From: a virus
Direction: 5' to 3' (one strand)
DNA: 42,139 nucleotides
Virus record (IMG/VR): IMGVR_UViG_3300045911_000040
Location: 1 to 42,139 of that record
Part shown: one piece after another, positions 1 to 42,139 of the stretch
Layout: the number at the start of each line of letters is the position of its first letter
Position numbering within the stretch: position 1 is the stretch's first letter
Notes under the pieces: generated by a model
Databases searched by the model: none
What the model was told of the DNA's origin: nothing
Seen by the model: the letters and a program-made list of their open reading frames with translations, nothing else
Position numbers and translations under genes: made by a program

Positions 1-25
1 CCCCGCGATTGTTAACCAAAGGTGA
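1..25. repeat. Terminal direct repeat, left copy (with inverted repeat)
   Basis: Bases 1-25 match the last 25 bases of the window (42115-42139) at 24 of 25 positions; the only difference is A at 14 against C at 42128. The left copy continues into an inverted repeat: GCGATTGTTAACC (5-17), spacer AAA, GGTGAACAATCGC (21-33). With the right-end C in place of the A, the 13-bp arms would be perfectly complementary. The site is thus a 29-bp hyphenated palindrome that sits exactly at the ends. It may be short terminal redundancy, a packaging or operator site, or the overlap of a circular assembly; the single mismatch argues against a plain k-mer overlap. Confidence 0.8.
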
Positions 26-222
26 ACAATCGCCACTATAGGCTTGTGCGTAGCACTCGATATTCTTCGATAGGGGGGTATACCCCGGGCACACAGGGAC
101 CCCTATGGAGGTATTACCGACCCACCGGAAGAACCCTATATTTTTTCAGAATATTTTTGTCAAATTGTGGTCCAAAACAAATACACTTGACGGCCGCCGC
201 AGCGTAGGATACAGTCGCGGCC
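26..222. promoter_or_regulatory. Left-end non-coding control region before terL
   Basis: No convincing gene lies in the first 222 bases. They hold the end palindrome (5-33), a perfect 12-bp palindrome GGGGTATACCCC (75-86), and the wider inverted pair ATAGGGG (70-76) and CCCCTAT (100-106) around it. An AT-rich tract with runs of T follows (about 133-185), unusual in this GC-rich genome, directly before a promoter-like TTGACG at 187. The layout looks like operator or terminator structure, then an UP-like element, then the promoter of the late operon. The assignment of roles is inference. Confidence 0.5.
187..215 (+). promoter_or_regulatory. Candidate promoter of the terL operon
   Basis: TTGACG (187-192), a 17-bp spacer, then TACAGT (210-215), which matches the -10 consensus at four of six positions. 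An AT-rich tract lies upstream. Transcription would start at about 222, at or next to the ATG at 223, giving a leaderless or nearly leaderless terL message; consistent with this, no strong Shine-Dalgarno is seen before the ATG. A TAGGAT hexamer at 205-210 is an alternative -10 but sits only 12 bp from TTGACG. Confidence 0.4.
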
Positions 223-1692
223 ATGTCTGGTCTCCAAGCCCGCGCCGCGCGGCTCATCAAAGATGCGTCCAGCCAGCGTGTGGATGCGCTGCCGCCCGAT
301 ATTCTCGGCTATCTTGGCGTGTTCGACCCCAACGACCGCCGTTCGGCGCTGCAAACGCAAATCCTGGCGGGCGACCGGCGGTTCAACAGCCGGGTTCTAC
401 ATCGCCGGTTCGGAAAAACGGTCATGGAAATTGCCAAGCTGGTGGACCGAGCGGTAGAAAACCCCCTTCCCGACCCGCGGTATGCCTATTTTGCCCCGAC
501 CTATGCGCAGGCCGAGGACATTGCGTGGACCTATTTGGCCAATTTCCACGAAAAACTGTGCGAAAAACTGAAATTACCGGCCTCGGAATGGCGCAATAAA
601 TCCGACTTGGCCTGTTTTTTCCCGACGCGCACGGGAGCCAAGGCCCGGATCAGGCTCTACGGTCTGGACAGCCCGAAACAGCGCGTCCGGGGGCTCTATC
701 TGGATGGCGCGGTGTTCGACGAGTGGCCGTGGATACCTCCGTCGTCGTGGTATCAACAGGTTCGGCCGATGCTTTCCGACAACAGCCGGGCGGTTTTGGA
801 TCGAATGGGGCGCAGGAACCAGTGGGCGGACTTCATCTTTACGCCCTATGGCCGGGACCATGCCTACGACATGCACACAAAGGCAGAGCGGTGGCAACAG
901 GGACTGGCGGTGGAGGAACAAGACCCGGAAACGGGGGAAATCCTGGTCGTAAAGCGGGACGACTGGACGGCAACCTTGATGCGGGCGTCGGAAACCAAGG
1001 TGATCCCCGAAACGGAGTTGATTGCCATGCGGATGGACCTCGGCAAATCGAAGTATGACCAGGAGATGGAGTGCTCGTTCGACGCCGCGGTCGAGGGCTC
1101 GATCCTGGGCCGGGAGATTGCAGAGGCGCGGGAGCATGGCCGCGTGGGTGAGCAACGCCACAATCCGATGCTGCCGGTTCACACGGCGTGGGATTTGGGG
1201 ATGGACGACGCCACGGCGATCTGGTTCTTTCAGAAGATCGGGGACACCTGTCGGGTGGTGGACTACCTCGAAGGCACGGGCATGACGCTGGACTGGTATG
1301 CGGACCAGTTGGCTGAAAAGCCCTACCGCTACGGCAAGATGTTCTTTCCGCACGACGTGGAGGTGCGGGAACTCGGGGCGGGCAAGCGCCGGGACGTGTT
1401 GCAGGAACTCGGCATCCGGGTTAGCGTGGTCAAGAAGATGTCGGTGGGAGACAAGGTGGCTTCGGCAACGTGGCTGATCGGGCGCTGCACGTTCCACGCC
1501 GAAACGACCCACGTCGGGCTGGACCATCTGGCGCTGTGGCGACGGGCCTACAACGAGAAGTTGCGGACGTTTTCCCAAACGCCCCTGCACGACAGCCACT
1601 CCCACGCCGGGGACGCTTTCTGTTACATGGGGGCAGCGTTCAAGACCTTGAAAGAAAGCGAGAGAAATGGACAATCGGCAGCCATCATGTGA
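223..1692 (+). CDS. terL: Terminase large subunit
   Basis: The 489-residue product is the ATPase-nuclease motor that packages DNA into the prohead through the portal. The arginine-rich Walker A typical of terminases is HRRFGKT (residues 60-66), and Walker B is VFDEW (164-168). The C-terminal RNase H-like nuclease is marked by HTAWDLGMDD (about 319-328), FFPHDVE and HDSHSHAGDAF with acidic residues. Length fits the family. The ATG at 223 is chosen because it leaves about 60 residues before the ATPase motif; no strong ribosome binding site precedes it. It is the first gene of the rightward structural operon. No small subunit gene lies immediately upstream in the window. Confidence 0.93.
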   Translation: MSGLQARAARLIKDASSQRVDALPPDILGYLGVFDPNDRRSALQTQILAGDRRFNSRVLHRRFGKTVMEIAKLVDRAVENPLPDPRYAYFAPTYAQAEDIAWTYLANFHEKLCEKLKLPASEWRNKSDLACFFPTRTGAKARIRLYGLDSPKQRVRGLYLDGAVFDEWPWIPPSSWYQQVRPMLSDNSRAVLDRMGRRNQWADFIFTPYGRDHAYDMHTKAERWQQGLAVEEQDPETGEILVVKRDDWTATLMRASETKVIPETELIAMRMDLGKSKYDQEMECSFDAAVEGSILGREIAEAREHGRVGEQRHNPMLPVHTAWDLGMDDATAIWFFQKIGDTCRVVDYLEGTGMTLDWYADQLAEKPYRYGKMFFPHDVEVRELGAGKRRDVLQELGIRVSVVKKMSVGDKVASATWLIGRCTFHAETTHVGLDHLALWRRAYNEKLRTFSQTPLHDSHSHAGDAFCYMGAAFKTLKESERNGQSAAIM

Positions 1693-2209
1693 TCTTACGC
1701 CGGACCATTTGGGGCCGATCACGGCGGTCTTCAATCTGTGGATGTGCGATTGGGCGTGGCCTTTCAAGCCGGACGGGCACGACGAAAGCCGGAAGATCGC
1801 CCTGCACAGCCACACCATTCCCGACGAATGGGCGCTGATCCTGGCAAACCCCGAAGACCCGGTGCTCCATGTTGCTCTTGCCGCGTGGGCCGAGGGGCCG
1901 GAAGCGCAGACGGTGTTAGACCACGAGATCGCCCACGCAATCTGCTTCGACCTGTTCCCCGGATTGATGTTCGGGGACATAAGCGTGGACAGGGCGGAAG
2001 CCGCGGCGCTGGTTATCGAGATGCTGGCGCCTTCGACCTTTCCTTTTCACGCGGACTGCCAAGGCCGATGCACCTCGGGATACTGCCCGTGGCGCTGGCA
2101 TGTGTTCCCGAAGCCGCAGCAGGACATCGCACTTGCTGCGCTGCGCGACGGCCGGTCAGACTACCCGGCGCTGCTGAAAGACATTCTGGAGGGCTGCTAT
2201 GGAGGCTGA
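1667..2209 (+). CDS. HExxH-motif protein, possible zincin metalloprotease
   Basis: This 180-residue protein lies between terminase and portal, and overlaps the terL end by 26 bases. It carries HEIAH at residues 86-90 within LDHEIAHAICFD, the form of a zinc metalloprotease active site (two His ligands and a catalytic Glu). A possible third ligand is E111 in DRAEAAALVIEML. The C-terminal third has a cysteine-rich stretch (HADCQGRCTSGYC) that could bind metal. No signal peptide is visible. Its place among head genes would suit a prohead maturation protease or a virion-associated protease, but the family was not recognised and the activity is inferred from the motif alone. Confidence 0.8.
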   Translation: MDNRQPSCDLTPDHLGPITAVFNLWMCDWAWPFKPDGHDESRKIALHSHTIPDEWALILANPEDPVLHVALAAWAEGPEAQTVLDHEIAHAICFDLFPGLMFGDISVDRAEAAALVIEMLAPSTFPFHADCQGRCTSGYCPWRWHVFPKPQQDIALAALRDGRSDYPALLKDILEGCYGG

Positions 2210-2411
2210 ACGGATCAAGAAACGGCGCTTGCGTTATGCGTCGGCAGGCCCTACAATACGCGAGGACATGCCGCGCCTTGCGGAGCAGGACGATCCTCTG
2301 TCGCCGAACTTTGTGCCGCTGGAGGAACGAGGCCCACTCGGACAAGCACGGTTCTGGGCGCTTCGGGCGCAGGGTGACAAGCGACAGAAAGCGGGAGTGT
2401 TCGATGGGTAA
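2199..2411 (+). CDS. Small hypothetical protein between terL and portal
   Basis: A 70-residue, highly charged and probably cytoplasmic protein of unknown function. It overlaps the previous gene by 11 bases and the next by 8, and GGAGGG lies just before its ATG, so it is almost certainly translated as part of the head operon. The first 30 residues are Arg/Lys-rich (MEAERIKKRRLR). No domain is recognised; its position makes a small head-assembly or packaging accessory plausible. Confidence 0.7.
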   Translation: MEAERIKKRRLRYASAGPTIREDMPRLAEQDDPLSPNFVPLEERGPLGQARFWALRAQGDKRQKAGVFDG

Positions 2412-2718
2412 TTACAAGATGCTGCGCGCCCCCGCGGCGCTTTTGACGGCGGTCAAGGTGATCGGCGGCGTAGCGGGGGCGGCAAGTGCCGTCACGCAAG
2501 TCCAGTCCGCGCGCCGGGCAGAGCAGGACGCCAAAAAGGCCGTGGCCGCGTCCAATCCCGCGCGCTTGGCCGCCGAGGAAGCCAAGCGCGCCGAAGAAGC
2601 CCGCAAGACCGCGCGTTCGCTGCTTGCGCAACAGCAAGGCACCGACGCGGCTTTCACCCTTGGGCGCCAAGGCGGCCCGCAGCCGGGTGGAACGCGGTCG
2701 ATCCTGGGGGGCGCATGA
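2404..2718 (+). CDS. Small Ala-rich coiled-coil head-operon protein
   Basis: This 104-residue product starts with a hydrophobic, Ala/Gly/Val-rich stretch (about residues 8-33) followed by a charged Ala/Glu/Lys/Arg helix likely to form a coiled coil (about 38-75). It ends in a Gly-rich tail of the form TRSILGGA. Small proteins with such C-termini are common next to phage portal genes, but their function is not known to me. The ATG at 2404 is used because the longer frame upstream (from 1738) is a shadow of the neighbouring genes. It overlaps the preceding gene by 8 bases and the portal start by 4 (ATGA). Confidence 0.75.
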   Translation: MGNYKMLRAPAALLTAVKVIGGVAGAASAVTQVQSARRAEQDAKKAVAASNPARLAAEEAKRAEEARKTARSLLAQQQGTDAAFTLGRQGGPQPGGTRSILGGA

Positions 2719-4352
2719 TACGACAACTGGCTGAGGCGATCTGCTTGCGGGAGGCCGCGCTTCGTGGCGAGCAGTCGGTCTACACCAATCTGTGGCAGGA
2801 ACTAAGCGACTACCTGTGGCCCGAGAAGGCTGAGTTCACGGTGCAGGTGTCGCCCGGCGTAGTCCGCAATCGGGGGCTTCTCGACAGCACGGGCGCCCGT
2901 TCGCTGGAACTGTTCGGATCGTTCCTGCACAACATGCTGAACAACCCCGACAGCAAGTGGTTCGGGGTGGGGGCGTCCGGTGCCGGTTTTGATTTTGCCA
3001 AGGACGTGTCGATCCGTTCGGGGATTGAGGAAACCGAGCGGACCTTGATGGAATTCATGTCGCATCCGACCTCGCGCCTTTACCAGAACCTGCACGTCAA
3101 CTACCTTGACTTGGGGGCCTATGGCACGTCCTGCATCTTCGCCGAACGGATTGGTCGGTTCTTCCGCACCGAGGACATTCACCTGGCCAACTTCGTGTTC
3201 GAGGAAGATGCCTTCGGGTTCCCGAACGCCGTTTTCCGGCGCCACGAGTTCAACCACGACCAAGCCCGGCAGCGGTTCGGCCGCAACGCCCTGACGACCT
3301 ATGAAGGCACTGAACCCGACCAGGGAGAGGACCCAGCCAAAGCGTCCGAGAAAAAGGTCAAGTTCGTCCACGCCGTGTTCCCGTCCGCGCCGCAAGCCTA
3401 CATGCTGGCACAAAAGGTCCCCGGGAAGCACCGTGGGGACAACTTTGTGTCGGTATGGGTGAACACCGAGACCAAGCGCGTGGTGGACATCAAGGGCGAG
3501 CAGACGCATCCCTACACAGTGGCGCGGTGGTATCGCAACGGCCGCGACAAGTGGGGTCGGTCGCCCGGCATGACCGCGCTGCCGGACATCCGCATGGCCA
3601 ACCGCATGATGGACACGATCCTGCGCGGGGCCGAAAAGATTGTGGACCCGCCTTTGTTCGTGCGCGACGGCAGCCTTATGTCGCCCCTGCGGCTGTTCCC
3701 CGGCGGGCTGACCTTTGGCGACGGCGATCCGCCCTCGCCTCTGATCCCGCCCGGCGCTAGCCGCATCGAGATGGGCAACGCCCTGCTCGAACAGCGCCAG
3801 CAAGCTGTGCGGGATGCCTTTTTCATCCCCCTGTTTGCCACACCGGACAGCCCGGTCAAAACGGCGACCCAAGTCCTGCAAGAGGTGGACGAGCGCAACC
3901 GGGCGATTTCGCCCATGATTGTGCGCCTCCAGGAGGAACTGCACAGCCGCCTGATCGAGCGCGCCTATGATCTCGGCGTGCAGGCTGGGGCGGTGGCGCC
4001 TCTGCCGGAGCAACTGCTTGACGCAGGCGTTCGTATCGAATACAAGAGCCCCCTGTCGGCTTCGCGGCACCAGCTTGAAGCCCTCGGGACGATCCGCATG
4101 TTCGAGGGCTTGGCCCTGCTGGCGCAGATCGACCCCGAGGTGTTCGACGAGTTTGATGCCAAGAAGGCGGCACTTGTCATTCACGCTGGCTCCGGTGCGC
4201 CCTTTGGGATGCGCCGGTCGGAAGCCGAAAAGCGGCAACTGCGCGCCCAGCGCGCGGCGGCTGAACAGCAAGCGGCGGCACTCCAAGCCGCCAGCCAGGC
4301 GGTCATTCCGGCCGTCGAAGCAACCGCAAAGATGATGGCGGCACAACGATGA
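2715..4352 (+). CDS. Portal (head-tail connector) protein, T7 gp8-like
   Basis: A 545-residue protein of the podovirus head-to-tail connector family. Twelve copies form the ring at one capsid vertex through which DNA is packaged and ejected. Support comes from length, position after terminase and before scaffold and capsid, and typical stretches such as WQELSDYLWPEK near the N-terminus, SCIFAERIGR, and the helical stem and crown region with the TATQVLQEVDERNR segment. The C-terminus is Gln/Ala-rich (residues about 505-545), as in many portals. Its ATG overlaps the stop of the preceding gene (ATGA), which suggests translational coupling. Confidence 0.92.
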   Translation: MIRQLAEAICLREAALRGEQSVYTNLWQELSDYLWPEKAEFTVQVSPGVVRNRGLLDSTGARSLELFGSFLHNMLNNPDSKWFGVGASGAGFDFAKDVSIRSGIEETERTLMEFMSHPTSRLYQNLHVNYLDLGAYGTSCIFAERIGRFFRTEDIHLANFVFEEDAFGFPNAVFRRHEFNHDQARQRFGRNALTTYEGTEPDQGEDPAKASEKKVKFVHAVFPSAPQAYMLAQKVPGKHRGDNFVSVWVNTETKRVVDIKGEQTHPYTVARWYRNGRDKWGRSPGMTALPDIRMANRMMDTILRGAEKIVDPPLFVRDGSLMSPLRLFPGGLTFGDGDPPSPLIPPGASRIEMGNALLEQRQQAVRDAFFIPLFATPDSPVKTATQVLQEVDERNRAISPMIVRLQEELHSRLIERAYDLGVQAGAVAPLPEQLLDAGVRIEYKSPLSASRHQLEALGTIRMFEGLALLAQIDPEVFDEFDAKKAALVIHAGSGAPFGMRRSEAEKRQLRAQRAAAEQQAAALQAASQAVIPAVEATAKMMAAQR

Positions 4353-4597
4353 AACGGATTGAGCAAGACGAAATTGCGGCGGCCTACCACGACATGGCTG
4401 CCAGTCGCGCAGGCCAAATCGTTCTGGCCGATCTCGAAGCCCGGTTCGGGTGGACCACCAAGACGATGTTCGACCAGCGCGACGTAAGCGGACTTCTGCT
4501 CGCTTACCGTGAAGGTAGCCGGTCGGTTTTGGCCCACATGGGCCGAATGATCGAAACCCCGATCCTCCAAGAGGATCGCAACAAAGCGGAGACCTGA
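4349..4597 (+). CDS. Bbp19-like small phage protein
   Basis: This 82-residue protein sits directly between portal and scaffold, overlapping the portal stop by 4 bases. The pattern GQIVLADLEARFGW followed by AYREGSRSVLAHMGRMIE resembles small phage proteins of the Bbp19 type (named after a Bordetella podovirus protein), which occupy the same place in other phages. The function is unknown; a head assembly accessory is a reasonable guess. A perfect 7-bp hairpin lies in its last codons (4561-4577). Confidence 0.75.
   Translation: MKRIEQDEIAAAYHDMAASRAGQIVLADLEARFGWTTKTMFDQRDVSGLLLAYREGSRSVLAHMGRMIETPILQEDRNKAET
4561..4577 (+). other. Perfect 7-bp hairpin before the scaffold gene
   Basis: GATCCTC (4561-4567), loop CAA, GAGGATC (4571-4577). 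It lies in the final codons of the Bbp19-like gene, 21 bases before the scaffold ATG and just upstream of its GGAGA ribosome binding site. No T-run follows, so it is not a simple terminator. It may affect mRNA stability or scaffold translation. Confidence 0.4.
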
Positions 4598-4598
4598 A

Positions 4599-5444
4599 AT
4601 GCCTGACGACATCCAGACGCCCGACCCGAACGCACCCAAGACGTTTGAGGGCTCCATCTTCGATTACCTGCCGGAAAACATTCGCAGCAACCCGGCGCTA
4701 GCCAAGACCGAGGGCAAGCTGGATGTGCTGGTGAACAGCTACCTGTCCGCGCAGCAATACATCGGCAAGGACACCTCGCGGCTGGTCGAACTGCCGGTAG
4801 ACCCCTCAGGCGAGGAAGGCAGCAAGGCGTTGCGCGGCATCCTCGGCAAGTTCGGTCTGCCCGAGACGCTTGAGACCTACAAGATCGACGCCCCGGCCGA
4901 AGTGCCGGAGATGCTGAAACTCGAAAGCCCGGTTGGCGAGGCGTTCAAGAAGGTCGCGCACGAGGCGGGCCTCTTGCCCAAGCAGGCGTCCGCGCTTTAC
5001 GGCTGGCTCGGTGGCGTGCTGAGCGAGGCGCAGAAGGCCGAGCAAGCCGAGTTTGAGAAGGCTGTCACCGAAGGCAAGGCCGCGCTCCAGCGCGAATGGG
5101 GTGAGGGCTACAACGAACGCATCTACGCCGCCCGTGACGCTGTGCAGCGTTTGGGTGGGGACGCCCTCGTCGAGCGGTTGGAGAAGGCCGGGGTCGCCAA
5201 CGACCCGGTGGTCATCAAGGCGTTCGCGCAGGCCGCTGCGGCGATGGGCGACAAGCCCCTCGGGGCGGACGGTTCACGCCCGGCTTCCGGGTTCACCAAG
5301 CAGACGCCGGACGAACTCAGGGCAATGGCCACGGAGAAGCTGCAACAGTCGCAGTCGATGGCGTGGACCAACCCGGCCCAGTCGCGGGCTCTGGCCGCAG
5401 AGGCCCAAAAGCTGTTCGCTCGCGCGAACGGCGAGGCCGCTTGA
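4599..5444 (+). CDS. Capsid assembly scaffold protein (T7 gp9-like role)
   Basis: The 281-residue, acidic and largely helical product lies between portal and capsid, the canonical place of the internal scaffold. The N-terminal part (KTFEGSIFDYLPENIRSNPALAKTEG) matches phage scaffold proteins that begin with a short disordered region. The centre is coiled-coil-like (about residues 130-200), and the C-terminus is Gln/Ala-rich and charged, where scaffolds usually bind capsid protein. Scaffold guides assembly of the T=7 prohead and then exits. A GGAGA site precedes the ATG. The stop codon overlaps a TTGACA promoter element for the capsid gene. Confidence 0.85.
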   Translation: MPDDIQTPDPNAPKTFEGSIFDYLPENIRSNPALAKTEGKLDVLVNSYLSAQQYIGKDTSRLVELPVDPSGEEGSKALRGILGKFGLPETLETYKIDAPAEVPEMLKLESPVGEAFKKVAHEAGLLPKQASALYGWLGGVLSEAQKAEQAEFEKAVTEGKAALQREWGEGYNERIYAARDAVQRLGGDALVERLEKAGVANDPVVIKAFAQAAAAMGDKPLGADGSRPASGFTKQTPDELRAMATEKLQQSQSMAWTNPAQSRALAAEAQKLFARANGEAA

Positions 5445-5469
5445 CATTCATATTTATGTATGTTAGGTC
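5441..5469 (+). promoter_or_regulatory. Candidate promoter for the major capsid gene
   Basis: A perfect -35 hexamer TTGACA (5441-5446) overlaps the scaffold stop codon. After a 17-bp AT-rich spacer comes TAGGTC (5464-5469). The same arrangement, TTGAC plus 17 bp plus TAGGTC, recurs at 40514-40542 before another gene. The AT-rich spacer stands out from the surrounding GC-rich DNA. An extra promoter here would raise capsid protein relative to portal and scaffold. Confidence 0.5.
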
Positions 5470-5500
5470 CCGATCCAGGTTCCTCTTGACCCTGGATCGG
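5470..5500 (+). other. 10-bp inverted repeat in the capsid gene leader
   Basis: CCGATCCAGG (5470-5479), an 11-base loop, CCTGGATCGG (5491-5500). It directly abuts the putative -10 hexamer at 5464 and lacks a following T-run. It could be an operator, an attenuator for read-through from the scaffold gene, or a stabilising 5' structure for capsid mRNA. If transcription starts near 5476 only part of the stem would be in the message, which favours a DNA-level or read-through role. Confidence 0.5.
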
Positions 5501-5596
5501 CTCCAGCTTCGTGCGTTGGCAGGCCGGGATACTCTGGCAGGACATGCGGCCCGCTAGGGCATCCGTGTAACCAACAGAACGGCAGGAGACAGACCA

Positions 5597-6481
5597 ATGC
5601 CCTTCACCATCCCGCAGTCTTATGTGGATACGTTCTCCGCGAACATCCACATGCTGTCCGAGCAGCAGACCTCGCGCCTGATCGGCGCGGTCGAGCGCCA
5701 GGACGTAACCGGAGAGTCCTTCGCCGTCGAACGCCTCGGCGGCGTCGAAGTCAATGAGGTCCTGGACCTCGGCGGCGATACCCCGCTGAACCCCCACCCG
5801 CACACGCGGCGCTGGGGATACATCAAGTCGTTCGACGTGGCGGATCGCATCTCCAAGGTGTCCGACATCCGTATGCTCATCGACCCCCGGTCGAACTACA
5901 CCATGCGCCACGCTGGCGCGATGGGTCGCAGCATGGATGACGAGATCATCCGCGCACTGGGCGGCAGCGCCGCGCAGGGCAAGAACGCCGAAACCGCCGT
6001 TGCTCTGCCCGCCGATCAGAAGGTCGCCACCGCGGTCGGCCCTAACACCGGCTTGAACTGGCAGAAGCTGCTGGCCGCCAAGCGCATCCTGGACCAGAAC
6101 GAGGTCGATCCTTCGTTCCCCCGGTTCATGGTCGTGGACGCCAACGATCTGTCCCAGCTTCTGGTGCAGACCGAGGTCACGTCGGCCGACTACAACACGG
6201 TTCGTGCGCTGGTCAACGGCGAGATCAACACCTTCGTCGGCTTCCGGTTCATCCGGTCCGAACGCCTGCCCACGCTGTCAGCGGGTGTGAAGGCGGCCTA
6301 CGCATGGGCCATGCCCGCGATCCGCATGGGCGTCGGCCAAACGCCGCGCTCCGTAGCGGCCGAGCGGCCCGACAAGCGGCACGATTGGCAAATCTACACC
6401 TACGGGTCGTGGGGCGCTGTGCGTGTCGAAGATGCAATGGTGGTCGAAGTTGCCACTGCCGAAACTTCGGTTCCGAACTGA
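5597..6481 (+). CDS. Major capsid protein
   Basis: A 294-residue protein following scaffold, with the size and position of an HK97-fold capsid protein. Typical features are an N-terminal arm (about residues 1-30), the segment WGYIKSFDVADRISKVSD, a spine-like helix around MRHAGAMGRSMDDEIIRALGG, and a C-terminal beta-rich part ending in DWQIYTYGSWGAVRVEDAMVVEV, as seen in capsid proteins of many podoviruses. A purine-rich site (GGCAGGAGA) precedes the ATG. A 150-base leader with its own promoter and hairpin separates it from scaffold, consistent with high expression. No frameshift extension like that of T7 gene 10 is apparent. Confidence 0.9.
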   Translation: MPFTIPQSYVDTFSANIHMLSEQQTSRLIGAVERQDVTGESFAVERLGGVEVNEVLDLGGDTPLNPHPHTRRWGYIKSFDVADRISKVSDIRMLIDPRSNYTMRHAGAMGRSMDDEIIRALGGSAAQGKNAETAVALPADQKVATAVGPNTGLNWQKLLAAKRILDQNEVDPSFPRFMVVDANDLSQLLVQTEVTSADYNTVRALVNGEINTFVGFRFIRSERLPTLSAGVKAAYAWAMPAIRMGVGQTPRSVAAERPDKRHDWQIYTYGSWGAVRVEDAMVVEVATAETSVPN

Positions 6482-6497
6482 TTTGGAGGGATGACAG

Positions 6498-6938
6498 ATG
6501 GCTGACTTCAACTCGACCCAGTATGCGAAGAAGGGCTCCCTCGTCCGGGCGCCCGACTTCTTGGTTCCGTCCGAACTGTCGGGCGAACTCCGGGTGGCCT
6601 ACGCCGACTACACGACCGACCAGGTGTTGTCGCAGAACGACCGGATTATCCTGTTCGATCTGCCCCGTGGCGCCCGGCCGCTGTTCTATGCCGTATGGCA
6701 CGGCGCCTTTGGCGCCTCGGTCACGCTGGACATTGGCTACGGCGCGCTGGACGCGGCGACCGAGAACGCCTTTGCTTCGGCCCTCGACGTGTCTGCCGCG
6801 GGTGTCAAGTTTGCTCCGGTGCCGACCGGCGGGCAAGTCCCGCTGACGGCCGACGTGACCGTGGCGATCCAGTTCGAGGGCGGCAACCCCTCCGACACCG
6901 CCGACATCTCGGTGGCAATCTACTACGTCCTCGACTGA
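6498..6938 (+). CDS. Putative head decoration or minor capsid protein
   Basis: A 146-residue protein right after the capsid gene, with GGAGG before its ATG and a strong terminator shortly after its stop. The sequence is rich in beta-forming and small residues and has a hydrophobic core region (DRIILFDLPRGARPLFYAVWHG), with no signal peptide or membrane segment. It is probably co-transcribed with the capsid gene and so made in large amounts. Position suggests a decoration or capsid-stabilising protein; no family is recognised. Confidence 0.7.
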   Translation: MADFNSTQYAKKGSLVRAPDFLVPSELSGELRVAYADYTTDQVLSQNDRIILFDLPRGARPLFYAVWHGAFGASVTLDIGYGALDAATENAFASALDVSAAGVKFAPVPTGGQVPLTADVTVAIQFEGGNPSDTADISVAIYYVLD

Positions 6939-6968
6939 CGCGAGGCGTTTGGCCCTACGGGGTTCTCG

Positions 6969-6995
6969 GGGCCACCCTTGCGGGTGGCCCTTTTT
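6969..6995 (+). terminator. Rho-independent terminator after the capsid operon
   Basis: GGGCCACCC (6969-6977), loop TTGC, GGGTGGCCC (6982-6990), then five T (6991-6995). This is a textbook intrinsic terminator. It ends capsid and decoration transcripts and limits read-through into the tail genes. Confidence 0.92.
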
Positions 6996-7006
6996 CATGC
7001 TAGGGT
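6978..7006 (+). promoter_or_regulatory. Weak candidate promoter for the tail genes
   Basis: TTGCGG (6978-6983), a 17-bp spacer, TAGGGT (7001-7006), ten bases before the ATG at 7016. The -10 resembles the TAGGTC hexamers at 5464 and 40537. The -35 lies inside the terminator hairpin, so the match may be coincidental. Some promoter is expected here, as the terminator just upstream should stop capsid transcripts. Confidence 0.25.
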
Positions 7007-7015
7007 CGGGACGCC

Positions 7016-7639
7016 ATGTCGCAAATCGGCATCATCAACTCCGCGCTTATCAAGATCGGAGAGAGCCCGCTCTCGACGAACGATGGGTCGCGTCGCGCCG
7101 TGTTCGCCTTTTCCCAATACGACCCCCAACGCCGAGTTTTGCTGCGGTCCTACCCGTGGAACTTTGCTCGCCGCCGGGCAGTTCTGGCTACCTCCTTGAC
7201 GCCCCCGCTGTTTGGCTTTTCCAAGGCCGCCAATCTCCCCAACGACTGCCTTCAGTTCCGGGGGTTGTTCGACACGGACGAGCCGGATCAGAACATCACG
7301 ACCAGTCGCTATCCGTTCGCAATCGAGGGCAAAAGGCTGCTGGTCAACCATGACGCCCCCAGCATCTTCTACACCGCGGACGTGACGGACACGTCGTTGT
7401 TCGACCCGACCTTTTCCGAAGCCTTGGCGTGGAAGCTGGCCATGACGGTCGGTTATGGCTTGACAGCCGGGCCGCAGATGCTGGAACTGGCGGCGGCTGG
7501 GTTCCGCGAAGCCATCCGGGAAGCGCGGGTCGCTAACGCAATGGAGACCCAACCAGAGATCATTCAGGCGTCCCAGTGGGTGGACAGCCATTGGGGCTAT
7601 CGCGGCCGGGCTCGCCCTGGTCCGATTTCGGGGGGTTGA
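7016..7639 (+). CDS. Tail tubular protein A (T7 gp11-like, gatekeeper)
   Basis: The 207-residue protein matches the podovirus tail tubular A family: an N-terminal segment IGIINSALIKIGESPLS, then FAFSQYDPQRRVLLRSYPWNFARRRAVL, FPNDCLQF-like NLPNDCLQFRGLF, and a C-terminal helical part (EALAWKLAMTVGYGLTAGPQMLELA). Twelve copies form the upper tail ring below the portal and act as a gate after packaging. It is the first gene of the tail operon after the terminator. The following gene starts on its stop codon (TGATG). Confidence 0.92.
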   Translation: MSQIGIINSALIKIGESPLSTNDGSRRAVFAFSQYDPQRRVLLRSYPWNFARRRAVLATSLTPPLFGFSKAANLPNDCLQFRGLFDTDEPDQNITTSRYPFAIEGKRLLVNHDAPSIFYTADVTDTSLFDPTFSEALAWKLAMTVGYGLTAGPQMLELAAAGFREAIREARVANAMETQPEIIQASQWVDSHWGYRGRARPGPISGG

Positions 7640-7821
7640 TGATGTCGGGGCCGTTCGAGGATGACTTTACAATCGACACCCAGATGCTTATGGTGTTCGG
7701 GGCGGCACGAGCGGTGGTCGCCACCTTGCCCCCCACCAACGCAGGGGATGCGCTAATCCTCGAAAACGGCGACTTTTTGTTGCTCGAAAACGGCGATAAA
7801 CTACTTCTGGAGACAGCCTAA
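7639..7821 (+). CDS. Small tail-operon protein with LENGD repeats
   Basis: A 60-residue protein translationally coupled to tail tubular A through TGATG and to the next gene through TAATG. Its C-terminal half holds the tandem motif [19 protein letters not shown], a short beta-hairpin-like repeat seen at the ends of various small phage proteins. Function is unknown. Its place between tail tube and fibre genes suggests a fibre adaptor or assembly factor. Confidence 0.65.
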
Positions 7822-9170
7822 TGGCCGACACAAAGCTGAGTGCCCTCCCCGCTTTTACGCCGGTCTTGGGCGACGCAGTTTACGGGGTGGACGACCCAAA
7901 CGGAACGCCTGTTTCGGGGTCATTGTCGCTGCAAAGCATCTGGACGCTATTTCAGGGCGATGTGTCCGGAGATGCGCTGATCGCGTCCGGGGTTTTGACC
8001 ATCCAAAACGCCACGATCACCGACGCCAAGATCAGCAACCGAACCGCGCTTTCGGTGTTTGGGCGGTCGGCCAACTCGTCCGGTGTCGGGGCTGACATCG
8101 CGGCGGGCACGGACGGGCATGTGCTGCGGCGCTCGGGCACGACACTGGCGTTCGGCACGTTGGCGGCGGGGGCCTTCGCAGCGAACACGGCGCCCCTCAG
8201 CACGCTTGCCAGCCCGGCGGCGAACACCATCCTTGCGAACGCCACGGGCTCGACGGCGGCGGTCACGGCGGTTGCGGTTGGTGCGAACACCGTCGTCGGG
8301 CGTGCTGGCGGCAACATCGTGGCGGCGCAGCTAGCCACGGGGCAGGTCGCCAACAACGCCATCGACAACACGAAGGTCGCGGACATGGCGGCGAACACGG
8401 TCAAAGTCCGGGCCGCGGCCACCACTGGCGATCCGTCTGACCTTCCCCTTGCCGCGTCTCAGCTTCTCGGGCGCGGGGCTACGGGCGACGTTGCGGCGAT
8501 CACGTTGGGCACAAACCTGTCCATGACTGGCACGACGCTGAACGCCACAGGCGGGCTGTCGGACATCGCAGCGCAATCGTTGCTGGCGAACGCCACCGGG
8601 TCGTCCGCTGTGCCTGTTGAGTTGCCCGTCGCCGCGTCTCGCATCGTGGGGCGCGGGCCGACCGGCAACATCGTCGGGCTGGCGGCTGGCGACGGCATCA
8701 CGATCACGGACACGACTATCTCAGTAGGCGCGACGATAAGCGCCACGAAGGCCACGCCGGTCGATGCAGATCAACTCCCGATCTTTGACAGCGCTGACAG
8801 CAACCTTCCCAAGCTGACAACGGTCGGTGGACTTCGTGCTGCCATTGTCAACACGCAGATCATCGGCACCGGGCTGGCCACCACAGGCACGGTCAACCTC
8901 GACCTCGCTGCGCTCACCGGCACGTTCCAGACGATCACGGCCACAGGCAACCTCACCTTCACCGCCTCGAACTACGCTGCCGGTCGGCGGCTGACGCTTT
9001 GCATCGAGGCAGGCGGTTCCGCCAGAACGCTGGCGTGGCCTTCTGGCTGGGTCAGGATGGGTGCGGCGCTGCCCACTTCGCTTGCCGCCGGTGCGGTCAT
9101 CGTCGTCACACTTCTGGTCCGCAGCACGACAGAGGCCAGCACCATTGTCACGCATCAGGTGTCTGTCTGA
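7821..9170 (+). CDS. Repeat-containing tail fibre or head fibre protein
   Basis: A 449-residue Ala/Thr/Gly-rich protein with several imperfect repeats of the form VGRxxTGNIVxLxxG: [50 protein letters not shown] and [16 protein letters not shown], plus two NATGSxAVP-type repeats. Such repeats form elongated trimeric beta structures in phage fibres. The N-terminus ([24 protein letters not shown]) is of a type that attaches fibres to virions. The C-terminal 100 residues form a beta-rich domain ([15 protein letters not shown]). It begins a fibre/spike block placed between tail tubular A and B. Confidence 0.78.
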
Positions 9171-9823
9171 TGACTGCTTTTACATTCTCCGATGTTGCGT
9201 TTGTGCGGCAGCCATCGGCTGGTAGTATAACCGTCACCTTTTTGGGTGTGCGTGACCGCTTTGGCACAGGTGACTTCGCTGACTTTACCAACCCCGCTCC
9301 GGCTACGGGGCAGAGGCTGGTATTCTTTATCAGCGGCGAGCCATACGGCGGGGGCTCTTTCTTTTCCGCCACGGTGAACGGCGGCGGAACGATCAGTCCA
9401 GTGAAGTGGTCTACGAACGGTTGGGACAACTCAATGTCAGCCTTTGAGACCGCCGCACCCGGAGGTTCAACCATCACCATTGCTTCAATATGGGCTGGCG
9501 GTGCAGGTGTTAACTATTGCGCCTGTTATCTGGTTGCGGGCGGAACGCTTCGCGACAGCGCCATCATTCGCGGCGCTTCGCCGCAAACCGCTGTTGTCGA
9601 TGTGGCCGAAGGTGGTGCGGTTCTGGGGGCGGTATCGACCACATGGTATAATGGCTCTACCTTGGCGCTGACGGCGGGGGTTACATCAGACGGGGTTACC
9701 GGAAGCCAAGGCCTTCGCGCCGGTTCGGCAGCCGGTCTGTCCGCCAGTGCTGCATACGGTGTGACCGGGACAAGCACCGACGGAAATCCGTTTGTCGCAG
9801 CCATTTCAATGGAGCCAGCATGA
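9170..9823 (+). CDS. Putative virion fibre-associated protein
   Basis: This 217-residue protein has Gly/Ser/Thr-rich, beta-forming sequence and no recognisable domain. It is coupled to the preceding fibre gene (TGATG at 9168-9172), which fixes the start. The pattern of alternating hydrophobic residues (VLGAVSTTWYNGSTLALTAGV) resembles jelly-roll or fibre-tip domains. A role in receptor binding or fibre attachment is inferred from its place only. Confidence 0.65.
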   Translation: MTAFTFSDVAFVRQPSAGSITVTFLGVRDRFGTGDFADFTNPAPATGQRLVFFISGEPYGGGSFFSATVNGGGTISPVKWSTNGWDNSMSAFETAAPGGSTITIASIWAGGAGVNYCACYLVAGGTLRDSAIIRGASPQTAVVDVAEGGAVLGAVSTTWYNGSTLALTAGVTSDGVTGSQGLRAGSAAGLSASAAYGVTGTSTDGNPFVAAISMEPA

Positions 9824-9873
9824 CCACCTTCCGCATCAAACCGCTTGTATCCATTAGGGGGATTGGCGCATGA
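9820..9873 (+). CDS. Possible 17-residue coupled mini-gene
   Basis: ATG at 9820 overlaps the stop of the preceding gene (ATGA), and its own TGA overlaps the ATG of the tailspike gene (ATGA at 9870). The predicted peptide is MTTFRIKPLVSIRGIGA. The AGGGGG inside it (9856-9861) is a good ribosome binding site for the next gene. It may be a true tiny gene or a translational-coupling leader that carries ribosomes to the spike start. Confidence 0.35.
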   Translation: MTTFRIKPLVSIRGIGA

Positions 9874-12098
9874 TCTGGTCAAACGGCACATCCCTAATCG
9901 CCCTGACAGCCTCGGGCATCGTCTCGGCCACGCTGGCGGGCGATCCGCCGCCGTCGTCCATCCACCTGACGCCGGGGACCGGCGAAAGCGGGATGGCTGT
10001 CACCAGCAGCATTCACAAGGAAGCCGCAGGAGGCTTCGCGCCGCACACGATCATCCTGCGCGCGGATGCCACAGGCGCTACAATCAGCCCTGGCAGCGAG
10101 ACGGGCTTCGACGCCCACGCACACGACATCATTTGGCGGCACCTGATCACAAGAGACGGCGATCCGGGCTGGTCTCTGTCTGCATTCTCCGCGCCTGAGC
10201 ACTTGCCGGAGTTCTGGAACAGGCGCGGAGACTACGCGGGCAAGCGTATTGTAGCCGTTCTCGATCAGCCCGGAACTTACAGGCATATCGTCACGGCAAT
10301 TGATCCGACTGGGAGACGCGCGACCTCGACTGTGCGGACCATCGAGGTTGCCGACCCGGACGCGCTGTTCACGGCGGCGCAGACCTATCTCGTGTCGCCG
10401 TCCAGCACTTGGGACGGACCGTCTCACGATGTCGCCAACCGCTACACTACCCTTCAGGCGGCGTGGGACGCAGCGCGGGCGGCAGGGCATACCCGGTTTC
10501 GCATCCTGACGCGGCGCGGAGAGACAGTTGCCGGGTTCGGCATGAACGCCGCCACGTCCACGCGCCAGTTCCTGTTCGATGCCTACGGTTCTGGAGCGTC
10601 GCCTAACATCACCAGCGGCTGCACCATTCGCAACCTCGGCGCGGGCAACGGAGCACACTTTGCCTTTCGCAATTGGCGCATGACGGGTGGGCTGGATACC
10701 GCAGCAGGCACTGGGAGTTCGCCCGACCCGCACATGTTCATCAGTCCCGAGGACGACTTCATCGTCTCTTACACGGACTGCTTCTTCGAGAATGTGAACT
10801 CGGCGCTTTACGCGATCAACGGGACCGGCTTCAACTGGTCAACCGTGGCCCCGACCAGCGGCTTTGTGGTCGCTTGCAACACCGTCTTTGACAACCGGTT
10901 CAATGCCTCCATGTTTGGGGAAAGCGGCGGCGGGTTTGCCATGATCGGCTGCCGGTCCACGTCGCGGCCTGACGGTCGGTCCATGCTGGACAGCAACAGC
11001 GGCAGCGGCTTTGGCTACCGCACCAGTTCCAGCCGATATCTCGAATACGTCTCACGGTCCGACCTTTTCAACGTCCACGGAAACTTTTACTCCTTCGGGA
11101 ACGTGGGCTACACGCAGCCAAATATGCGGTTCCAGACTTCCTACGGCTCAGCCGTCGCTGGCGCACACTTCGTGGTAGACCGCTGCACGGTCGAGAGCGG
11201 GCAGATCACCTTTGGCTTCCCGTCCGACGTGGGAAACGACGACCCCAGGTGGACGCGCCAACCCTGCAACTATCTCGTGGACGGCCTGTTCTATGTGAAG
11301 GGGCACACGAACTTTTCGGGCGCGATCCAGACAAACAATGGCGGCACCACTGTGCGGAATGTCCAGTGCGCGATCACGCCCAATCGGCCTGACAGCCGCG
11401 CACTGTCCTCGCCCGGTTCTTTTAATTCGCCCGCTCTCTTCAACGCCGTCTTCGAGACGAATAACAGCAATCAGCCAGCCTATGCCGGGGGCGCTGGCAG
11501 CAACCCGATCAAGTCCTACAGCAACACCTTGCTTCTGTTCACCGACGATACCAGCGCCGCAATCCACTCCATCGACAGCGGCTTCTCGTCAGTCTTCACC
11601 GAGGCCAACAATCTCGTCTATGCGCCGGTCATCGGTGGAGGGAACTACAGCGGGGCTTTCCAGCGTGGGAAGTTCTTCACCCCGCGCTATCGAGGCTTCC
11701 GCACCTATAACTTCCTCGATGTGGTGGCTACCTCTGTCACTCCGACGCATGTGGTGGACATCGGCAGCGCCACAGGGACCATTACGCAGGGCACGACGAT
11801 GACGGCTGGCGCGGTCACAGGCCGGGTGACGCAGGTGCACAGCCTGGGCGGCTCGAACCGGCGGATATGGTTGGACAACCTGTCGCCGAGTGACGGCACC
11901 ATCGGCTCCGGCGTCTCGGTCAGCTTCGCCAGCGGCGGCAGCGGCACGACCTCCACAGCGATGGAAGAAAGCCTGTTCGGTGCGTCATGGGAACCGACAG
12001 GCGACCCCGGATCGACCGCTGGCCCGTTTGCGCGCGTAGGAATGCGCGGCAGCTTGCAGACCTCGGCGTTCAGGGGCGCGTGGCCGCAGACAGCGTAG
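9870..12098 (+). CDS. Putative tailspike with beta-helix domain
   Basis: A 742-residue protein. The N-terminal 200 residues include an Ig/PKD-like beta segment (GTYRHIVTAIDPTGRRATSTVRTIEV), followed by YTTLQAAWDAARAAGHTRFRIL, a usual entrance to right-handed parallel beta-helices. The centre (about 240-600) has irregular short repeats rich in Asn, Gly, Ser and aromatics with stacked-strand character. The C-terminal 100 residues form another beta-rich domain. This suits a trimeric spike that binds or cuts surface polysaccharide, but no catalytic residues can be assigned from sequence alone. It is coupled to the upstream mini-ORF. Confidence 0.75.
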   Translation: MIWSNGTSLIALTASGIVSATLAGDPPPSSIHLTPGTGESGMAVTSSIHKEAAGGFAPHTIILRADATGATISPGSETGFDAHAHDIIWRHLITRDGDPGWSLSAFSAPEHLPEFWNRRGDYAGKRIVAVLDQPGTYRHIVTAIDPTGRRATSTVRTIEVADPDALFTAAQTYLVSPSSTWDGPSHDVANRYTTLQAAWDAARAAGHTRFRILTRRGETVAGFGMNAATSTRQFLFDAYGSGASPNITSGCTIRNLGAGNGAHFAFRNWRMTGGLDTAAGTGSSPDPHMFISPEDDFIVSYTDCFFENVNSALYAINGTGFNWSTVAPTSGFVVACNTVFDNRFNASMFGESGGGFAMIGCRSTSRPDGRSMLDSNSGSGFGYRTSSSRYLEYVSRSDLFNVHGNFYSFGNVGYTQPNMRFQTSYGSAVAGAHFVVDRCTVESGQITFGFPSDVGNDDPRWTRQPCNYLVDGLFYVKGHTNFSGAIQTNNGGTTVRNVQCAITPNRPDSRALSSPGSFNSPALFNAVFETNNSNQPAYAGGAGSNPIKSYSNTLLLFTDDTSAAIHSIDSGFSSVFTEANNLVYAPVIGGGNYSGAFQRGKFFTPRYRGFRTYNFLDVVATSVTPTHVVDIGSATGTITQGTTMTAGAVTGRVTQVHSLGGSNRRIWLDNLSPSDGTIGSGVSVSFASGGSGTTSTAMEESLFGASWEPTGDPGSTAGPFARVGMRGSLQTSAFRGAWPQTA

Positions 12099-12107
12099 GG
12101 AGACAAC

Positions 12108-14411
12108 ATGCGAACTAACCCAGGTCAGCGCGGTGCTGTGTTCGGGGAAATCTCTCCCCGGCTAGAAGGACGCGACAACCTCGATCAGTATTTCGAGAGC
12201 CTTCGGGTCTCGCAGAACTACATCATTACGCCGCAGGGGGCTATCTTGCGGCGTAGCGGGACCCGGCTTGTAACTGCGGGCGAAGCGGCAGCCGGGCTGG
12301 AGAGGTTGGTCCCCTTTACCGCGTTGGATGGGACCCCGCGTATGCTGGCTTTTCGGGCCGATGGCACGGGCGTAAACTACGATTTGAGCGTTCGCCACAC
12401 CGACACGGTGCTGGCGGAACTGACGCACCCATTTGACGCCACCGAACTGGCCAATCTGGAATACGCGCAGATTGGCAACCAGCTTCGGGTTGTGACGGGC
12501 GTCCGCGCTTACATCTTCACCGCGAACAACGTATCAGCCACCAGCTTCTCGGGCGCCGCAGTAGTGTGGCGAAACGGGCGCCAGCCGATGCTGTTGAACA
12601 ACCTGAAACCCGATTGGACGTTCCAGATCAGCGGTTCGGCGCCCAACTTCACTCTGACCCAAGCTGGGGCAGGGCTTGAACGGGCGTTTGAGGCGGCAGA
12701 CGTGGGTCGGTTCGTTCGGTTGTCGAACGGCACGACGCAAAGGTGGTTCGAGATCACGGCGTTTACCAGCGCGACCGTCGTTACTGTGCAAGTGCGGGAC
12801 GGCTTGGCCGCCGCACCTTTCACGACCGCGGTGGACGACTGGTCTTTGGGGGCTTTCAGCGCCACAGTCGGTCCTCGGTATGTGGCCCTCTACGAAGGCC
12901 GACTGTTCTACGCCGGGACAGTGGACGCCCCGGACCGTCTGTGGGCCTCGAACTCCGACGACTTCAACTTCTTTGAGGAACGGGCCGCCAATGGCCAAGT
13001 GACCGATAACATGGCTTTCACGCGGCGAGCCGTTTCCCGCGGCCGAAACACGATCCAGTGGCTGGTGTCCGCGGCCGACAGCCTAGGGGTTGGCACCGAC
13101 GTGGGGGAGTATATCCTGAGCCCCACGGAGGACAGCATCTTGACGCCCTTTAGCGCAATCTTGCGGCTTTCAACACGCCGGGGTGCGGATCGCGTCACGC
13201 CGGAGATTGTGGACGGGGACGTAGTGTTTGTGCAGCGCGGAGGCACCCAGCTTCGGCGCATGGTCTACCAGCTTGCCGACGACCGCTTTGTATCGAACGA
13301 CCTGACGATCTTGGCCCCACATATCTTAAAAGGCGGCACCCGGCGACTGGCCTACCAACAGGCGCCCGACACAATCCTGTGGTGCTTGAAGGACGACGGA
13401 GTTCTGGTGGGCTGCACGGTCGAACGGGAGCAGCGCGTGGTGGCGTTTCACACACACCGGATCGCAGGCTACCGGCTGGACGCCGCGGCGCGCGTTGTGG
13501 ACTTTGCAATCATGCCCAGCGCGGATCGGGACATCCTGTGGCTGATTGTGGACCGCCAAGACGGTTCAACGGTCAACCGCACCATCGAACGCATGGAAGC
13601 GACCTTTGACCCGGCCCTGACCGCGCGGGCTACGATGCAGGAGCGTATCAACGCAGTAGAAGGCGCGTGGATGCTTGACGCCGCAGTCGAGATCACCCAG
13701 GCGCTTCAAATTACGGCGGCGACCCAAGCGGCTCCGTGCCAGCTTACCGTGACCAGCACCGCCGGGTTGACGACGGGGCAGCGTGTCCGCATCCGCGACA
13801 TGCGGCGCATGGTGTCCTTAAACCGCCGTAGCTTCACAATTACGGTCACGTCCGGCACGACGCTTACGCTCGACGACAGCGACACGACGGCCGATCAACC
13901 CTACGAGGGGGGCGGCGCGGCCTACGTCGAACGCACAGTCGTGGACACTCTCGGGCATTTCGAGGGCCGCTCTGTCGTTGTCTTTGCAGACGGTGCCCGC
14001 CGCCCGGATAAGACAGTCAGCGGCGGGCAGATCACCTTGGACAGCCCCGCCAGCATCATCCGGGTGGGGCTGGCCTACAAGTCGTTTGGGCTGACCCAGC
14101 GGTTTGTGGCGCAAGGGGGCTTGGGTTCCCTCTCGGGCCAGCTTACCCGCGTTCAGCGCGTGGTCCTGCGGTTCTTGAACACGGTGGGTATGCGGATCGG
14201 CTACGGCCCACAGCCCGAGTTCCTGGAACCCGTGGAGTTTCGTTCTCTGCCGACGATCATGGACGAGCCGCTGCCCCTGTTCAGCGGGGACAAGGACATC
14301 ACGGCGGCGTCCGAGTTCAGTCGCGACCCGTCCGTCTACTTCGAGCAAGACGACCCCCTGCCTGGTGGGGTTTTGGCGATCTACACCCGGCTCGAAGCCA
14401 ATGAACGCTGA
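12108..14411 (+). CDS. Tail tubular protein B (T7 gp12-like nozzle)
   Basis: The 767-residue product matches the podovirus tail nozzle family: the N-terminus FGEISPRLEGRDNLDQYFESLRVSQNYIITPQGAILRRSGT is characteristic. Later come FYAGTVDAPDRLWASNSDDFNFFE and SAADSLGVGTDVGEYILSP, a segment typical of the nozzle beta-propeller. Six copies form the lower tail tube. AGGGAG precedes the ATG. It overlaps the next gene by 11 bases. The fibre/spike block separates it from tail tubular A, which it normally follows directly. Confidence 0.92.
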   Translation: MRTNPGQRGAVFGEISPRLEGRDNLDQYFESLRVSQNYIITPQGAILRRSGTRLVTAGEAAAGLERLVPFTALDGTPRMLAFRADGTGVNYDLSVRHTDTVLAELTHPFDATELANLEYAQIGNQLRVVTGVRAYIFTANNVSATSFSGAAVVWRNGRQPMLLNNLKPDWTFQISGSAPNFTLTQAGAGLERAFEAADVGRFVRLSNGTTQRWFEITAFTSATVVTVQVRDGLAAAPFTTAVDDWSLGAFSATVGPRYVALYEGRLFYAGTVDAPDRLWASNSDDFNFFEERAANGQVTDNMAFTRRAVSRGRNTIQWLVSAADSLGVGTDVGEYILSPTEDSILTPFSAILRLSTRRGADRVTPEIVDGDVVFVQRGGTQLRRMVYQLADDRFVSNDLTILAPHILKGGTRRLAYQQAPDTILWCLKDDGVLVGCTVEREQRVVAFHTHRIAGYRLDAAARVVDFAIMPSADRDILWLIVDRQDGSTVNRTIERMEATFDPALTARATMQERINAVEGAWMLDAAVEITQALQITAATQAAPCQLTVTSTAGLTTGQRVRIRDMRRMVSLNRRSFTITVTSGTTLTLDDSDTTADQPYEGGGAAYVERTVVDTLGHFEGRSVVVFADGARRPDKTVSGGQITLDSPASIIRVGLAYKSFGLTQRFVAQGGLGSLSGQLTRVQRVVLRFLNTVGMRIGYGPQPEFLEPVEFRSLPTIMDEPLPLFSGDKDITAASEFSRDPSVYFEQDDPLPGGVLAIYTRLEANER

Positions 14412-14805
14412 GACGCATCCGTTCCACCCGCGGGACCTCGACTGGCTGGAACCCCGTGGTCTACATGGGAGCACTCTTGACGCGGTGCGCCGTGTCATGT
14501 GGCAGAACCCAGCGGCCGCGGTCAAGGCGACCGGCTTGGCCCGCACGGTCGTGTCCGAGAACGGGTTCGTGATTGCCTGCGCGGGGGTGGCGCCGACCGG
14601 AGAAGCCTGGGCGTTTGTTTCCCGGCACGCCAAACCGTATGCCCGGGTGCTGGTGCGCGAAGCCCGCCGCGCCTTGACAGAGTGGGCGGTGCCGGTATAT
14701 GCACAAGTGAACAGAACCGACGAAGCCGCGGTGCGTTTTGCGGAACTGGTCGGTTTCAAGTTCTATGAGGCTGGAGTATGGCGGTATGACCCGGGTCCTG
14801 CGTGA
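14401..14805 (+). CDS. T7 gp13-like internal virion protein with GNAT-like fold
   Basis: This 134-residue protein follows the nozzle gene exactly where T7 gene 13 lies, and overlaps it by 11 bases. The sequence pattern FVIACAGVAPTGEAWAFVSRHAKPYARVLVREARRALTEWAVPVYAQVNRTDEAAVRFAELVGFKF resembles a small GNAT acetyltransferase fold, including the final conserved 'neighbour, ageing, GF' strand-helix pattern. T7 gp13 family members share this look without known catalytic activity. It probably helps assemble the internal core. The ATG at 14401 is preferred to the upstream frame start. Confidence 0.72.
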   Translation: MNAETHPFHPRDLDWLEPRGLHGSTLDAVRRVMWQNPAAAVKATGLARTVVSENGFVIACAGVAPTGEAWAFVSRHAKPYARVLVREARRALTEWAVPVYAQVNRTDEAAVRFAELVGFKFYEAGVWRYDPGPA

Positions 14806-15259
14806 CCCCAGCGGCCTGATGCGGACCCTATCGAGCCCCACAGGCATTGGCGCCTTGACGGGGGCCGGGGGTCTGCTGAACGCTTTTTCTGGCATGGCAG
14901 ATGGCCGCTCTCAAGCCGCGCAACTTCGCGCCGAAGGCAACGTAGCCCAGGTCCAAGGCGACCGGGCGTTGCGGGATTTCAAGCTAGACAGCCAGCGGCA
15001 GATGGGCCGTATTCTGGCGCTTGCAGGGGCGGGCGGCTTGTCCATCGACGGGGCGTCAATCGTTGCTTCCTCGGCGGCCGAACTGGCCCGCGGGGAAACC
15101 CGCATCCGTCAAGACACCCGGATGCGGCGTGACAGCCTGCTGCGCTCGTCGCGCGCCATCCGCCAGCGGTCTTTCGGGAACTTCCTGTCCGACCTGTCCT
15201 CGGCCAGTTTCGGGGCGCTGGACGCCTATGAAACGGCCGCAGAAGCACGAAAGGGCTGA
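14786..15259 (+). CDS. Internal virion (ejection) protein, T7 gp14-like
   Basis: A 157-residue protein in the position of T7 gp14, the ejection protein that enters the outer membrane. It has an N-terminal hydrophobic Gly/Ala-rich segment (PTGIGALTGAGGLLNAFSGM), a helical centre, a second small-residue hydrophobic stretch (ILALAGAGGLSIDGASIVASSAAELA) and a Gln/Arg-rich C-terminal helix. GGAG nine bases before ATG 14786 supports this start over the ATG at 14765. It overlaps the gp13-like gene by 20 bases. Confidence 0.78.
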   Translation: MTRVLRDPSGLMRTLSSPTGIGALTGAGGLLNAFSGMADGRSQAAQLRAEGNVAQVQGDRALRDFKLDSQRQMGRILALAGAGGLSIDGASIVASSAAELARGETRIRQDTRMRRDSLLRSSRAIRQRSFGNFLSDLSSASFGALDAYETAAEARKG

Positions 15260-15261
15260 CA

Positions 15262-17322
15262 ATGGTAGGACGGCTTCAACAGGCGGAAGTGGCTGGTGGC
15301 GTTCGTGGGGACGCCCTTATTCCGTCGCGCCAGCTTCCGGCTATGCGGAACCCTCTCGAAGACGTGGCGGACTATCTAATCCGTCGCAACGCCCGAGTGA
15401 AAGAGGACGACACGCTGTCGGACAACCTTCGACTGGCCGAGGCGCAATCTGCCTACGTCCGCCGGGCGACCGAGTTCATGGATGGGCTCGACCCGCTAGC
15501 CCTTGACTATCAAGAACAGCTTGACAGCGGGCTGGCTGCGCTCGCCGACGAGATCGCTTCCCAATACCAAATGGCTCTGCCGGAAAACCAGGCGCGGCTC
15601 CAGTCGGCCTTGACTGTTCGGCGCGATGGGTTCGCGACCGCCGCTGGTTCGCAGCGCCGCGCTGTCGTTGAAGGTGAAGCCGAGCGTCTGGCGACCGCAG
15701 CACTGGATAGGTTCCGCGCCCGAGTGTCTGAGGACCCCTTGGGTTACGCCGCCTACAAGGCCGAGTTCGATCAGCAGATGGAAGCCTTGCGGCCGTCCAT
15801 CGCGCCGGAGCGTCTGCCTGCTTTTGAGGAAGCCGTTCGCAAATCCGGCGATCTGTCGATTATCGACGGCTTGGCGCAACAGGGCGATTTCGACCAGGCG
15901 CGGGAGGTGCTTAACCTTGTTCGGCCGGACCTGTCGCCTGAGGAATACGAACGCACGCGCCGCCGCATCCAGACACTCCAGCAAGAGCGCGTCAGCCAAG
16001 CGGCCGAGATCGGGGCCGCCACGCGGGCCGAACTGTCCGGGCGCTTGGCGCTGGCCCAAACCGAGGAAGAACTGGCGGCCATTGAAGAAGAATTGGCCAT
16101 TGCTGTGCAGCGTGGGGACTACGTGGGCAATGACAGCGAGCGCGTTCGCATCCAGACCCAGATCACGCAAGGCCGCCGGGAACTGACCCAACGGCGCCGG
16201 GAGCGCACCGACATCTACACCCGCCACCAATCGGGCATCGCCCTTGACAGCCAAGCGCAAGTGGACACTGCATGGGAAGTCCACATGGAAACCGCGGCGG
16301 CTCGCGGTCGAGACACGTCCGACCCGCTGGTAGTAGCCAACGAGATCGTCGAGTTCACCAGCCGCACCGGCCAAGTGCCGACGCTTGTGCAGGGCATGAT
16401 GAATGGCGCCGAGGTGTCGGACGACCCGCAGCGCCTGGCGCAGATGGCCGGGATGCACGAAATGGTCAGCCTGCGGAACCCCTACGCCAACAGCGGCGCA
16501 GGCGAGCGTGTCAAGCGCGTCTCGTCTGTTGCCGCCAGCCTCGGGCTGACGACGGTCGAGGCCGCCAACATCGTTCTGGACGCCGAGCGCAACCCTGAAC
16601 GGGTTACCGCCCGCGCGGCCGAGTTCGACGCGGCACCGCCCACGCCGGAGGACGTGTCAAGCCACATCGCAGGGTCGGTGTTCAACGACCGGGCCTTGGG
16701 CTTCATCCCGTGGACCAACACGCTGTCCCGCGACGACGTGGACCCGACGATGATTGCCGATTATATCCGGTTCAAGCGCGAAGCGTTCGCCCTGACCGGG
16801 AGCATGTCCGCGGCCGAGAAGATTGCCGACCGCCGGTTTTCCGAAACCTATGGCGTGTCCTCGACCGGCGGGACGCCACACATCGTGCGCTACCCGCCCG
16901 AGCGGTTCTTGCCGCAGGGCTTGACACCAGCCCAGGCAAATGCGGTGCTTGAAGAAGAACTGGCCCGCAGGTTCGAGGTGCCCGAAATCGGGCCAGATGG
17001 TCGAACGCAAATGGTTCCACTCCGCGGTGCGCGTCTAATTCCGGCGCCTGGCTCCGATACGCGGGTCAACGCGGGACTTGCCCCGGTCTACATGGTCATG
17101 GCGCCGAGCGCCAACCTGGGCGGGGCGTATATCCCTTTTATGGCCAACGGGCAGCCTGTCCAGTTCACGATGCCGACCGAGCGGGAGTTGATCCAGAACA
17201 ACATGGCCTACGGCAGCGCCCGCATCGACCGTGAAAGCAATTTTCGCCGCAGCCGCGCGGCCGAGCGCGGGCGCCAACTTCGCATCGAAATGAACAACTA
17301 CGGAATGGGAGACACTCCATGA
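15262..17322 (+). CDS. Internal virion (ejection) protein, T7 gp15-like
   Basis: A 686-residue, largely helical protein rich in Glu, Arg, Gln and Ala, close in size and position to T7 gp15. That protein forms part of the internal core and the trans-envelope channel used for DNA entry. There are long amphipathic helices (for example about residues 225-310, with LAQTEEELAAIEEELAIAVQRGD) and no signal peptide. The product ends at 17322, overlapping the muramidase start by 4 bases (ATGA), so the two are likely coupled. Identification relies on synteny, size and composition rather than a clear domain. Confidence 0.75.
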   Translation: MVGRLQQAEVAGGVRGDALIPSRQLPAMRNPLEDVADYLIRRNARVKEDDTLSDNLRLAEAQSAYVRRATEFMDGLDPLALDYQEQLDSGLAALADEIASQYQMALPENQARLQSALTVRRDGFATAAGSQRRAVVEGEAERLATAALDRFRARVSEDPLGYAAYKAEFDQQMEALRPSIAPERLPAFEEAVRKSGDLSIIDGLAQQGDFDQAREVLNLVRPDLSPEEYERTRRRIQTLQQERVSQAAEIGAATRAELSGRLALAQTEEELAAIEEELAIAVQRGDYVGNDSERVRIQTQITQGRRELTQRRRERTDIYTRHQSGIALDSQAQVDTAWEVHMETAAARGRDTSDPLVVANEIVEFTSRTGQVPTLVQGMMNGAEVSDDPQRLAQMAGMHEMVSLRNPYANSGAGERVKRVSSVAASLGLTTVEAANIVLDAERNPERVTARAAEFDAAPPTPEDVSSHIAGSVFNDRALGFIPWTNTLSRDDVDPTMIADYIRFKREAFALTGSMSAAEKIADRRFSETYGVSSTGGTPHIVRYPPERFLPQGLTPAQANAVLEEELARRFEVPEIGPDGRTQMVPLRGARLIPAPGSDTRVNAGLAPVYMVMAPSANLGGAYIPFMANGQPVQFTMPTERELIQNNMAYGSARIDRESNFRRSRAAERGRQLRIEMNNYGMGDTP

Positions 17323-17981
17323 CCACGATCCCCGAAAGCGCCCGCAACATCCTGTCCTTCATCTCGTCGAAGGAAGCCCCCCGTGGGGCCGTGGACTACT
17401 TCCGGGGCGTCCGCATCCCACCCCCGCGCCCGCTGACGGAGATGACCATCAACGAAGTCTTGGCGTGGCAGCGACAGGCGGTGCGCGCCGGGTCGTTTTC
17501 CGCCGCGGCGGGCAAGTTCCAGATCATCACACCGACGCTGACCAGCCTGCGCGACGAACTCGGGCTTACCGGCAATGAGTTGTTCGACGAAGCCATGCAG
17601 GACCGCATGGGGTTCCAGCTTCTGCGCCGTCGTGGGTGGGACAAGTTTGCAAGGGGCCAAATCACAGAGGCTCAGTTCGCCAACAACCTGGCGCAAGAAT
17701 GGGCCATTCTTCCCCTCGTGTCCGGGCCGAAAGCGGGCCGGTCGGTCTATCAAGGCGACGGCGTGAACCGTGCGGGCGTGTCGCCCGAGACGATCCTCGC
17801 CGTGATCTCGGGCCGCAAGGTTGTTCCGACCCGCGTGTCCGGCGATCCGATGCCGCCCATGCCCCCGGTCCCGCGGCCGGACACGAAGGGGGAGGGGATG
17901 CCCCCGGCGCCCGGCCCTTTTTCGGGGCTGATCCGCTGGCTGGCAACCCTGCTTTCGAGCCTGCGGCACCGGGACAAGTAG
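17319..17981 (+). CDS. Lambda-R-like muramidase (unshifted product)
   Basis: The frame-0 product has 220 residues. Its enzyme part (about 1-165) resembles the lambda endolysin fold: E19 in SSKEAPRG as likely catalytic acid, GKFQII (65-70), helix NELFDEAMQDRMGFQLLRRRGW, and FANNLAQEWAILP. It would cleave the glycan strand of peptidoglycan. A Pro-rich linker (PMPPMPPVPRP) follows. The frame-0 C-terminus, SGLIRWLATLLSSLRHRDK, reads as an amphipathic cationic helix like those ending some endolysins of Gram-negative phages. No other endolysin gene is visible. A -1 slip at 17915-17921 would instead fuse the enzyme to the large ejection protein. Confidence 0.85.
   Translation: MTTIPESARNILSFISSKEAPRGAVDYFRGVRIPPPRPLTEMTINEVLAWQRQAVRAGSFSAAAGKFQIITPTLTSLRDELGLTGNELFDEAMQDRMGFQLLRRRGWDKFARGQITEAQFANNLAQEWAILPLVSGPKAGRSVYQGDGVNRAGVSPETILAVISGRKVVPTRVSGDPMPPMPPVPRPDTKGEGMPPAPGPFSGLIRWLATLLSSLRHRDK
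17915..17966 (+). promoter_or_regulatory. Candidate -1 programmed ribosomal frameshift site
   Basis: In the muramidase frame the codons are GGC CCT TTT TCG. The heptamer C CCT TTT (17915-17921) is a perfect X XXY YYZ slippery site: both tRNAs can re-pair after a -1 slip, to CCC and TTT. Eleven bases downstream is a stem-loop, CCGCTGGCT (17933-17941), 16-base loop, AGCCTGCGG (17958-17966), eight pairs around one T-T mismatch. A purine-rich GGGGGAGGGG lies about 17 bases upstream and could act like an internal Shine-Dalgarno stimulator. The -1 frame then stays open for 1425 codons. Confidence 0.65.
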
Positions 17982-20900
17982 CGCCCGGCGGAGCGTCCTA
18001 CGGGGGCATCGCTCCCGTAGATCAACCCAACGCCAACATCCAGATTGCCCCCGGCGAGGTCGCCCCACTGGCGCCTGCAACGCCCACGGCTTCTGCCGCC
18101 GCGGGGCAACCCGTCACGCCGGTCGTCCAAGAGATGATCGCGGGCTCGCCCGCGCCCGTCGATCCGGCCGTCGTGCAGACGCTTCCTCCCGGGGCAGCCG
18201 CGCCTGACGCAGTGCAGGCCGCCCCCGCGGCCGGGGAGCCCGTGCCTGCCACGCAACCGACTGTCACTACGGGTAATGGCCCCATCACGGTATACCTGCC
18301 GGGCGGCATCCAGCAACCCAAGCCAGGCTTCTTCGCAGGCGCAGGGCGGCAGATCGGGGCCGATTGGCAACTTAATACCGAACTCGGAGCCGTAGTTTCT
18401 GCTCTCCTAAATGCGGACAGCGATGATCCTACAACCACAATCAACAAGTTGTCCGACACCGAATTGTGGAACAGCCTGACGGACGACGAGAAGGCCACGC
18501 CCGAGTTTTTTGCCGACGTGTTGACTGCCCGCGATCTAGCCGAGCGACGGGCCGCGCTGCGGCGTCGAGACGAGTTGGAAGATCAAGTCGGCGATGGGCC
18601 GTTGCCTGCTATTCTTGCCAGCATCATTGCTCAATTTGGTAGCCCAATCAACTATATCCCCATCGCGGGTGTCGGGTCCAAAGCTGTGACGGGCGCCCGC
18701 ACGGGCTTGGCGGCGTTCGGTCGGTCGGCTGCGCTCGTGGGTGGCTCGTCCATTGCGCTGACGGCGGCGCAGGAAACCTTCATCCACCAGGTGCAGGCAG
18801 GCCGGACGCTGGGCGAAAGCCTGACTGCGATGGCCATGTCTGGTTTGATCGGCTCCGGCCTCGGTGGCCCTTTAGGCGTGCTGGCACGCCGTGGCGCCAT
18901 TCGCCGGGCCGAGGTCGATGCTTTCGATGCGGCGGCTGTCGATGCTTTCGATGCTGCCTTGGCGGCAGAAATCGAGCCCCCCGCGGCGGCCCGCGTCAAA
19001 GGTAATATTGTAACACTTGCCGACGAAGCCCCGCCGCCCGGTAGAGTTGTTGACGATTTGGCCAACAAGCCACTGGTCCCGGACGCCTACGACGAAGCGG
19101 TCGCCGCCGGGCGTGGGTTGTCGGAAGCCGAGCGGATTGCCTTGGCCCAGCGGGCTGACGAGGGGGGCTTCTTTACGACCGAAGAACTCGGGCGGATGGA
19201 GGGGGCCAAGCAGACATTTGACGGGGAACTGGCGGGCGTGCGCGCCAAGATCGCCGAGGTCGAAGCGTCCATCGAAAACCTGACCCGACTGCGCGAAGAA
19301 GCGACCGACCGCGGCCCACGTCAGTCTTATGGCCAACGCCTGCGCCGCAAGCGGGAGGAACTGGAGGCTTTGGCCGCCCGGGAACTCGACCTTTCAGAAA
19401 TCCGCCGGGCGCTTGATGACGCGGCCAACGGAGGCTTGCGGCTTGTCCGCGCAACCGCCCGGGAAATGGCCGACACGATCAACCGCACGGTCGAGGAACC
19501 TCGGCCAGTGCGCAACAGCGCGCAAATCGCGGATGACCTCGCTTATTTAGAAGAACTCGTAGCCGCATCCGAACGACGGCTTGAGGGCCGGACCGAAACG
19601 CTGGGCGCTGGTCCGCGCCGCCCGCCGCCGCCCCGCAACCTTGGTGAAGTCGAGGCGCAGGCGATGGATGTGAACCAGCCCGCCGAACTGGAGATGCAAG
19701 GCACCGCTCGCAGCCTGTCCGCCGGTGCGGCGCCCAGGTTCGTGGGCTCTACCGATATGAAATACGATCCCGCCGACACGCGGCTTTTTGCGCGAAACAT
19801 GCTGTCAAGACTGGCTTTGGCGATCTACAAGAAAGGCCAAGGGCGGTTCAAGACAATAGGCGAAGCCGCCAGCGTGATCCCCCGCCTGTCCAACCTCGGA
19901 GTGGCCAACCCAGGGATTACTTTGGCAGGGAGCCGGTGGGCCAGCACCCGTGAATACGCCATGCGGATGGCCGCTATCGGTCTGGAATTCGTGGGGCCTA
20001 ACGCCGGTCGAGCGTTTCAAAACCACGTTCCGGTGGAGATGCTTATTCGGTCGCGAGTAGACCCCATGGTCCACCGGGCGCGGGCTTTAGTTGACACAGG
20101 CTATCGCTCGTATCTTCGGGATGTGAAGGCTTTTAACAAGCAAGCCAAAATGGCCGGGCAGCCCACTCGCCCGGTGCTAACACCCAACGAGTTCTCCGCG
20201 GCCGTGTCGGAGGCTGTGTCCCGCGCGGACCTGGACCCCACCAACCCGCAACGGAGCAAGCATATCAGCATGGTGGCAAAGCAAGTCCACGATCAGTATT
20301 TCCGCCCGCTGTTCGATGAACTCACCAACGCTGGGCTGCTGAAAGACTTGCCGCCGGATGCGTCGGTTGGCTATCTGATGCGCGTGTGGGACACAGCGGC
20401 TATCCAAAGCCATTTGCCGATTTTCCGCGAAAAGATTGGCGACTACATCCGAAAGGCACCGGGTGCAAATGCGTATACCCAAGCGGAATTGTCGAAGATT
20501 GTCAGCGACACAGTGAACAACATAATCTCTCCGATGACAGACATCGGCTTTCCTCGCTACCGAATTGTGGCTGAGCGCGGCCCGTTAGCAACTCGGGAAT
20601 TGCACATCCCGAACGAAGCTGTAGACCGCGTGGCCGTCCCGGATGACAAAGGGGGGCACAAGATTGTCAGCTTCATCAACAACGACATACGCTACCTCTT
20701 GGAGCGGTATATCCGAACGGCTGTTGCCGATCTAGCCATGACCAAAGAGTTTGGCAGCCCTAATCCTATGGACGACATTCTAAAGAAAATGTCAGACGAA
20801 GCGCAACGGGACATCGCAAGCCGCCGCGCCGCCGGAGAGTTGACCGAGGCGCAAGCGAGGGCGCTGGGCCGCGAACTTGAACACGAGAAAGCCGCCATGC

Positions 20901-22198
20901 TGACCGTCTACGAGCGCGTGCGCGGCACTTCGTCAATTCCCATAGACCCGACCTACGACGTGCCCAGACGCATCTTGCATCAGCTTCGGAACATGACAGT
21001 GCTACGGCTTATGGGCCTCGGCGCGACAGCCCAGCTTCCCGACACCGGTCGCATGGTGATGCAGCAAGGTGTGTCTCGCGTTTACGGCGATCTGTTCCGC
21101 GAAATGCAAACCGCTTTCCGCGGGGTCAGAGCCAACGTCAAGGATTTGCGCCAAGCTAACGTAGGCACGGACATAATTCTCGCCACCACGGCCCGACGCA
21201 TCACGGACGCCGGAACGAACATGCACTCGCGCACGATGATCGAGCGCGCGGGCGACCGAGGGGTCGAACTTATGTATCTGTGGAACGGCATGAACCACAT
21301 GAACGCAGCCACCAAAACCTTCTCCGGCTTTGGCGCCATACAAGAAATCCTGGAGAGTGCGGACTTGGTGTCTCGGGGCGCAGCACTAGACCCAAAAACC
21401 CAAGTCCGGTTGGCCCGCATGGGGATTTCCACAGAGGACTTGTCTCGGATCGCCGAACAGCGCGATCCGAACCGGTGGCGTGTCGGGCGGGGAGAGCCGG
21501 ACCCGGAGTTCGGCTGGTTCCAAACGCCGGAAGGTGCATATGTCGGCGGGCTCGACACTTGGCCGGATAGAGAGTTGGCCGAGCGGGTAGGCCAACGGCT
21601 GCTGATGTTGACTGACGATACTATTATAACTCCTGGCGCGGCCGACACTCCACGCTTTTTTGACACCTGGTGGGGCCGGATGTTTGGAACCCTGAAACGG
21701 TTCATGTTTGCTGCTGCGGGGCGCACGACATTGGTCGGGCTTCAACGCCAAGACGCAGACGCTCTGCTGGGTATGACCCAGATGCTGGCCTTCGGGGCAC
21801 TTTCGCTCTACCTACGCTACGCGCTCACTAATCGCTTGGCGGAACTGGAGAAAATGGACACGAACGAGTTCATCTTGAACTCTATTGACCGTTCCGGCAT
21901 CGTGCCGCTGTTTTTTGAGGCGGACAACGCAATCGGGTCCATCGTGGGCACTTACGCTCAACCCACTCGCTTGATGACCGGCGCTGCTCCGCTTCGGACT
22001 TCCGAAGCAGCAATGGCCAAATACGTCGCAGGGGCGCCCGGCTCTTACCTCATCGACGCCGCTCAAACGGCAAAATACATCGCCGACAAGGACTGGGAAG
22101 TTGCAGCCAATGACTGGTGGCGCATGATACGTCTGATGCCTGGGAACAACCTGGTGTGGTGGGCGTGGCTTTTGGAAACGCAGCGGCCGGAGCGTTGA
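17921..22198 (+). CDS. Giant internal virion protein, T7 gp16-like, -1 frame
   Basis: From the slip point this frame encodes 1425 residues. Joined to the first 201 of the muramidase it gives about 1626, an N-terminal glycosidase plus huge helical domain as in T7 gp16, the ejected channel protein. A Pro/Ala-rich linker leads into FFAGAGRQIGADWQLNTELG, a hydrophobic small-residue region (about 18650-18900) and long coiled-coil and helical parts. Upstream of 17921 the frame is only a shadow of the muramidase. The first in-frame ATG is at 18134, without a good ribosome binding site. A separate start there is the alternative; an indel in the T-run is another. Confidence 0.8.
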   Translation, partial: FGADPLAGNPAFEPAAPGQVAPGGASYGGIAPVDQPNANIQIAPGEVAPLAPATPTASAAAGQPVTPVVQEMIAGSPAPVDPAVVQTLPPGAAAPDAVQAAPAAGEPVPATQPTVTTGNGPITVYLPGGIQQPKPGFFAGAGRQIGADWQLNTELGAVVSALLNADSDDPTTTINKLSDTELWNSLTDDEKATPEFFADVLTARDLAERRAALRRRDELEDQVGDGPLPAILASIIAQFGSPINYIPIAGVGSKAVTGARTGLAAFGRSAALVGGSSIALTAAQETFIHQVQAGRTLGESLTAMAMSGLIGSGLGGPLGVLARRGAIRRAEVDAFDAAAVDAFDAALAAEIEPPAAARVKGNIVTLADEAPPPGRVVDDLANKPLVPDAYDEAVAAGRGLSEAERIALAQRADEGGFFTTEELGRMEGAKQTFDGELAGVRAKIAEVEASIENLTRLREEATDRGPRQSYGQRLRRKREELEALAARELDLSEIRRALDDAANGGLRLVRATAREMADTINRTVEEPRPVRNSAQIADDLAYLEELVAASERRLEGRTETLGAGPRRPPPPRNLGEVEAQAMDVNQPAELEMQGTARSLSAGAAPRFVGSTDMKYDPADTRLFARNMLSRLALAIYKKGQGRFKTIGEAASVIPRLSNLGVANPGITLAGSRWASTREYAMRMAAIGLEFVGPNAGRAFQNHVPVEMLIRSRVDPMVHRARALVDTGYRSYLRDVKAFNKQAKMAGQPTRPVLTPNEFSAAVSEAVSRADLDPTNPQRSKHISMVAKQVHDQYFRPLFDELTNAGLLKDLPPDASVGYLMRVWDTAAIQSHLPIFREKIGDYIRKAPGANAYTQAELSKIVSDTVNNIISPMTDIGFPRYRIVAERGPLATRELHIPNEAVDRVAVPDDKGGHKIVSFINNDIRYLLERYIRTAVADLAMTKEFGSPNPMDDILKKMSDEAQRDIASRRAAGELTEAQARALGRELEHEKAAMLTVYERVRGTSSIPIDPTYDVPRRILHQLRNMTVLRLMGLGATAQLPDTGRMVMQQGVSRVYGDLFREMQTAFRGVRANVKDLRQANVGTDIILATTARRITDAGTNMHSRTMIERAGDRGVELMYLWNGMNHMNAATKTFSGFGAIQEILESADLVSRGAALDPKTQVRLARMGISTEDLSRIAEQRDPNRWRVGRGEPDPEFGWFQTPEGAYVGGLDTWPDRELAERVGQRLLMLTDDTIITPGAADTPRFFDTWWGRMFGTLKRFMFAAAGRTTLVGLQRQDADALLGMTQMLAFGALSLYLRYALTNRLAELEKMDTNEFILNSIDRSGIVPLFFEADNAIGSIVGTYAQPTRLMTGAAPLRTSEAAMAKYVAGAPGSYLIDAAQTAKYIADKDWEVAANDWWRMIRLMPGNNLVWWAWLLETQRPER

Positions 22199-22225
22199 CC
22201 CTGCGACTGACGTGTGCGATATAGA
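22195..22225 (+). promoter_or_regulatory. Weak candidate promoter for tail fibre and lysis genes
   Basis: TTGACC (22195-22200) overlaps the stop codon of the giant internal protein, and TATAGA (22220-22225) follows after 19 bp, a longer than ideal spacing. As at the capsid gene, the -35 overlaps a stop codon. It would allow separate control of fibre and lysis genes. Confidence 0.28.
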
Positions 22226-22240
22226 AGGCAGGAGGTCGGC

Positions 22241-23812
22241 ATGGTAGTTTCATCAACCAACGCAGTCACTCGGTTCAACGGGAACGGGGTCACGACGGTT
22301 TTCAACGCCCCGGTCGTGGGTGAAGCAGGTTGGCTTGTCGTGACCCTGTTCGACAACTTCGGGAATGGGACCTTGCAGGTCCTGAACACCGACTACACCT
22401 ATTCCATGTCCACGGGCCAAATCACGATGTCTACGGCCCCGGCCGTAGGGGAAGTTTTGGTCGTTCAACGAACCACACCGCTGACGCAGCCTGCGAAACT
22501 GGAGGAACTGACCGAACTCCCGGCGGCCACGCTGGAGGGCGGGCTCGACCGATTGACCCTGATCTCCCAAGACCTCAGCGCCCGGCTTGACCGGGCAGTG
22601 CTTATCCCGGTCAACGAGGAAGGGGTGTCCGCAGAAGAACTGCTGGAGAACATCCAAACTCTTGTGCCGCTGGCCGACGAACTCGAAACGCTTGCAAGCA
22701 TAGCGAGCGACATAGAGAACCTTGGGCCGCTCTCGCCCGACTTGGCGCAGCTAGCTGCTGCGCTGAACGCCGGGGCCAGCCCTTTTAGCAACCACGTCGT
22801 CATCGCGGGAAGCGGCCCCCGCCTGTCTCTTTCGGACACTGGCACGCCTGTGGCGGGGGCCGAACGGGTGTCTCTGCGCCACAACGCGGGGACGTTCGCC
22901 GTGCAGTTGCGAACGGCGGCTGACGCCCTCGTCGGTGCAATCCTGCAAGCGGACGTAAACGCCGCAGGCGCGACACTCATCCGCGCGCGGATCGGTGGCG
23001 CCGTCCGGCTGGCCATCGACAACGCGGGCGCGGACATCACCGGGCTGATGAAGGCCACGCGCGCCTCGTGGCGCGAGCCGGTGGCAGCGGTCGGCGATAC
23101 CCATTCGATTACCGACTGCAACAATATCGTGGACAGCGGCCTCTACTACGTCGAGCAGACCGCGCTGAACCGCCCGCCGGTGGCGGCCACTCAAGGGGCC
23201 TATGTGTTTCACCTGCGCCAGTATGCCGACAACTACTGGACGCAGATCGCTTTCCGCGATGCGCCGAACCAAGGCACCATGTTCATACGGAACAACCTCG
23301 GCGGATCGCCCGGTGCGTGGCGGTCGGTCGAGGGGCGGGAGCAAACGTCGCCTGTCTCCACGGCCTCGGGAACGCAGGCAGAGTTCACGGCCTTGCCGCT
23401 GAATGTGAACAGCTTCCGCTTGTTGTTCGACCGGGTAGGCGTCAACAGCAGCGGCGTTCATGTGGATGTGACCCTGCGCACAAGCCCCGGCGGACCTGTT
23501 ACCAGCGGCTATGTCGGGAGCACCATCCTCACCCGCGATAGCGCGGCCACCGTGGGGTTCGCAATCACAACCGGAATTCGTTTGAGCGCTAACGCGAACG
23601 GTGTTCTGCGCGGCGGCATGATCGACTTTCGGAAGCTGGGCGATGGCAGCACTTGGGGGTGGAGCGGTTGCGTTTCGGGGAGTGAGAGTTCCCGCATAAA
23701 CACCACAGCAGGCGTCGTGACCGGCCTCACAAACCCGGTTTCGGGGGTCCGCCTGACGGCTGCGACGGGCGCTTTCAACGGCGGCGAATTCCGCGTGGAA
23801 TGGGGAGGCTGA
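22241..23812 (+). CDS. T7-type tail fibre protein
   Basis: A 523-residue protein whose first 120 residues match the T7 gp17 N-terminal anchor domain: NAVTRFNGNGVTTVFNAPVV, LQVLNTDYTYSM, QITMSTAPAVGEVLVVQRTTPLTQP and LEGGLDRLTLISQDLSARLDRAV. This domain fixes the fibre to the tail. A repeat-poor shaft and beta-rich C-terminal receptor-binding part follow, with cysteines rare. GGAGG lies before ATG 22241, preferred over the upstream start at 22214. It is the second likely adhesion device besides the spike block at 7.8-12.1 kb, so the virion may carry two receptor-binding systems. Confidence 0.88.
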   Translation: MVVSSTNAVTRFNGNGVTTVFNAPVVGEAGWLVVTLFDNFGNGTLQVLNTDYTYSMSTGQITMSTAPAVGEVLVVQRTTPLTQPAKLEELTELPAATLEGGLDRLTLISQDLSARLDRAVLIPVNEEGVSAEELLENIQTLVPLADELETLASIASDIENLGPLSPDLAQLAAALNAGASPFSNHVVIAGSGPRLSLSDTGTPVAGAERVSLRHNAGTFAVQLRTAADALVGAILQADVNAAGATLIRARIGGAVRLAIDNAGADITGLMKATRASWREPVAAVGDTHSITDCNNIVDSGLYYVEQTALNRPPVAATQGAYVFHLRQYADNYWTQIAFRDAPNQGTMFIRNNLGGSPGAWRSVEGREQTSPVSTASGTQAEFTALPLNVNSFRLLFDRVGVNSSGVHVDVTLRTSPGGPVTSGYVGSTILTRDSAATVGFAITTGIRLSANANGVLRGGMIDFRKLGDGSTWGWSGCVSGSESSRINTTAGVVTGLTNPVSGVRLTAATGAFNGGEFRVEWGG

Positions 23813-23813
23813 T

Positions 23814-24086
23814 ATGTCGGACTGGCTGAACCACCTTCTCGACCGCTGGTCGGTGTTGACGTTCATTGCGGGCGCCGTATTCGCCGCGATCTGGGGTCGG
23901 GCGACCCGAGCGGCCAAAGCTGAAATGCTTGCTCGGGAAGTGGCCCAACTCCGCGCGGACGTTGCAGATATGCAAGGCCGGATCGCCCGGGGGGATACGC
24001 AATTCGCCGTGCTTACCGCCGAGATCGGCTTCATCAAGGCCAGCATATCCCGGATCGAGCAACACATCATGAGCATGAAAGGATGA
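23814..24086 (+). CDS. Membrane-anchored coiled-coil protein of the lysis cassette
   Basis: This 90-residue protein has one N-terminal membrane segment (about residues 13-27, VLTFIAGAVFAAIWG), followed by a long heptad-like helix (AKAEMLAREVAQLRADVADMQGRIARG and on). It overlaps the next gene by 4 bases (ATGA). It could be a holin-associated or spanin-like membrane protein, and similar proteins are often annotated only as phage membrane coiled coils. Location next to spanins supports a role in lysis. Confidence 0.7.
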   Translation: MSDWLNHLLDRWSVLTFIAGAVFAAIWGRATRAAKAEMLAREVAQLRADVADMQGRIARGDTQFAVLTAEIGFIKASISRIEQHIMSMKG

Positions 24087-24334
24087 AACCAATGGACCGC
24101 CCCAGCATCTTCGCCAGTGCCTTTGCCCGCATCCTGATCCGATACGCGGTCGGACCCTTCGTTGCCTTGGTGTTCGCGGGGTCGCCGGTCGTGGCCGAGT
24201 TGATCGCTGATCCCGATTTGCACTTCCTGGTCGAGGTCGGGCTCCAGACCTTGGGCGTGACCCTTGGGGGTGTTTTGGTTGCCAAGACAGAAATGTCCCG
24301 CATCAAGGCCAAGCGTGAAGGGGGCGACCTGTGA
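24083..24334 (+). CDS. Putative holin (two membrane segments)
   Basis: An 83-residue protein with two probable membrane helices, about residues 17-40 (ILIRYAVGPFVALVFAGSPVVAEL) and 48-68 (FLVEVGLQTLGVTLGGVLVA), and a short Lys/Arg-rich C-terminus (MSRIKAKREGGDL). Size, topology and place in front of the spanin pair fit a class II holin that would release the muramidase to the periplasm. It overlaps both neighbours (ATGA before, GTGA after). No family match is claimed. Confidence 0.65.
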   Translation: MKPMDRPSIFASAFARILIRYAVGPFVALVFAGSPVVAELIADPDLHFLVEVGLQTLGVTLGGVLVAKTEMSRIKAKREGGDL

Positions 24335-24432
24335 TACGGGTGGGTTTGATCGTCATGGCGTGTGCCGCGTTCCTGCTTTTGGCGGCGCTGGCGCCGGGGT
24401 TTGATGTGTGGACCGGGGGGCCGATGCGATGA
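24331..24432 (+). CDS. 33-residue single-span membrane protein, GTG start
   Basis: A GTG at 24331 overlaps the upstream stop (GTGA), and its own stop overlaps the ATG of the i-spanin gene (ATGA at 24429). The peptide MIRVGLIVMACAAFLLLAAL followed by a short polar tail is one clean membrane helix. Coupling at both ends makes translation likely. It may modulate holin timing, for example as an antiholin or pinholin-like partner, which is inference. Confidence 0.5.
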   Translation: MIRVGLIVMACAAFLLLAALAPGFDVWTGGPMR

Positions 24433-24725
24433 TCTGGAAACTGGTTGCGTGGCTGATGAGCCAGTCGTGGGCCAAGTGGGCCATGGCTGCCGTGGGCGTC
24501 CTAGGGGCGTTGGAGGTCTACATTGCGCGGGAGCGCCGCCGGGCCGTCAGCGCGGCAGAAGCCCAGCGCGAGCGCGATGCCGCGCGTTGGGGACGCGATC
24601 TGGCCGACCGGGTTCGGCAAAACGAAGGGAGATTGAACGATGAAGCGACTGGCTCTGGCGATCCTCGCCGCGTTTATCTTGACTTCCTGCGGAAGCGTGG
24701 GCGGGTTCGGCCGCCCGGTAACTGA
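24429..24725 (+). CDS. Inner-membrane spanin (Rz-like)
   Basis: A 98-residue protein with an N-terminal membrane segment (about residues 18-36, AKWAMAAVGVLGALEVYIA) and a charged coiled-coil periplasmic part (RERRRAVSAAEAQRERDAARWGRDLADRVRQNE). A lipoprotein gene starts inside it in another frame at 24640 and runs past its end, the classic Rz/Rz1 arrangement. Spanins fuse inner and outer membranes in the last step of lysis. The ATG at 24429 overlaps the preceding stop codon. Confidence 0.83.
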   Translation: MIWKLVAWLMSQSWAKWAMAAVGVLGALEVYIARERRRAVSAAEAQRERDAARWGRDLADRVRQNEGRLNDEATGSGDPRRVYLDFLRKRGRVRPPGN

Positions 24726-24852
24726 CCTCGACGCCGCCTGCCAAGTGTGGCGCGACCGGCTGCCTGTCGTGTCGGAAGACGCGCCGCTGGCCGATCTCCA
24801 GCAAGCAGCGCGCCAGGTTCTGGCTTACGAGGAAGCCTGCGGGTCGTTGTAG
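24640..24852 (+). CDS. Outer-membrane spanin lipoprotein (Rz1-like)
   Basis: A 70-residue lipoprotein: signal peptide MKRLALAILAAFILTSC with lipobox LTSC (cysteine at residue 17), then a short periplasmic region. It overlaps the i-spanin gene by 86 bases in a different frame, which strongly supports both calls. It would be anchored in the outer membrane and bind the i-spanin. Its end overlaps the convergent DUF6378 gene by 28 bases, so the rightward and leftward operons meet here without a visible terminator. Confidence 0.85.
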   Translation: MKRLALAILAAFILTSCGSVGGFGRPVTDLDAACQVWRDRLPVVSEDAPLADLQQAARQVLAYEEACGSL

Positions 24853-25286
24853 TCGTCCGACAGCGCATCGTCGCGGGCCACCGCGCACTCATAGGCAATC
24901 CCGAGATAGGCCGCAGCATCGACGTAGCTGTCCCGGTGCGCCGGGTTCTTCGCTAGCCGCGCCAGCTTCACGGCGACCATCGCCAAGGCCATCTCGTGCG
25001 CCGTCAGCTTCGTGCCCAGGATCGAGTTCGTGATCGAGGCCGTGTGCCGGTAGTTATCCACCGGATCGCCGTAGGTCGCGTTCCGGTCGCCGTGCGTCAG
25101 CTTGTCCGCCGTGCGCAGGATGTCCCCCCGCAGGGTAAACGGCGCGGGTCCCGGGAACAGACTGGGCAGTTCCGGCTGCGCCTGCCGAGGCCCCGGGGTG
25201 TAGGGCATCTGCATGTCCGGCAGTTCCCGAGTAGCCCGCTGTTGCGCTTGCCGCCGTTCTTCCAGTTCTTTCGTGATCGAGCCCAT
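24825..25286 (-). CDS. DUF6378-like phage protein
   Basis: This 153-residue protein carries the segment LTHGDRNATYGDPVDNYRHTASI followed by KLTAHEMALAMVAVKLARLAKNPAHRDSYVDAAAYLGIA, the signature of the DUF6378 family found in many phages. The helical pattern with Asp, His and Glu resembles MazG-like nucleotide hydrolases, but the activity is unproven. The first 50 residues are a disordered Pro/Gln-rich extension. AAGGAG precedes the ATG. It is the last gene of the leftward operon and overlaps the o-spanin gene on the other strand. Confidence 0.85.
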   Translation of the reverse strand: MGSITKELEERRQAQQRATRELPDMQMPYTPGPRQAQPELPSLFPGPAPFTLRGDILRTADKLTHGDRNATYGDPVDNYRHTASITNSILGTKLTAHEMALAMVAVKLARLAKNPAHRDSYVDAAAYLGIAYECAVARDDALSDDYNDPQASS

Positions 25287-25297
25287 GTGAGTTCTCC

Positions 25298-25741
25298 TTA
25301 CTTGCTGAGTATGTAGATGGGGCGGGCGCGCTCAGTAAACGCCTTGATCTCGTGCGCCATGCCGTCGCTCTGCAGCCACCCTTCGACGGGTAGGATCAGA
25401 AGCCCGCCTGCTGCTTCCAAAAGGGGCCGGTTGACCGCTTCCCAGAACTTGCCGTCCCGCAAGTCGATCTTGGCCGCCACGCCCACGACGTGGCTGTGCA
25501 AGATCGGCGATATGACCGTGAGCCCTTGGCGCGTCAGCGCCGCGCAGGCGCCCACAGCCTCGTAGTATGCCCGGCGCAGGCCCTCGTCCTGCGCGTCTCC
25601 GTCGCCCGTGGCGCGCTTGGTGTAGGGCGAGGCCAGATACCACAGACGGTCGCGTTCCTTGGGAGCCGCGCGGCTGCTACGTTCGGTTACGGGCTTCTGG
25701 TCATACCAGTCGATGAACCTGATCTTCGGGGGTGTCGTCAT
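25298..25741 (-). CDS. DUF1937 protein, nucleoside deoxyribosyltransferase-like
   Basis: The 147-residue product matches the DUF1937 pattern: WYLASPYTKR near the start of the fold, then TVISPILHSH, FWEAVNRPLLEAAGGLLILPVEGWLQSDGMAHEIKAF. This Rossmann-like fold is related to nucleoside 2-deoxyribosyltransferases, and phage members may act on nucleotides, although the reaction is not established. The start at 25741 is chosen because its ATG overlaps the stop of the phosphoesterase gene (ATGA); a longer start at 25753 exists. Confidence 0.83.
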   Translation of the reverse strand: MTTPPKIRFIDWYDQKPVTERSSRAAPKERDRLWYLASPYTKRATGDGDAQDEGLRRAYYEAVGACAALTRQGLTVISPILHSHVVGVAAKIDLRDGKFWEAVNRPLLEAAGGLLILPVEGWLQSDGMAHEIKAFTERARPIYILSK

Positions 25742-27318
25742 ACCATTCTCCATTTTGTTCCGCGCAGCGTCACCAGCGCCCGCTTGCCGTTCGGGTAGAT
25801 GACGCAGTTGGTGTGGCTCCAGGACGTGGCGCCCCGAGTATATTCGGCGTCCAGCTTCCGCAGGGTGCCGACCCAGTAAACGCCATCGTGGATTGCCGCC
25901 GTATGGGTGTGGCCGAGGATTGCCTTCATGGCTAGGCGCTCCATAGCGGCCGGGGCCGCGCGGGCACCGTTAGGTCCCTCGTCGCCATGCTGCGACACGT
26001 CGATGCCCGCTATCTCGAACCGCTCTTTCCGCCGCAGGAACCGCAGGTTCTCAGGCAGAACGCTCTCGGTTTCAGTGGCCAAGACGCCGAGACACAGAGG
26101 TAAGGCGTCGGGGATGAACTTGGGGTTGCGGGCAATTTCCCGGTAGACGGCGATCTGGGCGCCTAGGAACACCAAGGCGTTCTTGGGGTCTTGTCGGTAG
26201 TCCGCCTCCCGCAGCCAGCGATCCAGCGCCTCGTCGTGGTTCGAGCGCGTCAGCACGACCTGATCCACCATCAAGCATAGCTGCCGCAGTGTGGCGGTCA
26301 AGTCTGCCAGTTCCTCGGTTACAGACGTATGCCCGCGGACGTGCTTGGCGAACCGGGCGTGCGGGTCGTTCCGGTCGTGGTGCGACTGGTTCCGCCAGTC
26401 GAGCGCGTCGTGGACCACCACGGTCTTGGGTCGTCCGCACATGATCATGTCCACAGAACCCATCGCGGCGGCAGCGTCTTTCTCGGCGTCGTGCAGGTCC
26501 CCCAAGACGACCCCTGCCCATTTCTGGTCAGAAAAGACTAACCCATCAGCAACATACGCCGTCAGATCGAAAAACGAACCGTCTGCGGCGGCGTTGATCT
26601 GCCGCGCCCACCACACACCGTCGTGATCGACCTCGACGAGCATGGCCCCAAGGACGTGGTGGAACTCGGCCTTCTGCCCGGCCTTCTTCTGGATGTAGTT
26701 CGGCAGGGTCACAGCGCCGGTCGTATACATGAACCGAGGCGGGGACGGCAGCAGCCGCGGAGTGCTTTCCATCGACATCTTGACGTGCGGGATGATCCCC
26801 GATGCTTGGCCGGTGTAAGTCTGCATCCCCGACAGTGGGCGAACCGCGGTCGGGAGAATGTTCATCTCTCCGCACCACTCCAGATCGGGCGCCACCCGCA
26901 GCCGGTGGTCCGAAGCATATTGCTCGACCCGCGGGTGCCACCGGATTTCCCCACCCACCTTCTCTTGCCCGGCCTTGACCGACCGGCCGCCGTAGGACGA
27001 CACGTCGTAGGTGAAACGGGAGATGTGGATGCTGGCGCCGATCTCGGCCGCGTAGGCTTCCAGGTTCGTCAGGAACGCCTCGTGGATCGCGGTGTCGTTC
27101 TGTGCCGACGTGAAGATGTAGCAAGCGCGGCCGGGCGGGGCCACCTCGATACTGGCCCGCTTGTGGGCCAAGGTGGCCACGTTTTCCTTGGCCCGTTGCA
27201 GCGCCGCTTGCGCCGCCCCGTAGGATACGTTCAGGGCCTTCGCGGCCTTCTCGATGCTACCTTCCTCGGCGTAGGCGCGGAGGATGTCCGCGTCCGAAAC
27301 GATGTCACCCCTTGGCAT
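25738..27318 (-). CDS. Metallophosphoesterase with N-terminal HTH-like region
   Basis: A 526-residue calcineurin-like phosphoesterase. Motifs in order are LGDLHD (metal-binding D and H), VVHDALDWRNQ, a GNHD-like SNHDE, SQHGDEG, and ILGHTHTAAI. The N-terminal 45 residues (DADILRAYAEEGSIEKAAKALNVSYGAAQAALQRAKE) form a helix-turn-helix-like segment that could recognise DNA. Together with its place beside polymerase and RusA, this suggests a nuclease or phosphatase acting on nucleic acids, in the manner of SbcD/Mre11-type enzymes. GGAGG precedes the ATG, which overlaps rusA by 14 bases. Confidence 0.82.
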   Translation of the reverse strand: MPRGDIVSDADILRAYAEEGSIEKAAKALNVSYGAAQAALQRAKENVATLAHKRASIEVAPPGRACYIFTSAQNDTAIHEAFLTNLEAYAAEIGASIHISRFTYDVSSYGGRSVKAGQEKVGGEIRWHPRVEQYASDHRLRVAPDLEWCGEMNILPTAVRPLSGMQTYTGQASGIIPHVKMSMESTPRLLPSPPRFMYTTGAVTLPNYIQKKAGQKAEFHHVLGAMLVEVDHDGVWWARQINAAADGSFFDLTAYVADGLVFSDQKWAGVVLGDLHDAEKDAAAAMGSVDMIMCGRPKTVVVHDALDWRNQSHHDRNDPHARFAKHVRGHTSVTEELADLTATLRQLCLMVDQVVLTRSNHDEALDRWLREADYRQDPKNALVFLGAQIAVYREIARNPKFIPDALPLCLGVLATETESVLPENLRFLRRKERFEIAGIDVSQHGDEGPNGARAAPAAMERLAMKAILGHTHTAAIHDGVYWVGTLRKLDAEYTRGATSWSHTNCVIYPNGKRALVTLRGTKWRMV

Positions 27319-27739
27319 TGCCGACCTCCAGTTCCTTCAATTCCACAAGAAGCCCGGGGGGCTGATAGGACTGCGCATACCGAGCTTCCGCCTCCAGATG
27401 GGCGATCTGCCGGTCGTCCTCGTAGGCCACCCCGTTCAGGGCGTCCTGGGCCAGCTTGACCACGTTGTCGAGGTCTCGCTTGCCAGTATACCATGCGCCC
27501 TGGGCCGCTTCGCGCTTGGCCTTGGACCACGACTTCGGCACCGTGAACAGTGCCTTCACCGTCATCGACAGTGGTCCCTCCAGCTTCCGCGTCAGCGCGA
27601 GCCCGGCAACCTGCTTGATCCCACGCTCGGCTTTCAGGGTCTTGGCGGGGGTGTAAGTCTGCACGAACTTTCCCGCTCGCCGGAACCGGGGGCGGCCCTT
27701 CGATTGGGGCTCGCCGTCTATCCAAAACGACACGATCAC
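27305..27739 (-). CDS. rusA: RusA-family Holliday junction resolvase
   Basis: The 144-residue protein shows the RusA pattern: an N-terminal GEPQSKGRPRFRRAG strand-loop and the catalytic region KRDLDNVVKLAQDALNGVAYEDDRQI with its conserved aspartates. RusA resolves branched DNA, needed before packaging of concatemers or recombined intermediates. The start codon is GTG and overlaps the polymerase stop (GTGA), a sign of coupled translation. Confidence 0.88.
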   Translation of the reverse strand: MIVSFWIDGEPQSKGRPRFRRAGKFVQTYTPAKTLKAERGIKQVAGLALTRKLEGPLSMTVKALFTVPKSWSKAKREAAQGAWYTGKRDLDNVVKLAQDALNGVAYEDDRQIAHLEAEARYAQSYQPPGLLVELKELEVGNAKG

Positions 27740-29694
27740 TTTCGGTATCTCCTACCAACCCAGCCAGACGCCGCAAGCGGTATCCGCATATCTTCGGCCC
27801 ACCGAGGGGCTGTAGTCATTAAAGAACACAGTTCGCGTTCGGTGACAAGCCCTTTCGGCGGCTCCAGCACCACTTCGTCGTGGACCCGCAGCACGGGGCA
27901 CCACCCAAGGGCCTCAGCCGCGACCGCCGCCGGGAACAGGATGTCCCGGGCGGTGGCCTGAGTGACGTTCTCGGCCCACAGTCCTCCGTAGGCTTCGATC
28001 CGGCGCCATTGGCCATACCTGTAGGCCCAGTAGACCACGACCAGTTCCTCTCGGTCCTCTTCGTAGCGGTGCGGCCGCTTCTCGACCACGGCGTCTCGAT
28101 ACCAAAGCATCCGGCCGCTCGGCAGCCGCAGCGACAGCCACGCGCCTTGCACCTGGAACACCAGCCCGTGGGTCTCGACCGGCTGGCCCGTGACAACCGC
28201 GCGGATCGCCGCAGCCTCCAGAGACCGCCAAAACTGCACGATCCCCGGGTGCTGATCGCGCCACGCCGCCATGTATCGGGCCACGTCGTCGTCGGAGTGC
28301 TTGTCCGAACTGTCAAACTGGCGCCATGCGTTGACCCAGCCTTGGTAGCCCGCCGCGAGTTCCAGCACCTTGCCGATTTGCCGCTCGGTCGGGTGGTCTT
28401 TCTTGTTCACCTCGAACCCGAACACCTTGTCGGCCGCTCGGCAGTAGATGTCCCTGCCGCCGTTCTTGTCGATGTCGCGAAAGGCATCCAGCTTCCAGTC
28501 CTCGCCGCCGTAGGCCGCAATCACCCGGTTCTCGATACCCGCAAGGTCGGCCGCCACCAGTTCCCGGTCGTCCTCGCACGTCAGCATGGCACGCAGGGCG
28601 TTCGACAGGACGGACAGGGGGTCGCCGTAGCACATCTCCAGCAGGTCTGCATCTCCCCGCCTGACAATCTGACACAGGTCCTCCCATTGGTCGTCATCCC
28701 ACTTCTCGAAAGCATCGTCCGGTCGGGGGAAGTTCTGGGGCTGGATCAAGCGTCCAGCGTCCCGGCCCGTGGTAGCGCCGTGGAACTGTATCAGGTTTCG
28801 GGCTCGGCCGTCCTCGCAGGTCGCGCGCAGCATGGCCGCGATCTTGTGGTTCGACGCCTTCGCCAGGCGGGCGCGCAGTTCCAGCGCCTCGCGCGCCACG
28901 CCCCGGGCTGTCGAGATCGCCTTCTCGACCGTCTCGGCCTGTAGGTTCGGCAGACGGCAGCCTTGGCCCTCCAGCCACACCAGCATACGGGCGCCCTGCG
29001 TCTCCCGCTCCACGGCGCCGCCGGTCAGAGCCTCCAGTTGCCCGCGCAGCTTGCCCTGCACTTGCTCCAGGATCGAGGCTGCCGCGGTTGCGGTCGGGAT
29101 GTCCACCTTGACACCCCGCAGGTTCATGCGGTCGGTGGCGTCAGCCTCGCGCGCGAGCATAGGTGTCAGCTTTCCCAGCGCCCGTACCAGCGCCCGCTCC
29201 AGTTCCACGTCCTGCTCGCAGTAGGCGGCCAGCGCCAAACGGTCCTCGTCGGTCGGTTTGACCCAGAACCGGCCGGGCTCCTTCTTCGTGGGCTTGGCAG
29301 GCTTCGACAATTTGCGCATGACGGCCTGCCCGGTCTTGTCCTTGCCGAGGTCCAGCCCCAGCGCCGCGGCGGCTTGATCGAGGCCCAGAGGCAGCCCTCG
29401 GTAGCCACACAGCGCCATGCTGCACACCCACACCGGCTCCACATCATAGCGCAGAACGTGGCGCCAGATAGCGCGCTCGAACGCCGCGTTGTGCGCGCCG
29501 ACCGGATGTTTGGCGTCCATGTGGTCGAGGACCCGCTGCGGGAAAGGCTCCCCGGGAACCCACGTCCGGGGAGCCTCGTCGCCGAAAGCGTAGGACATGC
29601 ACAGCACCTCGGTCAGCGGGTGTTCCGCATAGACCTCCGCGCCGCAGTCCATCAGATCGACCGGGCTGCGGGTCTCGAAGTCGATGTGTAGCAT
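27736..29694 (-). CDS. Family A DNA polymerase
   Basis: A 652-residue replicative polymerase. The N-terminal 3'-5' exonuclease has HIDFETRS, HNAAFE and YCEQDVELE motifs. The polymerase domain has motif A VAADLAGIENRV (about residue 390), motif B with the RQIGKVLELAAGYQG stretch, and motif C RVHDEVV near the C-terminus. This is the phage family A type without a 5'-3' exonuclease. The start is set at 29694, where the ATG overlaps the upstream stop (TGATG), because the extra 26 residues from 29772 lie in the preceding gene and do not align with the exonuclease. Confidence 0.93.
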   Translation of the reverse strand: MLHIDFETRSPVDLMDCGAEVYAEHPLTEVLCMSYAFGDEAPRTWVPGEPFPQRVLDHMDAKHPVGAHNAAFERAIWRHVLRYDVEPVWVCSMALCGYRGLPLGLDQAAAALGLDLGKDKTGQAVMRKLSKPAKPTKKEPGRFWVKPTDEDRLALAAYCEQDVELERALVRALGKLTPMLAREADATDRMNLRGVKVDIPTATAAASILEQVQGKLRGQLEALTGGAVERETQGARMLVWLEGQGCRLPNLQAETVEKAISTARGVAREALELRARLAKASNHKIAAMLRATCEDGRARNLIQFHGATTGRDAGRLIQPQNFPRPDDAFEKWDDDQWEDLCQIVRRGDADLLEMCYGDPLSVLSNALRAMLTCEDDRELVAADLAGIENRVIAAYGGEDWKLDAFRDIDKNGGRDIYCRAADKVFGFEVNKKDHPTERQIGKVLELAAGYQGWVNAWRQFDSSDKHSDDDVARYMAAWRDQHPGIVQFWRSLEAAAIRAVVTGQPVETHGLVFQVQGAWLSLRLPSGRMLWYRDAVVEKRPHRYEEDREELVVVYWAYRYGQWRRIEAYGGLWAENVTQATARDILFPAAVAAEALGWCPVLRVHDEVVLEPPKGLVTERELCSLMTTAPRWAEDMRIPLAASGWVGRRYRK

Positions 29695-29924
29695 CAGAGC
29701 GCCCGGACGGCTTTCTGGAGTTTCCGCAGGGTTGTCATCCGGCAAGCGCGGCGGCCTTCTTTCAGCAGCCACACCGTGGACAGCGAGACCTTGGCCTTCT
29801 TCGCCAGCACCCTCAGCGAGATGCCACTGGCCGATGCGGCCTCGAACACACGCGCCAGGTCCCGGTCGATGTCCGGGTTCAGGGTCAGGATGTAGTCACC
29901 CGCCCGATTGTTCACTGGGGTCAT
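29694..29924 (-). CDS. Small XRE-like helix-turn-helix protein
   Basis: A 76-residue protein with an HTH of the Cro/XRE type: ISLRVLAKKAKVSLSTVWLLKEGRRACRMTTLRKLQKAV. Such proteins bind operator DNA as dimers. It overlaps the upstream gene by 29 bases and the polymerase start by one. It may regulate the early operon or the divergent control region at 39.3-39.9 kb. No divergent lysogeny module or integrase is present, so it need not be a lysogenic repressor. Confidence 0.75.
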   Translation of the reverse strand: MTPVNNRAGDYILTLNPDIDRDLARVFEAASASGISLRVLAKKAKVSLSTVWLLKEGRRACRMTTLRKLQKAVRAL

Positions 29925-30510
29925 CTTGGACCGCTCCCCTTCTTCCGTTCGTGATTACGTCTCCAGCGAGTGCCCGCAGCCGCTCCAGCTTCGCCTCGAT
30001 CTTCACGCGCATGTCGCGCTCGACCGGGTGCATCTGGACGACCGGCCCGTGCGGTATCGTCTCGCCGCGGGCGATCTCCCGAAGATAAGTGTCTGTCATT
30101 CCAGCTACAGTGTCAATATCCCTGATCGGCACCAGCATGATCTGCATACCGCACAGTTGCGCGATGGCCTGGATGTGCCACAGCTTCGGTTGGTTGGTGC
30201 TTTCCGGGTTGCGGAACCAGTGGTGGGTCATCGCCGTCGAGAAGCCGATCAGGCGCATGGCCGCATAGACCGACGAGAAGCCGCAGATCAGAAGCGACGA
30301 GGACAGTTGCTCCAGCACCTGGAGGACCGCCGGACAGTCCTTCTTCTTTGGCGTCCTGACCCGACTTTTCCGGTTGCGGCTTACGTCCACAAGCCGCGTC
30401 TCGCCCCCACTCGTGTAGTCGGGGATTACGGGGGGCGGTCCTTTCCGCCCCCCGCCGCGGGTTCTCCCGCCCGACTTGACGACCCTATCAGAACGGGATT
30501 TCGTCGTCAT
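29896..30510 (-). CDS. Hypothetical basic protein of the replication operon
   Basis: A 204-residue protein. The first 70 residues are basic and disordered (Arg/Gly/Lys/Pro-rich). The middle (about 75-135) is helical with VLEQLSSSLLICGFSSVYAAMRLIGFSTAMTHHWFRNPE, which could be a divergent helix-turn-helix, and the rest is charged. Function is unknown; DNA binding is plausible because of the basic tail and the next gene, a small HTH protein. The start at 30510 is chosen over 30564, as it lies near the ssDNA-binding gene's end with a 23-base overlap. Confidence 0.65.
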   Translation of the reverse strand: MTTKSRSDRVVKSGGRTRGGGRKGPPPVIPDYTSGGETRLVDVSRNRKSRVRTPKKKDCPAVLQVLEQLSSSLLICGFSSVYAAMRLIGFSTAMTHHWFRNPESTNQPKLWHIQAIAQLCGMQIMLVPIRDIDTVAGMTDTYLREIARGETIPHGPVVQMHPVERDMRVKIEAKLERLRALAGDVITNGRRGAVQDDPSEQSGG

Positions 30511-31099
30511 ATTCGTCCATCGGGTTCTCGTTCGACGTGCCTCCGCGAACGCCCGAGAAGGCATCGGCCGCCGACCGACCCCCGCCCGCCAGCCGTTCGG
30601 CCTTGCGGTCAGACAGCATCACCTTGTCGAAGTAGAGCGAGATCGCCGGTTCGGCGTTATCGGTCTCGTAGGTGTTGAACACGCCCGCTACCCAGCCATA
30701 GGTGCCAGAGAACGCGCGCTTCGGGTCCGTGACGAGCTTCCGCGCGATGTCGAAGACCTCGGGCTGGTATTTCGTCGCGGCCTTGGCGAGGAAGTGCCCC
30801 CGCATGAACCCGACCTGGGCCTCGGTCTTGCCCTTGCGGATCAGACGGTCGGCTTCCTTGTCGCCGTCCTTGAACGGCCACACCACGTTGGCCAGCTTCA
30901 CGTCGGACCAGCGGGCACGGACGGCCTTTACCGCCTGGGCCTTGAAGTCGTCAAAGTCCTTGCCGGGCTCGAAGATCATCATGAGCGAGAACTTCGGGTC
31001 GCCCTTGGCCTTGCCGTTGACCATGTAGGGTTTGGCCTCGAACAGGTTCAGGTATGCGAGGCGGACCTCGGGGGTAACGTAGTCGATGCGATCAGCCAT
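30488..31099 (-). CDS. DUF2815 single-stranded DNA-binding protein
   Basis: This 203-residue protein matches the DUF2815 phage ssDNA-binding family: YVTPEVRLAYLNLFEAK, KFSLMMIFEPGKDF, AFSGTYGWVAGVFNTYE and PAISLYFDKVMLS lie in the OB-fold part. The C-terminus is acidic and ends DEYDDEIPF, like the protein-interaction tails of bacterial SSB and T7 gp2.5. It would coat single strands and recruit polymerase and helicase. It directly follows the DUF2800 gene, a pairing common in phages and prophages. AGGAGA precedes the ATG. Confidence 0.9.
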   Translation of the reverse strand: MADRIDYVTPEVRLAYLNLFEAKPYMVNGKAKGDPKFSLMMIFEPGKDFDDFKAQAVKAVRARWSDVKLANVVWPFKDGDKEADRLIRKGKTEAQVGFMRGHFLAKAATKYQPEVFDIARKLVTDPKRAFSGTYGWVAGVFNTYETDNAEPAISLYFDKVMLSDRKAERLAGGGRSAADAFSGVRGGTSNENPMDEYDDEIPF

Positions 31100-31116
31100 G
31101 TCGTTGTCTCCTGTTG

Positions 31117-32343
31117 TCAGATGTTGGCGAATACAGCCTCGGCCGTGCGGGCCTTGGCTGCGTCTCTCTTGTCAGAGGCCGGAGCGAAAGTCAATCCGGC
31201 CTCCGGCTTGTATGCGTTCTCGGCCACGAACTCTTTGCCGCCTTCCTTGATCTTTTCGATCTGGGCAGGCGATTTCAGCTTGGGCTCGTTGAACGCAGCG
31301 TCTCCAAACATGGCTTGGAGCAGTTCTTCCGCGCCGTCCTTCCACGCCCGGTCGGCACGCTTGGCGACCAGCTTGAAACCGGGCACGTCGTCGCCTTTCT
31401 GGAGCCGCGCGAACACCTCGCGCTCGATGGCCTTGATCGCCCGCTTTACCAGCGGGATAGCCTCGGCCAGCTTCGCCAGTGCCTCCGACGAGGTGTCGAT
31501 GAACGCCTCGTGGTCCTTGGCCTCGTCCTCCGGCAGCGCCTTGGCCGTTTCCAGCATTTCGGCAAACGGCCCTTGGATTTCCCGGCAGTAGAGCGCCACC
31601 GGGCAGAACTGGCAATGGTCGCCAGCCACGCACGGCGCGTTCGGTTCCTCGGTGCGCTTGACCGCGGGCAGGAGTTCGGTCTCCAACCACTCGCCAAGCT
31701 GGCCGACCGTCAACGCCTCGCCCCGGACGTAGCCTTGGTCGTGTTCCATACGGGGCTGCACTATCTTCATAGTGACCATCGACACGCTCTGCGCCCGGTC
31801 GCCCAGCGTGAACCACGCTGCGGCGGCGTAGTAGCGAAGCTGCTTGTTGCCCTGCCCCTCGACGGCCACGCCCTGACCGTATTTCAGGTCGAACAACGTA
31901 AACGCCCAGATGCTCCCACCCTCGACCCGGCGGTGCAGCACAAGAGCGTCCGCCGTGCCGCGGATGCCGGGATGGTATTCGGGCATGGCGACATGCGCCT
32001 CGACCATCACCTCGTCGTGTGGACCCATCGTCTCGCGCACAGCGTCGAGGAACACCTGGACGTTCTCCACCATGTCCGCGTCCACGGTGAACTCGCGCCC
32101 ACCAACCGTGACCTTGGTGCCCATGAACTCCCAAGCGTCCGCACCCTCTTGCAGGCACCTGGCAGCGATCTCATGCGCCGCGGTTCCCTCGTCGGCAAAC
32201 TCCGACGACGTGTCGGGCGTGGCACCCATGCTGGCGACTTTGCGCGCCAGTTGCACCGACCCCGGGCAGATGGACCAACGGGACATGCCGCTGGCCCCTA
32301 CGTCGGAGTGGTCGCGTTCTTCCGTCTCGATCATGTCGTTCAT
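31117..32343 (-). CDS. DUF2800 Cas4/PD-(D/E)XK-like nuclease
   Basis: The 408-residue product belongs to the DUF2800 family. The nuclease core is seen as GIRGTADALV followed by FTLFDLKYGQG (the D...D-x-K pattern). A cysteine set, SICPGS near residue 29 and CVAGDHCQFCPVALYC at about 235-250, resembles the iron-sulphur cluster of AddB and Cas4 nucleases. It likely processes DNA ends for replication or recombination with the adjacent SSB. The ATG at 32343 overlaps the upstream stop (ATGA); the ORF extension to 32442 lies inside the neighbouring gene. Confidence 0.88.
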   Translation of the reverse strand: MNDMIETEERDHSDVGASGMSRWSICPGSVQLARKVASMGATPDTSSEFADEGTAAHEIAARCLQEGADAWEFMGTKVTVGGREFTVDADMVENVQVFLDAVRETMGPHDEVMVEAHVAMPEYHPGIRGTADALVLHRRVEGGSIWAFTLFDLKYGQGVAVEGQGNKQLRYYAAAAWFTLGDRAQSVSMVTMKIVQPRMEHDQGYVRGEALTVGQLGEWLETELLPAVKRTEEPNAPCVAGDHCQFCPVALYCREIQGPFAEMLETAKALPEDEAKDHEAFIDTSSEALAKLAEAIPLVKRAIKAIEREVFARLQKGDDVPGFKLVAKRADRAWKDGAEELLQAMFGDAAFNEPKLKSPAQIEKIKEGGKEFVAENAYKPEAGLTFAPASDKRDAAKARTAEAVFANI

Positions 32344-32657
32344 GCGGGGTCTCCCGGGGCGGTCGGTGCCGACGTGGTTCCCATCTCGCCGGAGGCCACG
32401 AGGCAGGACAGGCCGCTCGGCAGGTCCACCACGAAAGTCCACGATCCCGACACCGGGTTCAGGAACAGACGGCCGAATTGATGGTTATTGGTAAGCCCCT
32501 CGAACACCACGCTCTCGCCGTAGGTGCGAGACAGAACGTCGTTGACCTGACCTGTCGGAGCGCAGTTCTGGGCCTTGACGGACGAGGCCGGAAGGATCAT
32601 GGCCGCCGCGCCGATGGCGAACCCGGCGATGAACGGGCGAACGGGAAACAGGTTCAT
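32340..32657 (-). CDS. Small secreted protein inside the replication operon
   Basis: A 105-residue protein with a clear signal peptide: basic start, hydrophobic core (FIAGFAIGAAAMILPASS) and an A-x-A type site (VKA, then QNCAP). Two cysteines remain in the mature part (NCAP and LSCLV), able to form a disulphide in the periplasm. The mature 75 residues contain YGESVVFEGLTNNHQFGRLFLN. It is coupled to both neighbours by ATGA overlaps. Function is unknown; periplasmic phage proteins made early often block superinfection, which is one possible role. Confidence 0.75.
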   Translation of the reverse strand: MNLFPVRPFIAGFAIGAAAMILPASSVKAQNCAPTGQVNDVLSRTYGESVVFEGLTNNHQFGRLFLNPVSGSWTFVVDLPSGLSCLVASGEMGTTSAPTAPGDPA

Positions 32658-33220
32658 GCCTTGTCCCCTTCCATGACATGCTCCAGATCGGCGATGAACT
32701 TGCGCCGCTGGTTCTGGTCCATCTCTCCGACGCGGGAGACCTCCATCTCGGCCAGCTTGGCCTTGACCGCCTTTGCGCCCAGCTTGCCCGAAACCTTCGT
32801 GACGAACGACATCAGCTTTGCGTCGGTGATCGGCTCGACCGCCGGAGCCGCGGGTTCCCCGGCCTTCGCGTCAGCTTCGCGGCTGGCGAGATCGGCGCTG
32901 GGCGGCGTGAATTCCTCAGCCGAGGTCTCGGGGGTCTTGCGCGGGCGCCCGCGGCCCCGCTTGGCCGCGATCTCGACCGGCGCGTTGGTGTCGGACGGGT
33001 CCACATCCGTCAGCTTCTCGACGATGCCGGTCGGAACGTCCATGGCCAACGTGTTGTAAACCACGCGCACCGTGCCCAGCATGGCCGCGCGGATGCGGCC
33101 TTCCGGGTCCTGCTCGTCGTCATCGACGACGCCGCTGACCGAGACGAAGGGCTCGGCGCTCTCGTAGCTGGCGGGCTGCTTCGACCGCTTGAAAGATACC
33201 GTGAAGTTCGTGATACGCAT
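32654..33220 (-). CDS. Hypothetical protein with AT-hook-like motif
   Basis: A 188-residue protein with an N-terminal beta-rich domain (about 1-85, RITNFTVSFKRSKQPASYESAEPFVSVSGVVDDDE), a linker containing KRGRGRPRK (about 91-99), which has the GRP core of an AT-hook, then a Pro/Ala-rich stretch and a C-terminal helical domain. The AT-hook suggests minor-groove DNA binding. A strong AAGGAGG site precedes the ATG. It is upstream of the nuclease and SSB genes, in keeping with a replication accessory role. Confidence 0.72.
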   Translation of the reverse strand: MRITNFTVSFKRSKQPASYESAEPFVSVSGVVDDDEQDPEGRIRAAMLGTVRVVYNTLAMDVPTGIVEKLTDVDPSDTNAPVEIAAKRGRGRPRKTPETSAEEFTPPSADLASREADAKAGEPAAPAVEPITDAKLMSFVTKVSGKLGAKAVKAKLAEMEVSRVGEMDQNQRRKFIADLEHVMEGDKA

Positions 33221-33245
33221 GTTCGTCCTCCTTTTCGATTACACT

Positions 33246-34820
33246 TTAGGTCCGCGCCACGCCCCTGTCAAGCGCGTCGTGGATGTTGCGTTCCTTGCCG
33301 ATGGCAGTGCCAAGGATGCGTTCGGCGAACGACCCCTCGGCCACCATGAACCGCGCCAGCACCGCAGACCGCTGGCCAATTCGATGCAAACGGTCAACCG
33401 CCTGGTGGTTTTCTCCGGGCACCCAAGATGCCTCGGCGAAGATGACGAGGGACGCGACCTCTTGCAGCCCGTCCACGCCCGTGCCCATCGACTGGATGTT
33501 GCCCAGCATCACCCGCTTGCCCGGGTCCGTCATGAACTGCCGCTTCCTGATCTCGCGGTTCACCGGGCTGGTGGCGCCGTCGATCCGACAGACGCCGAAC
33601 TTGGCCAAGCCAGCTTCCAGCGTGTCCATCACCGAACGGTGATGGGCGAACAGGACCAGCTTGTCCACGCCGCCGTCGAGCGCATCCTTGACGTGATCCA
33701 CGACCTGGGGCGCCATAGCCTCGCCCATTTCCCGGCGAAGTGTGCTGATCTCGCCCTGGACGGCCATGCTTGTGCCCGTCAGGTCGGTCGGGTCTATGTC
33801 GATCATGGCCTCGGCGTGCAGCACCCGGCGCACGTCGGCCGTCGTCTCGACATAGGACAACTCGAACATGACCTCGGGCAGTTGGGTCAGCACCTCCCGT
33901 TTCAGGCGCCGCACCAAGAGGTTGCACCGCAGCCGGTTCTGGAGTTCCGGAAGCCGCCCGACTTCCTCCCGCCCCATGTATGACGGGTTGAACTTGAAGG
34001 CGAACTGGTCGTAGCTGGCCCAGTCGAAGGCGTCCCAGCACAGGTTCCGCACGAGCGTGTAGCACTCCCGCGGGCGGTTCGGCAGCGGGGTGCCCGTCAG
34101 GGCCACGATCTTGCCGACCTCTTGAGTGATCCCGGGCCATTCGTTCTCGCCGCCCCCGAACAAGGCACGGGTCCGCAGCGCGTCGGGGGTTTTGAGGTAG
34201 TGGGCCTCATCGATGATGACGTAATCCCACCCGCCGTTTTCGAGCGTTTGGCGCAGCGTGCCGCGGCACAGGTCGTAGGACACGATAGTCCATCCCGCGG
34301 TCGGGGACACCCCGTCCGCCGACTTGTTCACCAGATACACAGTCGGGCGGGCCTGCGTGGACCACACCCGGATCGCCTTCGCCCACTGGGCGCGCACTGC
34401 CGCCGGGCACACCACCAACACCCGCTTGGCGCCGATCTCGTTGGCGATCACGATGGCCTGCGCCGTCTTGCCGAGACCGGGTTGGTCGCCGAGGATCGCG
34501 TGACGCCGCTCCAGCGCATAGGCCACGCCCGCCTCTTGGTATGGGTATAGCGCCACGTCGGCGGGCTGGCGATGCCGTGTGCCGGTCCACTCGCTGGCGC
34601 GGCTGGCCTCCCATTCGTTCCGCAGGTGCCACAGTTGGGCCTGCGCCGCCGCATCGGCTTCGTCCCACAGCGCCAAGGCGGCGTAGGGCTCGCGCGTGAA
34701 ATACATCGGGCAGCCAGGCTTCGAGGCGTTGGAGAACGTCAAGCCGATCTCGTCGGCCTTGTCCTTGTCGCCGTGCAGCCAGACGAAAGCCTCTGTCTTG
34801 GGGTTGTAGGTCAGGGTCAT
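33246..34820 (-). CDS. SNF2-family DNA helicase/translocase
   Basis: This 524-residue protein has the full set of SNF2 motifs: DQPGLGKT (Walker A, about residue 112), VLVVCPAAVRAQW, DEAHYLKTPDA (about 195), LTGTPLPNRP, then in the second lobe LVLFAHHRSVMDTLE, MLGNIQSMGTGVDGLQ and QAVDRLHRIGQR. It resembles phage and SMARCAL1/HepA-like translocases that remodel forks or displace proteins. The N-terminal 100 residues are a family-specific region. It begins three bases after the prim-pol stop and lacks a clear ribosome binding site, so it probably depends on translational coupling. Confidence 0.92.
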   Translation of the reverse strand: MTLTYNPKTEAFVWLHGDKDKADEIGLTFSNASKPGCPMYFTREPYAALALWDEADAAAQAQLWHLRNEWEASRASEWTGTRHRQPADVALYPYQEAGVAYALERRHAILGDQPGLGKTAQAIVIANEIGAKRVLVVCPAAVRAQWAKAIRVWSTQARPTVYLVNKSADGVSPTAGWTIVSYDLCRGTLRQTLENGGWDYVIIDEAHYLKTPDALRTRALFGGGENEWPGITQEVGKIVALTGTPLPNRPRECYTLVRNLCWDAFDWASYDQFAFKFNPSYMGREEVGRLPELQNRLRCNLLVRRLKREVLTQLPEVMFELSYVETTADVRRVLHAEAMIDIDPTDLTGTSMAVQGEISTLRREMGEAMAPQVVDHVKDALDGGVDKLVLFAHHRSVMDTLEAGLAKFGVCRIDGATSPVNREIRKRQFMTDPGKRVMLGNIQSMGTGVDGLQEVASLVIFAEASWVPGENHQAVDRLHRIGQRSAVLARFMVAEGSFAERILGTAIGKERNIHDALDRGVART

Positions 34821-34823
34821 GTG

Positions 34824-36755
34824 CTAAATGTAAAAGCTGGGACGACCCTTGGGGTCTCTCTCTGCCACCCGCGCGTTAAGCCCCGGGACCTTGCGTCTCA
34901 GGAACTCGCGCAGATACTCACGATTGCGGCCGGTTTCCGCAGCTACCTGGGCAGCCAGCGCCGAAACCGACACCGGCAGCGCCTCGGGGATGTCCTGCAT
35001 CATGTCGAGATGGCCCATGATGATCTCAACCAATTCGGCGTCGTCCTTGGCCCGGCGCTCGCGCTCGGATTGCTCGACCACCTTGTCGAAAACGTCCGTG
35101 ACCTCGGCCTTGCTGGCCTCGTCAGTCGGCTCGATCCTGTTCGCTGGGCGGGGGACGATGCTTTCGGCAACCGCCACCATCTCGAATTGCCGCGGTTCTT
35201 CCCACTGCTCGGCGTCCTTCTGCTTCGTCATACTCACGGTGAGCCGCTTCTTCTTGGCGCTCACGCGCAACTCGGTGTCCACGGCGGCGGGGAGTGCGCC
35301 GGAGCCGCGTGCAGCCCCGGTCTTTGCGGCATGATGGATCAGGAGGACGTTGCAGTTCCACCCTTCCTTCATCGCGTCGGCGTTCTTTATCATGCGGCCC
35401 ATGTCGAGCGCGCTGTTCTCGTCAAAACCATACATCGCCCGCGCCACCGTGTCCACGACGACCAGCGCCGGACGCACTCCCGCATCCGCCACCGTGCAGA
35501 CGAACTCGTCGAACTCAGTCTCGTCCGCGAGGGCGGGCATGGACGCCACGAGGCGAAAGTTCTGCATGGACGGCTGCCCGTTTGCTTTCCACCACGCCTC
35601 GACCCGCTTGCGGATGCCGAACGCGCCCTCGCCCACGATGTAGAGGACGTGGCGCGGCTCCGGCCGGTCCTGCCCCTCGGCGGCCAGCCCGGTTGTGTTC
35701 AGCCCCGTGGCAACGTCCAGCGCCACCGACAGGGCCAGGAAAGACTTGAAGCTGGCCTGCGGGCCGTAGATCATCGACACACCGCTCTCGGGCAGCGTGC
35801 CGGGCAGTAGCCATCTTGGATCGGGCAGGTTCTGCACATCCTCCCAGGACAGCGGCGTGAACCGCTGGCGCGACCTCTCCCGGGCCTTGGCGCCAAGGCG
35901 GGCCTCTAGTTGCATGGCCGCAGCGGCCTTGATCCCGCCGGGCTTCTGGGCGTATCGGTAGGCGTTGGCGACCTTGCGGGCCAGGTCCTCGCGCTCCCAC
36001 GGGGGCTCGCAATGGGGGTTCCACTCGGCATCGAGCAGATCGAGTGCGGTTTCCTCGGACACGCCGAAGTCCCGCAGCATGGCCGCGGTCTTTACCGTCC
36101 ACAGATCGCCGCCTTGGCCCTCGACCGCGACCTTGCCGCGTTCCACCTCCCGCCGCAGCCAAGTCTGGGCGCGCTGGATGTTCTCGGGCAGGTCGGCCTC
36201 GACCAGCCACGCCATGGGGTTCTCGGCCTTCGTGGGCGGCTTGCCCACCTCTGCCACCCAGGCGCTGGGCGCCTCGGGCAACGGTGTGTGCCAGCCGCCC
36301 TCGACAAAGGCGTAGCGCACGCCGTTGACGATGGAGCCCGGCAGGACGACATACCCGCCTTCCCCGCGCACGTCCACGCCGGGCAGGATCGAGGCCCGGT
36401 TGCGGGTCGTGCCCCGCAGATAGATGTGATGCCCGCCCGATGCCGTGCGGACCACGACGGGGCGCTCGATCTGGACCTCGCGGGCCAGTTCCCAATCGAG
36501 CAGGGACAGGGCGCCGTTGGCCCCTTTCATGTCCAGGTCTATGACCGTGAGGCCCGCGAGGCCGACCGCGCCCCCAACATTCGCGGTCGGCCTCACCGTC
36601 CACCACGCGCGCACCTGCTGGGTGTCAAGCGTGGCAGACTGCCACCCGCGCGGGGCCAGTTCAGCATCTGGATTCTTCTCGCCGGGTAAAAGGGGGAACA
36701 CGGGGATACCGGCAGCGACAGCCGCCAGCGCGTGTTCCAGCATGTCAGAACTCAT
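34824..36755 (-). CDS. Prim-pol primase fused to RepA-like helicase
   Basis: The 643-residue product unites two activities. The N-terminal bifunctional primase-polymerase domain has VIDLDMKG (catalytic DxD, about residue 72), SGGHHIYLR and VDVRGEGGYVVLPGS. The C-terminal helicase has Walker A GPQASFKS (about 325), Walker B LVVVDTVAR and NVLLIHHAAK, typical of the RepA/AAA_25 hexameric helicases. It would open and prime the origin, fulfilling the role of T7 gp4 through an unrelated primase. A start at 36743 is possible; 36755 has a modest AGGA site. Confidence 0.92.
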   Translation of the reverse strand: MSSDMLEHALAAVAAGIPVFPLLPGEKNPDAELAPRGWQSATLDTQQVRAWWTVRPTANVGGAVGLAGLTVIDLDMKGANGALSLLDWELAREVQIERPVVVRTASGGHHIYLRGTTRNRASILPGVDVRGEGGYVVLPGSIVNGVRYAFVEGGWHTPLPEAPSAWVAEVGKPPTKAENPMAWLVEADLPENIQRAQTWLRREVERGKVAVEGQGGDLWTVKTAAMLRDFGVSEETALDLLDAEWNPHCEPPWEREDLARKVANAYRYAQKPGGIKAAAAMQLEARLGAKARERSRQRFTPLSWEDVQNLPDPRWLLPGTLPESGVSMIYGPQASFKSFLALSVALDVATGLNTTGLAAEGQDRPEPRHVLYIVGEGAFGIRKRVEAWWKANGQPSMQNFRLVASMPALADETEFDEFVCTVADAGVRPALVVVDTVARAMYGFDENSALDMGRMIKNADAMKEGWNCNVLLIHHAAKTGAARGSGALPAAVDTELRVSAKKKRLTVSMTKQKDAEQWEEPRQFEMVAVAESIVPRPANRIEPTDEASKAEVTDVFDKVVEQSERERRAKDDAELVEIIMGHLDMMQDIPEALPVSVSALAAQVAAETGRNREYLREFLRRKVPGLNARVAERDPKGRPSFYI

Positions 36756-36792
36756 TTAGGGGTGTCCTGCTGGGGGTTTCTGTATCGCTCGC

Positions 36793-36942
36793 TCACGAGG
36801 CCCTGTCAAGGCGTCGCTGTGCCATCTCGATCAGTTCCGGCCTGGGTGCGTTCTCGATGCCGTCCGCCAGACCGTCCAAGGCGGAAGCCTCGCGCCTCAG
36901 CCGGTCGGCGAGTTGGCGCAGCCGATCAACGACGTGCTGCAT
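36793..36942 (-). CDS. Small coiled-coil protein before the prim-pol gene
   Basis: A 49-residue, Arg/Leu/Asp-rich peptide (MQHVVDRLRQLADRLRREAS onward) predicted to form one amphipathic helix. It starts two bases after the stop of the methylase-like gene and ends 37 bases before prim-pol. The longer frame from 36996 overlaps the methylase-like gene and is less likely. Function is unknown; it may bind a partner of the replisome. Confidence 0.55.
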   Translation of the reverse strand: MQHVVDRLRQLADRLRREASALDGLADGIENAPRPELIEMAQRRLDRAS

Positions 36943-36944
36943 GG

Positions 36945-38039
36945 TCAGCCCTTCCGCTTCATGAATACGACCGGGTATTCGTGGCCTTGCGGCCACCCTT
37001 CGGGGGCGTAGGCCCAGTCGAACGGCACCCGCCCAGTCTCCACAAAGCCCTGAGCCGCATAAAGATCGGCCACGGGCTCGAAAGCGTTCAGGTGGATGTC
37101 CCTGCCCGGCCAGTCCGCCGTGACGCGCCGCAGCATGGTCCGCAACCGCCCGCCCCCGGGAGAGAACACACAGCCCAATTCCAGGCCGTCAGGCCGGAAC
37201 CGAACGGCAAACCCGGCCCGGTCGTCCAGAGACAGATAGCACACGTCTCCGGGTTTCGGCACTTCGACAGCCAGCGCGCGCTCGGGCGGCATGTCGGCGA
37301 GCGCGCGCTTGCGGGCGGCCTTGAACTCGTCCTCATCCCGGCGGGTGTAGGTTGTCTTGAGCATATCGTTCAGCATGTGATCCATCCATTGTTTGGCGCA
37401 GGCACGGGCGAAGCCCTCACCCAGTTGCGATCTCTTGGCCCATCGATCCGGGCCGGGACTGGCATACCAGACGGCATTCCATCTTTTCCACTCATCAGTC
37501 CCGCGCGCCGGGGGCACCAAGGGCTTGTCCTTCACCAGCGGTGGCAGGTTCTTCAACCACCAGGCCGTTTCCTTGAACAGAGGTTCCCCGAACCACCAGG
37601 GCTGGACGTGTTGCGTTGGCGACCCCCCGCCCGTGGCCGCCGCGATGGCGCGAAGGGCGTGCGGGTGCGAACGGGGGTTCTCTACCGCCACGCGAGGGAT
37701 GTCGGCGTTGTAGCAGGCCGCGAACAGTTCCACGCCGTCAGCAAAATCCAGCTTCATGTCGTCCCAAGTCTTGCCTTTCGGAAGCCGCTTCGGGTGCGCT
37801 CCGCCTTTTCCGAAAAGCCAGTGGCCCCCGGCCCGGCACAGGCGCGTGCAGGTTGGACGGAAAAGGCCCATGTCCCAATCCGCAAAGCCGATAGCCTCTC
37901 GCACATCACAAACGAGGTGATCCGGGCTTCCGTCTGCCGCAGGCAACAAGTCTGCCGAAACCGCATAGGCGCCGAGTTCAGCAAAAGCGCGGCGAAAGAC
38001 GCCGGACATTTCACACCCGATCAGGACTTTCGGTTGCAT
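36945..38039 (-). CDS. Cytosine methylase-like protein fused to GNAT-like domain
   Basis: A 364-residue protein. Residues 1-235 match the phage family of Dcm-like proteins: VLIGCEMSGVFRRAF (SAM loop), SADLLPA, a PTCTRL element in place of the usual PPCT, VAVENPRSHP (ENP motif) and QPWWFGEPLFKETAWWLKNLPPL. The C-terminal about 100 residues (LGCVFSPGGGRLRTMLRRV, then LNAFEPVADLYAAQGFVETGRVPFD) read as a GNAT acetyltransferase-like fold with its typical 'LYxxxGFxxTGR' end. It may modify phage DNA. The Pro-to-Thr change beside the catalytic cysteine is notable. The start at 38039 has GGAG upstream. Confidence 0.8.
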   Translation of the reverse strand: MQPKVLIGCEMSGVFRRAFAELGAYAVSADLLPAADGSPDHLVCDVREAIGFADWDMGLFRPTCTRLCRAGGHWLFGKGGAHPKRLPKGKTWDDMKLDFADGVELFAACYNADIPRVAVENPRSHPHALRAIAAATGGGSPTQHVQPWWFGEPLFKETAWWLKNLPPLVKDKPLVPPARGTDEWKRWNAVWYASPGPDRWAKRSQLGEGFARACAKQWMDHMLNDMLKTTYTRRDEDEFKAARKRALADMPPERALAVEVPKPGDVCYLSLDDRAGFAVRFRPDGLELGCVFSPGGGRLRTMLRRVTADWPGRDIHLNAFEPVADLYAAQGFVETGRVPFDWAYAPEGWPQGHEYPVVFMKRKG

Positions 38040-38124
38040 GGTCAGTAGTGCTCCCATCCGTTGCAGTGCGCCAGTTAATGGCACCGGATCAGTTACAGGG
38101 TAGTGCCGCTTGCGTCTCGGGCGA

Positions 38125-38838
38125 TCACGACTTGGCCCAGTGCATCCGGGCAAGGCCCATAACGACCAGATCGAACTCCGTGTCACTGACGCCGTTGGCC
38201 TTGGCGAACTCGTAGCCGTCAGCCCCAAGCCACCAATCTTTCGGTGCCCACTTGCACCCCGCGCGTAGGGAGGTATCGAACACATTCACGTCAAAACGCC
38301 CCCCGACCACTAGAAGCGGCGTCCGAGAGACCCACGCATCGCCATAGACCCACGCATCGCCATAGACCCGCGCGCGGCCATAGACCCGCGCGCGGCCATA
38401 GACCCGCGCATTGCCATAGACCCGCGCATCGCCATAGACCTGCGCACCGCCATAGACCTGCACATTGCCGTAGACCTTCGCAGTGCCGCAGACCTGCGCA
38501 GTGCCGTAGACCTGCGCAGTGCCGTAGACCGAGGCATCGTCGTAGACCGAGGCGCGGCCACAGACCCGTGCATCGTCATAGGCCCACGCAGTGCCATAGA
38601 CCCGCGCGTTGCCATAGACCCGCGCGCAGCCGTAGACCTGCGCGTTGCCGTAAACCCGCGCGTTGCCGTAAACCCGCGCGTTGCCGTAAACCCGCGCGTC
38701 GCCAAAGACCTGCGCATTGGGGCCGACATACGCGGTTTCTGAAACATAAGCCATATCTGCGACCCAGCCGCCACCGTTTGGGTGCTTATGGGCCGGAACG
38801 GGGCCACTGCCGTCCTGAAAGTCGAAAGTCGTGCCCAT
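38125..38838 (-). CDS. Hexapeptide-repeat (left-handed beta-helix) protein
   Basis: The 237-residue product has about 24 consecutive hexads from residue 31, mainly of the form A-R/Q-V-Y-G-x, for example ARVYGN and AQVYGT. At three hexads per turn this gives about eight coils of a left-handed beta-helix, as in YdcK-type acyltransferase-like proteins. The N-terminus is polar without signal peptide; the C-terminal 70 residues (WAPKDWWLGADGYEFAKANGVS) form a separate cap. Whether it is an enzyme or a scaffold is unclear. ATG 38838 is two bases after... the upstream stop region (TGACATG), preferred to the longer frame from 38988. Confidence 0.85.
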   Translation of the reverse strand: MGTTFDFQDGSGPVPAHKHPNGGGWVADMAYVSETAYVGPNAQVFGDARVYGNARVYGNARVYGNAQVYGCARVYGNARVYGTAWAYDDARVCGRASVYDDASVYGTAQVYGTAQVCGTAKVYGNVQVYGGAQVYGDARVYGNARVYGRARVYGRARVYGDAWVYGDAWVSRTPLLVVGGRFDVNVFDTSLRAGCKWAPKDWWLGADGYEFAKANGVSDTEFDLVVMGLARMHWAKS

Positions 38839-38839
38839 G

Positions 38840-39289
38840 TCAGAGCCCTTTCTCAGCAAACAATTCCCGAAGCAGTTCCATGATGTCATGGTGCGACAGC
38901 ACGTCGTTTTCGTCGATCTCGAATTCGACCTGCGCCTTGCCCCAATCCGTCCACGCCCGGATGACAGGCTTGTAAGCCGTCTGCGCAAAGGCGTAACGGA
39001 TGAACTGGCGCCCGTCCGGCGTTTCCACAGCCTTGTCCACGTCGCTGCGGTTCAGGAACCGGAACAGTATCGCGTTCAAACGCGAGCGCGTCGTGCGCGT
39101 ATTCCACCCCGACAGCGCTACGGAAAGCATCGGTGCGCCGGTGTTCGTCCGGGCCAGGGCGGCGATGGCGTTCCCGTTCAGCCGCACGATCACGCTCCCG
39201 AACTCGGTCGGCGCCACCTCGGTGTTCTTCTTGCGCCACGCCCGGCCCTCGAACAGCGCGTTCACCATCTGCTTCTCGATCTCTCTCAT
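38840..39289 (-). CDS. First gene of the leftward early operon, unknown
   Basis: A 149-residue protein with an N-terminal charged helix (MREIEKQMVNALFEGRAWRKKNTEV), a central beta-rich part and an acidic helical C-terminus (VEFEIDENDVLSHHDIMELLRELFAEKG). No family is claimed. A strong AAGGAG lies eight bases before ATG 39289, which beats the longer frame from 39373 that would run through the promoter. Being first after the early promoter, it is a candidate host-takeover gene. Confidence 0.75.
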   Translation of the reverse strand: MREIEKQMVNALFEGRAWRKKNTEVAPTEFGSVIVRLNGNAIAALARTNTGAPMLSVALSGWNTRTTRSRLNAILFRFLNRSDVDKAVETPDGRQFIRYAFAQTAYKPVIRAWTDWGKAQVEFEIDENDVLSHHDIMELLRELFAEKGL

Positions 39290-39316
39290 GGGGTTCTCCT
39301 TCGGTTGGGTGAGCAT

Positions 39317-39345
39317 GGTGTATCTGTTATTAGAGTGTATGTCAA
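39317..39345 (-). promoter_or_regulatory. Candidate early leftward promoter
   Basis: On the minus strand, TTGACA (39345-39340), a 17-bp spacer and TACACC (39322-39317) lie 27 bases before the ATG at 39289. A second -35-like copy, TTGACG in the same CCCATTGAC context, sits upstream at 39373-39368. The perfect -35 and the place in front of the leftward operon support an early promoter read by host RNA polymerase. Confidence 0.5.
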
Positions 39346-39346
39346 T

Positions 39347-39615
39347 GGGGAAAAATCCCCAGTTATGCGTCAATGGGTTAGCCGTTTCCCTGTATCTTTC
39401 TGGGGATTTCCCGGGGAAAGCTGGGGATTTCTGGGGACAGCCACCGGCATCAACTTAACCTATTGATTTTACTAGGGGACAGTTTCCGGGGATTTTGACC
39501 GGGGACAGCCGGGGACGACCATTGCGCGGATACATTCCCCGGACTTTCCCCAGCGCCATTCCCCCACAAGAAATCAACGGGTTAGGGGTTATGGGTGTAT
39601 GTGTCTGGGGATTTT
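39347..39615. repeat. CTGGGGA repeat cluster (iteron-like, possible origin)
   Basis: Six CTGGGGA heptamers occur in about 260 bases: four on + (39400, 39421, 39431, 39605) and two on - (39356-39362, 39547-39553). They are often followed by TTT or CAG. Related GGGGACAG or GGGGACGA copies are at 39433, 39475, 39501 and 39511. A small hairpin GGGGA-AAAA-TCCCC lies at 39347-39360, and a local AT-rich tract at 39450-39475. No gene covers the region, which separates leftward and rightward transcription. This suits an origin with initiator sites or a multi-site operator. Confidence 0.6.
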
Positions 39616-39634
39616 AGGTCTCTTACTCTCTATA

Positions 39635-39661
39635 CCGGGCCCCCCTTTAGAGGGGGCCCGG
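39635..39661. other. GC-only 10-bp hairpin within a larger palindrome
   Basis: CCGGGCCCCC (39635-39644), loop CTTTAGA, GGGGGCCCGG (39652-39661). It is flanked by TACTCTCT (39624-39631) and AGAGAGTA (39672-39679), so the symmetry covers about 56 bases. No T-run follows on either strand. It could be an origin structure, a block to transcription between the divergent units, or a bidirectional regulatory site. Confidence 0.6.
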
Positions 39662-39725
39662 GTAGGAGTTAAGAGAGTAGATGTAGGGGATAGACGCAGC
39701 AGGCGGATGGCGTGTGAGATGGGGG

Positions 39726-39756
39726 TTGACGCCTTGGGATGTCTGTGCGATAGAGG
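39726..39756 (+). promoter_or_regulatory. Weak candidate rightward promoter
   Basis: TTGACG (39726-39731) with TAGAGG (39751-39756) 19 bp downstream, or ATAGAG at 18 bp. It precedes the 38-bp repeats and the gene at 39874. The -10 is poor, so confidence is low. Confidence 0.25.
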
Positions 39757-39761
39757 GGCAC

Positions 39762-39837
39762 GGATCGAGAGCGCACGAAGGTGGCCGCCCGATACGGCAG
39801 GATCGAGAGCGCACGAAGGTGGCCGCCCGATACGGCA
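39762..39837. repeat. Perfect 38-bp tandem duplication
   Basis: The 38-base unit beginning GGATCGAGAGCGCACG at 39762-39799 is repeated without change at 39800-39837, and is followed by two AAGAACGG copies. It is just upstream of the gene at 39874, where it may add protein-binding sites. Perfect identity points to recent duplication or strong conservation. Confidence 0.9.
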
Positions 39838-39873
39838 AGAACGGCAAGAACGGGGCGGGATGGCCCGGGGGAG

Positions 39874-40239
39874 ATGGTGGAGCAGACGGATTTCAGATTG
39901 CGTTCGGTGCGCGGTGCCCGCAGGGGCATCGAAATGGCGCTTGAGGCGCATCGGGAGGGGCGTCTTTCTTCGACGGGGCTCAATGCCCGTGTGTCTGCCT
40001 ACAAGGCTTGGGTCGAGGTGTTCCTGGTCGAGCAGGAATTGATGAAGCTGAACATGGATGCGGAAGCGCCAGATCACCCGCTCGGGTTCGATGGCGGTAT
40101 TGTGCTGGAACCCGTCAACGAGGGTGTTATCCGACAGGTCAAGCGCAAGGCGGGCGTGGGGGTCCAAGGTGCCTACGATGAGCAGGTCGAGGTCACGTCC
40201 TGGATTGCCCCGCCCGGTGTGGACGACTATGAAACCTGA
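39874..40239 (+). CDS. Hypothetical helical protein; small terminase candidate
   Basis: A 121-residue protein with Rhodobacter-like GC-biased codons, which supports coding. Its N-terminal part is basic (DFRLRSVRGARRGIEMALEAHREGR), followed by a long helix (VSAYKAWVEVFLVEQELMKLNMDAEA) and a beta-rich end. Small terminases have an N-terminal DNA-binding domain and helical oligomerisation region of similar size, and in a circular map this gene lies upstream of terL in the same direction. The link is inference. The longer GTG start at 39781 would lie within the tandem repeats. Confidence 0.6.
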   Translation: MVEQTDFRLRSVRGARRGIEMALEAHREGRLSSTGLNARVSAYKAWVEVFLVEQELMKLNMDAEAPDHPLGFDGGIVLEPVNEGVIRQVKRKAGVGVQGAYDEQVEVTSWIAPPGVDDYET

Positions 40240-40502
40240 ACCAACTCGGGTTGATTGGGGCTCGGTTTTCTACATAGGGGCACAGGATCGGATCGGCCCG
40301 CTGTCAGCCTCGGGGCTGAACTTCTACATGGTGGCATAGGCTCGGCTCGGCTCGGGCGCCCCTGGGCGATTGTTACAAGAGGCCGCGTTCCTGCAAGCGT
40401 GCATGGCGCCGGGTCTATTTTCATTGTCCTTGACGGCGTTGTGTTCTGTCATGTTCCCCGTGTTGCCTCTCCTGGGTGTATGAATAGTGTATTTTATCTC
40501 CC
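40240..40502. other. Intergenic region, no gene seen
   Basis: Non-coding stretch after the gene at 39874. It has a small hairpin (CAGCC, loop, GGCTG near 40306-40318), a short GGCTC repeat run (40339-40354), and a stray TTGACG at 40430 without a good -10. No terminator with T-run is visible. The promoter and palindrome of the next gene begin at 40503. Confidence 0.5.
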
Positions 40503-40542
40503 CGTCAAGCGGCTTGACGCGGCCTAACGGATACGCTAGGTC
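40503..40542 (+). promoter_or_regulatory. Promoter with palindromic operator at its -35
   Basis: CGTCAAGC (40503-40510), G, GCTTGACG (40512-40519) is a perfect 8-bp inverted repeat. Its right arm contains the -35 TTGACG (40514-40519); after 17 bp comes TAGGTC (40537-40542). The same -35/spacer/-10 pattern is found before the capsid gene. A dimeric repressor bound to the palindrome would block RNA polymerase. Confidence 0.5.
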
Positions 40543-40549
40543 TCCTGGC

Positions 40550-40565
40550 GTGGCGCTAATGCCAC
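40550..40565 (+). other. Leader hairpin before the gene at 40588
   Basis: GTGGC (40550-40554), loop GCTAAT, GCCAC (40561-40565), near the expected start of the message and about 22 bases before the ATG. It may stabilise the mRNA or influence ribosome access. Confidence 0.35.
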
Positions 40566-40587
40566 CTCAGCAAAGGGATGTCGGGAG

Positions 40588-40917
40588 ATGAGTTTGGGAA
40601 AGTTCAAGGCGCGTCCTAAGCCGCTTTTCGTCGAGATGGTGATCGCCACGCGTGCACTATATGCCAACCCGGCTTATGGTCCGGGTTATGTGGCCAGGGT
40701 ATGGGACGGCGACCATGTTCCCGCCCTGAGGGACGGCGCGCTGCACTTGGTATATGTCGAGTGCGAGGTGTCCTTGATCCGTCAACGTGTTTGGTGGCGC
40801 GAGGATGCGCCGTGGTTCGGTCGCGCCGAGATCAGGCGCAAGGTCCGTGTTGATTATGACGCTTTGCCTTTCGGTCACGCGCCCGCGGATGTTGCTTTCA
40901 TGTTCGGGGAGTATTGA
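40588..40917 (+). CDS. Hypothetical protein of the right-end block
   Basis: A 109-residue soluble protein rich in Trp, Tyr, Val and Arg, beta-rich in the centre (VPALRDGALHLVYVECEVSLIRQRVWWRE). The GPGYVARVWDGDHVP segment looks like the start of a small barrel. No family is recognised. AAAGGG and GGGAG lie before the ATG. It is followed after three bases by the gene at 40921, with which it probably forms an operon under the promoter at 40514. Codons ending in T are more frequent than in the structural genes. Confidence 0.65.
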   Translation: MSLGKFKARPKPLFVEMVIATRALYANPAYGPGYVARVWDGDHVPALRDGALHLVYVECEVSLIRQRVWWREDAPWFGRAEIRRKVRVDYDALPFGHAPADVAFMFGEY

Positions 40918-40920
40918 GAT

Positions 40921-41898
40921 ATGGCGAACATTCACGAACAAGCCCCCGGGGTTCATGGCTATTCTGGTCCCGCGGATGAACTGGCAATATTTGAATTGCC
41001 TGGGCCGTCACGTGACTGGACACAGGTTGAAGCCGCGCGGCATATCACGGAATGGACGGGCGCCGCGCCTATCTTGGCGCGCGGGTGTTGGTTGGGCAAG
41101 GAAAGCCCCGCTTTCATCCTGCCCTTGCCCGCTTTCCGCGAAATTCAGCGCCGTGTTCCGGGTGTCTTGGCGACTGAAGACTGTGTGCTTATCCTCGGTC
41201 GTCCCGAGGCGCGCAACTGGCGCCCCGCGCGGCTGGAGTGGCTGCGCGGGGATAAGGCGGGCAGTGTCCAGAAAATTGGGACCTGGCACAGTGTGACCGA
41301 AGTTGAGGCACGTGCACGTGACGGATGGACATATGTCCCGTCTTTGTCGGCATGGTTCATAGTGTCGGATAATCCCGCGCCCAGTGTGTCGGCGCGTGAC
41401 CTGGCCAGTGTTCCGCGCGATCCTATGCCGGACTTTCCGGTAACTGGCGGGCCGCCCATGCCGCACGACTATTCCCGCGAACCTGGCGGTGCGGCGTTGC
41501 ATAGGGGTGCGGCGGAATACGCGCGGCGTGTTGCCGGTATGTGTGAGGCGCAAGGTGATCTAGTGTCGGCACTGTGGTGGACCAGGCGCGCGTGCCAGCA
41601 TCTGGCGCTGGCACATGATAGTGCCCAGTATTGGGCGGGTGTTGATGTCCGGGTGCATCATGCCGAGGCGCGAGACGCCACAGAGGCCCTGCATAAGGCG
41701 CGCGCGGAACTATACGATACGCGCCAGCGCGCGACTATCTGGGAACTCATCGCCAAGGCTAGCGCTTGCACGGTGGGGCGTCGCGAATTCGTTCGACCCA
41801 GGCTTGATCAGGAGTCTATAACGTGGGGTGAGGCCGAGGCGGCACTGAGCTTGATCATGGCGCGGCGTGAAGGGAGTGATCAATGTAAGATGCGCTAA
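40921..41898 (+). CDS. Hypothetical protein of the right-end block
   Basis: A 325-residue protein without recognised domains or signal peptide. The N-terminal part (ELAIFELPGPSRDWTQVEAARHITEWTG, then FILPLPAFREIQRRVPGVL) is mixed alpha/beta; the centre includes a Pro-rich linker (about residues 155-190). The C-terminal 130 residues are helical (AAEYARRVAGMCEAQGDLVSALWWTRRACQHLALAHD), with a TPR-like look, ending in DQCKMR. It is the last gene before the terminator at 41970 and the genome end, and lies upstream of terL if the molecule is circular. T-ending codons are more common than elsewhere. Confidence 0.65.
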   Translation: MANIHEQAPGVHGYSGPADELAIFELPGPSRDWTQVEAARHITEWTGAAPILARGCWLGKESPAFILPLPAFREIQRRVPGVLATEDCVLILGRPEARNWRPARLEWLRGDKAGSVQKIGTWHSVTEVEARARDGWTYVPSLSAWFIVSDNPAPSVSARDLASVPRDPMPDFPVTGGPPMPHDYSREPGGAALHRGAAEYARRVAGMCEAQGDLVSALWWTRRACQHLALAHDSAQYWAGVDVRVHHAEARDATEALHKARAELYDTRQRATIWELIAKASACTVGRREFVRPRLDQESITWGEAEAALSLIMARREGSDQCKMR

Positions 41899-41969
41899 CA
41901 TCGTTTGGGGCGCCACGCGATAACATAACAATTCCTGACATCGCCCCCGCCCTCAACCTGGCCTGAAAG

Positions 41970-42002
41970 CGCCCGCGCCACGCCCGACGCGGGCGTTATT
42001 TT
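41970..42002 (+). terminator. Rho-independent terminator of the right-end operon
   Basis: CGCCCGCG (41970-41977), 10-base loop, CGCGGGCG (41988-41995), then TTATTTT. It follows the gene at 40921 by 70 bases and closes the rightward right-end operon before the terminal region. Confidence 0.85.
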
Positions 42003-42114
42003 CATCAACATATGCACATATTCATATTAGCCCGTCCACGCCAGCCACAAGGTGCAACACCTTGATATATCGCGGCATTCCGCACATGCGCATGTCTGCA
42101 TGTATGCCCGCCGC
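42003..42114. other. Palindrome-rich right-end region
   Basis: Non-coding and locally AT-rich. It holds CAAGGTG-CAA-CACCTTG (42048-42064), the perfect 12-bp palindrome ACATGCGCATGT (42084-42095) and several CATATG/CATATT-like words (42009-42030). With the palindromes at 5-33 and 75-86, these crowd around the ends, which suggests a packaging, cleavage or replication site. Confidence 0.5.
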
Positions 42115-42139
42115 CCCCGCGATTGTTCACCAAAGGTGA
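42115..42139. repeat. Terminal direct repeat, right copy
   Basis: The final 25 bases repeat bases 1-25 with one substitution (C at 42128 for A at 14). If joined to the left end, the two copies stand in direct tandem. The right copy includes the left arm GCGATTGTTCACC and the AAAGGTGA beginning of the right arm, so the window stops in the middle of the palindrome. Confidence 0.8.

Follow-up and report, generated by a model that had tools for sequence, protein, structure and literature searches.

A cell-wall lysin and a T7 gp16-type ejection protein are encoded in overlapping frames of a viral record, and the two are probably joined by a programmed -1 frameshift, as judged from the sequence. 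The window, which is the whole record of 42,139 bases (~64% G+C), contains both frames, members of both protein families, an in-phase slippery heptamer and, ahead of all normal starts of the gp16 frame, a coding signal in that frame. We infer that a slip occurs, together with its site, its rate and the role of the free product. Lysin translation would start at ATG 17319, coupled to the stop codon of the upstream gp15-like gene, and most ribosomes would terminate at TAG 17979, releasing a free 220-aa lysin of the lambda R type. At C CCT TTT, a minority would move back by one base into the gp16 frame and make a 1626-aa chain, consisting of the lytic domain, a Pro/Ala linker and a gp16-like membrane and DNA-ejection part. 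This fusion would be packaged as an ejection protein, with the lytic part opening the cell wall and the rest entering the membrane, helping to form a channel and to draw in the DNA.

By its PHROG matches the phage is short-tailed, and its virion genes (terminase, portal, major head protein, tail proteins, internal virion proteins) are T7-like. The features discussed below are listed in Table 1. The stop codon of the gp15-like gene overlaps the start of the lysin ORF (ATGA), and the spanin pair consists of an ORF at 24408-24725 and an embedded lipoprotein-like ORF at 24640-24852 (LTSC). A protein encoded on the minus strand (38125-38988), in which short VYGNARVYG-like repeats form a long run, matches phage families of unknown function.

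Table 1. Features of the lysin-gp16 region and of the holin- and spanin-like genes
Feature	Position	Strand	Basis
gp15-like internal virion protein, 686 aa	15262..17322	+	Homologous to the syntenic gp15-like gene in records G010, G008 and others
Free lysin, 220 aa	17319..17981	+	PHROG, profile, fold, invariant Glu19, model
gp16-type ejection protein frame, -1 to the lysin	17579..22198	+	Open frame; phrog_16310, phrog_342; alignment of relatives; coding signal
Slippery heptamer C CCT TTT	17915..17921	+	Lysin phase; sequence
Pro/Ala-rich linker, gp16 frame	17921..18330	+	Codon signal, start survey; no usable start before ATG 18134
Frame-0 tail SGLIRWLATLLSSLRHRDK and stop, overlapping the gp16 frame	17922..17981	+	Both frames score as coding
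Stem-loop	17933..17966	+	Forms, but no better than background
Holin-like ORF, two hydrophobic stretches	24083..24334	+	Translation inspected; without PHROG match
Rz/Rz1-like spanin pair	24408..24852	+	Translations inspected; without PHROG match

The lysin ORF, from ATG 17319 to the stop TAG 17979-17981, encodes a lambda-R-type lysozyme domain (about residues 1-165), a Pro-rich linker and a cationic amphipathic helical tail. The protein falls into the PHROG endolysin family phrog_90 (E 1e-16) and has lambda lysozyme (1am7) as a distant profile match (E 0.0018). Glu19 is invariant in the 20 sequences of an alignment with relatives. The structural model is confident for the domain, for which Foldseek placed lambda lysozyme second among PDB matches; the Pro-rich stretch has low confidence and is followed by a short helix. 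These weak but consistent indications suggest a lambda R-type lysozyme, by family a lytic transglycosylase, with a catalytic Glu.

The gp16-type protein matches phrog_342 (E 9e-59) and phrog_16310 (E 1e-59). Homology to the gp16 family covers the C-terminal part. Translation of this frame is expected from 17921, and homology to relatives begins at about 18340. An N-terminal lytic domain of the T7 kind, which is not universal in the family, is lacking from the gp16 ORF; the lytic domain here is of the lambda R type and in the other frame. Much of what the initial annotation had described is borne out. Its gp16-like region in the -1 frame, open from well before the overlap, runs without a stop from 17579 to 22198; that frame stays open across 133 lysin codons, with a probability of 0.028 under synonymous resampling. 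The frame was said to have no start near the junction, and ATG 18134, with a weak ribosome-binding site, is the first usable candidate: GTG 17636 and ATG 17699 lie deep within the lysin domain, ATG 18134 is the next ATG, GTG or TTG after these, and starts and ribosome-binding sites around the junction are poor. The length proposed for the shifted product is also correct (201 + 1425 = 1626 codons). The frame-0 enzyme, annotated as a muramidase, is indeed a cell-wall lysin, but of the lambda R type and without homology to the T7 gp16 lytic domain. The likeness drawn to T7 gp16 holds for the layout of the product (lytic domain, linker, membrane/DNA-ejection part) and fails for the lytic domains, which are unrelated.

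To locate the change of frame, we used a codon-scoring model for which the other late genes of the record served as the training set. The gp16 frame scored 15.9 over 17982-18133, compared to an average of 19.3 for genes, and this value was reached by 0 of 332 open off-frame segments. Since this stretch is gene-like, translation enters the gp16 frame upstream of ATG 18134. The part from 17984 to 18067 scored as coding on its own, making both ATG 18134 and CTG 18068 unlikely starts. The downstream frame is therefore coding without a start of its own, leaving room for rare non-AUG starts. It is quite improbable that no fusion forms and that coupling to lysin translation lets the gp16-type protein start separately, from ATG 18134 or from a non-AUG codon such as CTG 17936. 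Coupled starts do prevail in this lineage, as gp16 begins directly at the gp15 stop in most relatives, and just past the endolysin stop of the cultured phage R8W (below) lies an ATG with a ribosome-binding site. Here, however, the gp16 frame is coding throughout 17984-18133, before ATG 18134; the ribosome-binding site of that ATG is weak, CTG starts are rare, and the Pro-rich lysin tail resembles an interdomain linker.

The 95% interval for the change point between the lysin and gp16 frames is 17897-17981 and contains C CCT TTT, the only in-phase X XXY YYZ heptamer of the lysin ORF. The other genes contain 0.0024 in-phase heptamers per codon, which gives an expectation of ~0.07 for 17897-17981. 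Several observations count against a programmed shift at this site. The optimum of the change point is at 17976, near the stop codon rather than the heptamer. C CCT TTT is not among the strongest known bacterial slippery sites. An SD-like sequence, GGGGGAGGGG (17888-17897), ends 17 bases upstream of the heptamer, whereas the usual distance is 10-14 bases. Of the two signals in the initial annotation, the heptamer at 17915-17921 is present as described, in the lysin phase and with the gp16 frame at -1, but the stem-loop at 17933-17966 is no better than background. Folded alone, the stem has an energy of -15.9 kcal/mol (z -1.8), equalled in 13 of 200 shuffles. As the region is average against shuffles in the other cuts (z -0.2, +0.85 and -1.25), we no longer count the stem-loop as support. 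Since the change-point interval reaches 17981, a different kind of recoding could be considered, either transcriptional slippage at the run or slipping of the ribosome at another place within 17897-17981. We regard this as very unlikely, as the lysin ORF has no second in-phase heptamer and five T (plus three C) make a short run; transcriptional slippage usually needs runs longer than five T.

The main rival to a programmed -1 frameshift is an indel, that is, one continuous lysin-gp16 frame in the real genome or in a recent functional ancestor, broken by an assembly error or a recent mutation. The break sits at a C3T5 run in a single copy of the sequence from one metagenome-type record, and a single continuous chain would be the T7 layout. 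If the contig contained a one-base error, the 19 frame-0 codons after the heptamer would be noise. Instead, this tail is gene-like, with a score reached by only 2 of 3392 off-frame segments. Because that comparison is too generous for dual coding, we also applied the stricter test of synonymous resampling of the gp16 frame, in which the score was still reached in only 0.8% of resamples (p about 0.008). Conversely, the score of the gp16 frame in the tail stretch was reached in 1.5% of resamples if the lysin frame alone is coding, and in 2.8% given an open frame. Both frames past the heptamer look translated, with moderate strength for a 19-codon stretch, and the coding frame-0 tail argues moderately against a simple sequencing indel. 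In addition, comparison with relatives revealed no other frame break in the 14.3 kb of the window with homology, or in 9.6 kb of the relative G041, and the cultured phages H4/4 and R8W share the layout, with the heptamer conserved between them. We therefore consider an indel unlikely, even though the break in G041 also falls in a C/T run and has the opposite direction, as scattered indels might give.

A portal search yielded eight records with a gp16 homologue, and we read the regions of seven. With gp16, lysin, tail protein, major capsid protein and portal as protein queries against viral contigs, the closest relatives had a portal identity of 47% or less. In the protein scans of viral contigs and the gp16 scans of genome contigs, no relative had this lysin adjoining gp16, none contained the C CCT TTT heptamer, and no close relative was found; a DNA search among phages gave no match. 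Among 80 loci with related lysin domains, none had a lysin followed by gp16 in another frame. Two candidates for this arrangement, L113 and L114, were rejected, with the lysin domain located inside other giant proteins. In L113 (4678-11061), the lambda-R-type domain is part of a 2127-aa giant protein that has DarB-like and methyltransferase family matches.

In the seven relatives, gp15 lies directly upstream of gp16 and no lysin ORF separates the two, the gp16 start being adjacent to the gp15 stop or overlapping it; here the lysin ORF intervenes. At five gp15/gp16 boundaries (L048 12570, L049 13196, L050 13852, L051 13771 and L052 13886), the two genes share a frame, and only one stop codon, with TTG or ATG immediately after it, stands between them. 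Reinitiation or stop-codon readthrough is possible at these boundaries.

The position of the lytic domain varies among relatives. In G010 (L051, 10963-13770), a domain of the T7-gp16 type is fused to the C terminus of gp15. In G041, the same domain (45% identical) forms a separate ORF that starts at the gp15 stop. This ORF encodes a T7-gp16-type transglycosylase that is unrelated to the lysin described here; its domain is that of T7-like gp16 (internal virion protein D), with 37-51% identity among the matches listed. A review describes that the lytic domain can swap from gp16 to gp15 (PMC8954989). As G010, G041 and the window differ in this respect, unrelated lytic domains occupy the gp15-gp16 slot, attached to either gp15 or gp16. 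In G041, gp16 follows in the +1 frame with no ATG close to the junction, and the change point (8769-8875, best 8775) falls on a C/T run, GGCCCCCTTTCG, whose counterpart here is GGCCCTTTTTCG. Two features count against a parallel: the G041 frame-0 tail is not gene-like, and the shift is +1 rather than -1. Because its break could be an indel, we take G041 as supporting but not independent proof. A further giant virion protein, in L269 (5892-11488), is split into a 1044-aa ORF with a lambda-R-type lysin domain and an 821-aa ORF (phrog_684), with an ATGA overlap.

A layout of this kind was annotated in 2017 in Alteromonas phage vB_AspP-H4/4 (MF278336), in which gene 39 encodes an endolysin and gene 40 an internal virion protein made by -1 frameshift (PMC5658483). 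The slippery sequence was termed putative and the shift was annotated only (PMC5658483). The H4/4 junction reads A AAA AAG TAG, and A AAA AAG is conserved in vB_AmeP_R8W (MW043865), which has 77% DNA identity to H4/4. Both phages share with the window an in-phase slippery heptamer at the junction and the order gp15-like gene, short endolysin ORF, giant internal virion protein in the -1 frame, tail fibre and holin. However, the H4/4 lysin is unrelated (no match), the gp16 similarity is hardly detectable, and A AAA AAG directly precedes the stop codon, while C CCT TTT lies 57 bases before it. With the sequences not homologous, the window and the H4/4 pair appear to be alike in layout rather than by descent. 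As H4/4 was annotated first, this kind of layout had already been proposed, and the window adds a further case, in which both the enzyme and the heptamer are different. In R8W (L273, 4474-4500), A AAA AAG at the end of the endolysin ORF is accompanied by an ATG with a ribosome-binding site just past the stop, and the giant protein may be made there both by a frameshift and from a separate start.

T7 gp16 has its lytic domain within one and the same chain (PMC8954989). Like the proposed fusion, it is a giant ejection protein with an N-terminal lytic domain, encoded just after gp15, and the C-terminal parts are homologous; unlike it, T7 gp16 is encoded by one continuous ORF, and its lytic domain belongs to an unrelated family, the one present in G041. 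In tailed phages, most known cases of recoding concern capsid, tail and tail-assembly proteins. In lambda G/GT, T7 10A/10B and Listeria phages PSA and A118, as proposed here, a minority frameshift yields a C-terminally extended virion or assembly protein. The unextended product in those systems is a capsid, tail or assembly protein, whereas here an enzyme would be extended by the ejection protein. Shifts of -1 and +1 interchange between related phages (PMC5009743).

The initial annotation proposed that frameshifting sets the ratio of free enzyme to ejection protein, which it may do; it is no less plausible that the free lysin has the added role of lysis endolysin. No endolysin gene lies beside the holin- and spanin-like genes (24083-24852), and PHROG matches and reading of the larger ORFs detected no second endolysin elsewhere in the record, which lacks terminal repeats, a result that is suggestive only. 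H4/4 likewise has a holin, and gene 39 is its only annotated endolysin. As a holin occurs in the window and in H4/4 with no other endolysin found or annotated, the free lysin may be the lysis endolysin. Tentatively, one gene might serve both ends of infection, the frame-0 product with its cationic amphipathic tail acting as lysis endolysin and the frameshift product as virion lysin for DNA entry, in a layout that would have arisen repeatedly with unrelated lysins and -1 or +1 shifts. If true, such recurrent recoding would explain how some phages obtain entry and exit lysins from one gene, and could set the low number of ejection proteins per virion; gene callers would split or truncate such proteins. 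The phage of the window, G041, H4/4 and R8W form a concrete set in which this can be tested.
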